A DNA stretch of 64,000 nucleotides, taken from Aliiroseovarius sp. F47248L (GTDB lineage Bacteria; Pseudomonadota; Alphaproteobacteria; Rhodobacterales; Rhodobacteraceae). The DNA is taken from the NCBI RefSeq assembly GCF_023016085.1, contig NZ_JALKBF010000001.1, positions 1,798,001 to 1,862,000 on the forward strand, in the 5' to 3' direction. Below the pieces are notes generated by a model. The model searched no databases. It saw nothing but the letters and a program-made list of their open reading frames with translations, and had not been told where the DNA came from. Made by a program: the position numbers and the translations under genes. Below, piece by piece: positions 1 through 64,000 of this stretch (the first letter of the stretch is position 1; every line of letters begins with the position of its first letter).

Positions 1-715
1 CCTCAACATTGTCCATCACAATCTCGCCGGTGATTGACGCGCGCAGCGACAGTTTGCCTTCGATCTTCGGGGCAGACAGCCCTTTCGCGCCCTTCTCCAG
101 CACAAAGCCTTTGATCTTGCCACCGTGGGCGTCGGACTTCGCCCAGACCACGAACACATCCGCGATGGGCGCGTTCGAAATCCACATTTTCGAGCCGTTC
201 AGCACATAGCCGCCATCAACCTTCTTGGCAGTCGTTTTCATGCTGCCGGGGTCGGATCCTGCATCGGGTTCGGTCAGGCCGAAACAGCCGATCCATTCGC
301 CTGCTGCAAGCTTCGGCAGGTATTTCCTGCGCTGCTCATCCGTGCCGTAGGCATAGATCGGATACATGACCAACGACGACTGCACCGACATCATCGACCG
401 ATACCCACTATCCACGCGCTCTACCTCGCGCGCTACAAGGCCATAGGCCACATAGCCCGCGCCAAGTCCGCCATATTCCTCGGGAATGGTGGTGCCCAGC
501 AACCCCATTTCGCCCATCTCGGCGAAGATCGCAGGATCGGTTTCCTCTTTCTCAAACGCCTTTGTCACACGGGGCAGAAGCTTTTCCTGTGCATAGGCAA
601 AAGCGCTGTCGCGGATCATACGCTCGTCTTCTTCAAGCTGGGCGTCCAGCAGGAATGGGTCGTCCCAGTTGAAGCTGGCAAGTTCCGGGCGGGACTGCGG
701 GGCAAGTTCGGCCAT
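1..715 (-). CDS. gcdH: Glutaryl-CoA dehydrogenase, N-terminal part (runs off the window)
   Basis: This is the first 238 codons of an acyl-CoA dehydrogenase that continues beyond the left edge. The N-terminal helical domain and the start of the beta domain are present. The segment [16 protein letters not shown] and the flavin-side motif [14 protein letters not shown] are typical of glutaryl-CoA dehydrogenase, which oxidises and decarboxylates glutaryl-CoA to crotonyl-CoA with FAD. The ATG lies 3 nt after the stop of the aminotransferase gene and is preceded by GGAGCC, so the two are one transcript. The CoA-transferase across the divergent promoter could supply its substrate. The family call is firm; the pathway is inferred from the neighbours. 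Confidence 0.93.
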
Positions 716-718
716 ATC

Positions 719-2014
719 TCAGGCTCCTTTCGCGTTGATAGCAGCCTCGATCGAGGCTTCAAGGATGTCGAGGGCTTCGTCCAGTTGATCCATGGGAACT
801 GTCAATGGAGGCAGAAGCCGCACTGCGTTGCCACGGGTTCCGCAGGGCAAAAGTATCAAACCGCGCTCTTCGGCTTCGGCCACGATCGCCATAGTCAGTG
901 CGGCATCAGGTGCGTTGGTTTCGCGATCCGTTACCATTTCAAACGCAATCATCGCCCCCAACCCGCGCACATCGCCAATCGCTTCCATTCCCTGACGGGA
1001 TGCAATGTCGTTCAGTCGGGCCAGAATTTTTTCACCGATCTCGGCTGCACGGTTGCACAAGCTTTCTTCGTCGATCACGTCCAGCACAGCGTGTGAGGCT
1101 GCAACCGCCAACGGGTTGCCTCCATAAGTTCCGCCAATTCCACCCACAGGAGCGGCATCTACAATTTCTTTTCGACCCGTGACGGCAGATAGTGGGAAGC
1201 CCCCCGCCAATCCTTTGGCCATGGTCACAAGATCTGCAGCTACGCCCGAGTGTTCAAATGCGAACATCTTGCCAGTGCGGGCCATCCCGGCCTGCACTTC
1301 GTCAGCGATCAGAACAATGCCATAGTCATCGCAAATTTTCCGCAGCGCGCGCAGGAAGTCAGGCGGCGCAATGTTGAAGCCCCCTTCCCCTTGCACAGGC
1401 TCGATAATCATCGCAGCAACCCGCTCCGGATCAATCGAGCTTTTGAACATGTTGTCGAGCACCGACAACGACACCTCAACCGATGTGCCGTGGAATGCAT
1501 TCGGGAACGGAATATGCACGACTTCGGGCGGCATGGCCCCGAAAGCTTTTTTGTAAGGTGTCACCTTGCCGCACAGCGCCATGCCCAGCAGGGTGCGACC
1601 ATGGAAACCGCCAGTAAAGGCGATCACACCTGACCGTCCAGTATGGGCGCGCGCCATTTTGACGGCGTTCTCAACCGCTTCGGCACCAGTGGTAACCAGC
1701 ATGGTCTTCTTGGCAAAATCGCCCGGTGTGGCCGCGTTTAGTCGCTCGGCGAGCTTCACGTAACCCTCATAAGGGGCGACATGGAAGCAGGTGTGGGTGA
1801 ACGCTTCGGCCTGTTTGGCCACAGCTGCCATCACCTTTGGGTGGCGATGACCGGTGTTGTTCACGGCAATACCTACGGCAAAATCGATGAAGCGTTTGCC
1901 ATCAACGTCCCAGAGTTCGGCATTTTCTGCTCGGGCTGCATAAATGCCGCGAGTGGCAACGCCATTGGCAACAGCGTCTGCGCGCCGGGCCTTCAGTTGT
2001 TCGGTGTTCGACAT
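719..2014 (-). CDS. gabT: Class III omega-aminotransferase, 4-aminobutyrate/5-aminovalerate type
   Basis: A 431-aa PLP-dependent class III aminotransferase. It shows the motif EPVQGEGGFN, the DE of LIADEVQAGMARTG that contacts the pyridine nitrogen, and the Schiff-base lysine in TMAKGLAGGFPL. The family moves the terminal amino group of GABA or 5-aminovalerate to 2-oxoglutarate. The start used here (MSNTEQLKAR) is preceded by GGGGGA five bases upstream; an upstream extension in the same frame would run into the operator region. Because the next gene is glutaryl-CoA dehydrogenase, and a glutarate-type CoA-transferase lies opposite, 5-aminovalerate to glutarate semialdehyde (DavT role, lysine catabolism) is a good inference, but GABA cannot be excluded. 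Confidence 0.9.
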   Translation of the reverse strand: MSNTEQLKARRADAVANGVATRGIYAARAENAELWDVDGKRFIDFAVGIAVNNTGHRHPKVMAAVAKQAEAFTHTCFHVAPYEGYVKLAERLNAATPGDFAKKTMLVTTGAEAVENAVKMARAHTGRSGVIAFTGGFHGRTLLGMALCGKVTPYKKAFGAMPPEVVHIPFPNAFHGTSVEVSLSVLDNMFKSSIDPERVAAMIIEPVQGEGGFNIAPPDFLRALRKICDDYGIVLIADEVQAGMARTGKMFAFEHSGVAADLVTMAKGLAGGFPLSAVTGRKEIVDAAPVGGIGGTYGGNPLAVAASHAVLDVIDEESLCNRAAEIGEKILARLNDIASRQGMEAIGDVRGLGAMIAFEMVTDRETNAPDAALTMAIVAEAEERGLILLPCGTRGNAVRLLPPLTVPMDQLDEALDILEASIEAAINAKGA

Positions 2015-2050
2015 GCGATCCCCCATTTCGAAATTTGATTCCGCACCATA

Positions 2051-2099
2051 TTGCGCAAAATACTGCGCAATGCTATCAAAATTTTGCGCAGTATTTGCG
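2051..2099. promoter_or_regulatory. Inverted-repeat operator between aminotransferase and XRE-cupin regulator
   Basis: Two exact 13-bp arms, AAATACTGCGCAA at 2058-2070 and its reverse complement at 2084-2096, are separated by 13 bp of AT-rich DNA. An 8-bp palindrome TTGCGCAA overlaps the left arm. The element sits in the divergent intergenic region 36-82 bases upstream of the aminotransferase start and 53-101 bases upstream of the regulator start. It is the obvious candidate binding site for the adjacent XRE-cupin regulator. Confidence 0.65.
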
Positions 2100-2151
2100 A
2101 CAGCGGTTGGCCGTGCAGGCTTTGGCAAAATCGCAATGGGAAGGAAAAGTG

Positions 2152-2733
2152 ATGCAGGACGAGTTCGATGTCGGCACGCGATTGAAATCGCTCAGACAGC
2201 TATTTGGCTTGTCTCAAAGGCAGTTGGCCGAAGCCGCGCAAGTACCCCATGGACAGATTTCGATGATCGAGCGGAACCATTCCTCACCGTCAGTCGCGTC
2301 ACTGCGCAAGATTTTGGGCGGCTTAAACATGTCGATGTCCGAATTTTTTGAACCTGAAGCGCCTGCGACTCATCAAGTGTTCTTCACGCCATCTGATCTG
2401 CGCGACCTGACATCGGCGCTGTATCAAGACAATGAAGCGGCGCAGCGGATGATCACCATCAAGCAGGTGGGCGACGCCAAGGCGCATGGGCTTCAAGTCT
2501 TGCAAGAACTCTATGAGCCCGGCGCTGACACGGGTGAAACCATGATCGAACACGAAGCCAACGAAGGCGGCATTGTCATTGAAGGCGAGTTGGAAATCAC
2601 CGTCGGCGACGTCACACGCGTGCTGAAGGCGGGTGACGCGTATCTTTTTAATTCGCGCGAACCGCACCGCTTTCGTAACATCTCGGACCGCTCTGCTCGC
2701 ATCGTGTCCGCCTGTACCCCCCCATACCTCTAG
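2152..2733 (+). CDS. XRE-family transcriptional regulator with C-terminal cupin (PuuR-like)
   Basis: A 193-aa protein with an XRE helix-turn-helix at about residues 9-62 (GLSQRQLAEAAQVPHGQIS) and a cupin barrel at about 105-180 containing GGIVIEGELEITVGD. This domain pair is that of PuuR-type regulators, which sense amines or their acid products through the cupin. The ATG was chosen because GGAAGG precedes it by seven bases; a longer reading frame exists but crosses the palindromic operator. It is divergent from the aminotransferase and ends 8 bp before the CoA-transferase, so it probably controls both arms and itself. The ligand is unknown; glutarate, putrescine or aminovalerate are candidates by context. 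Confidence 0.88.
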   Translation: MQDEFDVGTRLKSLRQLFGLSQRQLAEAAQVPHGQISMIERNHSSPSVASLRKILGGLNMSMSEFFEPEAPATHQVFFTPSDLRDLTSALYQDNEAAQRMITIKQVGDAKAHGLQVLQELYEPGADTGETMIEHEANEGGIVIEGELEITVGDVTRVLKAGDAYLFNSREPHRFRNISDRSARIVSACTPPYL

Positions 2734-2741
2734 GAGCCGCC

Positions 2742-3845
2742 ATGCACCCGCTTGAAGGACTGAAAGTCGTCGAACTCGCCCGTATTCTGGCCGGTCCATG
2801 GATCGGGCAATCGCTTGCCGATCTGGGCGCCGAAGTGGTGAAGGTGGAAAGCCCAGATGGTGATGACACCCGCAAATGGGGTCCGCCGTTCGTTGAACGG
2901 GATGGCGACAAGACCGCAGCTTACTATTACTGCGCGAACAGGGGCAAGGACTGTGTGACCGCCGATTTTCGCACTGCCGAGGGTCAGCAGACCGTGCGAG
3001 ATCTGATCAAGGATGCTGACATCTTGATCGAAAACTTCAAAGTGGGCGGCTTGGTTAAATATGGGCTGGATTACGCAAGCCTCACCAAACTTAACCCGCG
3101 CCTGATCTATTGTTCCGTGACCGGATTCGGTCAGGATGGACCTTGGGCGAAACGGGCTGGCTATGACTTTCTTCTGCAAGGGCTTTCGGGTCTGATGTCC
3201 GTCACGGGCGACCCGCAGGGGCAACCCCAGAAGGTAGGTGTCGCCATCACCGATATCGTGACCGGCCTTTACGGCACCATCGGCATTCTGGCCGCTGTCG
3301 AACAGCGACACCGCACCGGGCGCGGGCAGCATGTCGATATGAGCCTTCTGGACTGCGCCACCGCCATGATGGCCAATCAAGCAATGAATTATTTGGCCAC
3401 TGGCACCAGCCCAAACCGAATGGGCAACGAGCATCCGAACATCGCTCCCTATCAAGCCTGCCCGGTCGAGGATGGATACATCATCCTCGCCGTGGGAAAT
3501 GACGGGCAGTTTCAACGGTTCTGCGGCGTGATCGGGCGCGAAGATCTGGCCGGGGATGCCCGCTTCGCCACCAATCAAGACCGTGTGGCGAACCGCGCGG
3601 ACCTGACGCCGCAGATCGAGGCCTCACTTTCAAGCTGGTCCATGGCTGACATCCTGTCAGCACTTGAAACCGCCACCGTGCCAGCAGGTCCGATCAATAC
3701 GATGGAACAGACTTTCGCCAATCCGCAATTGCTACATCGCGGCATGCAAATCTCCCCGGACGGTGTACCGGGCGTGCGCGGGCCTTGGGTATTTTCAGAC
3801 GCAGAACTGAACCTTGAACAATCTGCACCGGTTCTGCCGAAATAA
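2742..3845 (+). CDS. Family III (CaiB/BaiF) CoA-transferase, probably glutarate CoA-transferase
   Basis: A 367-aa member of the formyl-CoA transferase/CaiB family. The N-terminal signature ILAGPWIGQSLADLGAEVVK and the segment GVAITDIVTGLYG are present; D171 is in the position of the catalytic aspartate that forms the acyl anhydride with the donor. The length is slightly below the usual 390-410 aa. It starts 8 bp after the XRE-cupin regulator, so it is co-transcribed. With glutaryl-CoA dehydrogenase next door, a role like human SUGCT (activating glutarate with CoA from succinyl-CoA) is inferred; the sequence by itself shows only the family. Confidence 0.85.
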   Translation: MHPLEGLKVVELARILAGPWIGQSLADLGAEVVKVESPDGDDTRKWGPPFVERDGDKTAAYYYCANRGKDCVTADFRTAEGQQTVRDLIKDADILIENFKVGGLVKYGLDYASLTKLNPRLIYCSVTGFGQDGPWAKRAGYDFLLQGLSGLMSVTGDPQGQPQKVGVAITDIVTGLYGTIGILAAVEQRHRTGRGQHVDMSLLDCATAMMANQAMNYLATGTSPNRMGNEHPNIAPYQACPVEDGYIILAVGNDGQFQRFCGVIGREDLAGDARFATNQDRVANRADLTPQIEASLSSWSMADILSALETATVPAGPINTMEQTFANPQLLHRGMQISPDGVPGVRGPWVFSDAELNLEQSAPVLPK

Positions 3846-3850
3846 AGTAA

Positions 3851-3873
3851 GGACAGACGCATAACGTCTGCCC
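3851..3873 (+). terminator. Stem-loop after the CoA-transferase gene
   Basis: GGACAGACG and CGTCTGCCC form a 9-bp stem with one mismatch and a five-base loop, six bases after the CoA-transferase stop. There is only a weak T run after it (CTTTC). It lies between the convergent ends of the CoA-transferase and imelysin genes and could serve both. Confidence 0.5.
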
Positions 3874-3898
3874 TCACGCTTTCTAAGCACTAGGAAAC

Positions 3899-5149
3899 TT
3901 ATTCAAATACGGCTGTTGGATTGTCCAGACTGTCGGACCCTTCGATCGACACACCATCCGCCCCAACCAGCGCCACGGCACGTTCGATGTTGCGGGTCTG
4001 CGCAACCAGATGATCGATCGCGTTCTGCACCAGCGCCCCGCCCGGATGCCCCGCGCCCAACATCTGGTCGTAGGACGTTCCGGCTTCCGCTGCCGAGCGG
4101 ATGTCGCCCAGCGCGATCATGGTTTTATCCATGTCGCCCAGCAGGTTGTCGGCCAGTGCTTCATCACGTTCCTTCACCAGTTCATACAGCGACGGACCGT
4201 CGACGACCGAGCCATCAACACGCACATACCGACCGGTATAGACGTTGCGAATACCCAACCCATCGAAATAATGCGAGTTGTGGGTGTTGTCCGAGAAGCA
4301 ATCATGCTCTTCCTCGGGATCGTTCAACAGTAGCCCCAGTTTCATTCGCTCGCCGGCTTGTTCGCCGTAAGAGAGGCTGCCCAAACCTGTGAAGGCCATG
4401 ACAATGCCCCGGTTTGCGTCTGCGGTGACATCAGCACGCCCCTGCCCGCCTTCAGACCAGTTGGTAACCGCGTCCTGAAGGTCCGTAATCAACAGATTTG
4501 TTGCCGCCTTCAGATAGGCAGCGCGGCGATCACAATTGCCTCCGGTGCAATTGGCCATGTCGAAATCCGTAACGGGTCGTTGGCCCGCACCATGATCGGT
4601 GCCTGACAAATCCTGCCCCCACAACAGAAACTCGATGGCGTGATAACCGGTTGCCACATTGGCTTCAATTCCTTCAACCTCGTGCAAGCTTTCCAGAAGG
4701 GCGGGTGTGATTTCAGAGGCATCAACCGTTGCGCCAGCCACGGTCAGTTCGGGGTTCGCAATAACGTTTGCCGTCGAGAACGGGTTTTCGTCATTGGCGC
4801 CCAGATCGGCAGAAACATAGTCAATCAGCCCTTCGTCCAGAGGCCAAGCATTTACCTTGCCCTCCCATTCGTCGACAGAGGGGTTGCCAAAGCGAAACGC
4901 CTCGGTCTGTTGATAGGGAACACGGGCGGCCAGCCAGGCGGCTTTCGCAGCGGTCAGATTGGCGTCTGTCGGAGAGGCCAGAAGCGCGTCGACCGCGGTG
5001 TTCAGTTTTTGTGCAAGGGCAAGACTGTCTTCATACCCTGCCTGTGCGATATCAGCATAATTTTTCAGGATGTCTTCCGGCGTATGTGCCTGTGCAAAGA
5101 CGGAGCTGCAAAGTAGCGTGGTTGTTGTAAAAAGCGTCGTTCGGAACAT
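3899..5149 (-). CDS. Imelysin family (peptidase M75) iron-regulated periplasmic protein
   Basis: A 416-aa protein with a signal peptide (about residues 1-21, cleaved after AQA). It has the imelysin hallmark GYHAIEFLLWG at 168-178, which holds the GxHxxE motif of the M75 family, and a second helical-bundle half. Imelysins (IrpA, ICMP, EfeO-like M75 domains) are periplasmic or surface proteins tied to iron uptake; despite the name, peptidase activity is doubtful. Two TGA-N9-TCA motifs 40-82 bases upstream suggest repression by an iron regulator (Irr/RirA type). No di-haem peroxidase or second imelysin is adjacent, unlike the usual imelysin locus. Confidence 0.88.
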   Translation of the reverse strand: MFRTTLFTTTTLLCSSVFAQAHTPEDILKNYADIAQAGYEDSLALAQKLNTAVDALLASPTDANLTAAKAAWLAARVPYQQTEAFRFGNPSVDEWEGKVNAWPLDEGLIDYVSADLGANDENPFSTANVIANPELTVAGATVDASEITPALLESLHEVEGIEANVATGYHAIEFLLWGQDLSGTDHGAGQRPVTDFDMANCTGGNCDRRAAYLKAATNLLITDLQDAVTNWSEGGQGRADVTADANRGIVMAFTGLGSLSYGEQAGERMKLGLLLNDPEEEHDCFSDNTHNSHYFDGLGIRNVYTGRYVRVDGSVVDGPSLYELVKERDEALADNLLGDMDKTMIALGDIRSAAEAGTSYDQMLGAGHPGGALVQNAIDHLVAQTRNIERAVALVGADGVSIEGSDSLDNPTAVFE

Positions 5150-5188
5150 GGGGCCCTCGTTTTTCTTGGTGCGTTGGCCCGCTATAGA

Positions 5189-5203
5189 TGAGTTTTTTAG
5201 TCA
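5189..5203. promoter_or_regulatory. Iron-rhodo-box 1 (TGA-N9-TCA)
   Basis: TGAGTTTTTTAGTCA fits the TGA-N9-TCA iron-rhodo-box described for Rhodobacterales iron genes. It lies 40 bases upstream of the imelysin start, where it would overlap or flank the promoter. The same motif recurs 28 bases further upstream. Confidence 0.65.
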
Positions 5204-5216
5204 GGTAAAGCATTCT

Positions 5217-5231
5217 TGACTACTTTTGTCA
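5217..5231. promoter_or_regulatory. Iron-rhodo-box 2 (TGA-N9-TCA)
   Basis: TGACTACTTTTGTCA is a second exact TGA-N9-TCA element, 68 bases upstream of the imelysin start. Centre-to-centre spacing to box 1 is 28 bp, a little under three helical turns, so two dimers could bind the same face. Confidence 0.65.
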
Positions 5232-5293
5232 GATTTTAAAGACCCGGCCCCTTTCGCCTTGTAGAACGGTAATTAGCAAGTCTTTTCTGCTGC

Positions 5294-5746
5294 TTACAAC
5301 TTCTCAAGACATTCCAGCGCATCAAGAAGTGCTTCATATTGCTCGCGTCCAAGATGGCGCACATAGCTGTCCGCAATCTGGCCAGCCTGCTTCAGATTAT
5401 CGTCAATTATCTGTAGTCCTGCCGCCGTAATCTCCAGCGTCTGCCGTCGCCGGTCGGCGATATCCTGAGTGCGCGTCACCAAACCGTTTGCAACCATCGC
5501 CTGAATGATCCGCGTCAGGCTTGGCAAAAGCAGGCTGGTCCTCTCGCCCAAATGCGTTGCATCTTGCGGACCATACTCTGCCAGCACACGAAGAATTCGC
5601 CACTGCTGTTCCGTGATGCCAATCGGTGCAAGCATCTCGCGCACGGGTCCCATGACCTTTTCGCGGGCACGCATCAATGCAATCGGGAGAGACCGTCTGG
5701 TCAATGGCAGCTCGGCTTGCGGCGGCGTTTTTTGTGGTCCTGGCAT
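5294..5746 (-). CDS. hpaR: MarR-family regulator, HpaR type (homoprotocatechuate degradation)
   Basis: A 150-aa winged-helix MarR protein. The N-terminal pattern LPLTRRSLPIALMRAREKVM followed by ITEQQWRILRVLAEYGP is characteristic of HpaR, repressor of the 4-hydroxyphenylacetate meta-cleavage operon. The recognition part includes LTRIIQAMVANGLVTR and the wing DRRRQTLEITAAG. The start was set at the ATG preceded by GAGGAGG four bases upstream, rather than an earlier frame-open codon. No hpa catabolic genes are in this window, so the target is distant or different. It is divergent from the FAD/ADC gene with a 413-bp gap. Confidence 0.82.
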   Translation of the reverse strand: MPGPQKTPPQAELPLTRRSLPIALMRAREKVMGPVREMLAPIGITEQQWRILRVLAEYGPQDATHLGERTSLLLPSLTRIIQAMVANGLVTRTQDIADRRRQTLEITAAGLQIIDDNLKQAGQIADSYVRHLGREQYEALLDALECLEKL

Positions 5747-6159
5747 CAATCCTCCTCGAACTTTTTCTGTGACGGTCTCATATGAAAAGCGAGGACGAAC
5801 AGGATCAACTGCCACCTTGCACACGAGCACCTTAGCGCAGGTGAGACAATACCGAACCGCTTGATGCACTTATGGCCAGACGCTTACCCAAGCGATGCGT
5901 GCGCATATAAAGAACAAAAGAAAAGTCTTCGCAACTTTTACTAGATTTAGCCCAAACCGCGCCGTGATTGAAATCCATCAGATCGAGGACATTGGTTGGC
6001 ACCCTGCCCTTATGAGGAAGCAATGAAACAACCTCTGAGGAAATCGTTAACGTAGAAACTAACCAAGTGTTAAGGTAGAAAAAACCAAAAGGAGAGCAGT
6101 CCGGCACCAACGAAATACCAAAACAGGACGGGTTTTCAAAAAAATGTAAGGACATGGGG
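5747..6159. other. Divergent intergenic region without a gene
   Basis: This 413-bp gap between the divergent hpaR and FAD/ADC genes must hold both promoters. It is AT-richer than its flanks, notably at 5880-6150. I see no convincing inverted repeat, RNA gene or small reading frame in it. Confidence 0.5.
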
Positions 6160-9072
6160 ATGGCCAAACAAAAAATTGCCGTGATCGGCGGCGGTGTGGG
6201 TGCGATTACGGCAGTGTATGCCATCACGCAAACGCCAGACTGGGACAAGAAATTCGATATCACCATTTACCAATTGGGTTGGCGTAATGGAGGCAAAGGC
6301 GCCAGCGGGCGCAATGCCGATTTCGGCCAGCGAATTGAAGAACACGGGCTGCATGTCTGGGCAGGTTTCTATGACAATGCCTTTCGCAATATGCGTCGTT
6401 GTTATGAGCAACTGGTCGATCTGGGGTTGCGCAAGGAAAGTGACCCACTGGGCACGATGGACAAAGCGTTCAAACCCCTGTCCCACTTATTCTTAGCCGA
6501 GCGGGTGCCAACAACATCGCTGGACGCAAACCAATGGCGCCCTTGGGTGATTGATTTACCCAGCAATGACAAACAGCCAGGTTCGGAAACTAAAGTGCCC
6601 AGCCCGTTCCAGATGATGATGAGCATTCTTGAGATCGTCATCGAATTTATGAAGAAGGGTGAACTGGAAGATGGGCCTCATCGCCAGTTGGGCATCGTAC
6701 TTCCCTCAGGATTGCAGGGGCACCATCAAGCTATTCTTAGCCACTTAAACTCAATGCCTGCTGATCCGGCAAAGCACACAACTCGCGATACCAATATCCT
6801 GCTGGACTTTATCATCGACGCACAGGCTGCTGTTCATGCGATGGAAACGCCTAAGAACATTCAGGACGACGCAAAGCGCCGCGGCTTGTATCTGGTTGAT
6901 ATCGGGCTGGCCTATATGCGTGGGGTCGTTGGGTCCGACACTTTTACCAGCGGGTATGATGTGCTTGATCAGTGGGAGTTTAAGGATTGGCTACGGATGA
7001 ACAAAGCAAGCGATCAGGCGTTGGATTGGGTTGCCATTCGCGGCTGCTATGATTTTGTGTTCGGCTTTCCGCTAGGCAACACCGACCGTCAGGGTGACAC
7101 CGGCGCGGGCACCGCAATTCGCGCCATGTCCCGCTTGATTTTCACCTATTCGACCGCAATCTTTCACAAGATGCAGGCCGGTATGGGCGACACAATCTTC
7201 GGCCCTTACTATCAAGTGTTGTCGGCCCTTGGCGTGAAGTTCGAATTCTTCTGCGCAGCCCGCGAATTGCACCTGAACGACACCGGCACGCGTATTGACC
7301 GCCTGTCAATGGTCCGTCAGGCCGAAGTGAAATCGGGACACTACCAACCCTTGGTCGACGTCGGAGGTCTCCCCTGCTGGCCATCCGAGCCGCTTTGGTC
7401 ACAGCTTGTGGATGGTGCAAAACTGAAGAAGCAAGGCGTTGATTTCGAATGCGAGAAATCGCTGCCAACCGGCGCGCCGTTCAAGCTGGAACGCGGCAAA
7501 GATTTCGACATTGTGCTTCTGGGTGCGTCGTTGGGTTCGCTACCCTATTTGACGCGCGAATTGTCAGCGACGTCAGACCGCTGGCGCATGATGCTGGATC
7601 GGGTGAAAACGGTTGGCACCCATGCCGCCCAACTGTGGCTGAAAAAATCTGCCAAGGATCTGGGGTGGGAGGCACAGGTGGAGGCGCATAATGACGCCAA
7701 GGCCATTCCTTCATCGCCCATGCGCACGATCATCACCGGATTTGCCGAACCTCTGGACACATGGGCGGACATGTCCCACCTGATCCAACACGAGGCTTGG
7801 CCCGATCCCGGTCCGACTTCAATTTCATACTTCTGCGCACCTGCGCTGGATGGTGAAACACTGGATGAATTCGACACAAATATCGCAACATGGATGGACA
7901 AAGACCTGCCGGATATTTGGCCCAACGCCAAAAAACGCGGCAAGTTCGACAAGGGGTTGTTCTATCAAAGCCCCGAGGCAGCGGTTTATTCCCGCGTCAA
8001 TATGTACGGGTCTGAACGCTATGTTCTATCGGTCACCAACAGCGTCTATCACCGACTTGCTCCATCCGAGAGCGGGTTCTCCAACCTGTATCTCGCGGGG
8101 GACTGGACGCGCTGTGGGCTGAACGCGGGCTGCGTTGAGGGCGCCACAATGTCCGGGATCGCCTGTGCGTCGGCCATTACGGGGGTCGACCTTCCGAATG
8201 TCGGTGCCGATGATATCCCGCGCGAAAACACCCTGCCTGAAAAGGCGATGTTTCAGACGAACTCGATTTCCGGAACCGCCTGGCCGCTGACACCATTCTT
8301 TGCGCGGGGCGAAATGACGGGCGTTTTCTTCTTCTATGAACGTCCGCGTGAAGAAGTGGCGGTAATGCTGCCCGATGGCATTTTCCTGGGTCACTGCCCG
8401 ATGGTACGACCGGGCTATCACCCGGTGGGCATGTCCTTTTGCAGCTACCACAATGTGCGCGGATCGTTCATTCCGAATTTTCTGGCCATGCGCCCATATG
8501 GCGAAGCGACATTCGCAATCCCCTATACACACACAGATGAAGGACTCTCCGCACCGCTTCTGTATCCGCGCCGACTTTACGTCAACAATGCCTCAGCCAT
8601 CTTCGCCGGCAAATTTTTCTATGCGATGCCCAAGTCAAACGCCGACATTAACGTGGAAAATTCCCGTTTCACCGCCTCGAATGCAGACGGGTTGTCGATT
8701 GAATACTGTGCCCAGCAGCATCGCGATCCCGTCGCCTTGTCGGGACATGCGGCCCACGGGGCCATATCGGACTTACTGGATATGACATTTGTCACCCGCA
8801 ATGCACGCGGGCGCATGTTTTATAACGCGTTCGATCTGCAACTGGACCGATCCTACGTTGCACCGGTCACTGGAGAAGTTTCGGTCACGGATCCCAGTGC
8901 AGACGGCTTTCCAAATACGCAAATGGATGTCAGGCCGCTTTTGGATGATCGCGGTCGGGGGCTTCCGGGTGCGTTCAGGATCTGGTGCTCATGGTCGATG
9001 ACCAACCCATTAGACAGCCGCCGCGTTAGACATGCGGCAGAAGCACGGTCCTGGGTCCGGCGCAACGATTGA
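6160..9072 (+). CDS. FAD-dependent amine-oxidase-like oxidoreductase fused to an acetoacetate-decarboxylase-like domain
   Basis: A 970-aa two-part protein. Residues 1 to about 690 form a phytoene-desaturase/amine-oxidase-like flavoenzyme: dinucleotide motif IAVIGGGVGA near the N-terminus, EEHGLHVWAGFYDNAFRN soon after, and the C-terminal FAD signature LYLAGDWTRCGLNAGCVEGA. The last 250 residues or so resemble acetoacetate decarboxylase-fold proteins (YGEATFAIPYTHTDEG, then NNASAIFAGKFFYAMPKSN). The catalytic lysine region is not convincingly conserved, so the tail may bind rather than decarboxylate. The start is the second of two close ATGs, seven bases after AAGGA. The stop overlaps the ribosome-binding site of the following cyclase gene, so the two are coupled. 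The substrate is unknown. Confidence 0.78.
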   Translation: MAKQKIAVIGGGVGAITAVYAITQTPDWDKKFDITIYQLGWRNGGKGASGRNADFGQRIEEHGLHVWAGFYDNAFRNMRRCYEQLVDLGLRKESDPLGTMDKAFKPLSHLFLAERVPTTSLDANQWRPWVIDLPSNDKQPGSETKVPSPFQMMMSILEIVIEFMKKGELEDGPHRQLGIVLPSGLQGHHQAILSHLNSMPADPAKHTTRDTNILLDFIIDAQAAVHAMETPKNIQDDAKRRGLYLVDIGLAYMRGVVGSDTFTSGYDVLDQWEFKDWLRMNKASDQALDWVAIRGCYDFVFGFPLGNTDRQGDTGAGTAIRAMSRLIFTYSTAIFHKMQAGMGDTIFGPYYQVLSALGVKFEFFCAARELHLNDTGTRIDRLSMVRQAEVKSGHYQPLVDVGGLPCWPSEPLWSQLVDGAKLKKQGVDFECEKSLPTGAPFKLERGKDFDIVLLGASLGSLPYLTRELSATSDRWRMMLDRVKTVGTHAAQLWLKKSAKDLGWEAQVEAHNDAKAIPSSPMRTIITGFAEPLDTWADMSHLIQHEAWPDPGPTSISYFCAPALDGETLDEFDTNIATWMDKDLPDIWPNAKKRGKFDKGLFYQSPEAAVYSRVNMYGSERYVLSVTNSVYHRLAPSESGFSNLYLAGDWTRCGLNAGCVEGATMSGIACASAITGVDLPNVGADDIPRENTLPEKAMFQTNSISGTAWPLTPFFARGEMTGVFFFYERPREEVAVMLPDGIFLGHCPMVRPGYHPVGMSFCSYHNVRGSFIPNFLAMRPYGEATFAIPYTHTDEGLSAPLLYPRRLYVNNASAIFAGKFFYAMPKSNADINVENSRFTASNADGLSIEYCAQQHRDPVALSGHAAHGAISDLLDMTFVTRNARGRMFYNAFDLQLDRSYVAPVTGEVSVTDPSADGFPNTQMDVRPLLDDRGRGLPGAFRIWCSWSMTNPLDSRRVRHAAEARSWVRRND

Positions 9073-9114
9073 GGATATAATGCAGGTTATTAGAGGATAT
9101 AATGCAGGTTATTA
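9071..9114 (+). repeat. 22-bp tandem duplication of ribosome-binding site and start codon
   Basis: Two identical 22-bp units (9071-9092 and 9093-9114) each carry GAGG, five or so spacer bases and ATGCAGGTTATTA. The second ATG (9102) starts the cyclase. The first ATG (9080) opens an 11-codon peptide in another frame that ends with TAA at 9113-9115, inside the cyclase start, overlapping it by 14 nt. Confidence 0.9.
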
Positions 9115-9115
9115 A
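9080..9115 (+). CDS. Possible 11-residue leader peptide (upstream ORF)
   Basis: Created by the tandem duplication: MQVIRGYNAGY then stop. It has the same ribosome-binding site and first four codons as the cyclase. It could compete with or reinitiate into the cyclase start. There is no evidence that the peptide itself is functional; it is listed because the arrangement is exact. Confidence 0.3.
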   Translation: MQVIRGYNAGY

Positions 9116-11981
9116 TTGCTTGGCATGTTCCGAGCCGCTGGTTCAGGGTGCAAAATTCTGTGGGCACTGCGGTGCAGAAGCGGTTCTGGACGCACAGAAC
9201 CCCGAATTACGCGTTTTGACAATCCAATTTGTCGATCTGGTCGGGTCGACCGCTTATGCCAATTCAGCCGAGCTTGAGGACTACGACGACACAATCGCAG
9301 CGTTCCACGCGCTGGTCAGCAATGTGGTCACAACCTATCGCGGCACCGTCTTGCAACGCTATGGCGATGGTGTCCTGTCATGTTTTGGGCTGGGCCATGA
9401 CGGGGAAGATTCCGCGCTTTCCGCTATTGCTGCCGGTCTGTCCATTGCAAAAAGCGCCCCGGATAAACTGCACGGCCATAATGTTCGCGTCGGGATCGAC
9501 AGCGGTCAGGTCATGTGCCGGGTGGGCCAAACCGGCACACTTTTCCCGCAATTGGCAGGGTTGCATGTCAATCGCGCAGCCCGCTTGCAGGAACAAGCCC
9601 AAACCGGTGGCGTCGTTATCTCGGGCGAAACACAATCGTTCTTGTCGCGGTTGGCAAAGCTGGACATCACGTCGCATGAACAACTTGCTCTGAAAGGCAT
9701 CGACCAGCCTGTTGAAATAATCGGCGTAACTGGCTTTACATTTCTTGAGCAATCGGACAGTGGCAGAAAGCTCCTTGAGCGCGAGAGCGAACTGTCAACC
9801 CTAATGGGAAGTACAGCGACAACCTTCGCACTGGTTGGGCCTGCCGGAATCGGCAAGTCAGCGGTGCTGAATGAACTGGTCCACCGCCTTGATACGACGC
9901 CCGTCATCTGTTTGGACGCACGGGCAAATCTCAGCCAAACAGCGCTGTTTCCCGTGATAGAGGCCGTGCGAAGCGAGCTTTCCCTCACCGACGCCTCGCC
10001 TCCAAGCGTGTTGCTGGCAGGCCTATCAGGCATCGGTTTCGCCCCCTCTGAGCAAGACCTGAACCTGATGGCTTCCGTTCTGGGCCTTCGTGATGCAACG
10101 CCAGTGCGTCTTCCTCCGGAACAACAAAAAGCACGCCGAATTGAATTGATGACCGAAGCCCTGCACAGGCTGGCTCAACACAAGAAGGCGGCATTGGCAT
10201 TCGACGACTTTCACTGGGTGGATGAAGAAAGTGCAACCGTCCTTCGCAAACTGATCAACGATCCAGGGTTCACGAACCGAATAGTTATCACCAGCCGACG
10301 TTGTGACCAGATGACCACGTTGATTGACGAAGCAGATATCCAAGCGATCGACCTTCAACCATTGTCTGACACGGCTGCTTATGATGCGCTTGCCGCATAT
10401 AAAGAATTGAAGGATGAAACGCGTCGCAGCATCATTTCCGGCGCAGAGGGTAACCCGTTGTTCCTGTTGGCTTTGGCAGAGCGTTCTCGCCAACTGGGCA
10501 ATCAAGCCGGTAATCTGCCCTTGCCCCAAACCATCGAAGCAACTTTCCAAGCAATCATCGACGGACTTGGTCCTTTGAAAGATGTAGTTCAATGTCTTTC
10601 AATCTTGGGGCGTGTTTTTGATCCTGAACATGCAAAGTTCCTGTTGTCCGACCGAACCGGTATCGAAGACGAACTGCGTGTTCTGACCATCAACGGTGTT
10701 CTACACAAGCGGCGCGATGGTTTGACATTTGACCACATCCTTTTGCGCGATGCCGCCTATGAGATGCTGCCCGGAAAGCGCCGCCGCGCCCTTCATCTGC
10801 AATTTGCTGATCAGTTGCGACAGGAAGAACCAGAACTTGTTGCCCGATTGCCAGAGCTGCTGGCCGACCATATTCTGGCTGCCAAAGCCCACGATCAGAT
10901 CCCGTCAGCCTGTATCGCTGCGGGTGTCCGAATGTTGATGGCGGCCAACTTCGACCCGGCCATCAAATATCTGGACAGTGCACAGGTTGATATGGAGAAG
11001 CAGGCGAAGGGTAAGTTCGTCACGCGGGAAGAATACCTCCCGGTTTTATCGCTGCATGCCAGTGCCTTGGTACAACGACTGGGATTTTCTCATCCGAATG
11101 TATTGGACAGCTATAAAAAGCTCGAAAGTGCAATCAGCTACGCCAAGGGCACCGACCGACAACGGATGATCACGCTCTACGGCCTGTTCGCTCATCGTAT
11201 CATCAGCGGCGAAGTCCGTTCCAGCCGTGAATTGGTTGACCAAATGGAAAAGCTAACCAAACACGGGTCTGATGAACTTTCCGTCTTGTGGTTGGTTAAC
11301 AAAACCGCTCAAGAGCTTTATTCCGGTGAATTCGAAGCGGCCGAGAACAGCAGTAATGCGTTGAAAAACCTCTATCGCTCAGAAGATCATGGGATGCTGT
11401 TTGTCGAAATCGGTGCAGACCCCTTGGCTGCGGTCCTGTCGGCAGATGCGCATATCCTTATTCGCAAAGGTGACAAGACTGGCGCTGTAGAAGCGATTGC
11501 GGCCGCAAAAAGCCACCTAAACGCGATCGGCGCAACAACGCAGTTGCCTTGGATTCATATTTTTGGGGCACAGGCATATTTTGAAGGCGGTCATTTGCCG
11601 CTTGCCTTGGCCGAAATCCAGACCGGCATTGAAATTGCTGACGAGCAGAATGCCGGATTCTGGTCGTTGATTGGACGGTTGTGGCAATCACTGCTTAGAG
11701 TTTATGACGGCGATCTGGAGGCTGCACCTATGTTCGAAGGCTTTATCAGCCATGCCAGTGCCATCGGCGCCCAGTTAAATCTGCCATTTTACAATGCTGT
11801 GCTGGCTAAGGTGAAAGCTGCGAATGGCGATCTGGAGGACGCTCAGGATTTGATCAAGCAAGCCGAAGAGATGATCGAAACACGCGGCGAACGTGAATGG
11901 ATGTCTCGTTTCGAAGCAATCCGTGCGGACATCGAAAAAAGCGGGCGGTCGGCGCCTCCGGGTCGGACAACCCGGAGTTGA
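9102..11981 (+). CDS. Zinc-ribbon / class III nucleotide cyclase / AAA ATPase / TPR signalling protein
   Basis: A 959-aa multidomain protein. A zinc ribbon (C6, C9, C20, C23) is followed by a class III cyclase catalytic domain at about 36-205 with both metal aspartates (D45 in FVDLVGST, D89 in YGDGVLSCFG) and the transition-state pair N157/R161 in VNRAARL. The purine-specifying lysine is Q85, as in many AAA-linked cyclases. An AAA/NB-ARC-like ATPase follows (Walker A GPAGIGKS at 246-253; Walker B ALAFDDFHWVD), then a helical TPR-like C-terminal half. It probably makes cAMP in response to an unknown signal. It is coupled to the FAD/ADC gene and faces a CRP-family gene. Confidence 0.87.
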   Translation: MQVINCLACSEPLVQGAKFCGHCGAEAVLDAQNPELRVLTIQFVDLVGSTAYANSAELEDYDDTIAAFHALVSNVVTTYRGTVLQRYGDGVLSCFGLGHDGEDSALSAIAAGLSIAKSAPDKLHGHNVRVGIDSGQVMCRVGQTGTLFPQLAGLHVNRAARLQEQAQTGGVVISGETQSFLSRLAKLDITSHEQLALKGIDQPVEIIGVTGFTFLEQSDSGRKLLERESELSTLMGSTATTFALVGPAGIGKSAVLNELVHRLDTTPVICLDARANLSQTALFPVIEAVRSELSLTDASPPSVLLAGLSGIGFAPSEQDLNLMASVLGLRDATPVRLPPEQQKARRIELMTEALHRLAQHKKAALAFDDFHWVDEESATVLRKLINDPGFTNRIVITSRRCDQMTTLIDEADIQAIDLQPLSDTAAYDALAAYKELKDETRRSIISGAEGNPLFLLALAERSRQLGNQAGNLPLPQTIEATFQAIIDGLGPLKDVVQCLSILGRVFDPEHAKFLLSDRTGIEDELRVLTINGVLHKRRDGLTFDHILLRDAAYEMLPGKRRRALHLQFADQLRQEEPELVARLPELLADHILAAKAHDQIPSACIAAGVRMLMAANFDPAIKYLDSAQVDMEKQAKGKFVTREEYLPVLSLHASALVQRLGFSHPNVLDSYKKLESAISYAKGTDRQRMITLYGLFAHRIISGEVRSSRELVDQMEKLTKHGSDELSVLWLVNKTAQELYSGEFEAAENSSNALKNLYRSEDHGMLFVEIGADPLAAVLSADAHILIRKGDKTGAVEAIAAAKSHLNAIGATTQLPWIHIFGAQAYFEGGHLPLALAEIQTGIEIADEQNAGFWSLIGRLWQSLLRVYDGDLEAAPMFEGFISHASAIGAQLNLPFYNAVLAKVKAANGDLEDAQDLIKQAEEMIETRGEREWMSRFEAIRADIEKSGRSAPPGRTTRS

Positions 11982-12297
11982 CGTAGCGCCTTCACCACTC
12001 ACGGCCACCATAATTGATGTAGCCCTACCCGACCGTCATCTGTCAGGTGGAAGCACCCCAGAAATGTCCGGCAGAAGCCGGGATGTAATGTCGCTCCAAC
12101 GCCGCAATGCGGCCACCCAAAGCGATACCTTGCTAAGTTATCGTGCTAAAAAACCTTTTGTTTTAGGGCCTTCAGCGCTTCCACCTCTATGTATAAGCGC
12201 AAATTGCGTCAAAACTTGTGACGCAGGTCACACTTGCAGACATGTTTGCAGCGAATATGTGATTATTTCATGAAAGGCGCAGTTATCCGCATCATTT
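11982..12297. other. Convergent intergenic region without a gene
   Basis: This 316-bp gap lies between the 3' ends of the cyclase and CRP-family genes. It contains a small GCCGC/GCGGC hairpin at 12101-12113, a GCGTCA/TGACGC hairpin at 12206-12224, and a perfect CRP-type site at 12217-12232. No reading frame with a credible start was found. Confidence 0.5.
12217..12232. promoter_or_regulatory. Perfect CRP-type binding site TGTGA-N6-TCACA
   Basis: TGTGACGCAGGTCACA matches both CRP half-sites exactly with the correct six-base spacing. It overlaps one arm of a GCGTCA/TGACGC hairpin (12206-12224). It lies 66 bases beyond the CRP-family gene's stop and 236 beyond the cyclase stop, with no gene start beside it. 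The neighbouring regulator keeps the R-E-x-x-x-R recognition pattern that reads TGTGA. Confidence 0.6.
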
Positions 12298-12951
12298 TCA
12301 ATCGCCATCATTTAACGCGATGTCTTCCAGCGCATTCAGATTCGTAACAACGACCGCCCCTTTTTCAAACTGCGCAATTCCGTCCTTGGCCCATATGCGC
12401 AACTGTCGGTTTACGTTTTCACGTGTCAACCCTGCATAAGCCCCTAGCCAACTTTGACTGACCTGAACCCGGTTGTTTCCAGCTTCCGCATTCTGATCTT
12501 TCAACAGACGCAGAACGCAGCTGGCCAGTCGCGACCGACCGCTGGCCAGTGCCTTCAGTTCAAACATCTCAGACGCATTGCGGGCTTTCTGGCAGAGGGC
12601 CATAATGACAAGAATGGCGCTGTCGCCATCCTCTCTCAGGATTTGCAGAACTTCACGGCGGGCCACTTCCAAACCAATTACCGGTTCGACAGCGACAACA
12701 TCGGCGCTGCGCGGTCCGCCATCCAAACAAGCGATGTCACCTATAACTTCACCTGCGCCGACCAGACCCAGAATGGACTTCTGGCCCGTTGCGGTGGTGA
12801 TGCTGACTTCCGCTTGTCCCGATTCCATGATCAGCAATGATGCCCCAGGATCACCATGGCTGAAAATCTGTGCACCTTTCTTGAAGTCACATCGCCGCCC
12901 TTTTTCAGCAAGTAACTCAAGTGTTTGACGCTCTAGCGCTTCGATGACCAT
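12298..12951 (-). CDS. CRP/FNR-family transcriptional regulator
   Basis: A 217-aa protein with an N-terminal cyclic-nucleotide-binding beta roll and a C-terminal winged helix. In the phosphate-binding cassette, R81-S82 (GGPRSADV) match CRP Arg82-Ser83, while the usual glutamate is aspartate (GDI at 71-73). The recognition helix LTRENVNRQL has R177, E178 and R182, the R-E-x-x-x-R spacing used by CRP for TGTGA. There is no FNR-type cysteine cluster. The start was set at the ATG five bases after GGGGGG. Convergent with the cyclase gene; together they look like a cAMP signal producer and reader. Confidence 0.85.
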   Translation of the reverse strand: MVIEALERQTLELLAEKGRRCDFKKGAQIFSHGDPGASLLIMESGQAEVSITTATGQKSILGLVGAGEVIGDIACLDGGPRSADVVAVEPVIGLEVARREVLQILREDGDSAILVIMALCQKARNASEMFELKALASGRSRLASCVLRLLKDQNAEAGNNRVQVSQSWLGAYAGLTRENVNRQLRIWAKDGIAQFEKGAVVVTNLNALEDIALNDGD

Positions 12952-13084
12952 GTTGCCCCCCACGATAACGCCGACACCAAGCACTCAGCGTCGAAACTGA
13001 CCTGATGCTTAAATCAGATAATCGCAAAGGGAAACATGTTTGCGCCCGCTATCCGGATCAATCGAACGGGTGTTCAGACACCTG

Positions 13085-13825
13085 CTAAAGTGAGGCTTCC
13101 AGCAATTGCTTTGAATATGGATGCTCGGCGTTCATGTGCCTGAGCACATCAACATCCAGCACCTCGACAATCTCGCCATCCTTCATCACCGCAAGACGGT
13201 CGCACATATGGCCCACCACAGAAAGGTCATGGGACACCATCACATAAGTCAGGTTGTGCACCATACGCAAGTCTGCCAGCAGGTTCAGAATTTCTGCCTG
13301 CACCGACACATCCAGCGCCGAGGTGGGTTCGTCAAGCAAAAGCAAATCTGGTTCCGGTGCAAGAGCACGGGCAATCGCCACACGCTGCCGTTGACCACCA
13401 GAAAGCTGATGTGGGTACCGAAAGCGGAATTTCTGCCCCAGCCCCACGTCGTCCAACAGCTTTACCACCCGCGCGTCAATATCTTTAAACCCATGCAGAT
13501 GTAAGGTTTCACCCAAGACCTGATCAACCGAATGGCGCGGGTGAAGCGAGGCATAGGGGTCCTGAAACACCATCTGAACGGTTTTGAAGAACGACTTGGG
13601 CCGTTTGTGCCCAATCACCTGACCCTCAACCGTGATTTTGCCCGACCAATCGGGCGCCAAGCCGGTTATGGCACGCAAGATCGTAGACTTTCCCGACCCA
13701 CTTTCCCCAACCAAACCGAAACTTTCACCCTGCGCCACATCGAATGTGGCATGTTTGACGGCGTCCACCCGGTCGCGATGGGTGCCGAACCAGACGTTCA
13801 GGTCCTGAACTTCTAACATCTTCAT
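13085..13825 (-). CDS. dppF: Dipeptide/oligopeptide ABC transporter ATPase, second subunit
   Basis: A 246-aa ABC ATPase with Walker A GESGSGKST, signature LSGGQRQRVAIARAL and Walker B LLLLDEPTSALD, so it is catalytically complete. It powers the peptide importer encoded upstream. Its ATG overlaps the stop of the preceding ATPase by 4 nt (ATGA), which decided the start over a longer frame. It is shorter than typical DppF (about 330 aa) because it lacks the C-terminal OppF extension that follows the core domain. It is the last gene of the dipeptidase-transporter operon. Confidence 0.87.
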   Translation of the reverse strand: MKMLEVQDLNVWFGTHRDRVDAVKHATFDVAQGESFGLVGESGSGKSTILRAITGLAPDWSGKITVEGQVIGHKRPKSFFKTVQMVFQDPYASLHPRHSVDQVLGETLHLHGFKDIDARVVKLLDDVGLGQKFRFRYPHQLSGGQRQRVAIARALAPEPDLLLLDEPTSALDVSVQAEILNLLADLRMVHNLTYVMVSHDLSVVGHMCDRLAVMKDGEIVEVLDVDVLRHMNAEHPYSKQLLEASL

Positions 13826-14682
13826 ACGCGACCACTCACACTTGGTGCTTCGGACCACGCGGGGTCACGCTGCAACACTTCAAGCCGGTCGCGTGGCGCG
13901 TCCAGCCGGGGAAGTGAGTTCAGCAGTCCGCGGGTGTAGGGGTGCTTGGCCTCATGCAACTTGTCAGCATCACATACCTCGACAATGCGGCCCGCATACA
14001 TGATCAAGACCCGGTCACAGAAATCGGCGACAAGGTTCAGGTCGTGACTGATAAAGATCAGGCCCATGCCGCGTTCCTTCACCAACTTGTCCATGATATC
14101 CAACACTTGTCGCTGCACGGACACATCCAGCGCTGATGTCGGTTCGTCCGCAATCAAAATTTCGGGGTTCGGGATCAGCATCATTGCGATCATGATCCGC
14201 TGGCCCATCCCGCCTGACATCTCGTGTGGGTAAGCGCGCATGACCCGTTCGGGGTCTCGGATTGACACGGCTTCAAGCATCTCAAGTGACTTGTTGTATG
14301 CCTCAGACTTTGAGGCTTTGCTGTGCAGACGATAGGCTTCGATGATCTGGTCGCCGATGGTCATCACCGGGTTCAGCGAGAATTTGGGATCTTGCATCAC
14401 CATGCTGATCCGTTGCCCGCGCACATCTCGCATTTCCTTTTCGGTCTTGCCCAGCAGGTTGACGCCCTCAAGGTTGATGTGATCGGCTTCAACGATTCCC
14501 GGTGGCCGGATCAGGCGCAGGATGGCGCGGCCCGTCATCGACTTACCGGACCCGCTTTCGCCTACGATCCCCAACCGCTCGCGCCCCAATGCGAAAGACA
14601 CTCCACGCACGGCGTCAAACACCCCATGGCGGGACGGGAATTTCACCCACAAGTTTTCAACGTCAAGAAGGATGCTCATCAT
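13822..14682 (-). CDS. dppD: Dipeptide/oligopeptide ABC transporter ATPase, first subunit
   Basis: A 286-aa ABC ATPase with Walker A GESGSGKSM, signature MSGGMGQRIMIAMML and Walker B ILIADEPTSALDVS. The tail carries the oligopeptide-type extension (HPYTRGLLNSLPRLD). The start overlaps the permease stop by 4 nt; a second ATG follows directly and could be used instead. It pairs with the next ATPase to form the heterodimeric motor. Confidence 0.87.
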   Translation of the reverse strand: MMSILLDVENLWVKFPSRHGVFDAVRGVSFALGRERLGIVGESGSGKSMTGRAILRLIRPPGIVEADHINLEGVNLLGKTEKEMRDVRGQRISMVMQDPKFSLNPVMTIGDQIIEAYRLHSKASKSEAYNKSLEMLEAVSIRDPERVMRAYPHEMSGGMGQRIMIAMMLIPNPEILIADEPTSALDVSVQRQVLDIMDKLVKERGMGLIFISHDLNLVADFCDRVLIMYAGRIVEVCDADKLHEAKHPYTRGLLNSLPRLDAPRDRLEVLQRDPAWSEAPSVSGRV

Positions 14683-15587
14683 TCACCTGCTTTCGGGTCA
14701 AGGACGTCACGCAAACCGTCGCCCAGAAGGTTGAAGGCCAAAGACACCGTGAAGATAGCCAATCCGGGCATGGTGGCGACCCACCAGTGATCCAGAATGA
14801 ACCGGCGGCCTTCCGAAATCATCGCGCCCCATTCCGGGCTGGGGGGTTGCGCACCAAGGCCAAGGAAACCAAGACCAGCGGCGGCGAGGATAATCCCTGC
14901 CATATCCAGCGTTACCCGCACGATCAGCGAAGAAATGCACAGTGGCCAGATATGCTTGGTGATGATCCTCAGCGCGCCTGCCCCCTGCAGCTTGATCGCG
15001 CTGATATAGTCCGACGACCGGATCGTCAGCGTTTCAGCCCGCGCAATCCGCGCATAGGGGGGCCAGGCGGTCAGCGAAATGGCAAGCACTGCGTTTTCAA
15101 TCCCAGCGCCCAAGGCCGCCACAAAGGCCAGCGCCAGAACCAGCCGCGGGAACGCCAGAAAGATATCAGTGATGCGCATCAAAACGGTATCCGTCCAGCC
15201 GCCCACATAGCCCGATATCGTGCCGACCAGAAGCCCTGCGACCGGCGCGATCAGCGCAACCAGCGCCACGATGTAAAGCGTGATCCGTGCGCCATAGATC
15301 AGCCGAGACAGAATATCCCGACCCAGACTGTCGGTGCCAAGAACATGCTCATCTGTGCCCAAAGGTGCCAGCCGGTTGCCCAGATCCTGCACAAAGGGAT
15401 TATGCGGCGAAAGCCACGGCGCGGCGGCGGCGATGACAACCAGCGCCACCAGAATTCCCAACCCGATCATCGCCATCGTGTTGCTGCGAAAAGACAGCCA
15501 GCCCTGATAGAAAGCCGAAATTTTCGCATGGCGGCGTGACGTCGGAGTGTCCGTCAACAGCCATTGTTTCAGTGTTAGTTCAGTCAT
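14679..15587 (-). CDS. dppC: Dipeptide ABC transporter inner-membrane permease, DppC type
   Basis: A 302-aa permease with a cytosolic N-terminal stretch, an OppC-type first membrane helix (MIGLGILVALVVIAAAAPWL) and five further helices. The coupling-loop EAA motif is visible around RAETLTIRSSDYISAIKLQGAG. The conserved LGTDSLGRDILSRLIYG identifies the DppC/OppC subfamily. It lies 15 bp after the DppB-type gene and overlaps the ATPase gene by 4 nt. Confidence 0.9.
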   Translation of the reverse strand: MTELTLKQWLLTDTPTSRRHAKISAFYQGWLSFRSNTMAMIGLGILVALVVIAAAAPWLSPHNPFVQDLGNRLAPLGTDEHVLGTDSLGRDILSRLIYGARITLYIVALVALIAPVAGLLVGTISGYVGGWTDTVLMRITDIFLAFPRLVLALAFVAALGAGIENAVLAISLTAWPPYARIARAETLTIRSSDYISAIKLQGAGALRIITKHIWPLCISSLIVRVTLDMAGIILAAAGLGFLGLGAQPPSPEWGAMISEGRRFILDHWWVATMPGLAIFTVSLAFNLLGDGLRDVLDPKAGE

Positions 15588-15602
15588 TGTTACTGTCCCG
15601 CC

Positions 15603-16676
15603 CTATTTCGCGCGTGGATCAAAGACCTTGTAGAGCAGGTCAGAGAATATATTGAGCAGGATGAAAACCAAACCCACCACGACGGTGCCGCCAAGCACAG
15701 CATTCATGTCGGCAGACAGTAGGGCCGTGGTGATATAGCTGCCAATGCCGGGCCATGAGAAGATGATCTCGGTCAGGACGGACCCTTCCAGAAGGCCTGC
15801 ATAGCTCAGCGCAATCACCGTGATCAGTTGCACGCGAATGTTCTTAAACGCATGTTTCCAGATCACGTCCCATTCCGACATGCCCTTCACACGCGCGGTG
15901 GTCACATATTCGGCGCTGAGTTGTTCCAACATGAACGACCGCGTCATCCGGCTGATGTAAGCCAATGAATAGTAGCCAAGAAGCGATGCAGGCAGGATGA
16001 TGTGGGAAAACGCGTCCTTGAATACGTCCCAGTTTCCATCAAGCACGGCGTCCAAAAGCAGCAAACCGGTGACACTGGGCACCACGTCAACATAGAAGAT
16101 GCCGACGCGGCCCGGTCCACCGACCCAGCCAAGTATTCCATAGAAGACCAGTAACCCCATCAGGCCCAGCCAGAAGATCGGCATGGAATACCCGACAAGC
16201 GCAACGACACGTGCGATCTGGTCAATCCACGATCCCTTGCGCACAGCCGCCAGAACGCCAAGAGGCACGCCCAGAACAACGCCAAATAGGATACCGAGTG
16301 TGGCAAGCTCAAGCGTGGCTGGGAATACCCGCGCGATGTCTTCCGACACTGGACGCGCGTTCAGCAACGAGGTGCCAAAATCCAGGTGCAGTACATCCCA
16401 GATATAGTAAAGAAACTGTACAATCAGGGGCTTGTCCAACCCAAGTTGCTGATAAACAGCGTCATAGGTTGATTGCGAAGCACGTTCTCCCACGATCGAC
16501 AACACAGGATCAATCGGCATGACCCGCCCGATGATGAAGGTCACAAACAACAGGCCCAGAAGCGTCACCGCAATCGACCCCAGCGTTCGAAGGGTTGTGC
16601 GCGCAACAGGCCATAACGTGGCGGAAAGAGGCGCCCTTGGCGGGCGCCTCTCGTGATTGTCTTCGCTCAGGGCCAT
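15603..16676 (-). CDS. dppB: Dipeptide ABC transporter inner-membrane permease, DppB type
   Basis: A 357-aa permease with an N-terminal membrane helix near residue 30-50, the DppB pattern GLDKPLIVQFLYYIWDVLH, and an EAA loop around EYVTTARVKGMSEWDVIWKH. The translation start follows the binding-protein stop directly (TAAATG), so ribosome binding falls in the end of that gene. It pairs with the DppC-type permease to form the channel. Confidence 0.9.
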   Translation of the reverse strand: MALSEDNHERRPPRAPLSATLWPVARTTLRTLGSIAVTLLGLLFVTFIIGRVMPIDPVLSIVGERASQSTYDAVYQQLGLDKPLIVQFLYYIWDVLHLDFGTSLLNARPVSEDIARVFPATLELATLGILFGVVLGVPLGVLAAVRKGSWIDQIARVVALVGYSMPIFWLGLMGLLVFYGILGWVGGPGRVGIFYVDVVPSVTGLLLLDAVLDGNWDVFKDAFSHIILPASLLGYYSLAYISRMTRSFMLEQLSAEYVTTARVKGMSEWDVIWKHAFKNIRVQLITVIALSYAGLLEGSVLTEIIFSWPGIGSYITTALLSADMNAVLGGTVVVGLVFILLNIFSDLLYKVFDPRAK

Positions 16677-18272
16677 TTACTTGGTGACCTGCCAGTAAGC
16701 GGCAGAGGTCACAGCCTGTCCCGTGGACCAGTTCATTACGTTCTCACGCAGCGCAGACTGTTCGATCTGCTGGAACATGATCGCGAAGGGCGAGATGTCG
16801 CGGAACTCGGCCTGTATATCCTGATACATCTGGATCCGCTTGTCGCGATCGCCTTCGGTCACGGCGGCTTCGACTTTTTCGGTCAGCCCGCCCGTATCCC
16901 AACTGTTGCGCCAGGCCAGAAGGCCGGTGGCCTGTGCTTCGTCGCTGTTGTCGGGGTTATAGGCAAACGTGCCCGCATTTGTTTGCGGGTCAGGATAGTC
17001 CGGCCCCCAAGCCCCCAGATACATGTCCAGTTCGCGGGCGCGATACCGGGCAAGGATCTGTTTTGCGGTGCCCACGGTGATGTTCAGGGTGATCCCGGCT
17101 TGCGCCAGCGTGTTTTGCAGGGATTGCGCGATTTCGATCCGCTCCTGCGCTTCACGCACACCGGTTTCGATCTCAAGCCCTTCAACACCTGCTGCGGCCA
17201 GAAGTTCCTTGGCCTTCTCGATGTTCAGCGAGAAGGGGTTTTCCTCGGACGCGCCGAGATAAGTCGCGGGAAGGAAGTTCTGATGGATTGTATACTGACC
17301 TTTCAGGAAGCTGTTCTTCATCCCTTCATAGTCGATCAGGTATTTGAATGCCTGCCGCACCTCGGGCTTGGACAGCTCGGGGTGTTTCTGGTTCAGCGAC
17401 AGATACATCAGACGGCCCTTGAGCTCGTCTTCCACCTTGATGCCGCCAGCTTCCATCACACCGGCAATGTCTTCCGGGTTCAGGTTGCGGGCGATGTCGA
17501 TGTCTCCGCGTTCCAGAAGCAGACGCTGCGACGCACTTTCCAGCACGTGACGCACGATCACCCGCTCCATCGCAGGGGCGCCGCCGTAATAGTCGGGGTT
17601 CGACACAAGCGTCACGCTTTCATTCGGCTTCCAGCTGTCCAGCGTGTAAGGCCCGGACCCGGCCGAGTTTGTCTTGAGCCAGGTATTGCCCATGTCACCC
17701 TCGACCTCGTTGGCCATGACGACTTCCTTGTCGACAATTGCACCGATGGTGGCCGTCAGGCAGTTCAACACGAACGAGGTCGCATATTGCTTGTCGGTGG
17801 TGATCATCAGCTTGTTGCCGTCAGCCTTAATGGTCTCAGCCACGTTTTCCGGCGTGAACCCGAACTGAGTCAGGATAAACGCCGGCGTCTTATTCAGAAT
17901 GACGGCCCGTTGCAGCGAATACGCGGCGTCTTCGGCCCGCACCGGGTTGCCGGAATGGAACGTGACCCCTTCGCGCATGGTGAAGGTGATGGTCTTGCCA
18001 TCCTCGCTGACCTCCCAGCTTTCGGCAAGGCCCGGTTGGTAGCCCGCAGCAAGGTCAAGCGGGTCCAAGTAGACCAGACGATTATAGATATTGCGGCTGA
18101 TGTCCGAGCCAGCGAACTCGAAACTCTCGGCTGGGTCCAGCGTGGTCACATCATCGATACGGTTGGCGATGACCAGCATGTTGGCGGGTGTCTCGGCGTG
18201 GGCGGCAAAGGATGACACCCCCACGGCAAGACCGATCGCAGCACTTGTTAGCAATCTGTTGATGGTATTCAT
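16677..18272 (-). CDS. dppA: Family 5 extracellular solute-binding protein (dipeptide-type)
   Basis: A 531-aa periplasmic binding protein with a signal peptide ending AAHA at about residue 26. Family 5 features include TLDPAESFEFAGSDISRNIY near the N-terminus, TFTMREGVTFHSGNPV, and an SBP_bac_5 core through to the C-terminus. It delivers substrate to the DppBC permease. AGGAGAGG precedes the ATG. The membrane dipeptidase gene lies 50 bp upstream in the same direction, so di- or oligopeptides are the likely cargo. A 520-codon open frame on the opposite strand is a codon-bias shadow. Confidence 0.9.
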   Translation of the reverse strand: MNTINRLLTSAAIGLAVGVSSFAAHAETPANMLVIANRIDDVTTLDPAESFEFAGSDISRNIYNRLVYLDPLDLAAGYQPGLAESWEVSEDGKTITFTMREGVTFHSGNPVRAEDAAYSLQRAVILNKTPAFILTQFGFTPENVAETIKADGNKLMITTDKQYATSFVLNCLTATIGAIVDKEVVMANEVEGDMGNTWLKTNSAGSGPYTLDSWKPNESVTLVSNPDYYGGAPAMERVIVRHVLESASQRLLLERGDIDIARNLNPEDIAGVMEAGGIKVEDELKGRLMYLSLNQKHPELSKPEVRQAFKYLIDYEGMKNSFLKGQYTIHQNFLPATYLGASEENPFSLNIEKAKELLAAAGVEGLEIETGVREAQERIEIAQSLQNTLAQAGITLNITVGTAKQILARYRARELDMYLGAWGPDYPDPQTNAGTFAYNPDNSDEAQATGLLAWRNSWDTGGLTEKVEAAVTEGDRDKRIQMYQDIQAEFRDISPFAIMFQQIEQSALRENVMNWSTGQAVTSAAYWQVTK

Positions 18273-18322
18273 ATTTGAACCTCTCCTGTTCGGTTACTGT
18301 TTGGGCTGCATGCAGGTTGGGG

Positions 18323-19384
18323 CTATTCCCCCCACGTTTTTTCCAGCACACGCAGCCAGTTTTGATGGCAAAGCTTAGATATTAATGCCTCGCCATATCC
18401 GTATTGCGCCATGGCCTGCCTGAGCTTTGGCAGACCGGCACAAGTCGTTACGTCTTGGGGCACGACAGCCCCGTCATAATCTGATCCCAAACCGACGCGA
18501 TCCTCGCCCAGATGTTCTATCAAATGGTCTAGATGGCGCAGCATTTGTGTCAGCGGCACATCTGACAGCATCCTCCCGTCATCGCGCAAGAAGGCCACCG
18601 CAAAGTTCAACCCGACCATACCATCGCTTTCGCGGATCGCCGCCAGTTGTTTGTCGGTCAGATTGCGACTGTGCGGACATATGGCGTGGGCGTTTGAATG
18701 GGTTGCCACCAAGGGTTTGGTCGAATGGCGCGCAACATCCCAGAATCCGGCTTCGTTCAGGTGGGACAAGTCTATCATGATGCCAAGCTCATTGCACCGA
18801 CGGATCAGGCGCAGCCCGTGATCGGTCAATCCATCCCCGATATCCGGCGTGGCGGGATAGCGAAACGGGACACCATGACCGAAGATCGTCGACCGGCTCC
18901 AGACCGGGCCAATCGAGCGCAGCCCTGCTTGATACAGCACCTCAAGCGTATTCAGCTCTGCGTCAATCGCTTCGGCCCCTTCGATATGCAGAATGGCGGC
19001 GATGTGACCAGCTTCGAGCGTCTTTCGTATCTGCGCTGCCGTGCGGCAAACGGTCAGCGCACCACGATCTTGCAGGTCAAACAGAATGGCGATTTGCGCC
19101 ATGGCTACGGGAAACGCGTCTTCCCAGTCGATTGGGTCAGGCAGAGGCAGATCATAGCTTGGCTTCGCCATCTCCTCCATCTTGAAGTCCGCATCGACCG
19201 GAGACGGAATGTAAACGGCAAAAAACCCACCTCCAAAACCACCTGCTCGGGCGCGTGGAATGTCGATGGCACCATCGCGACCAGTCAAGAAGGTTTGTGC
19301 AGCGGCTTTACCGCCACCGCGATAAAGCTTCAGCAAAACGTCGTTATGCCCATCAAACACCAAAGGTGTGGTTTGGCCGCTCAC
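18323..19384 (-). CDS. Membrane dipeptidase (peptidase M19, renal dipeptidase family)
   Basis: A 353-aa zinc dipeptidase of the amidohydrolase superfamily. The metal-binding start FDGHNDVLLKLYRGGG, the acidic ligand region around LHIEGAEAID, the histidines in VATHSNAHAICPHSRNL and the GSDYDGAV segment near the end are all present. It hydrolyses L,D- or L,L-dipeptides in M19 enzymes. The start is taken as GTG at 19384, eight bases after GGGGGA; an in-frame GTG 24 bases earlier is possible. First gene of the importer operon and divergent from a LysR regulator, so the operon imports and splits dipeptides. Confidence 0.88.
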   Translation of the reverse strand: MSGQTTPLVFDGHNDVLLKLYRGGGKAAAQTFLTGRDGAIDIPRARAGGFGGGFFAVYIPSPVDADFKMEEMAKPSYDLPLPDPIDWEDAFPVAMAQIAILFDLQDRGALTVCRTAAQIRKTLEAGHIAAILHIEGAEAIDAELNTLEVLYQAGLRSIGPVWSRSTIFGHGVPFRYPATPDIGDGLTDHGLRLIRRCNELGIMIDLSHLNEAGFWDVARHSTKPLVATHSNAHAICPHSRNLTDKQLAAIRESDGMVGLNFAVAFLRDDGRMLSDVPLTQMLRHLDHLIEHLGEDRVGLGSDYDGAVVPQDVTTCAGLPKLRQAMAQYGYGEALISKLCHQNWLRVLEKTWGE

Positions 19385-19464
19385 GTGTGATTTCCCCCAA
19401 GGCAACACCGCGCCAGCTTATGTCAGAGTTTCTCATAGACGAGAGAAATCTTCATGATATTTTC

Positions 19465-19487
19465 TCATAAGGTGATTACACTTATGA
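19465..19487. promoter_or_regulatory. LysR-type operator between dipeptidase and regulator
   Basis: TCATAAG (19465-19471) and CTTATGA (19481-19487) are exact inverted arms separated by nine bases. The element sits 12 bases in front of the lysR start and about 80 bases in front of the dipeptidase start, where a LysR protein would bind to control both. A related TTTCTC/GAGAAA hairpin lies just to the left at about 19429-19448. Confidence 0.6.
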
Positions 19488-19499
19488 AGAGAGAGCCTT

Positions 19500-20408
19500 A
19501 TGCCGACCAAATCCTGGCATAGTTTGCCCGAATATCAGGCCCTTCGCGCCTTGATGGAAAGCGGTACGACATCAAAAGCGGCGGTCAGACTAGGCTTATC
19601 GCAATCCGCAGTCAGCCGTTCCATAGCCAGCCTTGAAGCCCGCACAGGCCGAATCCTTTTTGAGCGTGAGGGGGGACGTTTGCGCCCCACCAGCGAAGCA
19701 GTGCAGATGAACCGGCGGCTGGATCCGTTGTTCGAGGCGTTAGACCGGATCGACGGCCACCCCGAAATGGCCCGCGAAACCCTGCGCCTGATCGCGCCCC
19801 CGACTTATGCCCACCGCTTCCTAGTGCATCACATTGCGACCTTTCTGAAAACCAACCCGCATTTCTATGTCAGCCTTGATGTGGCTCCGTCCGAAGATGT
19901 CATTCGCGGCATCCTCGACCGGCGGTTTGATTTGGGTGTCAGCGGGGTTGAGCTGTCGCGGAACGGTGTGAAACTGACCCCTTACCGGTCTGCCAGCGCG
20001 GTTTGTGCAATGCCACATGATCACCCACTGGCAGACAGGCCGATCATCCACCCTGCCGACCTGCATGAACAGTCGGTTGTGGCCTTGACGCACCGCCACG
20101 CCCGGCGCGCGCAGCTGGATAAGGTGCTGCAAGCACACCGCAGCACGCCCCGCATTGTGGCCGAGGCCTCAACGTCGTTTGCGGCGGTTGATCTGGCAAA
20201 AGAAGGGCTGGGGCTAACCATCGTGAACCCGTTCCCCATCGTGCAATACCGATCCGATGATGTTGTCTTTCGCCCTTTTGCCTCGCAGATCGAATACCGC
20301 AGTTATTTCGTGTCCTCAGACGACAGACCCACCTCCAGCGTCGCACGCGCCTTTATGAGGCACCTCAGATTGCACACTGCAAAGGACCCCTTCTCGAAAA
20401 AGGCGTGA
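19500..20408 (+). CDS. LysR-family transcriptional regulator
   Basis: A 302-aa LysR protein. The helix-turn-helix spans about residues 20-60 (TSKAAVRLGLSQSAVSRSIA, then LEARTGRILFERE), followed by the periplasmic-binding-like effector domain. It is divergent from the dipeptidase-importer operon with a 115-bp gap that contains an inverted repeat, so it most likely regulates that operon. The inducer cannot be read from the sequence. Confidence 0.88.
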   Translation: MPTKSWHSLPEYQALRALMESGTTSKAAVRLGLSQSAVSRSIASLEARTGRILFEREGGRLRPTSEAVQMNRRLDPLFEALDRIDGHPEMARETLRLIAPPTYAHRFLVHHIATFLKTNPHFYVSLDVAPSEDVIRGILDRRFDLGVSGVELSRNGVKLTPYRSASAVCAMPHDHPLADRPIIHPADLHEQSVVALTHRHARRAQLDKVLQAHRSTPRIVAEASTSFAAVDLAKEGLGLTIVNPFPIVQYRSDDVVFRPFASQIEYRSYFVSSDDRPTSSVARAFMRHLRLHTAKDPFSKKA

Positions 20409-20570
20409 ATGCCGAAATTGGGACACACCAAGCTGATCGCAAACCACTTGGGCGAGAACCGAATTGTATGCCGGTTGGCTTGGTTCTAGTATTAGGTCAG
20501 CATGAAACGGTGACAGAGGTCGCGGTCTGACAGGCCCGCCTGCTTGATCCACGCATTTGGCAGGAACCCG

Positions 20571-21314
20571 TTGCTGGAAGAAATAAAATCCCTTGCGTAT
20601 CTGACACTTGGCACCGCCCGTGATCTGGCGCCCATCGTTGGCGTCGTGGCAATGTTTCAATTTCTGATCCTGCGGCAACCCATGGATGATGTGGGCGAAA
20701 AGCTAATTGGGCTTCTGTTTGTCATGGCCGGGCTGGCAATCTTCATTCGGGGGTTGGAACTTGCGTTGTTTCCCATCGGAGAATCTCTTGCAGATGCCTT
20801 CGCCAACAAAGGCAGCCTGTTCTGGCTTTTGACCTTTGCCTTCTCGTTGGGATTTGGCACCACAGTGGCAGAACCAGCCCTGATCGCCGTCAGCCGCGAA
20901 GCGGCAAGGGTCATGTCCGACATCGGGGCCGTTGGCCCAACCAAGGGCGAGCAGACCAGCTATGCCGATGCGTTGCGATATACGGTTGCTGCGGCTGTTG
21001 GATCGTCCCTTGTTATCGGCGTAATGCGGATATTGCTGGGCTGGCCGATCCATTATCTGATCATCGGGGGTTATGTTCTTGTCGTGATCATGACCGCTTT
21101 TGCCCCGGCCGAGATCATCGGCATCGCCTATGACAGCGGCGGCGTAACGACATCGACTGTAACCGTGCCCCTGACCACCGCGCTGGGGGTCGGTCTGGCC
21201 AGCGTCATCAAGGGTCGCAACCCGATGATCGACGGCTTTGGACTGGTCGCTTTTGCCAGCCTTCTGCCCATCGTTTTCGTGCTGGGCTTCGGGATCGTGG
21301 GGTCAATGCGATGA
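20571..21314 (+). CDS. DUF1538 integral membrane protein, first copy
   Basis: A protein of about 247 aa with roughly six or seven hydrophobic segments. The core has [17 protein letters not shown] and the conserved [14 protein letters not shown] loop, both repeated in the next gene. The family is DUF1538, of unknown function, presumed to be a transporter or channel. The start is uncertain: TTG at 20571 has AGGA five bases upstream and aligns in length with the second copy; an earlier TTG at 20544 is open. The stop overlaps the next ATG by 4 nt. Lead gene of a four-gene overlapping operon with a PII-like and a CBS protein. Confidence 0.8.
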
Positions 21315-22093
21315 TCCACGAATTGCTGATCACTTTCGTTGCGACCATCAAAGATGTGCTGCCGATCCTTGCCGTCCTGATCTTTTTTCAGGCCGTCGTG
21401 CTGCGCAGGCCTGTGCCGCATCTGCGCAATGTTCTGGTGGGTGGTGTCTATGTCGTGCTGGGTCTGGGACTATTCCTGTTTGGCTTAAAAGAGGCGCTGT
21501 TCCCGCTGGGCGAAGCCATGGCCCGCCAGTTGACCGACCCTGCCTTTCTGGTCGATCCCACGGATTGGACCGCACATGGCTGGACGTATCTGTTCGCCTT
21601 CGCCATTGGGTTTTCCACCACGATCGCCGAACCATCCCTGATTGCCGTCGCCATCAAGGCTCGCGAAGTATCTGGCGGAACAGTGAGGGAATGGGGACTT
21701 CGTATCGCGGTTGCGACCGGCGTGGCCCTGAGCCTTGTGTTCGGTACCTATCGGATCGTCACGGGAACCCCGCTCTATATGTATATGATTGTGGGCTATG
21801 CGGTCGTTATCGTGCAGACCATGTTTGCGCCAAAGAACATCGTGCCACTGGCCTATGACAGCGGTGGTGTCACGACATCGACTGTAACTGTGCCGTTGGT
21901 GGCAGCCCTTGGACTTGGGCTGGCCTCGACCGTGCCGGGCCGCAGTCCGGCCCTTGACGGGTTCGGATTGATCGCGCTGGCCAGCCTGTTTCCGATGATC
22001 ACGGTTATGGGCTATGCGCAACTGGTGCAATGGAATGACGCGCGGCGGGCCGAACCGTCTGCGCCAGATGCCAAAACGGAGGACATCGAATGA
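21311..22093 (+). CDS. DUF1538 integral membrane protein, second copy
   Basis: A 260-aa membrane protein homologous to the preceding one over its length: [17 protein letters not shown] matches the first copy's [17 protein letters not shown], and [14 protein letters not shown] is identical in both. The pair probably forms a heterodimer or pseudosymmetric transporter, as other families have both halves in one chain. It has 4-nt overlaps with the genes on both sides, so stoichiometric expression is expected. The substrate is unknown. Confidence 0.82.
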
Positions 22094-22443
22094 AGTTCAA
22101 ACTGATCATCTCGCTGGTGCAGGATGCCTATACGGACGTCATTGTTGACGCTGCCCGCAGTGCTGGCGCCACCGGGGCCACGGTTATCACAAGCGTGCGT
22201 GGTGAAGGGTTGGAGAAGAAGAAGACCTTTCTGGGCCTGACGGTAGCCGGGCAGCGGGATATGGCGCTGTTTTTGGTCGAGGAACACCTTGCCGCCAATA
22301 TCCTTGAAACAATCTGTGTTGCGGGCGAGTTCTTAAAGGAACCCGGGCGCGGCGTGGTCTTCCAGATCGACATCGAAGACGCAATCGGGCTTGAAACACA
22401 GGTGAAAGCCCTGAAAGCATCGTTAGAGAAGGACGAATTATGA
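22090..22443 (+). CDS. PII-like (GlnB-fold) regulatory protein
   Basis: A 117-aa protein with a PII-type beta-alpha-beta start ([20 protein letters not shown]), a T-loop region around RGEGLEKKKTFLGLTVAGQRD that lacks the uridylylated tyrosine context of GlnB, and a C-terminal GRGVVFQIDIEDAIGLE resembling the PII C signature. PII proteins sense ATP/ADP and metabolites and bind transporters through the T-loop. Overlapping by 4 nt with a DUF1538 gene before it and the CBS gene after it, it is likely the gate or sensor for that membrane pair. Family assignment is good, ligand unknown. Confidence 0.78.
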   Translation: MKFKLIISLVQDAYTDVIVDAARSAGATGATVITSVRGEGLEKKKTFLGLTVAGQRDMALFLVEEHLAANILETICVAGEFLKEPGRGVVFQIDIEDAIGLETQVKALKASLEKDEL

Positions 22444-22850
22444 GCCAGCCGGAAGAAATCCGCGTCCGCGACGCCGTACGGCAAGACCCACATATCATCA
22501 ACGGCTTGGCATCGGTTGCTGAAGCCTTACAGATCATTGAAACATCCGGACATAACACGTTGGTCATCGAAAAGCGGTCGCCTGATGACGAGTTCGGCGT
22601 CCTGACAATCAGCATGATCGCGCGTCAGGTTTTTGCCAAAAACCGCGCACCTAAACGGGTCAGTGTTTACGAGGTGATGGAGAAGCCCGCGATCAACATC
22701 TCTGGGAACATGCAGGCTCGATATGCCATCCGATTGCTGACACGGCTAAACATTGATGTCGCATTGGTGGTTGAAGATGATGTGCTGCTGGGCACGGTGG
22801 GCCTGCGCGAACTGACATTGGCCGAGGCCGCTTCTGTGGTATCCAACTGA
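22440..22850 (+). CDS. CBS-domain-pair protein
   Basis: A 136-aa protein consisting essentially of two CBS motifs: the first from VRDAVRQDPHIINGLASVAE to LTISMIARQV, the second from SVYEVMEKPAINISGNMQAR to LRELTLAEA. CBS pairs bind adenosine nucleotides. It ends the DUF1538-PII operon, overlapping by 4 nt, and would be a second nucleotide-sensing subunit for the same membrane complex. Confidence 0.82.
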   Translation: MSQPEEIRVRDAVRQDPHIINGLASVAEALQIIETSGHNTLVIEKRSPDDEFGVLTISMIARQVFAKNRAPKRVSVYEVMEKPAINISGNMQARYAIRLLTRLNIDVALVVEDDVLLGTVGLRELTLAEAASVVSN

Positions 22851-23001
22851 CCCGACTGAAAGGGTTGACTCGACGAAGTGATTGACCCAATAGCGATTTC
22901 CGGCACAACTTCTAACACGGGAAATTTCATCCACACCGCAATTAATCGCGACGACGTTGAGTGATACGCGTCGCCTTGTCTTACACAATTTTGCACACCG
23001 C

Positions 23002-23015
23002 TTCCCAATTGGGAA
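23002..23015. promoter_or_regulatory. 14-bp perfect palindrome before the LOV kinase gene
   Basis: TTCCCAATTGGGAA is its own reverse complement. It lies 34 bases upstream of the LOV histidine kinase start and could be an operator overlapping its promoter. No known regulator is assigned to it. Confidence 0.45.
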
Positions 23016-23048
23016 AAGGTAAGCATTGCAAACAGAACAGGCCGTTTG

Positions 23049-24059
23049 ATGTCCCGAACATATGATGATTCCTGGTTGCGTAAGAACCTGTCCGAACTTC
23101 CATATGCCACTTGCCTGACCGACCCGAACCTGCCGGACAATCCATTGGTGTTCGTCAACGATCTGTTCTGCGATCTGACCGGATACTCTCGCGAACAGTT
23201 GCTTGGAAAGAACTGCCGTCTTCTGCAAAGCCTCGCAACTGACCAAGATGAAATTTCACGCATGCGCGACGCAATTGGAAAAGGCAGAGAGATTGCAGCT
23301 GACCTTCTAAACACTCGCGCGGACGGCAGCACCTTCTGGAACAGATTGTCGATCAAACCCATCTACGACGATGACGGCACATTGCAGCGGTTCACCGGCG
23401 TTCTTATGCAGATCGAAGACAGCCCCATCGAAACGCTGCTGGAAGCACAGCGCCAATCCGAAACTGCCATCACCGAACTGCACCACCGGTTGAAGAACCA
23501 CCTGTCACTTATTCACTCGTCCGCGCGGCTTCAGATCCGCGAAAGCGGCGAGAATGAAGGGTTGCTGGCGATCATGAACCGCATCCAATCCCTCCAAACA
23601 CTCTATGCCGGGATGGAACAGGGAAGCGAAGCACCGGCCGAACTCGACCGGGTCGATCTGTTCGCCCACCTTTCCACGATTTGCGAAGCGATTACTGACC
23701 TTGAGGAGCGCATCAATTTTGAGTGTGACATCCCTGCGGAGCCAATCGAAGTCAGCATTGATACAGCCACGCAATTGGGAATGATGGTTGCGGAGCTTGT
23801 CACCAACGCGATGCAACACGCCTTTGGTGACACCGAGGGTACGATCACGTTGCTAGGTCAGGTCACAACGAATGGTGTCACCATTACAGTCGCCGATGAT
23901 GGTCGCGGCATGACCGGCACTGAATCCGATGCTCTTGGTTCAGGTTTGGGCGGCAAAATACTGCACCAGATGGCAAAATCCCTGTCAGCCGAATTTTCAA
24001 CAGAACAGCGCGACACCGGAACGGCCATTCGGTTGAGCCTTAGTTTGAACGACACATAA
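23049..24059 (+). CDS. LOV-domain blue-light sensor histidine kinase (HisKA_2/HWE type)
   Basis: A 336-aa soluble kinase. Residues about 15-125 are a LOV photosensor: GKNCRLLQ with C56, the cysteine that forms the flavin adduct, plus FMN-contact residues N88 (NTRADGSTFW), N98 and probably Q121. A HisKA_2/HWE phosphotransfer helix follows with H146 in ELHHRLKNHLSLI, then an ATPase domain with N-box ELVTNAMQHAF and DDGRGM. The domain order matches Caulobacter LovK, which feeds the general stress response; the PhyR-NepR-EcfG genes lie 9 kb away. ATG was preferred over the preceding TTG. There is no response regulator next to it. Confidence 0.9.
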   Translation: MSRTYDDSWLRKNLSELPYATCLTDPNLPDNPLVFVNDLFCDLTGYSREQLLGKNCRLLQSLATDQDEISRMRDAIGKGREIAADLLNTRADGSTFWNRLSIKPIYDDDGTLQRFTGVLMQIEDSPIETLLEAQRQSETAITELHHRLKNHLSLIHSSARLQIRESGENEGLLAIMNRIQSLQTLYAGMEQGSEAPAELDRVDLFAHLSTICEAITDLEERINFECDIPAEPIEVSIDTATQLGMMVAELVTNAMQHAFGDTEGTITLLGQVTTNGVTITVADDGRGMTGTESDALGSGLGGKILHQMAKSLSAEFSTEQRDTGTAIRLSLSLNDT

Positions 24060-24087
24060 CATCGCTCGAATAGACCCCGAAGCTGCC

Positions 24088-24693
24088 TCAGCTAATTAAT
24101 TGACCGATGGTGATCACCAACACCGCCGTGGTCACCAGCCCGGTCAACCCCAGCAAAGCAAACACGCCATCCTTGCTGATCAGTGAGATGGACAGCAACG
24201 CGACGACCGCCGCCAGCAGCGATGATGTCATTGGTACCAGCTCAAGAAACGGCATGGCGGCGCCACACAGAAAGCAGACCGAGTAAAGCAGATAGGAAAA
24301 CGGTGGAAGTGTCAGCACGGCCATCCGGCGCGTGGTGACGTTTTGCACCCATCTCATTGGTCCCTCAAGGCTAGACAAGGCCGTGTGGAGTTTTTGGCCC
24401 GGCATATGACGGCGCAGGATGTAGTCAGGCAGCCATAGTTGCTGACGACCAAGAAGCAACTGAGCCGAAACGATCGAAATCAGCAGGCCACAGACCGACG
24501 ACAACCCCGGCACACCACTTAATGGCGTGACAATGACCAAACTGACAAACAACAAAATCGGCGTGAAAGACGCCACACCCAAATGGTCGATCATTGCCCC
24601 GATCGACCTTCCCTTTTGATCACGCAGATCAAGAAGGGTGTCAACAATTTCTGCGATCTGGTTATCGGGGTCAACATCGGGATCGTTTGTCAT
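24088..24693 (-). CDS. exoD: ExoD-family membrane protein
   Basis: A 201-aa membrane protein of the exopolysaccharide-synthesis ExoD family, with a cytosolic N-terminus (LLDLRDQKGRSIGAMIDHLG) and about four hydrophobic segments. The conserved SLVIVTPLSGVPGLSSVCG and GRQQLWLPDYILRR are typical. In rhizobia exoD loss impairs alkaline tolerance and polysaccharide production; the molecular role is unknown. ATG was chosen five bases after AGGGGG. It ends 28 bp from the convergent LOV kinase gene. I see no EcfG box in front of it. Confidence 0.85.
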   Translation of the reverse strand: MTNDPDVDPDNQIAEIVDTLLDLRDQKGRSIGAMIDHLGVASFTPILLFVSLVIVTPLSGVPGLSSVCGLLISIVSAQLLLGRQQLWLPDYILRRHMPGQKLHTALSSLEGPMRWVQNVTTRRMAVLTLPPFSYLLYSVCFLCGAAMPFLELVPMTSSLLAAVVALLSISLISKDGVFALLGLTGLVTTAVLVITIGQLIS

Positions 24694-24831
24694 GCAGCCC
24701 CCTGCCTTGGCCGAGCATTTGCGATATCTACAGTGCGATTGCGCGACCACTGACAACAAAAAGCTGCGCACCCAACATGGTTTGAACCGTACCAGAAGAC
24801 AGGGGCGCGCAGTGTTATTGAGCCGTTTGAT

Positions 24832-24990
24832 TTAGCTGGCCGCACGGCGAAACAGCGTGATCACGAACAAGATCAGGAAGACAAAGAACAATATCTTCGC
24901 GATACCAGCAGCCGTACCAGCAATACCGCCAAAACCAAGGAACGCGGCAATCAGGGCGACAACGAGAAAAGTAATGGACCAACCTAGCAT
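24832..24990 (-). CDS. DUF1328 small membrane protein (YtjA family)
   Basis: A 52-aa peptide: [20 protein letters not shown], then [20 protein letters not shown], and a basic end FRRAAS. Two hydrophobic helices with a glycine-rich turn are the whole protein, as in DUF1328. Its ATG has GGAGAAAC upstream. An exact EcfG-type promoter (25027-25051) stands 37 bases upstream, so it is very likely induced by the general stress response. Confidence 0.9.
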
Positions 24991-25026
24991 GATGTTTCTC
25001 CTTTATGTGTTTTCACTTGAAAGAAG

Positions 25027-25051
25027 AACGTGTGAAAGTCCGTTTGGTTCC
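25027..25051 (-). promoter_or_regulatory. EcfG-type promoter for DUF1328 gene
   Basis: On the minus strand, GGAAC-N16-CGTT, an exact match to the alphaproteobacterial general-stress sigma factor consensus. The -10 element ends 36 bases before the DUF1328 ATG. It starts just before the mscS gene end at 25055, so it is confined to the intergenic gap. Confidence 0.75.
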
Positions 25052-25054
25052 CGA

Positions 25055-25870
25055 CTATTCTGGCACGGCCCCAAAATCCGGCGTTGAGATGATCTTGATA
25101 TCGGCATTGATCAGGGCGTCACGCCCACGTGTCGTCAGGTCTGTCGTGAAGTTGAACTGGTCCCGCAACTCGAACGGATAGGCTTTCAATCGCACACGGG
25201 TGGCGTAAACCTCATTGTGCATGATCACCTTCACAGGCCGCGCCCAGTCAAGATAGGGGCTGGTGTGGGCGACATCCGTCAGAATTTCGATGATCCCAGC
25301 TGTCGACCGATCCGGTGCAACCATGAACTCGGCGATGCACATCAGGGTTTTTGACCCATCGTTGGCGTTAGAGATGTTTTCGGACCAGATACGGGAATGT
25401 GGAATGGTGACAACGTCATCATCAGCGGTTCGAATCTTGACCGAGCGGGTGTGAATATCAATCACTTCGCCATAATCACTACCGATGAGTATCCAGTCAC
25501 CGGAACGATAGGGACGCTCGAATATCGCCACGATACCCGCCACTGCACTGGTGGCCCAATCCTTGATTGCAAACCCCAACGCCACACCGACAGTGCCCAA
25601 CACCAGCACGAAATTCTTCAGCGTGACATTGAAAACCATCGGAATGATCAAGACCACAGCGACGGCGAACAAGGTAACCCGTGCCAACGGGATCAGGTTC
25701 AAGGCCAGCAAACGAAACTGTGCAGGCAAATGCTCGGCGACGCGCGGCACAACAGAGCGCAGTGTTTGATAGAGCAGAAAACAAAGGACGATGACCAGCG
25801 CGATCTGCACAAACGTCCAGCTGGTCACTTCGTTGAACAGTCGGGTCAGATCGTAATTCTCAGCGTTCAT
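25055..25870 (-). CDS. MscS-family mechanosensitive channel, short form
   Basis: A 271-aa MscS protein: two or three N-terminal helices, pore-lining helix region VLGTVGVALGFAIKDWATS, then the beta domain start FERPYRSGDWI and the cytosolic vestibule. It lets solutes out upon membrane tension (hypo-osmotic shock). It follows an unrecognised 371-aa gene by 9 bp, so both are one transcript. Confidence 0.87.
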   Translation of the reverse strand: MNAENYDLTRLFNEVTSWTFVQIALVIVLCFLLYQTLRSVVPRVAEHLPAQFRLLALNLIPLARVTLFAVAVVLIIPMVFNVTLKNFVLVLGTVGVALGFAIKDWATSAVAGIVAIFERPYRSGDWILIGSDYGEVIDIHTRSVKIRTADDDVVTIPHSRIWSENISNANDGSKTLMCIAEFMVAPDRSTAGIIEILTDVAHTSPYLDWARPVKVIMHNEVYATRVRLKAYPFELRDQFNFTTDLTTRGRDALINADIKIISTPDFGAVPE

Positions 25871-25879
25871 CGCAACATC

Positions 25880-26995
25880 CTAAATCTGATCAAGAGGCAA
25901 GCCGGCTTCGGACAGAATGCGCCGCACATGCGGATAGGCCGACTGCCGGATAGATATCTTCCCCGCATCGTCGTCCACCAAACCGACCCGGCCCAGTGCA
26001 GAAGCAAGCCCCACCGGCAACGTCATCGGAAGCACCGCGGCCAGGTCTTTTATGGTTAGCGGGCCATGGATCAGTAACGCATGTAACATGAAGTGGCTGA
26101 TCCGCTCGATCCGCGCGGGCAATTGAGGCAAGATCGGGTCCTGCAACCAAGTCGCTGTATCTTCTGCTTCGCTACCGTCTGCATCGTCATCAACACCTTC
26201 CGCGGCGACCTCGCGATTCACTGCGGCATCCAGCAGCCCGATCGCGGCCCATGGACAGCCGCACGCCCGCGCGGCAAGAGTTTTCAGATAAGGATCCTTG
26301 ATCTCGCCTTCGGCATCTTTGGGCAGGATGCTTTCACCTGACTCGGCAGACTTAAACTCAACCTCGCTCATGTAGGTTCTCACTAGTTCTGCCAAGGCTT
26401 TGTCATTGAACGGTGCAAAGCAGCGCGCATCCGATACGACCGCCTCGATGTCAGAGGTCTGTGAGAGATAGGTCCAGGTCCAACTCGACACCCCCAGGAG
26501 CACCTTGCGTGACGTGCCATTCAGCTCTGACAAATATGCGCGCATCGCGGCCCGTCCTTCAAGGTTCCGCCGAACCAAAGATGAAATGTCCGGGACGATC
26601 AGAGCGCCCTTCCCGGCTGGAACTGCGGCCGCCTCGGCCAATTCCAAACCCCGATCTGTCGCCCAATCGCCGAGCAGGTTTTGCGGCACACTTGGCTGCA
26701 TCACGAAAGCATATACGGGATGCGATCCATCCGTATGCCGCGCCCAATCCAAATAGAACTTGTCTAAACAATCGAACTGATGTGTCCGCAAGGCGTCCCA
26801 AAGCGCATCAGGGATCAAGGTTTCTGAAACAAGTTCCAGATCGTCCGGCAAGAGGTCGGATTTCCCCTTGTCCAGCACTCGTAGCCTTTCCAAAATCCGA
26901 CGATAGCCGTCCTTCAACGAACTGGTAGCAGGCGCTCGCGGCCAGTCATACCTGCCAACGGGCACAAGTTCAGTGGGAAGCAAGGATGATGTCAT
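25880..26995 (-). CDS. Hypothetical protein of unknown function, upstream of mscS
   Basis: A soluble-looking protein of 371 aa with no signal peptide or membrane helix. I do not recognise the family. Visible features are an acidic stretch around residues 290-310 (VDDDADGSEAEDTATW) and a C-terminal region that reads like a winged helix (GPLTIKDLAAVLPMTLPVGL ... GKISIRQSAYPHVRRIL). ATG at 26995 was chosen because the longer frame has no ribosome-binding site and runs into the next promoter region. It is 9 bp from the MscS gene in the same direction, which suggests a functional tie to the channel or to stress. Confidence 0.6.
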   Translation of the reverse strand: MTSSLLPTELVPVGRYDWPRAPATSSLKDGYRRILERLRVLDKGKSDLLPDDLELVSETLIPDALWDALRTHQFDCLDKFYLDWARHTDGSHPVYAFVMQPSVPQNLLGDWATDRGLELAEAAAVPAGKGALIVPDISSLVRRNLEGRAAMRAYLSELNGTSRKVLLGVSSWTWTYLSQTSDIEAVVSDARCFAPFNDKALAELVRTYMSEVEFKSAESGESILPKDAEGEIKDPYLKTLAARACGCPWAAIGLLDAAVNREVAAEGVDDDADGSEAEDTATWLQDPILPQLPARIERISHFMLHALLIHGPLTIKDLAAVLPMTLPVGLASALGRVGLVDDDAGKISIRQSAYPHVRRILSEAGLPLDQI

Positions 26996-27089
26996 TCGGC
27001 AACCTGTGAGACTGGGATCGGGGCGCACTTGATGAGTGTGCGATACGTGCTTGAAAATGCAAGGCCTTCCTGGGCAGGTATGATGAGTC

Positions 27090-27554
27090 TCACGGACTGT
27101 AGAGCGGCACCGTTGAGATCGACATTTTTGCTGATCCACTTTCGACCTCGCGCGCGTGTGCGATGTAGATCAGAACCTGATTGGCATCATCAAAGATGCG
27201 TTTCACGCGCAGACTTTTCAAAATAATCGACATGCGTTGGCTGAAAACGTCTTCGCCTTCGTCACTGCGATCTATGTCACCAACTATAATTGGTCCCGTC
27301 TGACGGCACGATATTGCGCTGTTTGACGGGTCTTCGAACCAATTACCATTCGACAAACGATCAACCAACCCACGTTCGAAATAGGCGATATGGCAGGTAA
27401 CGCCCTCGACATCCGGGTCTTTGATCGCTTCAATAATGATGTCATTTCCCAGCCAATCGACGTCGACATTCCCCACCTGATCAGCGCGTGCAGGGGAAAT
27501 CTCTGCAAGGCTCAACAGACACAGGCAAAGCAGGACGTATCTATACAATTTCAT
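27090..27554 (-). CDS. creA: CreA family periplasmic protein
   Basis: A 154-aa secreted protein: hydrophobic signal (YRYVLLCLCLLSLAEISPARA) then the CreA core with VDWLGNDIIIEAIKDPDVEG, VTCHIAYFERGLV and AISCRQTGPI. The two cysteines (in VTCH and SCRQ) are conserved in the family and may form a disulfide. The function of CreA is not established. ATG was preferred to an in-frame GTG four codons earlier. Confidence 0.87.
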   Translation of the reverse strand: MKLYRYVLLCLCLLSLAEISPARADQVGNVDVDWLGNDIIIEAIKDPDVEGVTCHIAYFERGLVDRLSNGNWFEDPSNSAISCRQTGPIIVGDIDRSDEGEDVFSQRMSIILKSLRVKRIFDDANQVLIYIAHAREVESGSAKMSISTVPLYSP

Positions 27555-27672
27555 GGGCTTGGTCACCTTTTTTAATGCACATCTTTCACTACACCTGGAA
27601 AGAGTTTAACCGAAAAGCAACCAAGACCCCACAACGTAGCGAACGTTAACTCCAAAAAAGACATCGCCCTTG

Positions 27673-27697
27673 GGAACCATTCAGGTCATCCTGCGTT
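27673..27697 (+). promoter_or_regulatory. EcfG-type promoter for the BON-MscS gene
   Basis: GGAAC-N16-CGTT, exact. It ends 29 bases upstream of the MscS start at 27727, leaving a short leader with AAGGAAATTTTAGG before the gene. Confidence 0.78.
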
Positions 27698-27726
27698 CTT
27701 AAACGAAGGAAATTTTAGGATATTCC

Positions 27727-29115
27727 ATGGGGAAGACTTTCATACGGGTATTGGCCTTTGCTCTGATACTGGGCGCCTCATTGCCCGCCGGTCCTGTGTT
27801 GGGCCAAGCCAGCAGTGAAGGAATAGATGATGGGATTGAAACCGAAGTCGTCGATACAGACCAGACCATCTCGGTCATCGAAAGCGTACGTGATGACCAG
27901 ATTGCCGCGCGCATTCAGGCTATCCTGAAAGCGACCGGATGGTATGAAGGCGTTCAGGTCGAAGTGCAGGATGGGATCGTCTTTCTGGACGGCACTGCGA
28001 CCTCGTCCAAGCGGCAGGACTGGGCACGTGATCTTGCAGCAAAAACCGACGGCGTGGTTGCTGTCGTCAACCGATTGGCAGTGGCGCAGGATACTGATTT
28101 CTCGATAGATCCGGCAATCTCGGAGCTGCGCAGCTTGTGGGATAAAACAGTCGCTGCCGCACCGCTGATCCTTTTGGCGTTCTTGATCCTGCCCCTGGCG
28201 TTGTTTCTATCAACGGGCGTCGCACGGTTGGCGCGATGGGTATTGAAAAAACGACTGGGATCGCCCTTTTTGCGCGACGTGACCGCGCGGTTCATCGCTT
28301 TGCCGGTGTTTCTTGTCGGGCTGTACATCGTGCTACAAATTGCCGGGCTGACGCAGCTTGCAATCTCGGTTCTTGGGGGGGCAGGTGTGATCGGGATCGT
28401 CATCGGTTTTGCCTTCCGCGACATTGCCGAGAACTTTCTGGCCAGTTTGTTGCTAAGCCTGCGACAACCTTTTCGGCGCGGAGATTTTGTGGATGTGGCG
28501 GGACACCAAGGCATCGTGCACAGTATGAACACCCGCAGCACAGTTCTGGTGTCTCCGGAAGGAAACCATATTCAGATCCCCAATGCCGCCGTTTTCAAAG
28601 CGACTATCGAAAACTTCTCGGCCAGCCCCAGTCGGCGTGGGTCGTTCGAAGTAGGCATTGGTTATGACGCCTCAATCAGCGATGTGCAGGAAATCATTTT
28701 GCGTGAATTGGCAGAACATGAAGCCATTTCGAACGAGCCAGAGCCGATGGTTCTTGCCGATACGCTGGGTGCATCCACGGTGATCATCAAGATTTACTAT
28801 TGGTTTAACGGGGAAACAATTTCACCACTGAAACTAAAATCTGTTCTGATCCGGCGCGTGATGAAAGCACTGACTGATGCGGGTATTAGCATGCCCGATG
28901 AAGCCCGCGAGATCATATTCCCGGAAGGCGTCCCGTTGGCACCCCCTCAGACCCCTGACCAATCCACGACGCCCACCGCCGCGATGCCCAAACCCAAACG
29001 CGAGCCAGAGCGCACCGCGATAGACGAAGATCTATCGAACGAAGTGGACAACCTTGAACCGCAGATGCAGGTGCAAGTCGAAGGCGACAAAAACAGCAAC
29101 TTATTGGACAGTTGA
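27727..29115 (+). CDS. BON-domain MscS mechanosensitive channel
   Basis: A 462-aa channel: signal peptide (about 1-26), a periplasmic BON domain at about 55-115 (IQAILKATGWYEGVQVEVQD and VFLDGTATS), membrane helices, the MscS pore helix ISVLGGAGVIGIVIGFAFRD and the beta domain RQPFRRGDFVDVAG. A proline- and charge-rich cytosolic tail of about 60 residues ends the protein. BON domains bind phospholipid or other envelope parts and occur in osmotic stress proteins. An EcfG-type promoter precedes it and the FNT gene follows after 3 bp. Confidence 0.88.
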   Translation: MGKTFIRVLAFALILGASLPAGPVLGQASSEGIDDGIETEVVDTDQTISVIESVRDDQIAARIQAILKATGWYEGVQVEVQDGIVFLDGTATSSKRQDWARDLAAKTDGVVAVVNRLAVAQDTDFSIDPAISELRSLWDKTVAAAPLILLAFLILPLALFLSTGVARLARWVLKKRLGSPFLRDVTARFIALPVFLVGLYIVLQIAGLTQLAISVLGGAGVIGIVIGFAFRDIAENFLASLLLSLRQPFRRGDFVDVAGHQGIVHSMNTRSTVLVSPEGNHIQIPNAAVFKATIENFSASPSRRGSFEVGIGYDASISDVQEIILRELAEHEAISNEPEPMVLADTLGASTVIIKIYYWFNGETISPLKLKSVLIRRVMKALTDAGISMPDEAREIIFPEGVPLAPPQTPDQSTTPTAAMPKPKREPERTAIDEDLSNEVDNLEPQMQVQVEGDKNSNLLDS

Positions 29116-29118
29116 CAC

Positions 29119-29925
29119 ATGACCGAAGAAGAAATCGTCAAAGAGCAGGCCATCGAAGACGCCAGCAAGCTGACCGCAACAACGGTTTACGAAGTGATCC
29201 GGCGCAGTGGTGATGAAGAATTGGAACGCAGCAACGGGTCTCTGTTCTGGTCGGGTGTGTCCGCAGGGATCGTTATCAGCTTCTCGGTTCTGGGCGAGGC
29301 CGTCTTGCGCACTTATCTGCCGGATACATCCTACAGCTATCTGATCGAGAACCTCGGATACTCACTAGGGTTCGTGATGGTGATCATCGGACGTATGCAG
29401 CTTTTTACAGAGAATACGATCACGACCGTCCTACCCTTTCTGCACAGCCCAAGTTGGCACATATTCAACAGGATCGTTGTGCTGTGGGCGATCGTTTTGT
29501 TTGCCAATGTGATTGGAGCTTTTGCGATCGCGACCTTCTATGCCTACAGCGGCGCTATCACAGCTGAAATATTGCCCGCAATCGAAGAGCTGTCACGCCA
29601 TGCCACGGGAATGCCCCCTGCCGAAAGCTTTGCTCGGGCAATTCCGGCGGGCATCCTGGTCGCAGCAATTGTCTGGATGCTACCCGAGGCTGGCGCTTCA
29701 TCCGTGTCGATCATTGTGCTGTTCACATGGCTGATCGCGGCAGGAGATTTCACCCATATCGTCGCCGGGTCGGTGGAAATGGCTTATCTGATTGTTACCG
29801 GCGGGCTTGGGCTGCAACAGGCTGTATGTGGCTTCTTTCTACCGGTTTTGGCGGGCAATGTAGTGGGTGGAACAGTCATTTTTGCAATGCTCGCGTGGGG
29901 GCAGGTTCGCCGCGATATCAACTGA
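29119..29925 (+). CDS. Formate/nitrite transporter (FNT) family protein, YfdC-like
   Basis: A 268-aa FNT channel with a charged 35-residue N-terminus and six membrane helices. LFWSGVSAGIVISFSVLGEA and GFVMVIIGRMQLFTENTITT correspond to the family repeats. The subfamily is closer to E. coli YfdC than to FocA, and its substrate is not known. It starts 3 bp after the BON-MscS stop and so is probably under the same EcfG promoter. Confidence 0.85.
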   Translation: MTEEEIVKEQAIEDASKLTATTVYEVIRRSGDEELERSNGSLFWSGVSAGIVISFSVLGEAVLRTYLPDTSYSYLIENLGYSLGFVMVIIGRMQLFTENTITTVLPFLHSPSWHIFNRIVVLWAIVLFANVIGAFAIATFYAYSGAITAEILPAIEELSRHATGMPPAESFARAIPAGILVAAIVWMLPEAGASSVSIIVLFTWLIAAGDFTHIVAGSVEMAYLIVTGGLGLQQAVCGFFLPVLAGNVVGGTVIFAMLAWGQVRRDIN

Positions 29926-30011
29926 ATCCTCCAACCCTTGAACTCTGACGCGATGATCTTAGCAATAGGTCATCCCTCTGGAACAGCGCGCTAACAACGA
30001 AAGGCCAAGCT

Positions 30012-30197
30012 ATGAACAACATGACCATGAGCCTGGGCGGAGCCGTCGTCTTAGCCCTTGATATATATGCAATATACAGTATCCTGAATTCTCGTTCGTC
30101 GTCGCTTTCCAAGGTGCTTTGGACGGTCACTATCTTGCTGCTGCCGATCCTGGGCTTCCTTGCCTGGTTGCTGTTTGGCCCCCGCAGCGTGGATTAA
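30012..30197 (+). CDS. PLDc_N-type small membrane protein
   Basis: A 61-aa peptide with two hydrophobic helices: SLGGAVVLALDIYAIYSILN and WTVTILLLPILGFLAWLLFG. The KVLWTVTILLLPILGFLAW pattern is that of the phospholipase D nuclease N-terminal (PLDc_N) domain, here alone. AAAGG precedes the ATG. A homologous stand-alone copy lies at 40320-40499 behind an EcfG promoter. Confidence 0.8.
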   Translation: MNNMTMSLGGAVVLALDIYAIYSILNSRSSSLSKVLWTVTILLLPILGFLAWLLFGPRSVD

Positions 30198-30261
30198 CGC
30201 AACCGGCAGGATGTTTCATTCTCAGTTGGGTGCTTCACCACTTTAGGATTTAGGCAAAACG

Positions 30262-32097
30262 ATGGTGCTGAACAAAGACTACGACCCTACCCGTGATTTC
30301 GTCATCGGCAACGAAACGGCTGCCCGAAGGATTGTCTGGTTCGTTGACTTTACCGACAAACCTACTCGGCGTCTTCGGGACATCATCCTGCGGTTGGCAG
30401 ATCGGCTATCCCCTGATCAGGTCACAGTTGCCATTCGCTTCACCTATCCTGAAGGCGACAAACGGGCAGATATTGCAGCACGAGCCGCCATCGCAGCCGG
30501 GCAGCAAGACCGCTTTTTCGACATGTTCACAACCCTGTTTGAAGCGTCGCCGAAATATACGCGCGCATCTGTCATAAAGCTGGCAAACAAGCTTGGACTG
30601 GACCTGCCCCGGTTTGAAGCGGATTTGGACGCGCCTGACGTCGCCCAGCGTATCCAACATGACCGCAATTCACTGTCTAAAGAAGTTCCACCCTCCGCGC
30701 CTTACCTGTTCATCGACGGGACGCTCTATCAGGGTGTTTGGGATGAAGTAGCCCTGCTGGAAGCGATCGAGCGTCCACTGGGTGTCCGGCTGGAAGTCGC
30801 CGCGTTCCGTTTTATCGACTGGGCCGCATCCGCCGGGATGACGTTGATTGTAGCGACAGTGGCCGCGTTGGTTTTCGTCAATGTCGGGTTTTACGACTTT
30901 TTCGACACGCTCAGAAACACATCCATCGGCCTGTTTGCGGGAAGCTGGCGATTGGACCTTAGCCTGCTGGCATGGATTAATGATGCCTTGATGGCTCTGT
31001 TTTTCCTTTTGGTCGGGATCGAGATCAAGCACGAGTTCGTCGAGGGCGAATTGTCAAATCGCTCGGCTGCGGCCATGCCGATCATTGCCGCATTGGGCGG
31101 CATGCTTGTGCCCGCCGGGGTCTATGCGGCATTGAACTGGGGCACGCCCGAGGTGCACGGTTGGGGCGTCCCGATGGCAACGGACATTGCGTTTACCCTT
31201 GGTATCCTGGCGTTGCTTGGCAACCGGGTTCCAACGTCGCTGAAAATATTCGTGTCAGCATTGGCCATCGTGGATGACCTTGGTGCGATCCTGGTGATTG
31301 CTGCATTTTATGGGCACGGCTTCCACCTGGTGGCCTTCATCACGGCGTGCGTCATCTTTGCAGCAATGATGGCGATGAATGTCGGTAAAATCTATTGGCG
31401 TGCGCCCTATCTGATCCTCGGTGTTGTTCTTTGGTATTTCATCCACGAAAGCGGTCTGCATGCGACCTTGGCGGGTGTTCTGACTGCCGTCGCCCTGCCA
31501 AGCCGTGCAAAAGCCAACCGGGCCGCTGTGGCTGCCCAGACCGCCAAATTGTTCGAGCGTGACAAACAGATCGGATCAGAAAACATCGTTGCTGCCCCGA
31601 CTTTCATGCAGTTGCAGACCATCATGGACCGGCTTGGGGCACCGGGCGTTCATGTGCGGCACGCCCTGGAAAACTGGATCAACTTCCTTGTTCTGCCGCT
31701 GTTTGCATTCTTCAACACCGGGCTTCTGATCACTGCAAGCAGCGTGAACTTCACGGCTCCCGAAAGCCTTGGCACGATCCTGGGGCTGGTCGTCGGCAAA
31801 CCGCTGGGCATCTTTCTGTTTGTCTATGCGGCCGCAAAACTGGGCCTAGGTCGGCTTTCATCAGAAATCAATCTGGTACAGGTTCTGGGTGCAGGGTGTC
31901 TGGCGGGGGTCGGCTTCACCATGTCGATTTTCATCGCCAACTCGGCCTTCGCGGGCACTCAGTTGGAATCCGTAAAACTTGCGGTCCTGCTTGCCTCATT
32001 GATTGCGGCGGTTCTGGGCAGTGTCATCCTTATCTATGCACACCGCGCGGTTCAGAAAAGTGCCGTAAATGAACCTAAGGAGGCCCCAGCTCCTTGA
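30262..32097 (+). CDS. nhaA: NhaA-type Na+/H+ antiporter with N-terminal thioredoxin-fold domain
   Basis: A 611-aa fusion. Residues about 10-180 have the DsbA/thioredoxin-like layout (IVWFVDFTDKPTRRLRDIIL ... PPSAPYLFIDGTLYQGVWDE, with the cis-proline region PPSAP) but no CxxC; the site reads DFTDKPTRR. Residues about 195-600 are a complete NhaA: MATDIAFTLGILAL, and the ion-binding pair of aspartates in ALAIVDDLGAILV. NhaA exports sodium for protons and matters in alkaline or saline conditions. NhaA-DSBA fusions are known in marine and rhizobial genomes; the lack of cysteines implies a structural or regulatory role for the first domain. Confidence 0.88.
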   Translation: MVLNKDYDPTRDFVIGNETAARRIVWFVDFTDKPTRRLRDIILRLADRLSPDQVTVAIRFTYPEGDKRADIAARAAIAAGQQDRFFDMFTTLFEASPKYTRASVIKLANKLGLDLPRFEADLDAPDVAQRIQHDRNSLSKEVPPSAPYLFIDGTLYQGVWDEVALLEAIERPLGVRLEVAAFRFIDWAASAGMTLIVATVAALVFVNVGFYDFFDTLRNTSIGLFAGSWRLDLSLLAWINDALMALFFLLVGIEIKHEFVEGELSNRSAAAMPIIAALGGMLVPAGVYAALNWGTPEVHGWGVPMATDIAFTLGILALLGNRVPTSLKIFVSALAIVDDLGAILVIAAFYGHGFHLVAFITACVIFAAMMAMNVGKIYWRAPYLILGVVLWYFIHESGLHATLAGVLTAVALPSRAKANRAAVAAQTAKLFERDKQIGSENIVAAPTFMQLQTIMDRLGAPGVHVRHALENWINFLVLPLFAFFNTGLLITASSVNFTAPESLGTILGLVVGKPLGIFLFVYAAAKLGLGRLSSEINLVQVLGAGCLAGVGFTMSIFIANSAFAGTQLESVKLAVLLASLIAAVLGSVILIYAHRAVQKSAVNEPKEAPAP

Positions 32098-32119
32098 TAT
32101 CCAGAACGCACTTGACCGG

Positions 32120-32899
32120 TTATGCCAGCGTTTCGGTTGACGAAAAGAACATCGCCTGAGAAATGGCCGATAGCACCTGTTCCGCGCGGAAAGGTTTTGT
32201 GATCAGAAATGCAGGTTCCGGCCGTTCTCCGGTCAGCAGACGTTCTGGAAACGCGGTGATGAAAATCACAGGCACGTCGCCATGCGCAGCCAGCAAATCG
32301 TTTACTGCATCAATGCCCGAGCTGTTATCCGCCAGTTGGATGTCTGCAAGGATCAGATCAGGGCGACCGTTTGTGCCAATCTCCATCGCCTCATCGTGCG
32401 TTTGCGCCACGCCAAAGATCCGGTGGCCTGCGTCAGATACAATCCCTTCCAGATCCATCGCAATGATAGGTTCATCTTCGATGATAAACACCGCACCGCG
32501 TGCGGCTTTGGCCAGCTCGGCCTGACCTATGCGGATCAAAGATTCTGCTTCGGCAGTATCTACGCCGAGAACCTTGGCGACATCTTCTGCCGGAAAGTCC
32601 TCCAGTGCGTTCAGCAACACAGCCTCGCGCGCATTTTCGGTCAAAGAAGCCAACCGTTTTTGCGCCTTCGCAGCCGCGCCACGATCAGCATCCGAGACAG
32701 GCGCACCCGAGCTTTGCCAGATGGTGTGAAACAACTGATACAGCGCCACTCGCGCGCCTTTCTGGGCGGGGATCGTGTCGGGGTTTGCGATCATCGCCTC
32801 TAGCACTGCTGCGGCATAGGCATCCCCGGTTGACTGGCTGCCGGTCAAGGCACGGGCATAGCGGCGCAGATAAGGAATATGTATCGCGATGTGGTCCAT
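32120..32899 (-). CDS. phyR: PhyR general stress response regulator
   Basis: A 259-aa protein with a sigma-factor-like N-terminal half (about 5-130, LTENAREAVLLNALEDFPAE resembling region 4) and a C-terminal receiver with acidic residues E141-D142, phosphoacceptor D186 (LILADIQL), T215 and K235 (ITKPF). On phosphorylation, PhyR binds NepR and frees EcfG. The start was set at the ATG following AAGGTGAAAAA; the longer frame runs over the nepR-ecfG promoter. It is divergent from nepR, which fits the conserved GSR locus. Confidence 0.93.
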   Translation of the reverse strand: MDHIAIHIPYLRRYARALTGSQSTGDAYAAAVLEAMIANPDTIPAQKGARVALYQLFHTIWQSSGAPVSDADRGAAAKAQKRLASLTENAREAVLLNALEDFPAEDVAKVLGVDTAEAESLIRIGQAELAKAARGAVFIIEDEPIIAMDLEGIVSDAGHRIFGVAQTHDEAMEIGTNGRPDLILADIQLADNSSGIDAVNDLLAAHGDVPVIFITAFPERLLTGERPEPAFLITKPFRAEQVLSAISQAMFFSSTETLA

Positions 32900-32944
32900 T
32901 TTTTCACCTTTGCCTGTCTTGTCGAACTTTATTTTCCAGAAACG

Positions 32945-32969
32945 GGAACCCGTTGGTGTTTTGATCGTT
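32945..32969 (+). promoter_or_regulatory. EcfG-type promoter for nepR-ecfG
   Basis: GGAAC-N16-CGTT, exact, ending 46 bases upstream of nepR. It implies ecfG autoactivation. Its -35 element lies in an AACGGG-AA-CCCGTT inverted repeat (32941-32954). Confidence 0.8.
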
Positions 32970-33015
32970 GTGTTTATACTAGGCCGGTAAAATCCGAGAT
33001 AACAGAGTGAAATCA

Positions 33016-33186
33016 ATGTCCGCTAACAACGCCAACAAAAAACGGTCACAAGAATTGATCGACGAGAACCTCAAGATGGCGTTCAGCGAAACGTTGGATG
33101 AAGGCATACCGGATCGGTTCAAGGATTTACTGGCGAAACTGAAAGACACCGCCTCTGACAAATCCTCGGAGGAGCCAAAGAAATGA
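33016..33186 (+). CDS. nepR: NepR anti-sigma factor
   Basis: A 56-aa protein: SANNANKKRSQEL, then the NepR core IDENLKMAFSETLDEGIPDR and FKDLLAKLKD. NepR binds and holds EcfG inactive until phosphorylated PhyR displaces it. The ATG at 33016 gives the full family length, and the stop overlaps the ecfG start by 4 nt (ATGA), the usual coupling of anti-sigma and sigma. Confidence 0.95.
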   Translation: MSANNANKKRSQELIDENLKMAFSETLDEGIPDRFKDLLAKLKDTASDKSSEEPKK

Positions 33187-33734
33187 CCCTTCCGGATCCC
33201 CGCGATGCTGTGTTGGAGCATATTCCCGCACTGCGCGCCTTTGCTCGCAGTCTGACCAAGGATGCCGTCCGTGCAGATGATTTGGTTCAAGAATGCTTGG
33301 TCAAAGCCATTGGCAATTTTGACAAGTTCAAAACCGGCACCAACTTGCGTGCCTGGATGTTCACCATCTTGCGCAATACCTTTTATTCCGAACGTCGCAA
33401 AGCCGTGCGGGAGGCTGAAGATCCCGAAGGTGAGATTGTCGGGGCTTTGTCTGTGAAGCCAGATCACGACGGCCACATGCAACTGAACGAATTCAAGATG
33501 GCGTTTCAACAGCTCAAGGACGAGCATCGCGAGGCCCTGACCCTGATCGGTGCGCTGGGTCTGTCGTATGAAGAGGCCGCCGAAGCCTGCGAAGTTGCCG
33601 TAGGGACAATGAAATCGCGCACCAATCGCGCGCGAAAAGAGTTGGCCCGGTTGATGGAGCTGGACGACGACAAACCAACCGAGCTTACCGACAGTCAAAC
33701 CCTTTCAATTGTCAATCAATCAGGACACATGTGA
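33183..33734 (+). CDS. ecfG: EcfG general-stress ECF sigma factor
   Basis: A 183-aa ECF sigma factor: region 2 at about 15-80 (LVQECLVKAIGNFDKFKTGT, LRAWMFTILRNTFYSERRK) and region 4 at about 105-155 (ALTLIGALGLSYEEAAEACE and GTMKSRTNRARKEL). The segment RKAVREAEDPEG between them is typical for EcfG. It directs RNA polymerase to GGAAC-N16/17-CGTT promoters, eight of which were found in this window. It overlaps nepR by 4 nt and the following kinase-like gene by 4 nt. Confidence 0.95.
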   Translation: MTLPDPRDAVLEHIPALRAFARSLTKDAVRADDLVQECLVKAIGNFDKFKTGTNLRAWMFTILRNTFYSERRKAVREAEDPEGEIVGALSVKPDHDGHMQLNEFKMAFQQLKDEHREALTLIGALGLSYEEAAEACEVAVGTMKSRTNRARKELARLMELDDDKPTELTDSQTLSIVNQSGHM

Positions 33735-35302
33735 CCCGCGATCCCCGTATCTTGCTTGGCTCTCTTCGAAGTCGCTTTGTGGCGGTTTACATGATCGTCA
33801 TGGCGCCGATTGCAGTATTGGCCAGCTATTATCAGCTTAACATCCTGACAGACCGACATGAAGCGCGCGAGATCGCGGCACTTGATGCTATTGAAAGCGC
33901 GTTTGCGCCGGTGATTGCGATATTGGTGCAAACTGATCTTTTTCTTGACCTGCTGGGTGGATTAAGCAGTCGCGGCCTATCCGAAGGCGGCGAATGTGAC
34001 ATGGTAATAGACGCCATTTTGCAGGCAAGTTTTCCAATTGCGGCAGTCGGAATTTATTCGGAAGACGAGCAACCGCTTTGTGCACAAGCCATGCAGCGGT
34101 CCGGCGTGGGGACGGAAGTTACGTCCGCTCGCATCGTACAATCCCCTCAGATCACAATGACCGACAGCGATATTCTTGCCACAAAGAAGATCGAAGACAA
34201 CATCATTGCAATCAAAGCAAGTTTACCCAAGGTCGACTTGCCCGACGTCGCCACGGGTTATCTTTTCGTAAACAGAACACCCGACACAGCAACAGGTGCC
34301 GATCAAGCCGTCTACCAAGACCTTGGCAATCGTCTTGCAACAGATGCACGCGACATTCTACGCGACCAATCTGACCACGATGTCGCAGCCCTTCCGGTGG
34401 CGGCATTCGGTCTACGTCTAATTGCGACGCTGCAACCCGGTGTCGCTGCACCACCCGTTTGGCTGATCATCGTCAACGCTGGTTTTGTGCCATTGCTGTT
34501 GCTTACGCTTAGTCTGCTGTTGGCCGATCTGTTGATCCGAAAAATGGCTCTGAACGACATCACTCGTCTGACGCGCGACATGCGGGCTTTTCGGCAAGAC
34601 CGCGATCTTCCAAAGCTCGGACTTGGCCGCTGGGCCACAAATGAGACCGCAGCCATGCAGGTCGAGTTTTCGGCACTGTCTGATCAGTTGCTACACGAAG
34701 AAGCGGAAGCGCAGAACCGACTTCACAACGCCAACATCCTTCAGCGCGAAATTTTTCACCGGGTCGGAAACAACCTTCAAATCATTCAATCCATCCTGCG
34801 TCTTTACGAACAGGATACACACACACCTGAAGAACAACAGCTGGTCAATCGGCTGGCCGCCCGCATCCGTGTGATAAATCTGGTTCACAACGCAATGCAC
34901 CGTACAGTTGACGCACCTGTATTGCCGGTTGGCCTAATCATCAGCAAATTGATACAGGGACTACGACATGAAGGAATAATAGACGCCGATATCGAGATCA
35001 CGGAGGACTTTCAGAATATCGAGCTTCGTATCAATCGCGTCTATGCACTGTGCTATCTTCTGGTTGAGAAGTTGAAGCGCCTATCCCGATCCGGTGCTCA
35101 GCATATACAGATCAGTCTTCTTGAGGATGGCGATCAGGCTGTTTTGACAATCTCGGCTAATGTCAGGGAACTGGCGCGCCCTGATCCCGTCAGCGCACGA
35201 CTTCGACATATCTATGCCCACGACCTTCAGGCGACAGCGCATTGGCATCACAACGTCAACTCGGTGATCTACAAAGCTCAAATGCCCCGACAGGTGAAAT
35301 AA
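33731..35302 (+). CDS. Membrane HisKA_2-type sensor kinase-like protein with degenerate ATPase domain
   Basis: A 523-aa protein beginning with GTG overlapping the ecfG stop. Two membrane helices (about 15-35 and 235-275) enclose a periplasmic sensor of about 200 residues with two cysteines (EGGECDM, EQPLCAQ). A HAMP-like linker and the phosphotransfer helix follow, with REIFHRVGNNLQIIQSIL containing the conserved histidine. The C-terminal part aligns in size with an HATPase domain but lacks a clear N-box asparagine (LCYLLVEKLKRLS) and the DxGxG motif. It may act as a phosphatase, a phosphotransfer scaffold or an inactive partner that controls PhyR. Position directly after ecfG makes a role in the general stress response likely. 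Confidence 0.83.
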   Translation: MTRDPRILLGSLRSRFVAVYMIVMAPIAVLASYYQLNILTDRHEAREIAALDAIESAFAPVIAILVQTDLFLDLLGGLSSRGLSEGGECDMVIDAILQASFPIAAVGIYSEDEQPLCAQAMQRSGVGTEVTSARIVQSPQITMTDSDILATKKIEDNIIAIKASLPKVDLPDVATGYLFVNRTPDTATGADQAVYQDLGNRLATDARDILRDQSDHDVAALPVAAFGLRLIATLQPGVAAPPVWLIIVNAGFVPLLLLTLSLLLADLLIRKMALNDITRLTRDMRAFRQDRDLPKLGLGRWATNETAAMQVEFSALSDQLLHEEAEAQNRLHNANILQREIFHRVGNNLQIIQSILRLYEQDTHTPEEQQLVNRLAARIRVINLVHNAMHRTVDAPVLPVGLIISKLIQGLRHEGIIDADIEITEDFQNIELRINRVYALCYLLVEKLKRLSRSGAQHIQISLLEDGDQAVLTISANVRELARPDPVSARLRHIYAHDLQATAHWHHNVNSVIYKAQMPRQVK

Positions 35303-35341
35303 ATCAATGCTGAGTTTCGAATAAGATTTCTTCGGCCAATG

Positions 35342-35366
35342 GGAACCAAATCCCGTCTGTCGCGTT
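35342..35366 (+). promoter_or_regulatory. EcfG-type promoter for csbD
   Basis: GGAAC-N16-CGTT, exact, ending 37 bases upstream of the csbD ATG. Confidence 0.8.
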
Positions 35367-35403
35367 GATTTATCAGAAACCGCAACACGTAAGGAGGCAC
35401 CGC

Positions 35404-35598
35404 ATGAATTGGGACGAAATTCAAGGTAAGTGGAAACAAATCAAAGGGCAGTTGAAGGAACAGTGGGGCGAACTGACCGACGACGAGCTTGATCAGATCG
35501 ACGGCAATCGCGAGCAGCTTGAAGGCAAGTTGCAGGAAAAATACGGTAAAACAAAAGAAGAGGCGCGCGATGAAGTTGACAAATGGCTGTCGGACTGA
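35404..35598 (+). CDS. CsbD-family stress protein
   Basis: A 64-aa hydrophilic protein: MNWDEIQGKWKQIKGQLKEQ, WGELTDDELDQIDGNREQLE and GKLQEKYGKTKEEARDEVDK. This is the complete CsbD (YjbJ) domain, an abundant stress-induced protein of unknown function. AAGGAGG precedes the ATG by six or seven bases. A factor-independent terminator lies 42 bases after the stop, so it is probably monocistronic. Confidence 0.95.
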   Translation: MNWDEIQGKWKQIKGQLKEQWGELTDDELDQIDGNREQLEGKLQEKYGKTKEEARDEVDKWLSD

Positions 35599-35640
35599 CG
35601 CCCATTGAAAACTCTGCTGCTAATGAACGCTTAAGACAAC

Positions 35641-35662
35641 GGGCGCGGTTTAGACCGCGCCC
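35641..35662 (+). terminator. Terminator after csbD
   Basis: GGGCGCGGT and ACCGCGCCC form a perfect 9-bp GC stem with a four-base TTAG loop, followed by GATCTGTTTT. The T run is a few bases late but the stem is strong. Confidence 0.7.
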
Positions 35663-35697
35663 GATCTGTTTTCAACCCAATCTGCAAGGACGCGTCG

Positions 35698-36153
35698 ATG
35701 ATTGATTATGAAACATTTGTAATTCGAAGCCTGGTCGCGATGGGGCTTGGGCTGGTGGTGGGCCTCGACCGTGAATTCAAGCACAAACCATTGGGGATGC
35801 GTGCTTACATGCTGGTCAGCCTGGGGGCAGCAGCGGTTTGCATGGTGTCACTGAACATCGCATCCGAGGCCGACGCAAAAGGTGTCTCGTTTGATTTGTC
35901 ACGCGTGGTCAGCGGGATCGTCGGAGGTATCGGCTTTCTGGGTGCCGGCGCGATCATGTCCAACAGAAGCAATGGAAAATTGCGCGGTGTGGGTAGCGGA
36001 TCGTTGATCTGGGTGGTTGGAATAATCGGCCTTGCCGTCGGATTCGGGTTCGTGATTGAAGCTGCGACCGTCACCCTTTTGTCATTTCTGATCTTGACGC
36101 TGGTGGGCTTGCTGCGCGACCGGTTTGACCTGCAAGACCACGAAGACGACTGA
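35698..36153 (+). CDS. MgtC/SapB family membrane protein
   Basis: A 151-aa membrane protein with the MgtC N-terminal domain: LVAMGLGLVVGLDREFKHKP, GMRAYMLVSLGAAAVCM and the glycine-rich IVGGIGFLGAGAIM. It lacks the C-terminal cytosolic domain of Salmonella MgtC, like most family members. It is linked to growth in low magnesium or acid by homology. It starts 35 bases after the csbD terminator; no sigma site of its own was recognised. Confidence 0.87.
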   Translation: MIDYETFVIRSLVAMGLGLVVGLDREFKHKPLGMRAYMLVSLGAAAVCMVSLNIASEADAKGVSFDLSRVVSGIVGGIGFLGAGAIMSNRSNGKLRGVGSGSLIWVVGIIGLAVGFGFVIEAATVTLLSFLILTLVGLLRDRFDLQDHEDD

Positions 36154-36158
36154 CATAT

Positions 36159-36183
36159 GGAACAATTTGGCCTGACACACGTT
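36159..36183 (+). promoter_or_regulatory. EcfG-type promoter for small hydrophilic gene
   Basis: GGAAC-N16-CGTT, exact, starting 6 bases after the mgtC stop codon and ending 48 bases before the ATG at 36232. The site covers an earlier in-frame ATG at 36157, which argues that the gene starts at 36232. Confidence 0.75.
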
Positions 36184-36231
36184 GTCTCTACACACACCGG
36201 CGCCGAAAGCGTCAACGCGAAGGAGAGACAC

Positions 36232-36396
36232 ATGGCCAAGATCAAACCATCTTACAATCCGCTCGACCTGAAAGGGTCCGAGCAACACCATGACCTGAAG
36301 AACCAGCCTGGCGAAAAAGGCGAAAAAGATCATCAGGAGAAGTCTGACATCACGTCAGAAGAGCTTGAAAAGACTGATGACGAAGAAAAGGATTGA
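36232..36396 (+). CDS. Small hydrophilic protein of unknown function
   Basis: A 54-aa, very charged, probably disordered protein (AKIKPSYNPLDLKGSEQHH, then a Glu/Lys/Asp-rich tail ending TDDEEKD). AAGGAG lies six bases before the ATG. It has its own EcfG-type promoter and a strong terminator, so it is a stand-alone general-stress gene. I do not recognise the family. Confidence 0.8.
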   Translation: MAKIKPSYNPLDLKGSEQHHDLKNQPGEKGEKDHQEKSDITSEELEKTDDEEKD

Positions 36397-36432
36397 ACCC
36401 TTTCGATTGGACAGATTTACAACAGTTTTATG

Positions 36433-36461
36433 GGTCCGCATTCAACATGCGGGCCTTTTTT
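36433..36461 (+). terminator. Terminator after the small hydrophilic gene
   Basis: GGTCCGCAT and ATGCGGGCC form a 9-bp stem (one G-T pair) with a five-base loop, followed by six T. It lies between the convergent small gene and perM-like gene. Confidence 0.88.
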
Positions 36462-36486
36462 GTTGTGCGATGCTTGTTGCGAGGTC

Positions 36487-37572
36487 TCAGCTTTCTCGGT
36501 CGACGCGCGGATCATCGCTCCGCACATCTTCACCGCCTAGGAAAACACCAATCGCACGGGTTGACGGTGTTTGATCAAGGATCACCTTTGCAGTTATCAA
36601 GACTGGCACCGCAATCACCATCCCAACCACCGACCAGATCCACGCAAAAAACGCCACAGCGACGAACACGACGGTCGGATTGAGCTTCAGTTGATTTGAA
36701 ATCACATAAGGGGTCACAAGCTGCCCCTCGATCGACGTCAGCGCCATATAAGTTGCAAAAATCATGATTGCCGTCCAAGCGTCATCATACACGTTGAAAC
36801 CCACGATTGAGGCCAGGAGCGCACCAAAGATTGCACCGACATAAGGAATGAAATTCAGCGAGAACGCGATCACCGCGAACATGACGGGGTTGGGCAAACC
36901 CCAAGCAGCCATCGCAGCCCCGATAACAATGCCAAGGGTTAAGTTGATCAAGGTGATCCCACCCAAATATTGGCCAAGCTTTCGTTCGATCTGCTGAACC
37001 ATTGCCACAGCTGCGCGCTTGTCCGAGAACCGTGGCAGGCTTTCCACCAGTTTACGCACGAAAGATGAACCCGACGAAATCAGAAAAAACATCAATACAA
37101 TGGTCAGTATGATCTGCCCCAACACCACCGGGGCTGACGCCACCAGCGAACTGACAAAATTCGTGCTTTCGACCACTTTCACAGCCATCGCCGGTTCGTC
37201 CTCGGCGCTTGCAACGGCGTCCTCGGCGGCTTTGGCAGCTTCACCCAGTTTATCCAGCGTCTCGGCCGCCGCACTTGGCATTCTGCGAATGTCATTGATC
37301 ATATCCGGCAAGTCTTCTGCCAGTTGCGCGATCGGGTGGCTGAAGTTCCAGGCCGCAAAGGTCAGACCGATCCCTGCCACCGCACAGACCAGAAATGCGG
37401 TGATTACGCTCGGAACACCCAATTTGGACATGCTTCGTTCCACCGGGCGCATGATCAGAAAACCCAAAAGTGCCGCAACAATTGGGATCAGCAGATCGCT
37501 GGCCCAATCCAGAAAGAAAAGCGCAAGGCACAGAAAGATGCCAATCTGCGCCCAGTTTGCTTTTTGTCTCAC
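36487..37572 (-). CDS. AI-2E (PerM) family membrane protein
   Basis: A 361-aa protein with about eight membrane helices and the family pattern: an N-terminal helical pair (GIFLCLALFFLDWASDLLIP), an extracytosolic loop region around residues 70-140, and a C-terminal block with FIPYVGAIFGALLASIVGF and TSIEGQLVTPYVISNQLKLN. Members export AI-2 or act as Na+(Li+)/H+ antiporters; neither can be chosen here. GTG is the start: AAGGGG lies six bases upstream and the yihY-like stop is one base before it. Last gene of a five- or six-gene minus-strand operon. Confidence 0.84.
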   Translation of the reverse strand: MRQKANWAQIGIFLCLALFFLDWASDLLIPIVAALLGFLIMRPVERSMSKLGVPSVITAFLVCAVAGIGLTFAAWNFSHPIAQLAEDLPDMINDIRRMPSAAAETLDKLGEAAKAAEDAVASAEDEPAMAVKVVESTNFVSSLVASAPVVLGQIILTIVLMFFLISSGSSFVRKLVESLPRFSDKRAAVAMVQQIERKLGQYLGGITLINLTLGIVIGAAMAAWGLPNPVMFAVIAFSLNFIPYVGAIFGALLASIVGFNVYDDAWTAIMIFATYMALTSIEGQLVTPYVISNQLKLNPTVVFVAVAFFAWIWSVVGMVIAVPVLITAKVILDQTPSTRAIGVFLGGEDVRSDDPRVDRES

Positions 37573-37573
37573 T

Positions 37574-38527
37574 TCATTCCCCTTTAGTCTCGGCACGGCT
37601 CTGGCCGAGCGTATCGGCCATAACGGCACCTCGTTCGCCCATCGGCTTATCGGGTCCGGTCGTGGTATCGGTGCGAGTCTGGTGTTCCATTTCGGCATTC
37701 ACCTTGCCACCGACCAGAACAACCATCGCAGAAATCCACAACCACATCAGCAGGATGATCACACCGGCAATCGCCCCGAAGCTTTCATTGTAGCTGGCAA
37801 AATTTGAGACATAGACCGTGAACGCAAAAGATGCCGCCATCCAGCACAGGCAAGCAAAAACTGCTCCGGGTGAAATCCACGCCCAGCGCGCATCGCGACG
37901 ACTGGGTCCGAACCGATAAAGCACAGAGATCCCCGCGACAGTCATCACAATCAGCAACCCCCAGGTGCCGATACGAGTTGCCAAATCAGCGATTGGGTCA
38001 AGCGACAGAAAGCTAAGCACCAAGGGTAGCGCGACAATGACCATCACCGCCAACAGAATGCCCAGCATCAGCAATGCCGTAAGCGCAAGAAAGGTGGTGT
38101 TCCTTTTGAAAAAGCCCCGCTTTTCTTCTTCGGCATAGACGATGTTCAAGCCGTCACAAAGGGTCGCCACCCCGCGCGAACTGGACCAGAGTGCAAGTGC
38201 GACACTTAGGATCAAAGTCAACTCCAGCCCATTCGCTTGAGCAACCGATGTGGCCTGCGCACGGATGATAGACAGGGCATCGGCTGGGACAACCCCCTGA
38301 AAGCGATCCATCTGGGCGACAATGATTCCAGGGTCCAAAACCAGCCCGCCTACCGCCAAAAGGGCCGTGATGGCTGGAAAAAGGGCAAGTATTCCGAAAA
38401 ATGCCACGCCGGCCGCAATCAGGCTGATGCGATCACGACCGAAGCGACGCGCGATCCGCGTTGCAATATCGATCCATCCGCTCCGGGGGATGTCTGTTGG
38501 GGTGCGGGCATCGCGACCTCGGGCCAT
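37574..38527 (-). CDS. YihY/virulence factor BrkB family membrane protein
   Basis: A 317-aa membrane protein with six helices and family motifs: RDRISLIAAGVAFFGILALF near the N-terminus, LWSSSRGVATLCDGLNIVY, and SFGAIAGVIILLMWLWISAM near the end. The function in bacteria is not settled. The ATG follows AGGAGG by six bases; an ATG one codon earlier and one seven codons further upstream are also open. The upstream DUF3618-like gene ends 17 bases before. Confidence 0.86.
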   Translation of the reverse strand: MARGRDARTPTDIPRSGWIDIATRIARRFGRDRISLIAAGVAFFGILALFPAITALLAVGGLVLDPGIIVAQMDRFQGVVPADALSIIRAQATSVAQANGLELTLILSVALALWSSSRGVATLCDGLNIVYAEEEKRGFFKRNTTFLALTALLMLGILLAVMVIVALPLVLSFLSLDPIADLATRIGTWGLLIVMTVAGISVLYRFGPSRRDARWAWISPGAVFACLCWMAASFAFTVYVSNFASYNESFGAIAGVIILLMWLWISAMVVLVGGKVNAEMEHQTRTDTTTGPDKPMGERGAVMADTLGQSRAETKGE

Positions 38528-38543
38528 CATGAGCCTCCTGTTC

Positions 38544-39377
38544 TTAGCCATCAGGTATGCCCTGAACGGCGGTATTCCGCACGGCTCGGGCTTGTGCAAG
38601 TTCTTCTTCGAAAACGCGGTCGGCTTCCGAAAAGGCGTCGAAATCGTCGGTACCGTCTTCGTCAGTCCGAGCCGAATTGCGCAGGTAGAGCGCACCGGCA
38701 ACCGCGGCCCCCAGGGCAAGCGCGACCCCGCCAACAACCAGAGGGTTCTCTTTCGCGAAATCAGCACTAACGTGACCGGCTTCACGTATTTTTCGACCCG
38801 AGGTCTGAGCGGCGGTCAAGGCTTTCTCGCGGGCGGCAATGACGCGCGCACGCGCCTCTGTTGATAGCTCCTCGGTGCCTTCTGCAATGCGACTGCGTAT
38901 GTCGTTGGCTTGCCGGCGAAGTTCATCCAACTGATCTTGTGCTGCACCCAATGCGTCCTTTGCGTGGTCCTGCACGCGCTCTGTAATGTCAGGCGAGCGT
39001 TTCGTCGAATGCGTCGCCACCATCACTGGCGTATCACGATCGGGATCACCGTCTGCTGGCTTGGGTCCATTATAGGCACCCATCGAACGACGAACGGTCG
39101 GCTCAGGCGTCGACGACGACCCCGCCCCTGCCCCAGACAACAGCCAGCTTATGCCCGCACCCACAGCAGCCACAGCCAGCGGGTGTGCCTGTGCATTCTG
39201 GCCAAAACGCGCCAGAAGCTTCTGGACAACATCACCGCTTGCGGCTCGCAAGTGCTGTCCTGCTTCTGCGGTCAAGGCTTCGACGGAAACGTGGTCGTTC
39301 AACGCCGATAACTTTTGTTCCAACTCGGCACGCTCAGTTTCAATTCCATCTTGAATTTGGTCTATTTCATTTCTCAT
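38544..39377 (-). CDS. DUF3618-like protein with C-terminal membrane anchor
   Basis: A 277-aa protein. The first 60 residues fit DUF3618 (ERAELEQKLSALNDHVSVEA). A first short hydrophobic stretch near residue 70 (LAVAAVGAGISWLLSG) is followed by a long charged helix (RVQDHAKDALGAAQDQLDEL onwards) and a second anchor ENPLVVGGVALALGAAVAGA. The ENP-VVGG-ALALGAA pattern is that of ElaB/YqjD/DUF883 ribosome-associated inner-membrane proteins. GGAGG precedes the ATG. It overlaps the holin-X gene by 11 nt. Confidence 0.75.
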   Translation of the reverse strand: MRNEIDQIQDGIETERAELEQKLSALNDHVSVEALTAEAGQHLRAASGDVVQKLLARFGQNAQAHPLAVAAVGAGISWLLSGAGAGSSSTPEPTVRRSMGAYNGPKPADGDPDRDTPVMVATHSTKRSPDITERVQDHAKDALGAAQDQLDELRRQANDIRSRIAEGTEELSTEARARVIAAREKALTAAQTSGRKIREAGHVSADFAKENPLVVGGVALALGAAVAGALYLRNSARTDEDGTDDFDAFSEADRVFEEELAQARAVRNTAVQGIPDG

Positions 39378-39759
39378 GTGCGGCCTCCTTCAAGGCGTTT
39401 GCGTCGCGTCGAATGCGGGCAGCGGTGCGCGATGGTGCACGGCTGGCCATCTTCAGATCACTTTGTGCTTTCAGAACCATGATCAGGGCAAAGACAGCAA
39501 AAAAACTGGCCACGATCAGAGAGGACCAAACGACCGAGATGCCGGCAGTCGCCAACGCGGCGACAAGGGTACCCGCGATCAAATTCAATGCGATCATTGC
39601 CAGAATGGCCGCACCGACCAAAAGGCCAATGGCCACCCCAGCCCGGTTGATGTTTTCACCCAACTCGGCCTTAGCCAGTTTAATCTCTTTCTGGATCAAG
39701 CCCGAACTAAGCCGCAGCACATCCGAGATTAACGATAAGGTTGATTGTTCGGTTCTCAT
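39367..39759 (-). CDS. Phage holin family protein, Holin-X type (DUF1469)
   Basis: A 130-aa membrane protein: an amphipathic N-terminus (SLISDVLRLSSGLIQKEIKL) with AKAELGENINRAG, then two long helices, and a basic tail. This is the putative holin-X / YqjE architecture found beside DUF3618 and YqjD-like proteins. It is a chromosomal membrane protein here, not a lysis gene. The start overlaps the previous stop (TGATG). Confidence 0.82.
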   Translation of the reverse strand: MRTEQSTLSLISDVLRLSSGLIQKEIKLAKAELGENINRAGVAIGLLVGAAILAMIALNLIAGTLVAALATAGISVVWSSLIVASFFAVFALIMVLKAQSDLKMASRAPSRTAARIRRDANALKEAAHEK

Positions 39760-40202
39760 CACTTTTCTCCTGACTTGGTCATCATGCGCGCAATCGCGAA
39801 CCCGACTAGCGCAGCACCACCGGCAAACAACAACGGATTGCGTTTGGCAAAGTCCGAGACATCACGCGAAATCTGGCCCAGATCTTTGTCACGGATCGCG
39901 TCCGAGGCATCCGCCAGACTTGCGGCCAATTGGCCAAAGCTGCGTTCCTGAAACGAGCCGTCGCGCAAAGACGCCGCGGCGCCGCGCAAGGTCTCGGATG
40001 CACGTGACGCGCTATCTGAAATGGTGTTTGCAGTTGTTTCGGCAGTGTCACGAGCCGACGAGGCAATATCTTCTGCCCCTGATTTCAAGTTTTCGACAGA
40101 AGATTTGACCGCTGAGGTTGTCTCGTCCACGGCTTTGTCGATTTTCTTGGCAGCTTGCGTTTTCTTCGCTGTCGATTTGGCGGATGTAGTTGTTTTGGCC
40201 AT
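39759..40202 (-). CDS. YqjD/ElaB-like (DUF883-type) membrane-anchored protein
   Basis: A 147-aa protein: a Lys/Thr/Ala-rich, possibly DNA- or ribosome-binding N-terminus (AKTTTSAKSTAKKTQAAKK), a long Ala/Ser/Asp helix around residues 30-110, and a C-terminal anchor RNPLLFAGGAALVGFAIARM. This matches small stationary-phase ElaB/YqjD-type proteins in layout. The ATG after AAGGAAAA was preferred to the upstream open frame. Overlaps the holin-X start by one base. Confidence 0.75.
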   Translation of the reverse strand: MAKTTTSAKSTAKKTQAAKKIDKAVDETTSAVKSSVENLKSGAEDIASSARDTAETTANTISDSASRASETLRGAAASLRDGSFQERSFGQLAASLADASDAIRDKDLGQISRDVSDFAKRNPLLFAGGAALVGFAIARMMTKSGEK

Positions 40203-40319
40203 CGTTTTTTCCTTTTCAACAAATGTGAGCGGAGATTCCATCCTGACCCACATGGATTCAACAGCGTTCGACATCGAACGCGACAGTGAGATAATTGGAG
40301 ACAGGATGCAAAGGGGTCG

Positions 40320-40499
40320 TTATGCGCCTTTCGGGCCTGCAACGAACCAGATGATAAAGCCGATGAACGGCAGGACCAAAATCAACAAGATCCAAAGCAC
40401 CTTGTTCAATGCTGGCACACCCGATTGCAGCACTGAAACAATCGCCCAGATATCCAGAATCAAGATGATTAAACCACCTATGCCAGACACGAAATCCAT
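40320..40499 (-). CDS. PLDc_N-type small membrane protein
   Basis: A 59-aa peptide: MDFVSGIGGLIILILDIWAI, VSVLQSGVPALNKVLWILLI and LVLPFIGFIIWFVAGPKGA. It consists of two hydrophobic helices and the PLDc_N pattern KVLWILLILVLPFIGFIIW, like the 61-aa protein at 30012. GGAAAG lies upstream of the ATG. It has an EcfG promoter 51 bases upstream and probably leads the minus-strand operon that runs to 36487, although a 117-bp gap separates it from the next gene. Confidence 0.87.
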   Translation of the reverse strand: MDFVSGIGGLIILILDIWAIVSVLQSGVPALNKVLWILLILVLPFIGFIIWFVAGPKGA

Positions 40500-40550
40500 T
40501 CTGCTTTCCTTTCATTGTGGTGCAGCCACACTGCTGCTTTTCACTAGATC

Positions 40551-40575
40551 AACGCAGCGCCGACCTTTTGGTTCC
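40551..40575 (-). promoter_or_regulatory. EcfG-type promoter for the PLDc_N gene and perhaps the following operon
   Basis: On the minus strand, GGAAC-N16-CGTT, exact, ending 51 bases before the PLDc_N ATG. No second site was found before the YqjD-like gene, so this may serve the whole 40.5-36.5 kb cluster. Confidence 0.75.
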
Positions 40576-40595
40576 CAGCAGATAGGGTTGGGAGG

Positions 40596-41054
40596 TTATG
40601 ATTGCGTCTCCAGCTCGGCACGAATGATCTTTGCCACCTCGTCGATCGGGTGATTTGTCAGCGTTTTTGGAACCTCAGCAATCACGCGATTGCGCACCTC
40701 TTGATGAATTTCATCACGCAATATCGCCAAAACATCTGGCGCGGCGCAGAGAACCAGATGAGTGTACTGGCCTTTGTGAGCCTGGCGATACAGATACTCT
40801 GCCAAATCCTGCGCAAAGCGTTCTTTCCCCAGTTGGTGCCAATCAGTATCTTCATATGCTGATTTCCCGTGATTGGTACTTTGATGTACACGCCCTCGCC
40901 GATTGGCGGCCTGTTCGCGATTGGGTGGATTATCCTGTTCTTCCTTTCGCAGCACCTGCAAGTCCGTGTTCTGCACATCGCCTTCGTTGATAAGGAACAG
41001 TGCTTTCTCACCGTCAGCAATCAATACCCAGGTTCCATTGAGCAGTTTCTTCAT
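40596..41054 (-). CDS. Host attachment family protein (baeRF12-type release-factor fold)
   Basis: A 152-aa protein with the host-attachment / bacterial eRF1-like family pattern: WVLIADGEKALFLINEGD at the N-terminus, a basic linker with FAQDLAEYLYRQAHKGQY, and LVLCAAPDVLAILRDEIHQ and AEVPKTLTNHPIDEVAKIIR at the C-terminus. In Agrobacterium such a protein was tied to host attachment; the fold suggests ribosome-linked stress functions. GGAG precedes the ATG. No EcfG box was seen upstream. Confidence 0.87.
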   Translation of the reverse strand: MKKLLNGTWVLIADGEKALFLINEGDVQNTDLQVLRKEEQDNPPNREQAANRRGRVHQSTNHGKSAYEDTDWHQLGKERFAQDLAEYLYRQAHKGQYTHLVLCAAPDVLAILRDEIHQEVRNRVIAEVPKTLTNHPIDEVAKIIRAELETQS

Positions 41055-41152
41055 CGAGCACTCCTTTCAGGTCAGGTGATCATTGTCATGATGCCCAAAT
41101 GTGTTCAGCACTCCAACAGTGGTCGGAAGCGTAAAACACCTATGATAAGGTC

Positions 41153-41623
41153 TTAATCCTCAAGACTGTCTTCGCGCTTGTCGTCGATCAGCTCACGCTC
41201 TTTCTTCTTGCGCGCTTCGAACCGGGCTCCAAAGCCTTCGATCTCTTTTTCATTTATGGTTTCCTTGGCACGTTCAAACACCTCGTTTTCTTCTTCGTCC
41301 ATATGGTGGTTATAGTCATGCGCCAGTTGTTCGAATGTCTTCATCCACATATCCGACGTTAGTTTCAGGGCGTTGATCTCCTCCATCAAATCATCAAGCT
41401 GCTGATGCTCGTGGACCGAATGTCGGGCTGCATCCTGGCCCCAGGTTTTTGAGATCAGTTTCGAATAGAAAGTTTCTTCTTCCGCCGCTGCGTGGCTTTT
41501 GACGTCCTCATAAAAGGCGCGCCACAGTTTGCCGCGGTCATGAGTGTTGCTGTTCTTGATCTTGGTCAGCATCTCGCGATGTTTGTCGTGATCGTTCTTG
41601 ATAGCATCATAGATATTGGTCAT
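41153..41623 (-). CDS. Hemerythrin HHE domain protein
   Basis: A 156-aa helical protein with HHE-type ligands: IKNDHDKHREMLTKI near the N-terminus, HAAAEEETFYSKL and HDYNHHMDEEENEVFER further on. The histidines and glutamates are spaced as in diiron hemerythrin domains of the DUF892/HHE stress type. It would bind O2, NO or serve in redox stress. The charged tail KKKERELIDDKREDSLED is probably disordered. Confidence 0.87.
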   Translation of the reverse strand: MTNIYDAIKNDHDKHREMLTKIKNSNTHDRGKLWRAFYEDVKSHAAAEEETFYSKLISKTWGQDAARHSVHEHQQLDDLMEEINALKLTSDMWMKTFEQLAHDYNHHMDEEENEVFERAKETINEKEIEGFGARFEARKKKERELIDDKREDSLED

Positions 41624-41699
41624 TCTCGTATCCTAGTGTCGATCAATTTGTCATTGATTTACAGAAATGAAGGGCGAAGTCCGGTTTGGACGAGGGACC

Positions 41700-41948
41700 C
41701 TATTGAACGTGCGCGTCAATACGGGGCGCTTGGCGTTGCACAGAAATCTGAGGCGTTTCGGCGGTCAATCGTTCCAATCCGGCCGAAATGGCACAAACCG
41801 TCGCGGCGCGTGCACCTGCTGGTCGATCATCCATATGTGACAGCAAACGCTGATAGATCTCCAAAGCCTTTTTCAGATTCTGTTCGGGATTACGGGCAAA
41901 TAAATCTTTGAACACCCGATCTTTCGATGGAAAATTAAGTGTTTTCAT
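41700..41948 (-). CDS. Small protein of unknown function behind an EcfG promoter
   Basis: An 82-aa protein starting MKTLNFPSKDRVFKDLFARN with an amphipathic helical middle (PEQNLKKALEIYQRLLSHM). The ATG follows GGAAGG by about five bases, and an EcfG-type site lies 55 bases upstream; a longer open frame would cover that promoter and is rejected. I do not recognise the family. Confidence 0.65.
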   Translation of the reverse strand: MKTLNFPSKDRVFKDLFARNPEQNLKKALEIYQRLLSHMDDRPAGARAATVCAISAGLERLTAETPQISVQRQAPRIDAHVQ

Positions 41949-42003
41949 GTCCGCCTTCCACGTATTGTCATTACAACGATGCGCCACTTGCGCTTGGGTA
42001 AGA

Positions 42004-42029
42004 AACGCAGTCGTGCCCTCATTGGTTCC
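42004..42029 (-). promoter_or_regulatory. EcfG-type promoter for the 82-aa gene
   Basis: On the minus strand, GGAAC-N17-CGTT. It ends 55 bases before the ATG at 41948 and stands back to back with the plus-strand EcfG promoter of the phospholipase D gene. Confidence 0.65.
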
Positions 42030-42104
42030 AATGTTTTTGAAATCGATGTTGAAAGGCGTAGGCGTTGGAAGCTCGAACGAAAGTGGTACTACGCTCGTCA
42101 CGAG

Positions 42105-42130
42105 GGAACGTTTGTCGGGCCAGTAACGTT
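42105..42130 (+). promoter_or_regulatory. EcfG-type promoter for the phospholipase D gene
   Basis: GGAAC-N17-CGTT, ending 49 bases upstream of the start at 42180. Confidence 0.68.
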
Positions 42131-42179
42131 AAGTGCGTGAAGATACGAATTCACGCCAGTGCAAGGATACCGGAAAGCT

Positions 42180-43706
42180 ATGTCAGATCATCAGCCCGCC
42201 CCCGAAAGCTGCAGCCTGTTCGAGCCGGGAAGAAATTGCTGGAGGGTCAATACTGCCAAAAAGTTCGAACTTGTGGTCGATGGCGCCGCCTATTTCCGTG
42301 CATTGCGCGAAGCGTTGATAGCTGCTGAATGGCAAGTGCTATTGATCGGTTGGGATTTCGATCTGGAGATCGAGATGCTTCCGGGTGAAAGCGATGCAGA
42401 CGGCGACGCACCAGATGGACTCCCCAACAAGGTCGCAGATTTCATCAAGCTCCTGGTCAATCGTTCCCCAGAACTGAACATCTATATTCTGCGTTGGAGT
42501 GGGTCGGCCGTCATCGCGCCGGGTCGACTTGTGCCTGCAGTGCGTCTGAGCATGTCAGGACCGGACCGGATCAAACTGGCATTGGACGGGCGGCATCCGG
42601 TCGGTGCTTGTCATCATCAGAAGATTGTCATTGTGGATGATCGGCTGGCTTTTTGTGGTGGTATTGACGTCACTGACGCCCGATGGGACACACCCGATCA
42701 CACCCCCGAGGATCCGCGACGCGTGCTGCGCGATGGATCCCCTGCCGACCCCTGGCATGATGCAACCACAGCAGTGACTGGCCCGGTCGCCCGCGACTTG
42801 GCAGATTTGGCCCGGATGCGGTGGAAGCGGGCAACCGGAGAAGCTCTAAATGCACCAGACCTTCCAGATCATGACATCTGGCCAGCATCACTAGATATCA
42901 GTTGCCGTAATATACCTGTGGCGATCTCTCGCACCGTGCCGCCCGACGAAGATCATCCCCTAGTCAACGAGATTGAGGAGATGATTTTGGTTGAAATAGC
43001 ATCAGCGAAGTCGTCGATTTACATTGAAAGTCAATATTTTGCGTCGGACGCCGTCACAGAAGCACTGTCCCGACGCCTGCGCGAGCCAACCGGCCCTGAC
43101 ATTGTCGTGATCAATCCGGTTAATGCCGAAAACATCATCGAGGATAGCGCCATGAACGTCACCAGAACGCGCATGGTAAAAGCGCTTCAGAGAGTTGACC
43201 ATGACAACCGGTTTTGCATTCTCACTCCGGTCAATGCAGCGTCCCAGTCAATCTATGTCCATGCCAAAGTTTGCGTGATCGATGACCGGGTTTTGCGCGT
43301 TGGATCCAGCAACATCGACCGAAGGTCTATGGGGTTCGACACTGAATGCGATCTGAGCATCGAAGCGCGGGATGATGACGTCAGTCAGATCATTGCCGAC
43401 CTGCGCAATCGCCTGTTGGCAGAACATCTTGGATGCAGTCAGAAGACTTTGGCAGACAGAATTGCCAAGACAGGTAGCATTCTTGCGGCGATCCACGAAC
43501 TGAACGCATCAGAGGGACGCAGATTGCAACCCCTTGACCTAAACACGGATACCGGTGTTGGGGCAGTTCTTGCCGATACTCGCCTTTTGGACCCGAGATT
43601 TAAACGCGGCACCCCGAAGCGGCGTGTCATGACTTCGCGTCACATTGCAGTGGGAGTAGCCATCGTGGCGATCGTGGGCACAGTTTATCGCTATCTGATC
43701 GGGTAA
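42180..43706 (+). CDS. Phospholipase D / cardiolipin synthase-like protein
   Basis: A 508-aa PLD superfamily enzyme with both HKD motifs: HHQKIVIVDDRLAFCGGIDV in the first half and HAKVCVIDDRVLRVGSSNID in the second, each with H-x-K-x4-D. A C-terminal hydrophobic helix (HIAVGVAIVAIVGTVYRYLI) anchors it. It could synthesise cardiolipin or hydrolyse phospholipids. The start at MSDHQPAPE, close behind GGAAAG, was preferred to an ATG seven codons earlier. It has an EcfG-type promoter, so stress-induced lipid remodelling is a reasonable inference. Confidence 0.87.
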   Translation: MSDHQPAPESCSLFEPGRNCWRVNTAKKFELVVDGAAYFRALREALIAAEWQVLLIGWDFDLEIEMLPGESDADGDAPDGLPNKVADFIKLLVNRSPELNIYILRWSGSAVIAPGRLVPAVRLSMSGPDRIKLALDGRHPVGACHHQKIVIVDDRLAFCGGIDVTDARWDTPDHTPEDPRRVLRDGSPADPWHDATTAVTGPVARDLADLARMRWKRATGEALNAPDLPDHDIWPASLDISCRNIPVAISRTVPPDEDHPLVNEIEEMILVEIASAKSSIYIESQYFASDAVTEALSRRLREPTGPDIVVINPVNAENIIEDSAMNVTRTRMVKALQRVDHDNRFCILTPVNAASQSIYVHAKVCVIDDRVLRVGSSNIDRRSMGFDTECDLSIEARDDDVSQIIADLRNRLLAEHLGCSQKTLADRIAKTGSILAAIHELNASEGRRLQPLDLNTDTGVGAVLADTRLLDPRFKRGTPKRRVMTSRHIAVGVAIVAIVGTVYRYLIG

Positions 43707-43852
43707 AGGCGGCGGAGTTCACCGCGCACGACAGGATAGCATTGCGTTTAATACAACCATCAGAGAGGGTGGCCTACGAAAGATCAGGCAGAAAAGTGGG
43801 CGTTCATGGCGCGTTTTGGAAACAGGTCTATCTGCCCAGGGGAGCGGTCTGA

Positions 43853-45469
43853 ATGACGCAGGTTGAAACACTGGATGGCAGTTACGACTACGTCATCATC
43901 GGCGCAGGAACAGCAGGCTGTGTTCTGGCCAATCGCCTCACCGAAGACCCAAACACACGCGTTCTGCTGTTGGAGGCTGGCGGCAAAGATAACTATCATT
44001 GGGTTAAAATTCCGGTTGGATATCTGTATTGCATCGGCAACCCGCGCACCGATTGGATGATGAAAACTGCAGCAGAACCGGGCCTGAACGGTCGCGAATT
44101 GGTTTATCCGCGCGGTAAAGTGCTTGGTGGCTGCACTTCGGTGAACGGCATGATCTATATGCGCGGGCAGTCGTCAGACTATGACAATTGGCGGCAATTG
44201 GGAAATGTCGGATGGGGGTGGGACGATGTTTTACCCTACTTCCTGAAGTCCGAAGATCACCACGGCGGCGACACCGACATGCACCGCAAGGGCGGCGAAT
44301 GGAAGGTTGCGAAGCAACGTCTGCGATGGGACATTCTTGCAGCGATCCAAGAGGCTGCCAAAGAGTTCGGTATTCAGCCACGTGACGATTTCAACGACGG
44401 CAATAACGAAGGCTCAGGCTTTTTCGAGGTGAACCAGAACAATGGCATCAGGTGGAGCACTGCCACCGGCTTTCTACGTCCAGCCATGAAACGCCCCAAT
44501 CTTCGAGTTCTGACGCAGGCGCACACCGAACAAGTGATCCTGGACGGAAAAACCGCGAATGGGGTCCGCTTTCGCTGGAAAGACAAATCTTACAAAGCAC
44601 TTTGCACCTCCGAAGTGGTGTTGGCGGCGGGTGCAATCAATTCTCCCAAACTCTTGGAACTGTCTGGCATTGGCCAGGCGGAAAGACTGTCTGATCTAGG
44701 CGTCACACCCGTCCATGAAAGCCTGGGTGTCGGCGAGAACCTTCAGGATCACCTTCAGATCCGAACAGTGTTCAAGGTGCAGAATGCAAAAACCCTGAAC
44801 ACGATGGCCAACTCGCTTTTGGGGAAAGCGCGCATGGGGCTGCAATATGTGCTGACCCAAAGCGGCCCTTTATCCATGGCGCCCAGTCAATTCGGCATGT
44901 TCACCAAATCCGATCCGTCACTGGAAACGCCCGACTTAGAGTACCATGTTCAGCCTTTGTCGACCGATCGATTGGGTGACCCGCTACATCCATTTCCTGC
45001 AATCACAGTGTCGGTCTGCAACCTACGGCCCGAGAGTATCGGCAGTTGCCATGCGCAATCGTCAGACCACACAGTCCAACCGGATATCCGCCTGAACTAT
45101 CTTTCAACTGAAAACGACAAACGGGTAGCGGTAACTTCGATCCGGCAGACGCGCCAAATTATGTCTGCGTCTGTGTTGAAGCGTTATCACCCCGAAGAAA
45201 TCCTGCCAGGCCCTTCCCATCAAGCCGAAGCGGACTTGCTGAGACAAGCTGGCAACATTGCCACAACCATCTTTCATCCCGTCGGGACCTGCAAAATGGG
45301 CGATGATCCCACCGCTGTTGTGGGATCCGATTTGCGTGTTCACGGATTGCAGGGACTTCGGGTGGTTGACGCGTCAATCATGCCAAGGATCGTTTCCGGC
45401 AACACCGCCTCACCCGTCGTTATGATCGCCGAAAAGGCCGCCGATATGATAAAACGCAGCGCTAAGTAA
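43853..45469 (+). CDS. GMC-family FAD-dependent alcohol/choline dehydrogenase
   Basis: A 538-aa GMC oxidoreductase. N-terminal FAD motif IIGAGTAGCVLANRLTEDPN with LLLEAGG, the GMC signature YPRGKVLGGCTSVNGMIYMR, and AAGAINSPKLLELSGIGQ are present. The catalytic region has HPVGTCKMG and SGNTASPVVMIAEKAAD. It oxidises a primary alcohol such as choline or an aliphatic alcohol; the substrate is not visible. GGGGAG precedes the ATG. No EcfG site was seen before it. A GC stem-loop follows the stop. Confidence 0.9.
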   Translation: MTQVETLDGSYDYVIIGAGTAGCVLANRLTEDPNTRVLLLEAGGKDNYHWVKIPVGYLYCIGNPRTDWMMKTAAEPGLNGRELVYPRGKVLGGCTSVNGMIYMRGQSSDYDNWRQLGNVGWGWDDVLPYFLKSEDHHGGDTDMHRKGGEWKVAKQRLRWDILAAIQEAAKEFGIQPRDDFNDGNNEGSGFFEVNQNNGIRWSTATGFLRPAMKRPNLRVLTQAHTEQVILDGKTANGVRFRWKDKSYKALCTSEVVLAAGAINSPKLLELSGIGQAERLSDLGVTPVHESLGVGENLQDHLQIRTVFKVQNAKTLNTMANSLLGKARMGLQYVLTQSGPLSMAPSQFGMFTKSDPSLETPDLEYHVQPLSTDRLGDPLHPFPAITVSVCNLRPESIGSCHAQSSDHTVQPDIRLNYLSTENDKRVAVTSIRQTRQIMSASVLKRYHPEEILPGPSHQAEADLLRQAGNIATTIFHPVGTCKMGDDPTAVVGSDLRVHGLQGLRVVDASIMPRIVSGNTASPVVMIAEKAADMIKRSAK

Positions 45470-45471
45470 CT

Positions 45472-45490
45472 GCGCCCTTCGGACGGGCGC
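45472..45490 (+). terminator. Stem-loop after the GMC gene
   Basis: GCGCCC and GGGCGC form a 6-bp stem with a seven-base loop just after the GMC stop. A T run (GTTTTT) is 20 bases downstream, so termination is plausible but not textbook. Confidence 0.5.
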
Positions 45491-45516
45491 TATCATACCA
45501 TCAGGTCGTTTTTAAT

Positions 45517-45532
45517 GATGGCGGAGGAGGTG
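45517..45532. repeat. Island attachment site, distal copy (att repeat)
   Basis: GATGGCGGAGGAGGTG, identical to 51885-51900, which is the 3' end of the tRNA-Ser gene. The two copies in direct orientation bracket the integrase island. Confidence 0.88.
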
Positions 45533-45595
45533 TCTTTAAAACAATTTACATAATTAATTGTTTTTAAATCATTAAAACCAATGGCGCCCGATAGA

Positions 45596-45618
45596 ATACC
45601 ACAATAAATACCACGCAA
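45596..45618. repeat. Candidate integrase arm-type site, left
   Basis: ATACCACA-N4-ATACCACGCAA. The same pattern with a different four-base spacer occurs at 51743-51765 beside the integrase start, in the same orientation. It contains two copies of ATACCAC 12 bases apart, as expected for arm sites bound by an integrase N-terminal domain. Confidence 0.6.
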
Positions 45619-45843
45619 GGCTCAGAGATTGCCGATTTTAGGAACTAACTGACCAATCATTTTAGATGGGCTATTTTGAGCAACGTAGCAGATGCGCTCT
45701 GAGAATCCACTGATTGTTGAACGCCTTTTCCCTTTCATACTGGCAGTGCAGAAAAGTAGTAAACCAGAGCGGCTTTCAATTGGCCTGCACCATGTTTTGC
45801 CCCGCCCCCATCACATTAGTTGCAATTGGCGAAAGTCACCTTG

Positions 45844-46422
45844 TCATTTTACTATGACGCCGCGAGCTAATGCGACACCCCAAGACCAACAACTGTTTTG
45901 TTCGCTGGCATCGTTACAATGCGGCATCTCGCCAAAGTCTTCAGGTTTTAAACCCTCTAAGATAGCCTTAAACTCATAGGTAGTATCAGGTTCCACCCAA
46001 ATTCTGCTCTGTGCCGAGTAAAAGCTCTCAGTTCCGATTTCGTCTTTGACACCGAGTTTTAGTTCAACCCACGTGAAAATCGTATCTTGGTGCTTGTTTT
46101 GGAGTGAAGCCACCATCGTAACGTCCAACTTATCTTTCCGAGGTCCGCCACGACCATTTAGATCGACGGGTCGAATGTCCACTTCATGCTTGCTGGCGCA
46201 AACTTTCTTTGTAGCTTCACTGGATATCAAGTCACTTGAGCTCAACTCTACACACTTGACCACCCCAGAAAGGGTGCCATGTCTGACACTGCTGTTATAC
46301 GCTTGTAGAATTGGCTTGAAGCCAGACAGGGATAGAGCCAGCGCGCAAGCAAGCGCTAGAATTACATAATTTTTCAAACGGATAACCCAAGCCTTTACTT
46401 GTTCAATTCGATACGGCGGCAT
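45844..46422 (-). CDS. Island protein of unknown function with N-terminal membrane anchor
   Basis: A 192-aa protein with one N-terminal hydrophobic helix (YVILALACALALSLSGF) and a presumably extracytosolic domain with five cysteines, including VVKCVELSS, KKVCASKHEV and HCNDASEQNSCW. The codon use and base composition are less GC-rich than the chromosomal neighbours. I do not recognise the family. The start has no clear ribosome-binding site, so the N-terminus is uncertain. Confidence 0.6.
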   Translation of the reverse strand: MPPYRIEQVKAWVIRLKNYVILALACALALSLSGFKPILQAYNSSVRHGTLSGVVKCVELSSSDLISSEATKKVCASKHEVDIRPVDLNGRGGPRKDKLDVTMVASLQNKHQDTIFTWVELKLGVKDEIGTESFYSAQSRIWVEPDTTYEFKAILEGLKPEDFGEMPHCNDASEQNSCWSWGVALARGVIVK

Positions 46423-46671
46423 TCAAGCTGTTCAACTTTAAGCTGTCAAATGATTTGCACGATAAGAGCGGTTACTTCTTACAATCACCAACAATTCAGC
46501 CTTTTGGTTTCAACAAGGAAGGCACATTGCAATCCATGCCGATGATTTGGATGCAGGATTGAGTGCGACGTCAAACTTGCCTTGATTGCATTCAGTTTAT
46601 ACAATTTATTTAGAGTTTAATTGACTAGATTTATTGACTAGAGATTCTGGAATTTTTTGAGGAGTAATACC

Positions 46672-47385
46672 ATGCTTTTGAGGGTGTTTTTTGCGCTGAT
46701 TTGCACAACACAGATGGCGTTTTCGTCAACCGTTACGATACTCCAGAAGTGGGAGGAATATCAGGGGGGCTCTAAGGCGTTTAACGTGACGGAGAAAGGC
46801 TTCAATTACCAGACAAGCGTTGCCTATGCTTCCGGTTTTTACTTGCATCATGATGGTGGCATTTCGACTTCAACAGTTAGCCCAACTAGCTATCAATACT
46901 TCACACCTACAAGTATTGATCTCTATGGCTACTCACGTGCTTACAGAACTGCTTCTGACCCAGCCCCGCTGTTGGGCCAACCAGGATACTGGGAATGGGC
47001 CAAAGGTGGAACGGCTCCAATTCCCAAGTTGACGATTGAGGGAATGCGTTACGGAGAAGTGATTGCGACAAAGACGGTCGGGCCTCAAGACTGGACTACG
47101 CATTCTTTTGATGACCAGTTCTTTGGGATTGACGCACTCAAGTTCACTGTAATCTATCCCAGCGTTGACCGCTATTGGCTTGCTCTTGGGTCTGACGTGC
47201 CTCCGAACACCGCATGGTGCGATCTATGGTGTGCCGGGTTCAAAGCGGACAATCTTGTTCTGCAAACCGACCTAGTCGCACCTGTCCCAATGCCCGCAAG
47301 CGCGCTTCTTTACCTGTCTGCCCTTGCCGGAGTTGGGATTAGGTTCGGACGTAAAAAGCGCAAGGACGGCCATTCGCCTGCGTGA
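46672..47385 (+). CDS. Secreted island protein with VPLPA-CTERM-like sorting tail
   Basis: A 237-aa protein with a signal peptide (LLRVFFALICTTQMAFSS) and a tripartite C-terminus: APVPMPAS, a hydrophobic helix (ALLYLSALAGVGIRF) and a basic end GRKKRKDG. That is the pattern of VPLPA-CTERM substrates of exosortase. The middle is beta-rich, with Trp/Tyr-rich segments and one CDLWC pair. GAGGAG lies seven bases before the ATG. It is the only plus-strand gene in the island. No exosortase is in the window, so the host would have to supply one. Confidence 0.75.
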   Translation: MLLRVFFALICTTQMAFSSTVTILQKWEEYQGGSKAFNVTEKGFNYQTSVAYASGFYLHHDGGISTSTVSPTSYQYFTPTSIDLYGYSRAYRTASDPAPLLGQPGYWEWAKGGTAPIPKLTIEGMRYGEVIATKTVGPQDWTTHSFDDQFFGIDALKFTVIYPSVDRYWLALGSDVPPNTAWCDLWCAGFKADNLVLQTDLVAPVPMPASALLYLSALAGVGIRFGRKKRKDGHSPA

Positions 47386-47428
47386 TCTAGGTGGCAATCC
47401 ACTAGCTTTCAGATAACACCTTACAACG

Positions 47429-47457
47429 GTCTGGATGACGTTACTGAGCGTCCAGAC
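47429..47457. terminator. Stem-loop between convergent island genes
   Basis: GTCTGGA and TCCAGAC form a 7-bp stem with a 15-base loop between the ends of the secreted-protein gene and the 83-aa gene. It lacks a good T run and is a possible bidirectional terminator. Confidence 0.4.
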
Positions 47458-47467
47458 TGAAACCACA

Positions 47468-47719
47468 TCAGGCTCTGCTGCAAAGCGACGCGACCAGCTT
47501 CTTGACGTCCTTGATCTCTAGCGTCCGCAACCCATGCTGATAGTTGGGATGCGCCTGCCCCCTAGGCGCACCTCCACCCGCGCCGTGCAAGCGGCACACC
47601 GTCCACCCATGCTTAGAAGGACATCGGCACCGCTTACCTGTGCTTTTCGCCTTCGCAGTGCAACGTGGCGCGTTTCTGAGCCTCTCGGCGGGGTCTATGG
47701 GGTTATCGTCGCTTTTCAC
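47468..47719 (-). CDS. Phage-type small HGG-motif protein
   Basis: An 83-aa protein with Cys residues (APRCTAKAKSTGKRCRCPSK) and the motif CRLHGAGGGAPRGQAHPNYQ followed by HG. This cysteine plus HGGxxxP pattern is found in small proteins of prophages and integrated elements, often annotated as hypothetical; a zinc-binding role is possible. It overlaps the next gene upstream by 4 nt. Confidence 0.7.
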   Translation of the reverse strand: MKSDDNPIDPAERLRNAPRCTAKAKSTGKRCRCPSKHGWTVCRLHGAGGGAPRGQAHPNYQHGLRTLEIKDVKKLVASLCSRA

Positions 47720-48237
47720 TCTGACCGCCCCCCTGCGTGGCTTACATCGCCCACAATAGCCTGCCCTCCTTCATGGACTGACACACGCTCGACTCTGACG
47801 GTCTGTTGCGCCTTCGCCCGGTATTTCTTAAGCGCGTCCATCTGGGCCAGATAGGTCCGGCTTAGGCGCGTCACAGAACGCTCATAACTTTCGCGGACTT
47901 TGTAAGACGATTGCGAGAAAACTCGTTCACTCAAAGACGTCATCGCTACATGGGTTGCGGTCATTTGCGCAATCAGCATTGCCTCGACCGCGTCGCTCGG
48001 TTCAAGCTCTGCAAACATCGCAGATGCGAGTGAGCCAAGGCGCTCCGCAGAACCACCCAGCGCGCCGATGGCGGTCGAATAAACCCCATTGGCCCCGTCG
48101 GTCGTTTTCATACCCATCAGATCTTCCATGCGCATGTCCGATGACACGTCAGCCGTAAAGCTGTTGTCTCCAGTCTTTCGTATTTTCGGGTGCTTTCGCA
48201 CCTCGCCTTGACCTTGTTTCTTATCGACCTGCCCCAT
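47716..48237 (-). CDS. Island protein of unknown function, paired with the HGG protein
   Basis: A 173-aa protein, mostly helical, with a disordered basic N-terminus and the conserved-looking end VRVERVSVHEGGQAIVGDVS. The pair of this protein with the small HGG protein recurs in alphaproteobacterial prophage-like regions in my memory, without a known function. It is 29 bases after the winged-helix gene and overlaps the HGG gene by 4 nt. Confidence 0.68.
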   Translation of the reverse strand: MGQVDKKQGQGEVRKHPKIRKTGDNSFTADVSSDMRMEDLMGMKTTDGANGVYSTAIGALGGSAERLGSLASAMFAELEPSDAVEAMLIAQMTATHVAMTSLSERVFSQSSYKVRESYERSVTRLSRTYLAQMDALKKYRAKAQQTVRVERVSVHEGGQAIVGDVSHAGGRSE

Positions 48238-48266
48238 GTGCTGCCCTTCCCTGTGAGTGGTTACTA

Positions 48267-48776
48267 TTAGTGTTCCGATTTAGAACCGTGCGCCATGCCG
48301 TGAATGGCTCTGACGGGTTCTCGTTTGGAACCGGAAACCCCGCTAGGGTTTTCAAACCGAACCACCGCGCCTTGTGACGGTTCGGAACCAGAACCGCGAT
48401 TTGTTTTTTCCCTGTAAGATCGCCAATCAAGCGTCGGTGGCTCTTTGCCCTTCGCCCTCTGCATCGGCTTTGTGGTCAATCGCCATTCATGCGCGCGCCT
48501 GTGATACCAGTTGCCTTCACGCTCCAGCGCAAGAAACCCCTTTTCGACCAATTCGGCATAAGCACGCTTCACAGTCGCTTTACCCATGCCCAGCGCCTCG
48601 CCTGCCTCAGCAAACGACAATATCAGCTTGCCGTTATTGCCGCCGTTGTATCGCGTGTGCAGCTCCAGCCACACGCGCACCGCAGCACCGGACAAGCTAC
48701 GCCAAGCCTCGCTTTTGAGCTGGGCGTATGGGAGGGGCACATACTGCCCCTCCTTCCCTTTCTTGGCGCTACTCAT
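48267..48776 (-). CDS. Winged-helix (Rep-like) DNA-binding protein
   Basis: A 169-aa protein. The first 100 residues form a winged helix resembling plasmid or phage replication initiators and HTH_36 proteins (LKSEAWRSLSGAAVRVWLEL, then SFAEAGEALGMGKATVKRAY and ELVEKGFLALEREG). The C-terminal 60 residues are low-complexity with imperfect GS-x-EP repeats (GSGSEPSQG, VSGSKREPV, GSKSEH). It overlaps the upstream gene by 8 nt. It may replicate or regulate the island. Confidence 0.7.
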   Translation of the reverse strand: MSSAKKGKEGQYVPLPYAQLKSEAWRSLSGAAVRVWLELHTRYNGGNNGKLILSFAEAGEALGMGKATVKRAYAELVEKGFLALEREGNWYHRRAHEWRLTTKPMQRAKGKEPPTLDWRSYREKTNRGSGSEPSQGAVVRFENPSGVSGSKREPVRAIHGMAHGSKSEH

Positions 48777-49083
48777 CGGTGCGCCCTTCCTTGGCTTCCT
48801 GTGCGGCTTTCAGATCGTCGCGTACACCGATTGCCGATGGCGGGAAGCTAAAAGCCTGCCAATCGTATCCTGGCTTCAGGAAATAGTACGCAATGCGTTC
48901 TGGCCCTCGGTAGTCGGTTTCTATGGGCCATTGGTATTGATGGCGAAGCGTGTGAACAATCGCGCCTAGTCGCCACCCTTTCACCTCGCCTATTTCGTCC
49001 ATATGGTTGATGGTCCGGCCCTCTGTCAGAGCTTTGCAGGTCCAGTAAACTTGTGTGCGGTTGCTATGCCAATGTTCAGTCAT
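48769..49083 (-). CDS. Island protein of unknown function
   Basis: A 104-aa protein (TEHWHSNRTQVYWTCKALTE; EIGEVKGWRLGAIVHTLRHQ; AYYFLKPGYDWQAFSFPPSA). The layout helix, helix, wing suggests a small winged-helix domain, but no family is recognised. It overlaps its neighbours by 8 nt on both sides, typical of a phage-like operon. Confidence 0.68.
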   Translation of the reverse strand: MTEHWHSNRTQVYWTCKALTEGRTINHMDEIGEVKGWRLGAIVHTLRHQYQWPIETDYRGPERIAYYFLKPGYDWQAFSFPPSAIGVRDDLKAAQEAKEGRTDE

Positions 49084-49267
49084 GGATGATGCGTCCCTTC
49101 TGAATTTCCAGTCGCTCGACCGAGTTTGTCAGGCGTGAAAGAAAAAACCTCTGGCGGTTTCCCCTTGTCGGGCACAGGCATCGTGTGGCATCAACTGAAC
49201 TTGCTACGGTGGCAGTTGATGTCACTCGAAAAGCCTCAGCCCCGCGTGCGGAGTTGGGGTTTTTCAT
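49076..49267 (-). CDS. Small island ORF, probably translated
   Basis: A 63-aa frame starting in a TAATG junction with the AlpA-like gene and overlapping the next gene by 8 nt. Its gap-free, coupled position supports it, but the sequence (basic, Ser/Thr-rich, LSRLTNSVERLEIQKGRIIHD) belongs to no family I recognise. Confidence 0.45.
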   Translation of the reverse strand: MKNPNSARGAEAFRVTSTATVASSVDATRCLCPTRGNRQRFFLSRLTNSVERLEIQKGRIIHD

Positions 49268-49476
49268 TATGCGGCCTCGCCATTTGGATCGACGCGCTGG
49301 GCTTTGAGATAGGCGTTAAGGTCCGCGCCATGATAGCCGATGCGGCGTCCGATACGGATAAAGGCAGGTCCAGTCATGCGGTGCCGCCATTGTGCGAGCT
49401 TTTCGCGGTCGCCTAACACGCGCAGCTCTGGGTCTTCGGGAAAGTAGATACGGTCGTCGTCATAGATTTTAGCCAT
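49267..49476 (-). CDS. AlpA/excisionase-type DNA-binding protein
   Basis: A 69-aa MerR-like helix-turn-helix protein: LGDREKLAQWRHRMTGPAFI, RIGRRIGYHGADLNAYLKAQ. The QWR-GPxFIxxGRRIxY pattern is that of AlpA-like/excisionase proteins. It probably assists excision of the island or controls the operon. It is the first gene of the minus-strand group ending at 47468. Confidence 0.83.
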   Translation of the reverse strand: MAKIYDDDRIYFPEDPELRVLGDREKLAQWRHRMTGPAFIRIGRRIGYHGADLNAYLKAQRVDPNGEAA

Positions 49477-49511
49477 CGTGAAATCCCTTTGTTGGGTTGG
49501 TTGCGATGGCT

Positions 49512-49559
49512 CTGAACAATATTCAGATTAATTACAGGGTCACTAGTGTTGTTCACTAG
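49512..49559. promoter_or_regulatory. Repeats upstream of the AlpA-like gene
   Basis: An imperfect palindrome CTGAACAATATTCAG (49512-49526) and two direct TCACTAG copies 13 bp apart (49540-49546 and 49553-49559) lie 36-83 bases upstream of the AlpA-like gene. They may be operators for the island promoter. Confidence 0.4.
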
Positions 49560-49596
49560 CTTAAGGGTTTTCCGTTTTAAGGAAACCGCTCAAGCG

Positions 49597-50556
49597 TTAT
49601 CCGAAAATAGCGTAGTATCTTGTTTTGAAAGGCTCCTCGCTTCGGAGGATTACTTCGTACTCAAAGCGTGTTTTTTTCGTTTTGGGCATTGATTCATGTG
49701 TTGCGATTACGTTCTCCCACGCCTGCGCCAACACGCGCTCCTCTGTAATGCTTCCTACGATGTCCTTTAATGCCTCTATCGCTTGCATAAACACTTCTAG
49801 TCGTTCCTGTTTCTGTCGCTGAGATTTCAATCCAGATCCCTTAGTTCGGCGCGCTTGAGCAGCAAGTGCTTTGCTTGCGACACCTTCCACTCCACCCGCT
49901 AGGACCTCTAGTTCTCGTGAAGCATATCCAGCATCGAAATCACTTTCTGCAACAAATTCGGACATAAAAATTCTTGCGGCGATGCACGCCATGGACGTCG
50001 AATGAAAGTTACGAACGCAGTATTCCATAGCGGCCACCGCCTCCCAATTCTCTCCAAAGTCCGAGCGCAGCCAATCCTCGCCCTCACTTCCAAGCCACTC
50101 CAGAACTTCTTTGCTTAGCTTGTAGTTCTCGTACACACCGGCACCATGAAGGGCCTCATAGGCCAATCCATAGGCACCCTCGCCACGCCCCCAAGACGAC
50201 AACCTTGTCTCCACGCTCAGCTTTCCTAGCTCAAAAGCTCGGCCCTCATTCGAAGGAAAGCCAAAGTTGTCAATGTATGTGCCGACCGGAAAACTCGCAG
50301 ACTTTTCTTTTGCCTGTTCAAGTGATGCAAAAATATAGAATGTGGATCGCGCAGCATTAAAGCCCTCTTGCGAAACAACGTGGAGGCTCCACAGCGGAAG
50401 CCCTTGTCTGACTGCAACTTTGACATCCTCAGCGTCACCCTCACTAAGAGACTCTAGTTTAGGGCGCATAAGGTCACCAACAGGTAGTTCCACAACTGTC
50501 ACATTCAGTACTTTTTCATTACGATTTGCGCGGCTCCATTTGTTTTCCTTAATCAT
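49597..50556 (-). CDS. Unknown protein translationally coupled to the integrase
   Basis: A 319-aa protein, predicted soluble, with no signal or membrane segment. The start ATG lies within the end of the integrase gene (8-nt overlap), so it is made from the integrase transcript; an upstream extension inside the integrase is rejected. The first third is strand-rich (VLNVTVVELPVGDLMRPKLE), the rest mainly helical and acidic (GSEGEDWLRSDFGENWEAVA). I recognise no family, catalytic motif or helix-turn-helix. As the only large cargo gene apart from the secreted ones, it may be a defence, exclusion or regulation gene. Confidence 0.72.
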   Translation of the reverse strand: MIKENKWSRANRNEKVLNVTVVELPVGDLMRPKLESLSEGDAEDVKVAVRQGLPLWSLHVVSQEGFNAARSTFYIFASLEQAKEKSASFPVGTYIDNFGFPSNEGRAFELGKLSVETRLSSWGRGEGAYGLAYEALHGAGVYENYKLSKEVLEWLGSEGEDWLRSDFGENWEAVAAMEYCVRNFHSTSMACIAARIFMSEFVAESDFDAGYASRELEVLAGGVEGVASKALAAQARRTKGSGLKSQRQKQERLEVFMQAIEALKDIVGSITEERVLAQAWENVIATHESMPKTKKTRFEYEVILRSEEPFKTRYYAIFG

Positions 50557-51736
50557 TTTCAATCGCCTTACTCGCACAAAACTTTGACCAATATCCTGAC
50601 AGTTCGCGCCGCCTCTCCAACAAATCCGACCGCGCATAAGCGCGCTCAACATCATTTCCGACCTGATGTGCCAACGCGGCCTCTGCCAGCTCACGCGGCG
50701 CGTTTGCGGCCTCGGACGCCCAATCCCTGAACGAGCTACGGAAGCCATGCACCGTGAAGCCCTCGCGCCCCATACGGCGCAACAGCATCAGCATCGACAT
50801 ATTGGAAAGCGGCTTGTGCCGTTTTTGCCCCTCAAAGACATAGGTGGACGCCATCGCCTTAAGCGGCTCAAGGATTGCCAGCATTTCATCAGTCAGGGGA
50901 ACACGGTGTTCCTTGCCGCCCTTCATGCGCTCAGCTGGCACCGTCCAAAGGCGCGCGTCCAAATCCACCTCGGGCCACGTCATTTCCAGCACCTCAGTCG
51001 TGCGCGCGGCTGTCAGGATGGTGAATTGCAGCGCCTTTGCGGCCATCGCAGACCGCCCTGCGAGTTCGGCATAGAACGCTGGCACATCGCGCCACGGCAT
51101 CGCGTCATGGTGTTGCGGCTTGGCTTTGACCTTGGGAAGCACGCCAGCTTCTTTCACGCCTGTCACGGGGTTCTCACCAGATCGGAACCCTTTGGCCTTT
51201 GCGACATCAAGAACAACCTTCATGCGCTGGGCCAGCCGTTTGGCAGTTTCGTGTTTGTCGGTCCAGATAGGGGAAAGGCACATCAGCACCTCGGGTTGAC
51301 CAATGCTATCCACTGGCATCCGACCTATCTTGGGAAAAGCATAATCGCGCAAGGTGTTCAGCCATTGCTGCCCATGCTTGGCGTTCTTCCAAGTGGGTAG
51401 GCGTTCAATGTGAACTTGCTGGCTTAGTTCTTGGAATGTCGGAACCTCGCGTTTTGCGTTGTAGCGCGGGTTCAATCCCTGCTTTGCCATCCGGCGATAT
51501 TCCAACGCACGCTCACGCGCTTGGTTCAAGGTGACGACATCTGCGCCACCAAGTCCGAAGTCAGTGCGAAGCGGTGCGCCCTTGCTATTCTTCTGGCCTT
51601 TGACCGTGACACGCACAATCCAGCGCCGCGCGCCTGATGGATCGACCACCAGATAAAGCCCCGCGCCATCGCCATGACGCCCTGCCCCAAGGTTCTCAAC
51701 CAGCTTCTTTGTGAGTTTGCCGCCCAGCGCCGCCAT
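50549..51736 (-). CDS. int: Tyrosine-type site-specific integrase (P4/DUF4102 family)
   Basis: A 395-aa integrase. The N-terminal DUF4102 arm-binding domain (LTKKLVENLGAGRHGDGAGL, then LVVDPSGARRW) is followed by the SAM-like core-binding and catalytic domains. Catalytic residues are visible as R in LTAARTTEVLEMTW, K near ERMKGGKEHRV, HGFR in FTVHGFRSSFRDWA, H in LAHQVG and the nucleophile Y in ERAYARSDLLERR. It sits 150 bases from a tRNA-Ser gene whose 3' end is duplicated at 45517, so it is the recombinase for that island. The start was set at the family-typical MAALGG; upstream Met codons are in frame. Confidence 0.92.
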   Translation of the reverse strand: MAALGGKLTKKLVENLGAGRHGDGAGLYLVVDPSGARRWIVRVTVKGQKNSKGAPLRTDFGLGGADVVTLNQARERALEYRRMAKQGLNPRYNAKREVPTFQELSQQVHIERLPTWKNAKHGQQWLNTLRDYAFPKIGRMPVDSIGQPEVLMCLSPIWTDKHETAKRLAQRMKVVLDVAKAKGFRSGENPVTGVKEAGVLPKVKAKPQHHDAMPWRDVPAFYAELAGRSAMAAKALQFTILTAARTTEVLEMTWPEVDLDARLWTVPAERMKGGKEHRVPLTDEMLAILEPLKAMASTYVFEGQKRHKPLSNMSMLMLLRRMGREGFTVHGFRSSFRDWASEAANAPRELAEAALAHQVGNDVERAYARSDLLERRRELSGYWSKFCASKAIEND

Positions 51737-51742
51737 TCCAAA

Positions 51743-51765
51743 ATACCACATTCTATACCACGCAA
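51743..51765. repeat. Candidate integrase arm-type site, right
   Basis: ATACCACA-N4-ATACCACGCAA, the partner of 45596-45618. It lies just upstream of the integrase start, so integrase binding here could also repress its own gene. Confidence 0.6.
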
Positions 51766-51884
51766 CGAAAGTATAGCAAGGTAATCGGGTGAAGCCCAAT
51801 GAAATTGAATAACAGGGCTAAAACCTTAATATCAAGGCATTTGAGCTACTTCAGAGCATCTAGGCCAATCCAGAAAAGCGTGGG

Positions 51885-51900
51885 GATGGCGGAGGAGGTG
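51885..51900. repeat. Island attachment site, tRNA copy (att repeat)
   Basis: GATGGCGGAGGAGGTG, of which positions 51887-51900 are the 3' end of the tRNA-Ser gene including CCA. Identical to 45517-45532. Confidence 0.88.
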
Positions 51901-51976
51901 GGATTCGAACCCACGGTAGACTTTCACCTACGTCGGTTTTCAAGACCGGTGCATTCAACCACTCTGCCACTCCTCC
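51887..51976 (-). tRNA. tRNA-Ser (anticodon TGA)
   Basis: A 90-nt class II tRNA. The 5' acceptor strand GGAGGAG pairs with CTCCTCC before GCCA; the anticodon stem-loop CCGGTCTTGAAAACCGA gives anticodon TGA; a long variable arm (CGTAGGTGAAAGTCTACG) and the T-arm GTGGGTTCGAATCCCAC are present. CCA is encoded. Its 3' end is the integration site of the adjacent island and remains intact. Confidence 0.96.
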
Positions 51977-52176
51977 GACGAGGTGAAGGGATAGCGGCGG
52001 TTTTGCGATTCTGAAAGCAGGTTTTCGCGGGCTGGTTTTTGCCCACGCAAAGATTGCGTTACGCGAGAGCCTTTCCACGCGCGCGATGTATCGTTAGACT
52101 ACCGCATAATCGGGACCTATACCCGACAGCAGAGCAGTTCCGGGCGATACGCCCGCATGACAATTAGGGGCGAGAC

Positions 52177-53034
52177 ATGGCAAGCAAGACCACTCTGAAA
52201 GTGGCCATTGTATTGGGCAGCGCACTGTTTCTTTCTGGTTGCGACGATGCAAAGCTTCCTGAATTTCTGAAAAAGAATGACAAGGGTTCGGCATCTGCCA
52301 CCGCTGGCAAAAGCGGGCGCACCAAAAGTGGAGAGCAGGATGTTGAAGCGCCAGAGATCTTTCAGCTGGCGGAAAAAGGATTGTGGGACGGTCGTCCCAG
52401 CCTTGGCGGTGTCTGGGTGGCCCATCCGGATGCCAAAGACCCAGAACGCGTGATCATCCGCAACCAGGCCAACGGGAAATCAGTCGTCGGCGCCTTGTTC
52501 CGGCGCGAACGCGAAGTTCCGGGCCCACGTTTTCAGGTATCGTCAGATGCCGCAGAAGCGCTTGGCATGCTGGCGGGCGCTCCAGCCGAACTGAGCGTGA
52601 CCGCCCTGCGCAAAGAAATCATCAAGGAAGCACCTGCAGCGCCAGATGAAGAGCTGGATGCACCCGAGAAGATAGAGCAATCGTCACTGGACGATCCGAT
52701 TGCAGCGGCTTCTGCCGCGCTTGCTAAAACCGAAGCAGCTTCCGCGAAATCTGCCCCTCCGCCCAAACCAACCGCTCCGAAGGCCGCCGCTGCCAGTGCC
52801 TTGTCTAAACCGTATATCCAGGTTGGAATTTTTTCGTTTGAAGCCAACGCAAAACAATCCGCGGCAGAGCTGCAAAAGGCTGGCTTGACCGCGACCATCA
52901 AACCGGGATCGACCGGTGGCAAGTCGTTCTGGCGCGTGCTGGTCGGCCCGGCAGGCACTGAAGCGGAACGCGCCGCGGCGTTGAAGAAGTCCAATGCGAT
53001 GGGCTTCACCGATGCTTATCCTGTATCAAATTAA
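52177..53034 (+). CDS. SPOR-domain lipoprotein
   Basis: A 285-aa lipoprotein with signal and lipobox (IVLGSALFLSGC, lipidated C22 or so), a middle domain with GLWDGRPSLGGVWVAHPDAK, an Ala/Pro-rich linker (about 170-210) and a C-terminal SPOR domain (YIQVGIFSFEANAKQSAAEL ... WRVLVGPAGTEAER). SPOR domains bind denuded septal peptidoglycan. It precedes the D,D-carboxypeptidase gene by 48 bp, so both act in the cell wall. Conserved pairing in Rhodobacterales. Confidence 0.87.
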   Translation: MASKTTLKVAIVLGSALFLSGCDDAKLPEFLKKNDKGSASATAGKSGRTKSGEQDVEAPEIFQLAEKGLWDGRPSLGGVWVAHPDAKDPERVIIRNQANGKSVVGALFRREREVPGPRFQVSSDAAEALGMLAGAPAELSVTALRKEIIKEAPAAPDEELDAPEKIEQSSLDDPIAAASAALAKTEAASAKSAPPPKPTAPKAAAASALSKPYIQVGIFSFEANAKQSAAELQKAGLTATIKPGSTGGKSFWRVLVGPAGTEAERAAALKKSNAMGFTDAYPVSN

Positions 53035-53082
53035 CGCCCAATTGGGTAAAACAGAAAAATCAACAAAGGCCACTGACCTGCG

Positions 53083-54282
53083 ATGCTATTCCGTCTGACC
53101 GTGTTCCTCACTGCTTTGTTTTCCTTGCTGGCGGCTGCTACGCTGCCCGCTCGCGCTTTTGAGACCCGTGCAAGTTCGGCCTATGTGCTGGACATCAACA
53201 CTGGCACGGTTTTGATGGAAAAGAGTGCCGAAGTACCCCTGCCACCTGCGTCGATGTCGAAGCTTATGACTGTGAACCTGCTGTTCGAAGCGCTTGCGGA
53301 CGGACGCGTCACGATGAGCACCCCGTTTGGTGTGTCGGAACGTGCTGCTGCCATAGGCGGATCGACCATGTTTCTGGAACAAACTGACCGTCCGACGGTC
53401 GAGGATCTGATCCAAGGCATCATCGTCCAGTCAGGCAATGACGCCTGCGTTGCGGTCGCCGAGGGTCTGGCCGGAACGGAAGATGCCTTTGCACGCATGA
53501 TGACTGAACGGGCACGCGATCTGGGTATGGAAAATTCCAGCTTCGGAAATTCGTCAGGCTGGCCGCATCCGATGCAGCGCATGTCGATGAAAGACCTTGC
53601 CATTCTGGCACGCCACATCATCGTCGAGTTTCCGGACCTGTATCATTATTTCGGCCAGTCCGAATACCACTACAAGGGCCGCGCGCCTGACAACCGTTTC
53701 AACCGAAACCCGCTTCTGGACCTTGGCATCGGTGCAGATGGTTTGAAAACCGGTCACACGCAGGAAGCCGGGTACGGACTGGTTGGCTCGGCCCGTCAGG
53801 GCGATCGACGCATCGTCTTTGTCGTGTCTGGTATGAACTCGGAAAAGGAACGCGCGGAAGAGGCTGAAGCCATCGTCAACTGGGCGTTTCGTCAGTTCAC
53901 AATGAAAACCACGGTGAAGGCCGGAGAGCGCGTGGCCGAAGCGGATGTCTGGTTGGGGGCTGCCGATACAGTCGGCCTTGTCCCTACGCAAGACGTTGAT
54001 CTTCTGATCCCTGCCGGGCAACGCGAAGGTATCTCGGCCACGATCAACTGGAATGGTCCTATTGCCGCCCCGATTGCGCAGGGCCAGGAACTGGCGGAAA
54101 TGGTGATCAGCCGTGACGGTCTCAGCGATACCGTAGTGCCGCTGTTTGCCGAGGAAGGCGTTGGGAATGCCGGGTTTGGAAAGCGCCTGACCGTGGCCGC
54201 CGAACGCGTTCTGGCGTTACTTATGGGCAATGACGCACCGCCTGCCGCGATCCAACCCGAAGCGCCGACCACAAGCAACTGA
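53083..54282 (+). CDS. dacC: D-alanyl-D-alanine carboxypeptidase (DacC/PBP5-6 type)
   Basis: A 399-aa low-molecular-weight PBP with signal peptide (cleaved after ARA, about residue 25). Catalytic motifs are S57-x-x-K60 (PASMSKLM), S117-G-N119 (VQSGNDAC) and K222-T-G224 (GLKTGHTQ). A C-terminal PBP5-type beta domain follows. It removes the terminal D-Ala of pentapeptides in the periplasm. It is 7 bp upstream of tmk. Confidence 0.93.
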   Translation: MLFRLTVFLTALFSLLAAATLPARAFETRASSAYVLDINTGTVLMEKSAEVPLPPASMSKLMTVNLLFEALADGRVTMSTPFGVSERAAAIGGSTMFLEQTDRPTVEDLIQGIIVQSGNDACVAVAEGLAGTEDAFARMMTERARDLGMENSSFGNSSGWPHPMQRMSMKDLAILARHIIVEFPDLYHYFGQSEYHYKGRAPDNRFNRNPLLDLGIGADGLKTGHTQEAGYGLVGSARQGDRRIVFVVSGMNSEKERAEEAEAIVNWAFRQFTMKTTVKAGERVAEADVWLGAADTVGLVPTQDVDLLIPAGQREGISATINWNGPIAAPIAQGQELAEMVISRDGLSDTVVPLFAEEGVGNAGFGKRLTVAAERVLALLMGNDAPPAAIQPEAPTTSN

Positions 54283-54289
54283 CGCAGGA

Positions 54290-54928
54290 ATGGCCGGACT
54301 TTTTATCAGTTTCGAAGGCATTGATGGCTCGGGGAAATCGACCCAGGCCAAACTGTTGGCCAATGCGATGGAACGGGCGGGTCATGATGTTGTCCTGACC
54401 CGTGAACCCGGCGGCAGTGCGGGGGCCGAAGAAATCCGGTCGCTGGTTCTGGAAGGTGACCCGGATCGCTGGTCGGCCGAAACCGAGCTTCTGTTGTTTA
54501 CCGCCGCCCGTCGCGACCATCTGGAACGGTTGATCATGCCAGCACTGGCAGAAGGCAAGATCGTGATCACCGACCGTTTTGCCGACAGTACTCGCATCTA
54601 TCAAGGCACCCGGTCTGGCGATCTGCGACAGATGGTGGATCAATTGCATGATCTTGTCATCGGGCACGAACCAGACCTTACCTTTCTGATCGACATGGAT
54701 CCCGACATCGGATTGTCGCGCGCCAAAGGGCGCGGCGGCACTGAGGAAAGGTTTGAGGATTTCGGCGCCGATTTGCAGCACAAGATGCGCGCAGGTTTTC
54801 TGAACCTCGCTCAACAATATCCTGACCGCTTCCGCGTCATCGACGGAACTCGCGACATCGACACCGTCGCTGCGGAAGTCCTGCGCATCGCCTACGAAGC
54901 CGTGAAAAACCGCAAGTCGAACGCATGA
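54290..54928 (+). CDS. tmk: Thymidylate kinase
   Basis: A 212-aa P-loop kinase: FISFEGIDGSGKSTQAKLLA at the N-terminus, LTREPGGSAGAEEIRSLVLE (DRE/TREPGG motif), DRFADSTRIYQG, and a LID region SRAKGRGGTEERFED. It phosphorylates dTMP to dTDP. The start is the ATG at 54290 (MAGLFISFEG) because an earlier in-frame start lies inside dacC. The stop overlaps holB by 4 nt. Confidence 0.93.
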   Translation: MAGLFISFEGIDGSGKSTQAKLLANAMERAGHDVVLTREPGGSAGAEEIRSLVLEGDPDRWSAETELLLFTAARRDHLERLIMPALAEGKIVITDRFADSTRIYQGTRSGDLRQMVDQLHDLVIGHEPDLTFLIDMDPDIGLSRAKGRGGTEERFEDFGADLQHKMRAGFLNLAQQYPDRFRVIDGTRDIDTVAAEVLRIAYEAVKNRKSNA

Positions 54929-56055
54929 GCACAGATCTCGAAGATATTCCTGAATCCGATCGGATCGATGGCGCACCGCATCCGCGTGAGGCGTCCCGAC
55001 TGATCGGGCAGGATGCGGCCGAGGCGGCATTCTTGAGAGCTTATACCTCGGACCGTTTGCACCACGGGTGGCTGATCACCGGGCCGCGTGGTGTGGGCAA
55101 GGCAACGCTGGCCTGGCGTATCGCCAGGTTCCTGCTGGCCACCCCACCGGATGATGGCGGCATGTTTGCGGCCCCCACACCCACAAGCCTTGATGTGCCC
55201 GACGACCACCCCGTGGCCCGTCGGGTGCGTGTTCTGTCAGAACCCGGCCTGTTTCTGTTGCGCCGTCCATGGGACGAGAAGAACAAGCGCCTAAAAGGCG
55301 ATATCACCGTGGATGAGGTGCGCAAACTGAAGCACTTCTTCGCGATGTCTTCTGCCGGCGGCGGACGTCGTGTCGTGATCGTCGATGTGGCAGACGAAAT
55401 GAACACATCCGCGGCTAACGCACTTTTGAAGCTTTTGGAAGAGCCGCCAAAAGGCGCTGTGCTGCTTTTGATCAGTCATCAACCCTCGCGCCTGTTGCCG
55501 ACGATCCGCTCGCGCTGTCGCGAGTTGCGGCTTGCCCCTTTGGCCCCGGAAGATCTGGCGCAGATCATGGCTGGGCTAGATGAAACCCCATCAGCCGAGG
55601 ACACGTTGCGGTTGGGAGAACTGGCAGTAGGATCGGCGGGGGATGCGCTTCGACTTCAACATCTTGACGGTCTGGCGATCTATGCCTCGCTCATCGATAT
55701 TTTTTCGACGAGGCACGAGTTCGACCGCCCGCGCGCCCTAAAGTTGGCAAACAGCGCGGTGGGCAAAGCCAATGCCGACAAATTCAAACTGATCCTGCGC
55801 TTGTTTGAGTTCTTTTTGGCCCGCCTGGCGCGCCACGGGGCCGGTTTCTCTCCCTCCGCCGAGGCCGCACCGGGCGAGGCCGCGTGCCTTGCCCGCCTTT
55901 CGCCCGGCCCGGATGCCGCCCGCGCCTGGGCCAGTCTGCAGCAAGAACTATCCGCGCGCGCCAACCATGGTCGGGCGGTGAACCTTGACCCTGCCGCGCT
56001 CATCCTTGATATGGTTTTCAGGATCAACGATACGGCGGCGCGTCAAGCCGCCTGA
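54925..56055 (+). CDS. holB: DNA polymerase III subunit delta'
   Basis: A 376-aa clamp-loader subunit: P-loop region GPRGVGKATLAWRIARFLLA, DEVRKLKHFFAMSSAGGGRR, the NTSAANALLKLLEEPPKGAV segment and SRLLPTIRSRCRELRLAPL. The P-loop K-A-T is the usual alphaproteobacterial form. It follows tmk with a 4-nt overlap, the classic tmk-holB-tatD order. Confidence 0.92.
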   Translation: MSTDLEDIPESDRIDGAPHPREASRLIGQDAAEAAFLRAYTSDRLHHGWLITGPRGVGKATLAWRIARFLLATPPDDGGMFAAPTPTSLDVPDDHPVARRVRVLSEPGLFLLRRPWDEKNKRLKGDITVDEVRKLKHFFAMSSAGGGRRVVIVDVADEMNTSAANALLKLLEEPPKGAVLLLISHQPSRLLPTIRSRCRELRLAPLAPEDLAQIMAGLDETPSAEDTLRLGELAVGSAGDALRLQHLDGLAIYASLIDIFSTRHEFDRPRALKLANSAVGKANADKFKLILRLFEFFLARLARHGAGFSPSAEAAPGEAACLARLSPGPDAARAWASLQQELSARANHGRAVNLDPAALILDMVFRINDTAARQAA

Positions 56056-56070
56056 GGCAAGGACGCCCTT

Positions 56071-56874
56071 ATGAGCACGCCCCAGATTACCGACAGCCAT
56101 TGCCATCTGAATTTCCCGGATTTCGAAGGCGAATTGGACCAGGTGATTGCCCGGGCTGCCGAAGCTGGCGTCACACGCATGGTGACGATCTGCACCAAGA
56201 TGTCGAACCTTGATCAGGTCCGAAATATCGCCGAAGCGTATGAGCCGGTGTTCTTCGCCGCGGCCACTCATCCGATGAGCGTGGCATCCGAACCCATGGT
56301 AACGGTCGATAAGTTGGTCGCGCTGGCCGAGCACCCGAAATTTGTCGGCATCGGCGAAAGTGGTTTGGACTATCACTATACAGCAGACAGCCGTGAGGCG
56401 CAGATTGAAAGCTTGCGCGTTCATATCGAAGCGGCGCGTCAGACGGGTCTTCCGCTGATCATCCATTCGCGAGACGCGGACGAAGACATGGCGCGCATCC
56501 TGACCGAAGAACACAAGATCGGCGCTTATACTTGCGTCATGCATTGTTTCAGTTCGGGGGCGGAGCTTGCAAAGGCAGCGCTGGACCTTGGCTTCTATTT
56601 GTCCATGTCCGGCATCGCGGCCTTCCCGCGCAGTCAAGAGCTACGCGACATTTTCGCAACCGCCCCGGTTGATCGCATTCTGGTCGAAACCGATGCGCCC
56701 TATCTTGCGCCGCCGCCCCATCGTGGCCGACGCAATGAACCGGCCTACACAGCCCATACTGCCAAGGTCGGGGCCGAGGTGTTTGGCCTGCCCTACGAAG
56801 ACTTTGCAGAACAAACGCAAGCCAATTTCGACCGGTTGTTTGTAAAAGCAGCGGCCTATGCGGCGGGGGCGTGA
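56071..56874 (+). CDS. tatD: TatD-family metal-dependent hydrolase
   Basis: A 267-aa TIM-barrel DNase/hydrolase: metal ligands in TDSHCHLNFPDF, GIGESGLDYHY, IIHSRDADED, MHCFSSG and LVETDAPYLAPPPHRGRRNE. The family has 3'-5' exonuclease activity and a role in DNA repair or quality control. It lies 15 bp after holB. Confidence 0.93.
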   Translation: MSTPQITDSHCHLNFPDFEGELDQVIARAAEAGVTRMVTICTKMSNLDQVRNIAEAYEPVFFAAATHPMSVASEPMVTVDKLVALAEHPKFVGIGESGLDYHYTADSREAQIESLRVHIEAARQTGLPLIIHSRDADEDMARILTEEHKIGAYTCVMHCFSSGAELAKAALDLGFYLSMSGIAAFPRSQELRDIFATAPVDRILVETDAPYLAPPPHRGRRNEPAYTAHTAKVGAEVFGLPYEDFAEQTQANFDRLFVKAAAYAAGA

Positions 56875-57686
56875 TGGCAAAGATCGACTTCACCATATTG
56901 GGATGCGGATCGTCCGGCGGTGTGCCCCGACTGGGCGGTCACTGGGGCGATTGCGATCCTGACGACCCCAAGAACACCCGCACCCGCTGTTCGGCACTTG
57001 TCACCCGCACCAGCGACGATGGCGGCGTCACACGCGTCCTGATCGACACATCCCCCGACATGCGCCACCAACTTTTGGCAGCAGGTGTTGGCACGCTGGA
57101 CGGGGTCGTGTTCACCCACAGCCATGCGGACCATACCCATGGCATCGACGACCTGCGCATGGTGGTTTTCAATATGAAAAGGCGCCTGCCTGTCTGGGCA
57201 GATGGTCCGACACAAGAGGCCCTTTTGGCCCGGTTCAGCTATGCATTTGTGCAGCCCGAAGGATCGAACTATCCGCCCATCCTTGATCTGCATTCGATCA
57301 GTGTTGGCAAGGGCGATGTTGTTGTTGGCGGCGCGGGGGGAGATATCCATATGACCGCGTTCGAAGTGCGCCATGGAATGATGGACTCACTGGGATTCCG
57401 CATTGGAGGGTTGGTGTATCTACCCGACGTGAACGAGATCCCGGACGACGCACTTCCGCTGCTTCAGGATTTGGACGTGTTCGTACTGGATGCGCTGCGT
57501 CGATCTCCGCACCCCACGCATTTCCACCTGGACGAGGCGCTGGAATGGATCGACCGGGTCAGTGCTAGGCAAGGTGTGCTGACCAACATGCATATCGACT
57601 TGGACCATGCCACGGTCGACGCCGAAACACCCCCGCACATCACCCCAGCCTACGACGGAATGACGATCAGCGTCCCGCTGAAATGA
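56874..57686 (+). CDS. MBL-fold metallo-hydrolase (PhnP-like phosphodiesterase)
   Basis: A 270-aa metallo-beta-lactamase-fold protein with ILGCGSSGGVPRLGGHWGDC at the start and the binuclear metal motif THSHADHTHGIDDLR. It belongs to the PhnP / cyclic phosphodiesterase-like group that follows tatD in many Alphaproteobacteria. Start taken as ATG in the TGATG junction with tatD; a GTG one codon earlier is in frame. Overlaps the transporter gene by 4 nt. Confidence 0.88.
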   Translation: MAKIDFTILGCGSSGGVPRLGGHWGDCDPDDPKNTRTRCSALVTRTSDDGGVTRVLIDTSPDMRHQLLAAGVGTLDGVVFTHSHADHTHGIDDLRMVVFNMKRRLPVWADGPTQEALLARFSYAFVQPEGSNYPPILDLHSISVGKGDVVVGGAGGDIHMTAFEVRHGMMDSLGFRIGGLVYLPDVNEIPDDALPLLQDLDVFVLDALRRSPHPTHFHLDEALEWIDRVSARQGVLTNMHIDLDHATVDAETPPHITPAYDGMTISVPLK

Positions 57687-58624
57687 GCACGCTGGTCAAC
57701 ATCGTCCTGCCGGTCTTTCTGGTGATCGGGTTTGGCTATCTGGTGCGCTGGCGGCAAATGCTGGACGATGGGGCGATTGACGGATTGATGCGCTTTGCAC
57801 AATCGGTTGCCATTCCTTGTCTGTTGTTTCTGGCCATCGCCCGTCTGGACCTGAGTGCCGAGTTTGATCTGGCGCTTCTGGGCAGCTTTTACACCGGTGC
57901 GATATCCGGATTTTTTGCTGGTCTTTTGGGCGCACGGCTGCTGTTTGGGCGTCCGTGGCCAGACGCTGTGGCGTTTGGCTTTGTGACGCTGTTTTCCAAC
58001 TCGCTTCTGTTGGGGTTGCCCATCACCGAGCGCGCGTTTGGGCCGGATGCACTGGCCGGAAACTATGCCATTATCTCGATCCATGCGCCGATTTGCTATG
58101 CGATTGGCATCACTGCGATGGAAATCGCTCGCGCTCATGGTGCAAGCGCGTGGGATACCGTGCGTCAGATCACCCGCGCAATGACGCGCAACATGCTTGT
58201 GCTGGCGATTGCCGCTGGGTTCGTGGTGAACCTTCTTCATCTTCCCATGCCGGGCGTGTTGGTCGAGGCGCTGAACCTTCTGGGTCGCGCGGCACTTCCC
58301 ACCGCCCTATTTGCTCTTGGTGGCGTTCTGTACCGCTATCGCCCCGAAGGGGATATGCGGATCGTCAGCTATCTGTGCCTGATCTCGCTTTTCGTGCATC
58401 CGTCGATTACATGGGGACTGGGTCTTGTGTTTGGTCTGAACGTGGACCAGTTCCGCTCTGCCATTGTTACGGCGGCTTCTGCACCGGGCATCAATGCCTA
58501 CATTTTTGCCAATCTTTACGGTGTGGGCAAGCGCGTTGCCGCAACCACGGTACTAGTGGCGACCGGACTGTCCGTGCTGACGGTGTGGGCATGGCTGACA
58601 TTGCTGGCAGCCTCTGGCTTCTAA
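57683..58624 (+). CDS. AEC-family transporter (auxin efflux carrier type)
   Basis: A 313-aa membrane protein with ten hydrophobic segments in two five-helix halves, starting STLVNIVLPVFLVIGFGYLV and with the crossover region FSNSLLLGLPITERAFG and ASAPGINAYIFANLYG. Members export small organic acids such as malonate. Its start overlaps the MBL gene stop by 4 nt, so it is the last gene of the tmk-holB-tatD run. Confidence 0.88.
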   Translation: MSTLVNIVLPVFLVIGFGYLVRWRQMLDDGAIDGLMRFAQSVAIPCLLFLAIARLDLSAEFDLALLGSFYTGAISGFFAGLLGARLLFGRPWPDAVAFGFVTLFSNSLLLGLPITERAFGPDALAGNYAIISIHAPICYAIGITAMEIARAHGASAWDTVRQITRAMTRNMLVLAIAAGFVVNLLHLPMPGVLVEALNLLGRAALPTALFALGGVLYRYRPEGDMRIVSYLCLISLFVHPSITWGLGLVFGLNVDQFRSAIVTAASAPGINAYIFANLYGVGKRVAATTVLVATGLSVLTVWAWLTLLAASGF

Positions 58625-58727
58625 GTTATTGTGCTACCAACCCCGGTCGCACGTTACAGATTCAGCTGAGAACTAACGATGCCTGTAACATATCCACTTG
58701 CTTCGAATCATTGCCAGACGTATTATC

Positions 58728-58739
58728 GACCAAACGGTC
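58728..58739. promoter_or_regulatory. Small inverted repeat upstream of the paa operon
   Basis: GACC-AAAC-GGTC, a short palindrome 40 bases upstream of the thiolase ATG. Its position fits an operator for a phenylacetate repressor, but no regulator gene is adjacent and the arms are only 4 bp. Confidence 0.3.
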
Positions 58740-58778
58740 AGCTTTAGTTGAGCGCGCTTTTGGGTTTGGGAGGACCAC

Positions 58779-59981
58779 ATGGACGCATTGATCTGCGACG
58801 CAATTCGCACCCCAATCGGACGTTACGGAGGTGCCTTGTCGCAAGTGCGGGCCGATGATTTGGCCGCCCTTCCCATTGCTGCGTTGATGGAACGAAATCC
58901 AGATGTGGACTGGGCATCAGTTGACGACGTGCTGTATGGCTCGGCCAACCAAGCTGGCGAAGACAACCGCAACGTGGCCCGCATGGCCGCCCTTTTGGCA
59001 GGCCTTCCGGTTGACGTTCCCGGCACGACCATCAACCGGTTGTGTGCCTCTGGCATGGATGCTGTCGGAATGGCCGCCCGTGGGGTCAAGTCGGGAGACT
59101 ATGACCTGTGCATCGCTGGTGGCGTGGAAAGCATGAGCCGCGCGCCCTTCGTGATGCCCAAAGCGACCTCCGCCTTCACCCGCGCCAATGCAGTCTATGA
59201 CACCACAATCGGCTGGCGCTTTATAAACCCAAAAATGGACAAGCTACACGGCACGCATTCGATGCCGCAAACGGCTGACAATGTAGCTGAAGATTACGCT
59301 GTAAGCCGCGAAGATCAGGACATTTTTGCCGCGCGCAGCCAAGCCCGATGGGCTGCAGCACACGAAGCGGGCGTCTTCGCCGACGAAGTTATTCCGGTCA
59401 CCATTCCGCAACACAAAGGCGATCCAATCATCGTCGATACAGACGAACACCCACGCCCCGGCACCTCAGCTGAAAAGCTGGGTGGTTTGCGCGGTGTGAA
59501 TGGCCCCGACCTGACCGTCACGGCGGGCAACGCGTCTGGCGTCAATGACGGTGCGGCGGCAATGCTGATCGCATCGGAAGCCGCAGCCGCCAAGAACAAC
59601 CTGACCCCAATGGCCCGCGTGGTGTCCATGCAAGCTGCTGGTGTCGCCCCAAGTGTGATGGGGATTGGACCCGTCCCGGCCAGCCGCAAAGTGCTGGAAA
59701 AAGCCGGGCTGAAAATCGACCAGATCGACGTGATCGAATTGAACGAAGCTTTCGCCGCGCAAAGCCTTGCCACGCTGCGCGAACTTGGCGTCGCGGATGA
59801 TGACCCCCGCGTAAACCCAAATGGCGGCGCAATCGCGCTTGGTCACCCGCTGGGCATGTCGGGTGCGCGCCTTGTTTTGACCGCCGCATATCAACTCAAA
59901 CGCACGGGCGGGCGCTATGCGCTGTGCACCATGTGCGTGGGCGTGGGCCAAGGTGTGGCCCTCATTCTGGAAAGGATCTGA
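58779..59981 (+). CDS. paaJ: Acetyl-CoA acyltransferase, 3-oxoadipyl-CoA thiolase type
   Basis: A 400-aa thiolase: nucleophile cysteine in [20 protein letters not shown], the HEAF-like segment as [19 protein letters not shown], the [16 protein letters not shown] histidine motif and the C-terminal [14 protein letters not shown] with the second cysteine. The PcaF/PaaJ group cleaves 3-oxoadipyl-CoA to succinyl-CoA and acetyl-CoA, the last step of phenylacetate breakdown. Directly followed by paaA after 2 bp. GGGAGG precedes the ATG. Confidence 0.9.
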
Positions 59982-59983
59982 CG

Positions 59984-60976
59984 ATGTATGCACAGTTGGT
60001 GAAAACCGCAGGCGCCGGTGTGAAGACCCGCGAAGAAATGTCTGACGAGGAACGAAATTTTCAAGATCGTGTTGATCGCGATGAAAAGATTGAGCCCAAG
60101 GATTGGATGCCGGATGATTACCGCGCCACGCTGATCCGCCAAATTGGTCAACACGCCCACTCCGAGATTGTCGGCCAACTTCCCGAAGGCAACTGGATCA
60201 CCCGCGCACCCACGTTGGAGCGCAAGGCGATCCTGCTTGCGAAGGTTCAGGACGAGGCTGGTCACGGGCTCTATCTTTACTGCGCGGCTGAAACGCTCGG
60301 CGTTACGCGGGATGAGCTGACGGAAGAGCTTCTGTCAGGCCGCATGAAATATTCGTCGATCTTCAATTATCCCACCCTCAATTGGGCCGATATTGGCGCG
60401 GTTGGCTGGCTGGTGGATGGCGCAGCGATCATGAACCAGGTTCCGCTGCAGCGGACATCCTATGGCCCCTATTCCCGCGCGATGATCCGAATTTGCAAGG
60501 AAGAAAGCTTCCACCAGCGCCAAGGCTACGACATCATGATGAAGATGGCCGCAGGCAACGACGCCCAGCGCCGCATGGCGCAGGATGCTCTGAACCGGTT
60601 CTGGTATCCGTCGCTGATGATGTTCGGCCCGTCCGACAAGGACAGTGTGCATTCGGCCCAATCGCTGGCGTGGAAGATCAAGATCGACACCAATGACGAA
60701 TTACGCCAGCGCTTTGTCGACCAGACCGTGCCACAGGCGAAATACCTCGGTCTGACCATTCCGGACGAAAACCTTAAATGGAACGAAGACCGCGGCGCGC
60801 ACGATTTCTCGGAACCCGACTGGACCGAGTTTTTCAACGTCATCAAAGGCAAAGGCCCCTGCAACGTCGATCGGATGGAGGCTCGCGTGTCCGCTTGGGA
60901 AGACGGTGCATGGGTGCGTGATGGCCTTCTGGCCCATGCCCAGAAAAAAGCCGCGCGCAAGCACGCTGCTGAATAA
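59984..60976 (+). CDS. paaA: 1,2-phenylacetyl-CoA epoxidase subunit PaaA
   Basis: A 330-aa ferritin-like catalytic subunit. Helices with diiron ligands are visible in [38 protein letters not shown] and [20 protein letters not shown]. It inserts one oxygen atom into phenylacetyl-CoA. The start ([10 protein letters not shown]) lies two bases after the thiolase stop; an earlier ATG inside the thiolase is rejected. Confidence 0.95.
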
Positions 60977-60987
60977 GGAGATATCAG

Positions 60988-61272
60988 ATGTCCAAAGAAT
61001 GGCCCCTCTGGGAAGTTTTCATCCGCGGCCAGCATGGCCTGAGCCACCGTCACGTGGGCAGCCTGCACGCCCCTGATGAAGAAATGGCGATCAAGAACGC
61101 TCGCGACGTCTATACACGCCGCAACGAAGGCGTGTCGATCTGGGTGGTCGAAGCGCGCCACATCGCGGCCTCAAGCCCCGAAGAAAAAGGGCCGCTTTAC
61201 GAGCCGTCGAACTCGAAAGTTTACCGCCACCCGACCTTCTTCGACATTCCTGAAGACGTGGGGCATATGTGA
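60988..61272 (+). CDS. paaB: 1,2-phenylacetyl-CoA epoxidase subunit PaaB
   Basis: A 94-aa subunit with the typical opening WPLWEVFIRGQHGLSHRHVG and SLHAPDEEMAIKNARDVYTR. It is needed for the active epoxidase complex in the cell. AAGGAGATATC precedes the ATG. Overlaps paaC at TGATG. Confidence 0.95.
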   Translation: MSKEWPLWEVFIRGQHGLSHRHVGSLHAPDEEMAIKNARDVYTRRNEGVSIWVVEARHIAASSPEEKGPLYEPSNSKVYRHPTFFDIPEDVGHM

Positions 61273-62033
61273 TGAATGATCAGCAAGCTCTGTTTCAATT
61301 CCTGCTTCGGATGGGCGACAACAGTCTGATCCTTGGCCACCGGGTCAGCGAATGGTGTGGCTTGTCGCCTGTGTTGGAAGAAGACATCGCACTGGCCAAC
61401 ACCGCGCTGGACCTGATCGGTCAGACGCAATTCTGGCTGGGTCTGGCGGGCGAGGTTGAAGACAAAGGCCGCACGGCTGATGATCTGGCCTTCCTGCGCG
61501 ACGCATGGGATTTCCGCAATGTGCTTATGGTCGAACTGCCCAACGGCGATTTCGGCCAGACCATGATGCGCCAGTTTCTTTACGACGCATGGTCGTCGAT
61601 CATGGTCGGTCGCCTGATCAAAAGCAGTGATAAACGCATCGCTGATATCGCCGAGAAGGCCTCGAAGGAAATTGCCTATCACGTCGAGCGGTCGGCTGAC
61701 ACCGTGGTTGGTCTTGGTGACGGGTCCGAGGAAAGCCACGCAAGGATGCAAGCCGCGCTCGACTACCTCTGGCCTTATGTGGGCGAGATGTTTGACGGCG
61801 ACGAGGTTGATGCGGCCATGGTCGCCGCCGGCATTGCCCCCGATCCCGCGTCCTTGCGCGAAGAATACGACGCGCTGGTGAACAAGGTGCTGTCCGAGGC
61901 CACCCTGAAAGTGCCGACAGACGTGTTCTACCACAAAGGCGGGCGCACGGGCTATATGCACACCGAACATCTGGGCCACCTTCTGACCAGCATGCAGTGG
62001 CTGCAACGCGCTTATCCCGGTGCGACCTGGTAA
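61272..62033 (+). CDS. paaC: 1,2-phenylacetyl-CoA epoxidase subunit PaaC
   Basis: A 253-aa structural subunit of the ferritin-like fold (LFQFLLRMGDNSLILGHRVS; EDIALANTALDLIGQTQFWL; FLRDAWDFRNVLMVELPNGD). It partners with PaaA. The ATG in the TGATG junction with paaB was preferred to a GTG one codon before. It ends in a TAATG overlap with paaD. Confidence 0.95.
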   Translation: MNDQQALFQFLLRMGDNSLILGHRVSEWCGLSPVLEEDIALANTALDLIGQTQFWLGLAGEVEDKGRTADDLAFLRDAWDFRNVLMVELPNGDFGQTMMRQFLYDAWSSIMVGRLIKSSDKRIADIAEKASKEIAYHVERSADTVVGLGDGSEESHARMQAALDYLWPYVGEMFDGDEVDAAMVAAGIAPDPASLREEYDALVNKVLSEATLKVPTDVFYHKGGRTGYMHTEHLGHLLTSMQWLQRAYPGATW

Positions 62034-62494
62034 TGGGCCAGCCCTCGGTTGATACGATCTGGGACTGGCTCGACCAGGTGCCCGACCCCGAGATCCCAGT
62101 GATCTCGCTGGTCGATCTTGGCATCATCCGGGACGTGCAGTGGGAAGGTGACATGTTGAATGTCACCGTCACACCCACCTATTCGGGCTGCCCGGCCACT
62201 ACGATCATCAACCTTGATATCCAAACCGCGTTGAAGAACCACGGGATCGAAAAGCTGACACTACACCGACAGCTTTCCCCGGCCTGGACCACCGACTGGC
62301 TGACCGACAAGGGCAAGGCGGCGCTTGAGAAATTCGGCATCGCCCCACCGTCGGCCAAGGGCGAACCGGAACGCTGCCCCAATTGTGGTGGTCACGATCT
62401 GGAACACACCAGCCAGTTCGGCTCGACCCCCTGCAAGGCACTGTGGCGATGCCGCGACTGCCTTGAACCTTTCGACTATTTCAAGTGCATCTGA
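62033..62494 (+). CDS. paaD: Phenylacetyl-CoA epoxidase maturation protein PaaD
   Basis: A 153-aa protein: MIP18/DUF59 domain (VPDPEIPVISLVDLGIIRDV; VTVTPTYSGCPATTIINLDI) and a C-terminal four-cysteine zinc site (CPNCGG and C-KALWRCRDC). It helps assemble metal centres of the epoxidase. The start is the ATG overlapping the paaC stop, not an ATG 12 codons earlier in paaC. Confidence 0.94.
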   Translation: MGQPSVDTIWDWLDQVPDPEIPVISLVDLGIIRDVQWEGDMLNVTVTPTYSGCPATTIINLDIQTALKNHGIEKLTLHRQLSPAWTTDWLTDKGKAALEKFGIAPPSAKGEPERCPNCGGHDLEHTSQFGSTPCKALWRCRDCLEPFDYFKCI

Positions 62495-62514
62495 CTGCAT
62501 TGAGGAGACCCAAC

Positions 62515-63579
62515 ATGGCGCGCTTCCACAGCCTTACCGTGACCGACATCCAGAAAACCATCCGCGACGCGGTGGTGGTGACGCTGACTCCGGACGATCC
62601 TGAGGCCTTCAACTATACCCAAGGCCAATATCTGACCTTCCGCAAAGATTTCGACGGGCAGGAGCTTCGCCGCTCTTACTCGATTTGTTCGGGGCTGGAT
62701 GACGGCAAATTGCAGGTTGGCATCAAGCGCGTTGATGGCGGTGCCTTTTCGACTTGGGCCAACGAGGACCTGAAACAGGGCGACACGATCGAAGCCATGT
62801 CCCCGATGGGCAACTTCTTCGTACCGATCGCCCCGGATATGGACCGCCACTATTTGGGCTTTGCGGGCGGATCTGGGATCACGCCAGTTCTGTCGATCAT
62901 AAAGACAATGCTGTCGCGCGAACCAAATGCTCAGTTTACGCTGGTCTATGCCAACAAGGCCATCACCACGATCATGTTCCGCGAGGAGCTTGAAGACCTG
63001 AAGAACCGCTATATGGGTCGATTCAACGTGATCCATATTCTGGAAAGCGACGCGCAGGACATTGATTTGTTCACCGGTCTGGTGGATGAGGCGAAGTGCG
63101 CCCAACTGTTCAAACACTGGATCGACATCAAATCCGTCGATACCGCATTCATCTGCGGACCCGAGCCGATGATGCTGGGCATCGCAAAAGCGCTGCGTGA
63201 ACACGGGCTGGACGACGCGCAGATCAAGTTTGAATTGTTTGCCTCAAGCCAACCGGGCCGTGCAGCCAAGAAAGCCGCCAGCAAGGCCGCTGCCAAAGGC
63301 GAAGGGATTGAAGCGGTGGTCGCATTGGACGGTGCCAGTCGGTCCTTCACAATGGACGCCGAAACGTCGATTCTGGACGCAGCTTTGGCCAACGACATCG
63401 ACGCGCCTTACGCCTGTAAAGCGGGGGTCTGTTCGACCTGTCGCTGTAAGGTGATTGAGGGCGATGTTGAAATGCTAACCAACCACGCACTTGAGGATTA
63501 CGAAGTCGAGAAGGGCTACGTCCTGTCCTGCCAATCCTATGCCAAGTCAGCAAAAGTTGTTGTCGATTACGACCAGTAA
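62515..63579 (+). CDS. paaE: Phenylacetyl-CoA epoxidase reductase PaaE
   Basis: A 354-aa reductase: FAD domain (RRSYSICSGLDDGKLQVGIK), NAD(P)H domain (AGGSGITPVLSIIKTML; ICGPEPMMLGIAKALREHG) and a C-terminal plant-type 2Fe-2S domain with CKAGVCSTCRCKV and a fourth cysteine in LSCQSYA. It passes electrons from NADPH to PaaA. GAGGAG lies seven bases before the ATG used. Confidence 0.95.
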   Translation: MARFHSLTVTDIQKTIRDAVVVTLTPDDPEAFNYTQGQYLTFRKDFDGQELRRSYSICSGLDDGKLQVGIKRVDGGAFSTWANEDLKQGDTIEAMSPMGNFFVPIAPDMDRHYLGFAGGSGITPVLSIIKTMLSREPNAQFTLVYANKAITTIMFREELEDLKNRYMGRFNVIHILESDAQDIDLFTGLVDEAKCAQLFKHWIDIKSVDTAFICGPEPMMLGIAKALREHGLDDAQIKFELFASSQPGRAAKKAASKAAAKGEGIEAVVALDGASRSFTMDAETSILDAALANDIDAPYACKAGVCSTCRCKVIEGDVEMLTNHALEDYEVEKGYVLSCQSYAKSAKVVVDYDQ

Positions 63580-63602
63580 ACCCAAATGGAACGGAGACAG
63601 CA

Positions 63603-64000
63603 ATGTCTGAGATGAGCATCACCGACTATCTGGCCCAAGGGGGCGTTCTGACCTCGCCGGGCAACGTGCCAGCACGCTATCGGGCCGAGCTTATGCGTCT
63701 TATGGCGACCTTCGTGGACAGCGCGCTGGCCGGAGCCGCGGGCTTTGCCGATATCGTCAACCAAGGACCCGGCATAAAAGAACGCATCGCGGCATCCAAG
63801 ATCGTGCTGGAAAAGACAGACAACGCTGACAAGGTCCTGTCGATCATGGGCGAGTTTGGTGCGAACACTGAACGCTATGCCAACCACCACCCGTGGACTG
63901 ACCGGCTTGCCCGTGATGCCGATATCGGAACTTCGCGAACGGATACGGATATGCGTTTGGCCGTGTTTAACTACCCGCTGGAAGGCTGGATGGATGCAGT
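63603..64000 (+). CDS. PaaA/PaaC-like phenylacetate catabolic protein, N-terminal part
   Basis: The first 132 codons of a gene cut by the right edge. It begins MSEMSITDYLAQGGVLTSPG and is helical, with ASKIVLEKTDNADKVLSIMG and HHPWTDRLARD. It resembles the ferritin-like phenylacetic acid catabolic family (PF05138), distinct from paaA and paaC above. Such a sixth gene is common after paaE in Rhodobacterales, with no clear assigned role. CGGAGA precedes the ATG. Confidence 0.75.
   Translation, partial: MSEMSITDYLAQGGVLTSPGNVPARYRAELMRLMATFVDSALAGAAGFADIVNQGPGIKERIAASKIVLEKTDNADKVLSIMGEFGANTERYANHHPWTDRLARDADIGTSRTDTDMRLAVFNYPLEGWMDA

What the first reader, a model, noticed from the sequence alone, without database searches (positions are those of the whole stretch)
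20571..22850. Four-gene overlapping operon: two DUF1538 membrane proteins, a PII-like protein and a CBS protein
Every junction is an ATGA overlap. The membrane pair shares the [14 protein letters not shown] loop and looks like two halves of a transporter; a PII-like and an adenylate-sensing CBS protein would make a nucleotide-gated membrane complex. The substrate and function of DUF1538 are not known to me.
Basis: partly seen in the sequence, partly recalled or inferred. Interest (0 to 1): 0.72.

Follow-up and report, generated by a model that had tools for sequence, protein, structure and literature searches.

The report
Cation antiporter with built-in PII/CBS regulators
A marine bacterium carries a four-gene operon whose two membrane proteins resemble a known sodium/potassium-proton exchanger and whose other two genes look like dedicated regulators of it, a pairing repeated in many bacteria but not found described in the papers we could search.

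Summary
In detail: four co-directional genes at 20571-22850, joined by three ATGA overlaps. They encode two paralogous DUF1538 membrane proteins (44% identical), a diverged PII-like protein and a CBS protein. One premise is outdated: a DUF1538 pair, UmpAB of Halomonas zhaodongensis, is a reported heterodimeric Na+(Li+,K+)/H+ antiporter (PMC5484666). The window pair fits the UmpA and UmpB models in the right order, but below their strict cut-offs. Starting from DUF1538, 97 of 107 placed genomes have a PII hit just downstream. Another arrangement has a fused DUF1538 pair followed by PII-like genes without a detected CBS. Best explanation: an inverted-repeat cation/proton antiporter gated by its own PII-CBS module, working like GlnK-AmtB or SbtB-SbtA. 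The PII-like protein has lost the usual ATP/2-oxoglutarate side chains and the window's CBS the consensus Asp of site 1, so 'adenylate-gated' is unproven. New variant of a known kind; the link was not found in the literature searched.

The parts
20571..21314 (+). umpA-like: DUF1538 membrane protein (UmpA half), 247 aa, TTG start
   Evidence: Pfam DUF1538 222 bits; NCBIfam UmpA model 337 bits against UmpB 180; UmpA cut-off 490 not reached
21311..22093 (+). umpB-like: DUF1538 membrane protein (UmpB half), 260 aa
   Evidence: Pfam DUF1538 226 bits; NCBIfam UmpB model 316 bits against UmpA 218; UmpB cut-off 500 not reached; AF2 model pLDDT 89.5, pTM 0.80
22090..22443 (+). PII-like protein of a distinct subfamily (signature TGATV..xRGEG...TF.GL....D), 117 aa
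   Evidence: Pfam P-II 41 bits; 4582 homologues at E<=0.001 among 4604 candidates; equivalents of canonical K90, R101, R103, Q39 and Y51 absent when aligned with the host's own two other PII proteins (residue numbering recalled)
22440..22850 (+). stand-alone CBS protein, 136 aa; best-scoring solved chain is CBS-CP12
   Evidence: Pfam CBS; PDB 5nmu E 4.8e-13 over residues 7-125; consensus Asp59 is Met here
21126..21173 (+). [16 protein letters not shown] motif in UmpA-like (residues 186-201)
   Evidence: exact 16-residue match with UmpB-like; the helix is broken at this motif in the AF2 model of a fused homologue
21851..21898 (+). [16 protein letters not shown] motif in UmpB-like (residues 181-196)
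   Evidence: helix break between residues 187 and 193 in the AF2 model of this protein

Best explanation
The operon makes a two-subunit monovalent cation/proton antiporter of the UmpAB type with its own cytosolic control module. UmpA-like and UmpB-like insert in opposite orientations and form one transport unit with inverted repeats (inferred from fusions and charge bias). Each half gives helices broken at the conserved AEPxL and [16 protein letters not shown] motifs, which probably form the cation/proton site (inferred). The PII-like protein, probably a trimer like other PII proteins, docks on the cytosolic face through its shortened conserved T-loop and changes transport, as GlnK does for AmtB and SbtB for SbtA (inferred by analogy). 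The CBS protein acts with the PII-like protein as a second sensor or adaptor (inferred from linkage, co-divergence and PII-CBS pairs kept where unlinked from DUF1538). The signal is unknown: probably not ATP plus 2-oxoglutarate read in the canonical way, nor c-di-AMP made by the host. Likely role: tuning Na+/K+ and pH homeostasis to an intracellular metabolite or energy signal.
For: UmpAB antiport, need for both subunits and heterodimer reported by others. Window UmpA/UmpB 44% identical, 43% in Halomonas. UmpA model prefers gene 1 and UmpB model gene 2. Natural UmpA-UmpB fusions; opposite K+R pattern in most loops of the two halves. DUF1538-first: 97 of 107 placed genomes with PII just downstream. 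PII-like genes also follow fused DUF1538 pairs. Distance correlations UmpA-UmpB 0.85 and PII-CBS 0.87. Precedents for PII- and CBS-gated transporters.
Against: NCBIfam UmpA/UmpB cut-offs not met. Halomonas UmpAB works in E. coli with only umpAB cloned, so a dedicated PII/CBS is not needed for basal transport. In 3 genomes PII-CBS and DUF1538 lie on different contigs; G388 and the placed pair of G240 have no adjacent PII. Only 93 of 121 PII hits of 60 bits or more lie beside a placed DUF1538, and some PII-like copies stand without DUF1538, four of seven inspected near an amino-acid-kinase gene. CBS is not detected in L185 and L205 or in the fused type of L168-L175. No fold match supports a known antiporter fold. 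No interaction evidence.
Confidence: 0.6

Rival explanations
1. The DUF1538 pair moves something other than a monovalent cation in vivo (for example bicarbonate or a small organic ion coupled to Na+), and the antiport seen with Halomonas UmpAB is a side activity; PII-CBS gates that uptake as SbtB does for SbtA.
For: A well-studied non-canonical PII-transporter pair is a Na+-dependent bicarbonate system. The weak top Foldseek rows for the fused model include Na+-coupled carboxylate and aspartate carriers (best E 0.018, not significant). The operon also occurs in a groundwater bin (L047).
Against: Antiport by UmpAB was measured in vesicles for Na+, Li+ and K+, and many hosts carry marine genus names (Vibrio, Shewanella, Photobacterium; habitat recalled).
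Confidence: 0.2
2. The PII-like gene is an ordinary nitrogen-signalling PII that shares an operon by accident or regulates ammonium or glutamine metabolism.
For: Pfam P-II family match.
Against: The host genome has two further PII genes of canonical sequence elsewhere. The usual ligand-binding and uridylylation-site residues are missing here. DUF1538 genes accompany it in 79 of 80 loci, the last being cut off at the contig start.
Confidence: 0.04
3. PII-like and CBS proteins are not gates but stability, assembly or transcription factors for UmpAB.
For: Linkage and co-divergence do not tell gating from assembly; UmpAB works without dedicated partners in E. coli.
Against: Both folds have precedents as allosteric modules of transporters; UmpAB forms a heterodimer without them.
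Confidence: 0.13

Closest known systems
UmpAB, Na+(Li+,K+)/H+ antiporter of Halomonas zhaodongensis (PMC5484666)
   Same: Paired overlapping DUF1538 genes, 43-44% identity between subunits, match over nearly the full model length
   Different: Window proteins score below the NCBIfam equivalog cut-offs; the paper's main text holds no mention of PII or CBS, and its 4.2-kb insert is described as holding four ORFs, umpB the last numbered
SbtA-SbtB (Na+-dependent bicarbonate transporter and PII-like protein)
   Same: Non-canonical PII-like protein co-expressed with, and binding, a Na+-linked transporter
   Different: Different transporter family; SbtB's R-loop and R43xxR46 motif were not looked for here; no CBS partner named in the passages seen
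AmtB-GlnK
   Same: PII protein that acts on a membrane transporter by T-loop insertion
   Different: Canonical ATP/2-oxoglutarate PII and an ammonium channel, no CBS (recalled)
CBS-CP12 (PDB 5nmu)
   Same: Best-scoring solved chain for the CBS protein
   Different: The match ends at residue 123 of the 208-residue chain; the CP12 part has no counterpart here
PstA (c-di-AMP-binding PII-like protein)
   Same: PII fold with a non-canonical ligand (listing)
   Different: No diadenylate cyclase domain (PF02457) found in this genome

Membership tests
DUF1538 (PF07556) | Profile match over the curated cut-off along the model | tested here: met
   222 and 226 bits against 22.6, positions 1-211 and 1-210 of 211
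UmpA/UmpB equivalogs (NF041627, NF041628) | Score over 490 / 500 bits | tested here: not met
   337 and 316 bits. None of 10 UmpA proteins from four-gene loci (352-390 bits) and none of 26 genomes reaches the UmpA cut-off either, so it looks very narrow
UmpAB-type antiporter | Na+(Li+,K+)/H+ exchange needing both subunits | not testable with these tools
   Needs vesicles or complementation
PII superfamily (PF00543) | Profile match over cut-off | tested here: met
   41 bits against 25
Canonical GlnB/GlnK | T-loop RGAEY tyrosine, B-loop GDGK, C-loop RIRTGE (recalled; seen in the host's other PII proteins) | tested here: not met
   Aligned with the host's own two other PII proteins: shorter T-loop without the tyrosine, GRGV for GDGK, GLET for R[IV]RT; seven relatives alike
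CBS pair (Bateman) domain | Two CBS motifs | tested here: inconclusive
   One Pfam stretch only, residues 76-127; residues 7-125 align with CBS-CP12
Adenosine-binding CBS pair | G-h-h-[TS]-x-x-[DN] in each motif (recalled) | tested here: not met
   Window: T56 but M59 in motif 1, G121 and E124 in motif 2. Position 59 is Asp in 72 of 80 sequences, Met in 7 (window, L008, L009, L010, L038, L046, L059), Glu in L025. Binding by other residues is not excluded
c-di-AMP receptor (PstA-like) | Host makes c-di-AMP (DAC domain) | tested here: not met
   No PF02457 match in the genome; 11 of 14 control genomes ring
Known transporter fold (e.g. elevator-type DASS, GltPh) | Significant structural match | tested here: inconclusive

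The most novel reading that the evidence does not exclude
A widespread, undescribed class of PII-like sensor that reads a new ligand (not canonical ATP/2-oxoglutarate) and, with a dedicated CBS partner or a second PII-like protein, gates a heterodimeric inverted-repeat Na+/K+-proton antiporter. This would tie cation and pH homeostasis directly to metabolic state by a PII-type T-loop plug.
Probability: 0.4. Interest if true: 0.7.

Novelty: new variant of a known kind. Interest (0 to 1): 0.5.

Why it matters
In a sample of 398 genomes of the window's phylum, DUF1538 occurs over the cut-off in 125 (matches in 42 of 212 genera), and 97 of the 107 genomes that I could place have a PII-like gene just downstream. 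If PII-CBS gates UmpAB, PII control reaches alkali-cation/proton exchange; the PII-controlled transporters named in the review passages seen are ammonium, nitrate, urea and bicarbonate systems. The subunit pairs, fusions and PII-PII variant give ready constructs to test what controls UmpAB, a question not found answered in the papers searched.

Tried and rejected
Canonical nitrogen PII: rejected on residues and on two further PII genes in the genome. c-di-AMP sensing: no DAC domain found in the genome. Riboswitch control (Na+ and Li+ riboswitches considered): at Rfam's gathering thresholds the only hit is one tRNA in the window and one tRNA, in L012, across 9 related loci. Promoter/terminator scan of 20350-23100: no promoter-like site (shuffles 1.4) and 2 terminator-like sites, both on the minus strand (shuffles 2.5). 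PII-transporter fusion as Rosetta stone: the 759-aa P0162 turned out to be three DUF1538 domains. Fold relatives: no significant PDB match for the fused or the single model, so no transporter fold is supported or excluded. A Halomonas genome, to read the genes behind its umpB: none of the 26 genomes passes the UmpA cut-off. Literature: searches for DUF1538 (5 papers), UmpAB, umpA/umpB/P-II family/antiporter, PII-like with CBS domain and antiporter, PII superfamily context (21 papers of which 15 listed), PII-NG/CPII/SbtB, PII-like with antiporter and 'DUF1538 domain-containing protein'. No listed title or abstract start, and no passage opened, describes a PII/CBS link to DUF1538. This covers only the held open-licence library, and most listed papers were not opened.

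Full report
Observation. Gene 1 starts at a TTG with AGGA a few bases upstream; the listed frame begins at an earlier TTG, 20544. Genes 1 and 2 are DUF1538 (PF07556), gene 3 P-II, gene 4 CBS. Genes 1 and 2 are 44% identical and share 16 exact residues, [16 protein letters not shown]. The host appears to be an Aliiroseovarius: the best-scoring relative of the PII-like protein is named from A. sediminis, 90% identical.

What the membrane pair is. DUF1538 is not functionally blank. Meng et al. 2017 (PMC5484666) reported that UmpA and UmpB of Halomonas zhaodongensis, paired overlapping DUF1538 proteins 43% identical to each other, form a heterodimer with Na+(Li+,K+)/H+ antiport activity; neither alone supports growth of the test strain at 0.2 M NaCl, though UmpB alone gave some help below that. 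In the window, gene 1 fits the NCBIfam UmpA model best and gene 2 the UmpB model, but at 337 and 316 bits, under the cut-offs of 490 and 500. Ten UmpA proteins from four-gene loci of Vibrio, Shewanella, Neptuniibacter, Sedimenticola and others score 352-390 with the UmpA model, also under the cut-off, and none of 26 genomes passes it. So I do not file it as that equivalog; I say that it is a DUF1538 pair that most likely works like UmpAB.

Architecture. UmpA and UmpB are fused in one ORF in locus L083 and in proteins of about 502-537 aa named from Campylobacterota, Hydrogenimonas, Aquificae and Pirellulaceae among the 120 listed. An AlphaFold model of one natural fusion (P0230, 50-row alignment) has pLDDT 89.5 and pTM 0.89. 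In each half the helices break at the AEPAL and [14 protein letters not shown] motifs. Mean K+R counts alternate oppositely in most loops: N-terminus 1.70 against 0.76, first loop 0.32 against 3.26, after the second long helix 1.98 against 0.78, 165-170 0.22 against 1.04, 202-215 1.98 against 1.00, C-terminal part 1.22 against 3.38. Two loops do not alternate clearly: 146-150 (1.62 against 1.00) and 115-122 (1.10 against 0.82). Loop borders were set by eye from the model. I infer an inverted-repeat transporter with antiparallel halves. The window UmpB alone models well (pLDDT 89.5, pTM 0.80). PDB searches gave no significant match for either model.

Conservation of the four-gene order. A scan of genome contigs with the PII-like profile kept the best 80 loci of 470 confirmed, itself a capped list. 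All four genes are found in order in 75 of 80. Of the rest, L016, L031 and L033 begin, and L068 ends, at or near a contig end, and L083 has the fusion. These sets were chosen by the PII-like gene and by best score, so the converse was asked. In 398 genomes of the window's phylum, 126 have DUF1538 (125 over the cut-off; 42 of 212 genera; many from one family, f38, so they are not independent). I had coordinates for 107 of the 126, as the listing was cut; 97 of the 107 have a PII hit at E<=1e-10 within 1.7 kb downstream on the same strand. Of the other ten, G153 and G317 have a PII-like match downstream in a direct search (127 and 27 bits). G361, G379 and G424 lie at contig ends. G231, G262 and G301 keep PII-CBS on another contig (only a DUF1538 fragment is found in G301). 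G388 and the placed pair of G240 have no adjacent PII. From the PII side, 68 of 75 hits of 130 bits or more lie beside a placed DUF1538, and 93 of 121 of 60 bits or more. Of the seven strong ones not placed, G397, G412 and G367 do have UmpB next to them (L127, L132, L146), three are the unlinked genomes, and G184 was not examined. The CBS gene was not counted from the DUF1538 side.

Another phylum. In 148 genomes of the phylum of the Desulfuromonadales locus, 7 have DUF1538. Of the six newly fetched, five have a PII-like gene next to it and one is cut by the contig end; CBS was detected in two of the five. The seventh is the genome of L011 itself.

Control. The window's own flanking genes (LysR, M19 dipeptidase, PAS kinase, ExoD; phmmer E<=1e-15, flanks of at most 8 kb) recur in only 2 of the 80 loci, L008 and L009. 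So it is the four genes and not the neighbourhood that is kept.

A second arrangement. Fused DUF1538 pairs of 567-597 aa (L168-L173, L175, L184) and a partial one (L174) are followed by two PII-like genes and no detected CBS: nine loci, the second PII-like gene matching weakly (16-24 bits) in four of them. L178 has a fused pair with one weak PII match, and L177 is cut. L208 and L209 have fused pairs of 713 and 706 aa followed by one frame of 369-381 aa with a PII match of 77 and 86 bits by phmmer; Pfam P-II is under its cut-off for L208 and not listed for L209. In the Rhodobacteraceae example (L184) the first PII-like protein passes Pfam P-II (30 bits, cut-off 25) and the second does not (12 bits). 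Fused pairs followed by PII and CBS also exist (L186, L187), and L185 has umpA-umpB-pii without a detected CBS. L167 has a fused pair, PII, CBS, another PII and then umpA-umpB. The constant pair is therefore DUF1538 plus PII-like.

The PII-like protein. In the 37-row alignment R37-G-x-G, T28-G29, F47, G49-L50, R56-D57, G86 and G88 are invariant; in the wider 81-row set R56 falls under 90% and the others stay at or above it. Against the host's own two other PII proteins its T-loop is shorter and lacks the tyrosine; B-loop GDGK reads GRGV, and C-loop RIRT or RVRT reads GLET. It therefore cannot be assumed to read ATP and 2-oxoglutarate as GlnB does. The pocket region is nevertheless strongly conserved, so I expect a ligand (inference).

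The CBS protein. The best-scoring solved chain is CBS-CP12 (5nmu, E 4.8e-13). A consensus stretch is KR..DEYG...xxDIA..V.A..R.P.R.NVYEIM.KP. Position 59 is Asp in 72 of 80 sequences, Met in 7 (window, L008, L009, L010, L038, L046, L059; five of the six loci carry Aliiroseovarius titles and L008 is a bin 96% identical in PII) and Glu in L025.

Modules. Pairwise distances over 76 sequence sets correlate best for PII-CBS (r 0.87) and UmpA-UmpB (0.85); cross pairs give 0.50-0.70; all six Mantel p 0.001. Shared ancestry alone also yields such correlations, so this is only consistent with two modules. The three genomes with unlinked pairs split at the same seam.

Lone PII-like copies. Some genomes hold PII-like copies with no DUF1538 in the fetched stretch. 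In the seven whose neighbours were listed, an amino-acid-kinase gene (ArgB-like by recall) lies nearby in four, an SH3-domain gene directly beside it in three and a GCS2 gene in two. So relatives of this PII-like protein may have other partners; this counts against a strict one-to-one tie.

Mechanism and confidence. Reported by others: UmpAB antiport and heterodimer. Shown here: family membership, linkage, architecture variants, loss of canonical ligand residues. Inferred: antiport by this pair (about 0.7), regulation of it by PII-CBS (about 0.75), T-loop gating as in GlnK-AmtB and SbtB-SbtA (about 0.5), ligand unknown. The system is patchy in its own family: 3 of 149 genomes, the window's own included, pass the DUF1538 cut-off. 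Two diverged versions among Aliiroseovarius loci (74-96% and 59-61% identical to the window in PII) suggest horizontal transfer.

Verdict. Real and widely conserved. It is a new variant of a known kind (PII-controlled transporter).

Noticed in passing
L168-L175, L184; L208-L209: Second arrangement: fused DUF1538 pair followed by two PII-like genes (nine loci), or by one 369-381 aa frame with a PII match (two loci), and no detected CBS.
   Followed up: partly
L148-L151, L153-L158, L160, L162, L166 and L152:9694-10125: PII-like copies with no DUF1538 found in the fetched stretch, or none adjacent in L152. In seven inspected, four have an amino-acid-kinase gene nearby, three an SH3-domain gene adjacent, two a GCS2 gene. 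L159 is cut and cannot be judged.
   Followed up: partly
L167: Fused DUF1538 pair, PII, CBS, second PII and split umpA-umpB in one run of six genes.
   Followed up: no
P0162; L087:4764-7313: Three DUF1538 domains in one 759-aa protein, and three DUF1538 frames in a row in L087; real or assembly product not settled.
   Followed up: no
window 23046-24059: PAS sensor histidine kinase (HisKA_2/HWE type; LOV-like by recall) right after the operon, found in only 2 of the 80 loci.
   Followed up: no
window 24088-25870: ExoD-family and MscS-type mechanosensitive channel genes on the minus strand near the operon.
   Followed up: no
L163-L165 against L180-L181: In G231, G262 and G301 the PII-CBS pair and the DUF1538 genes lie on different contigs (only a DUF1538 fragment in G301).
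   Followed up: partly
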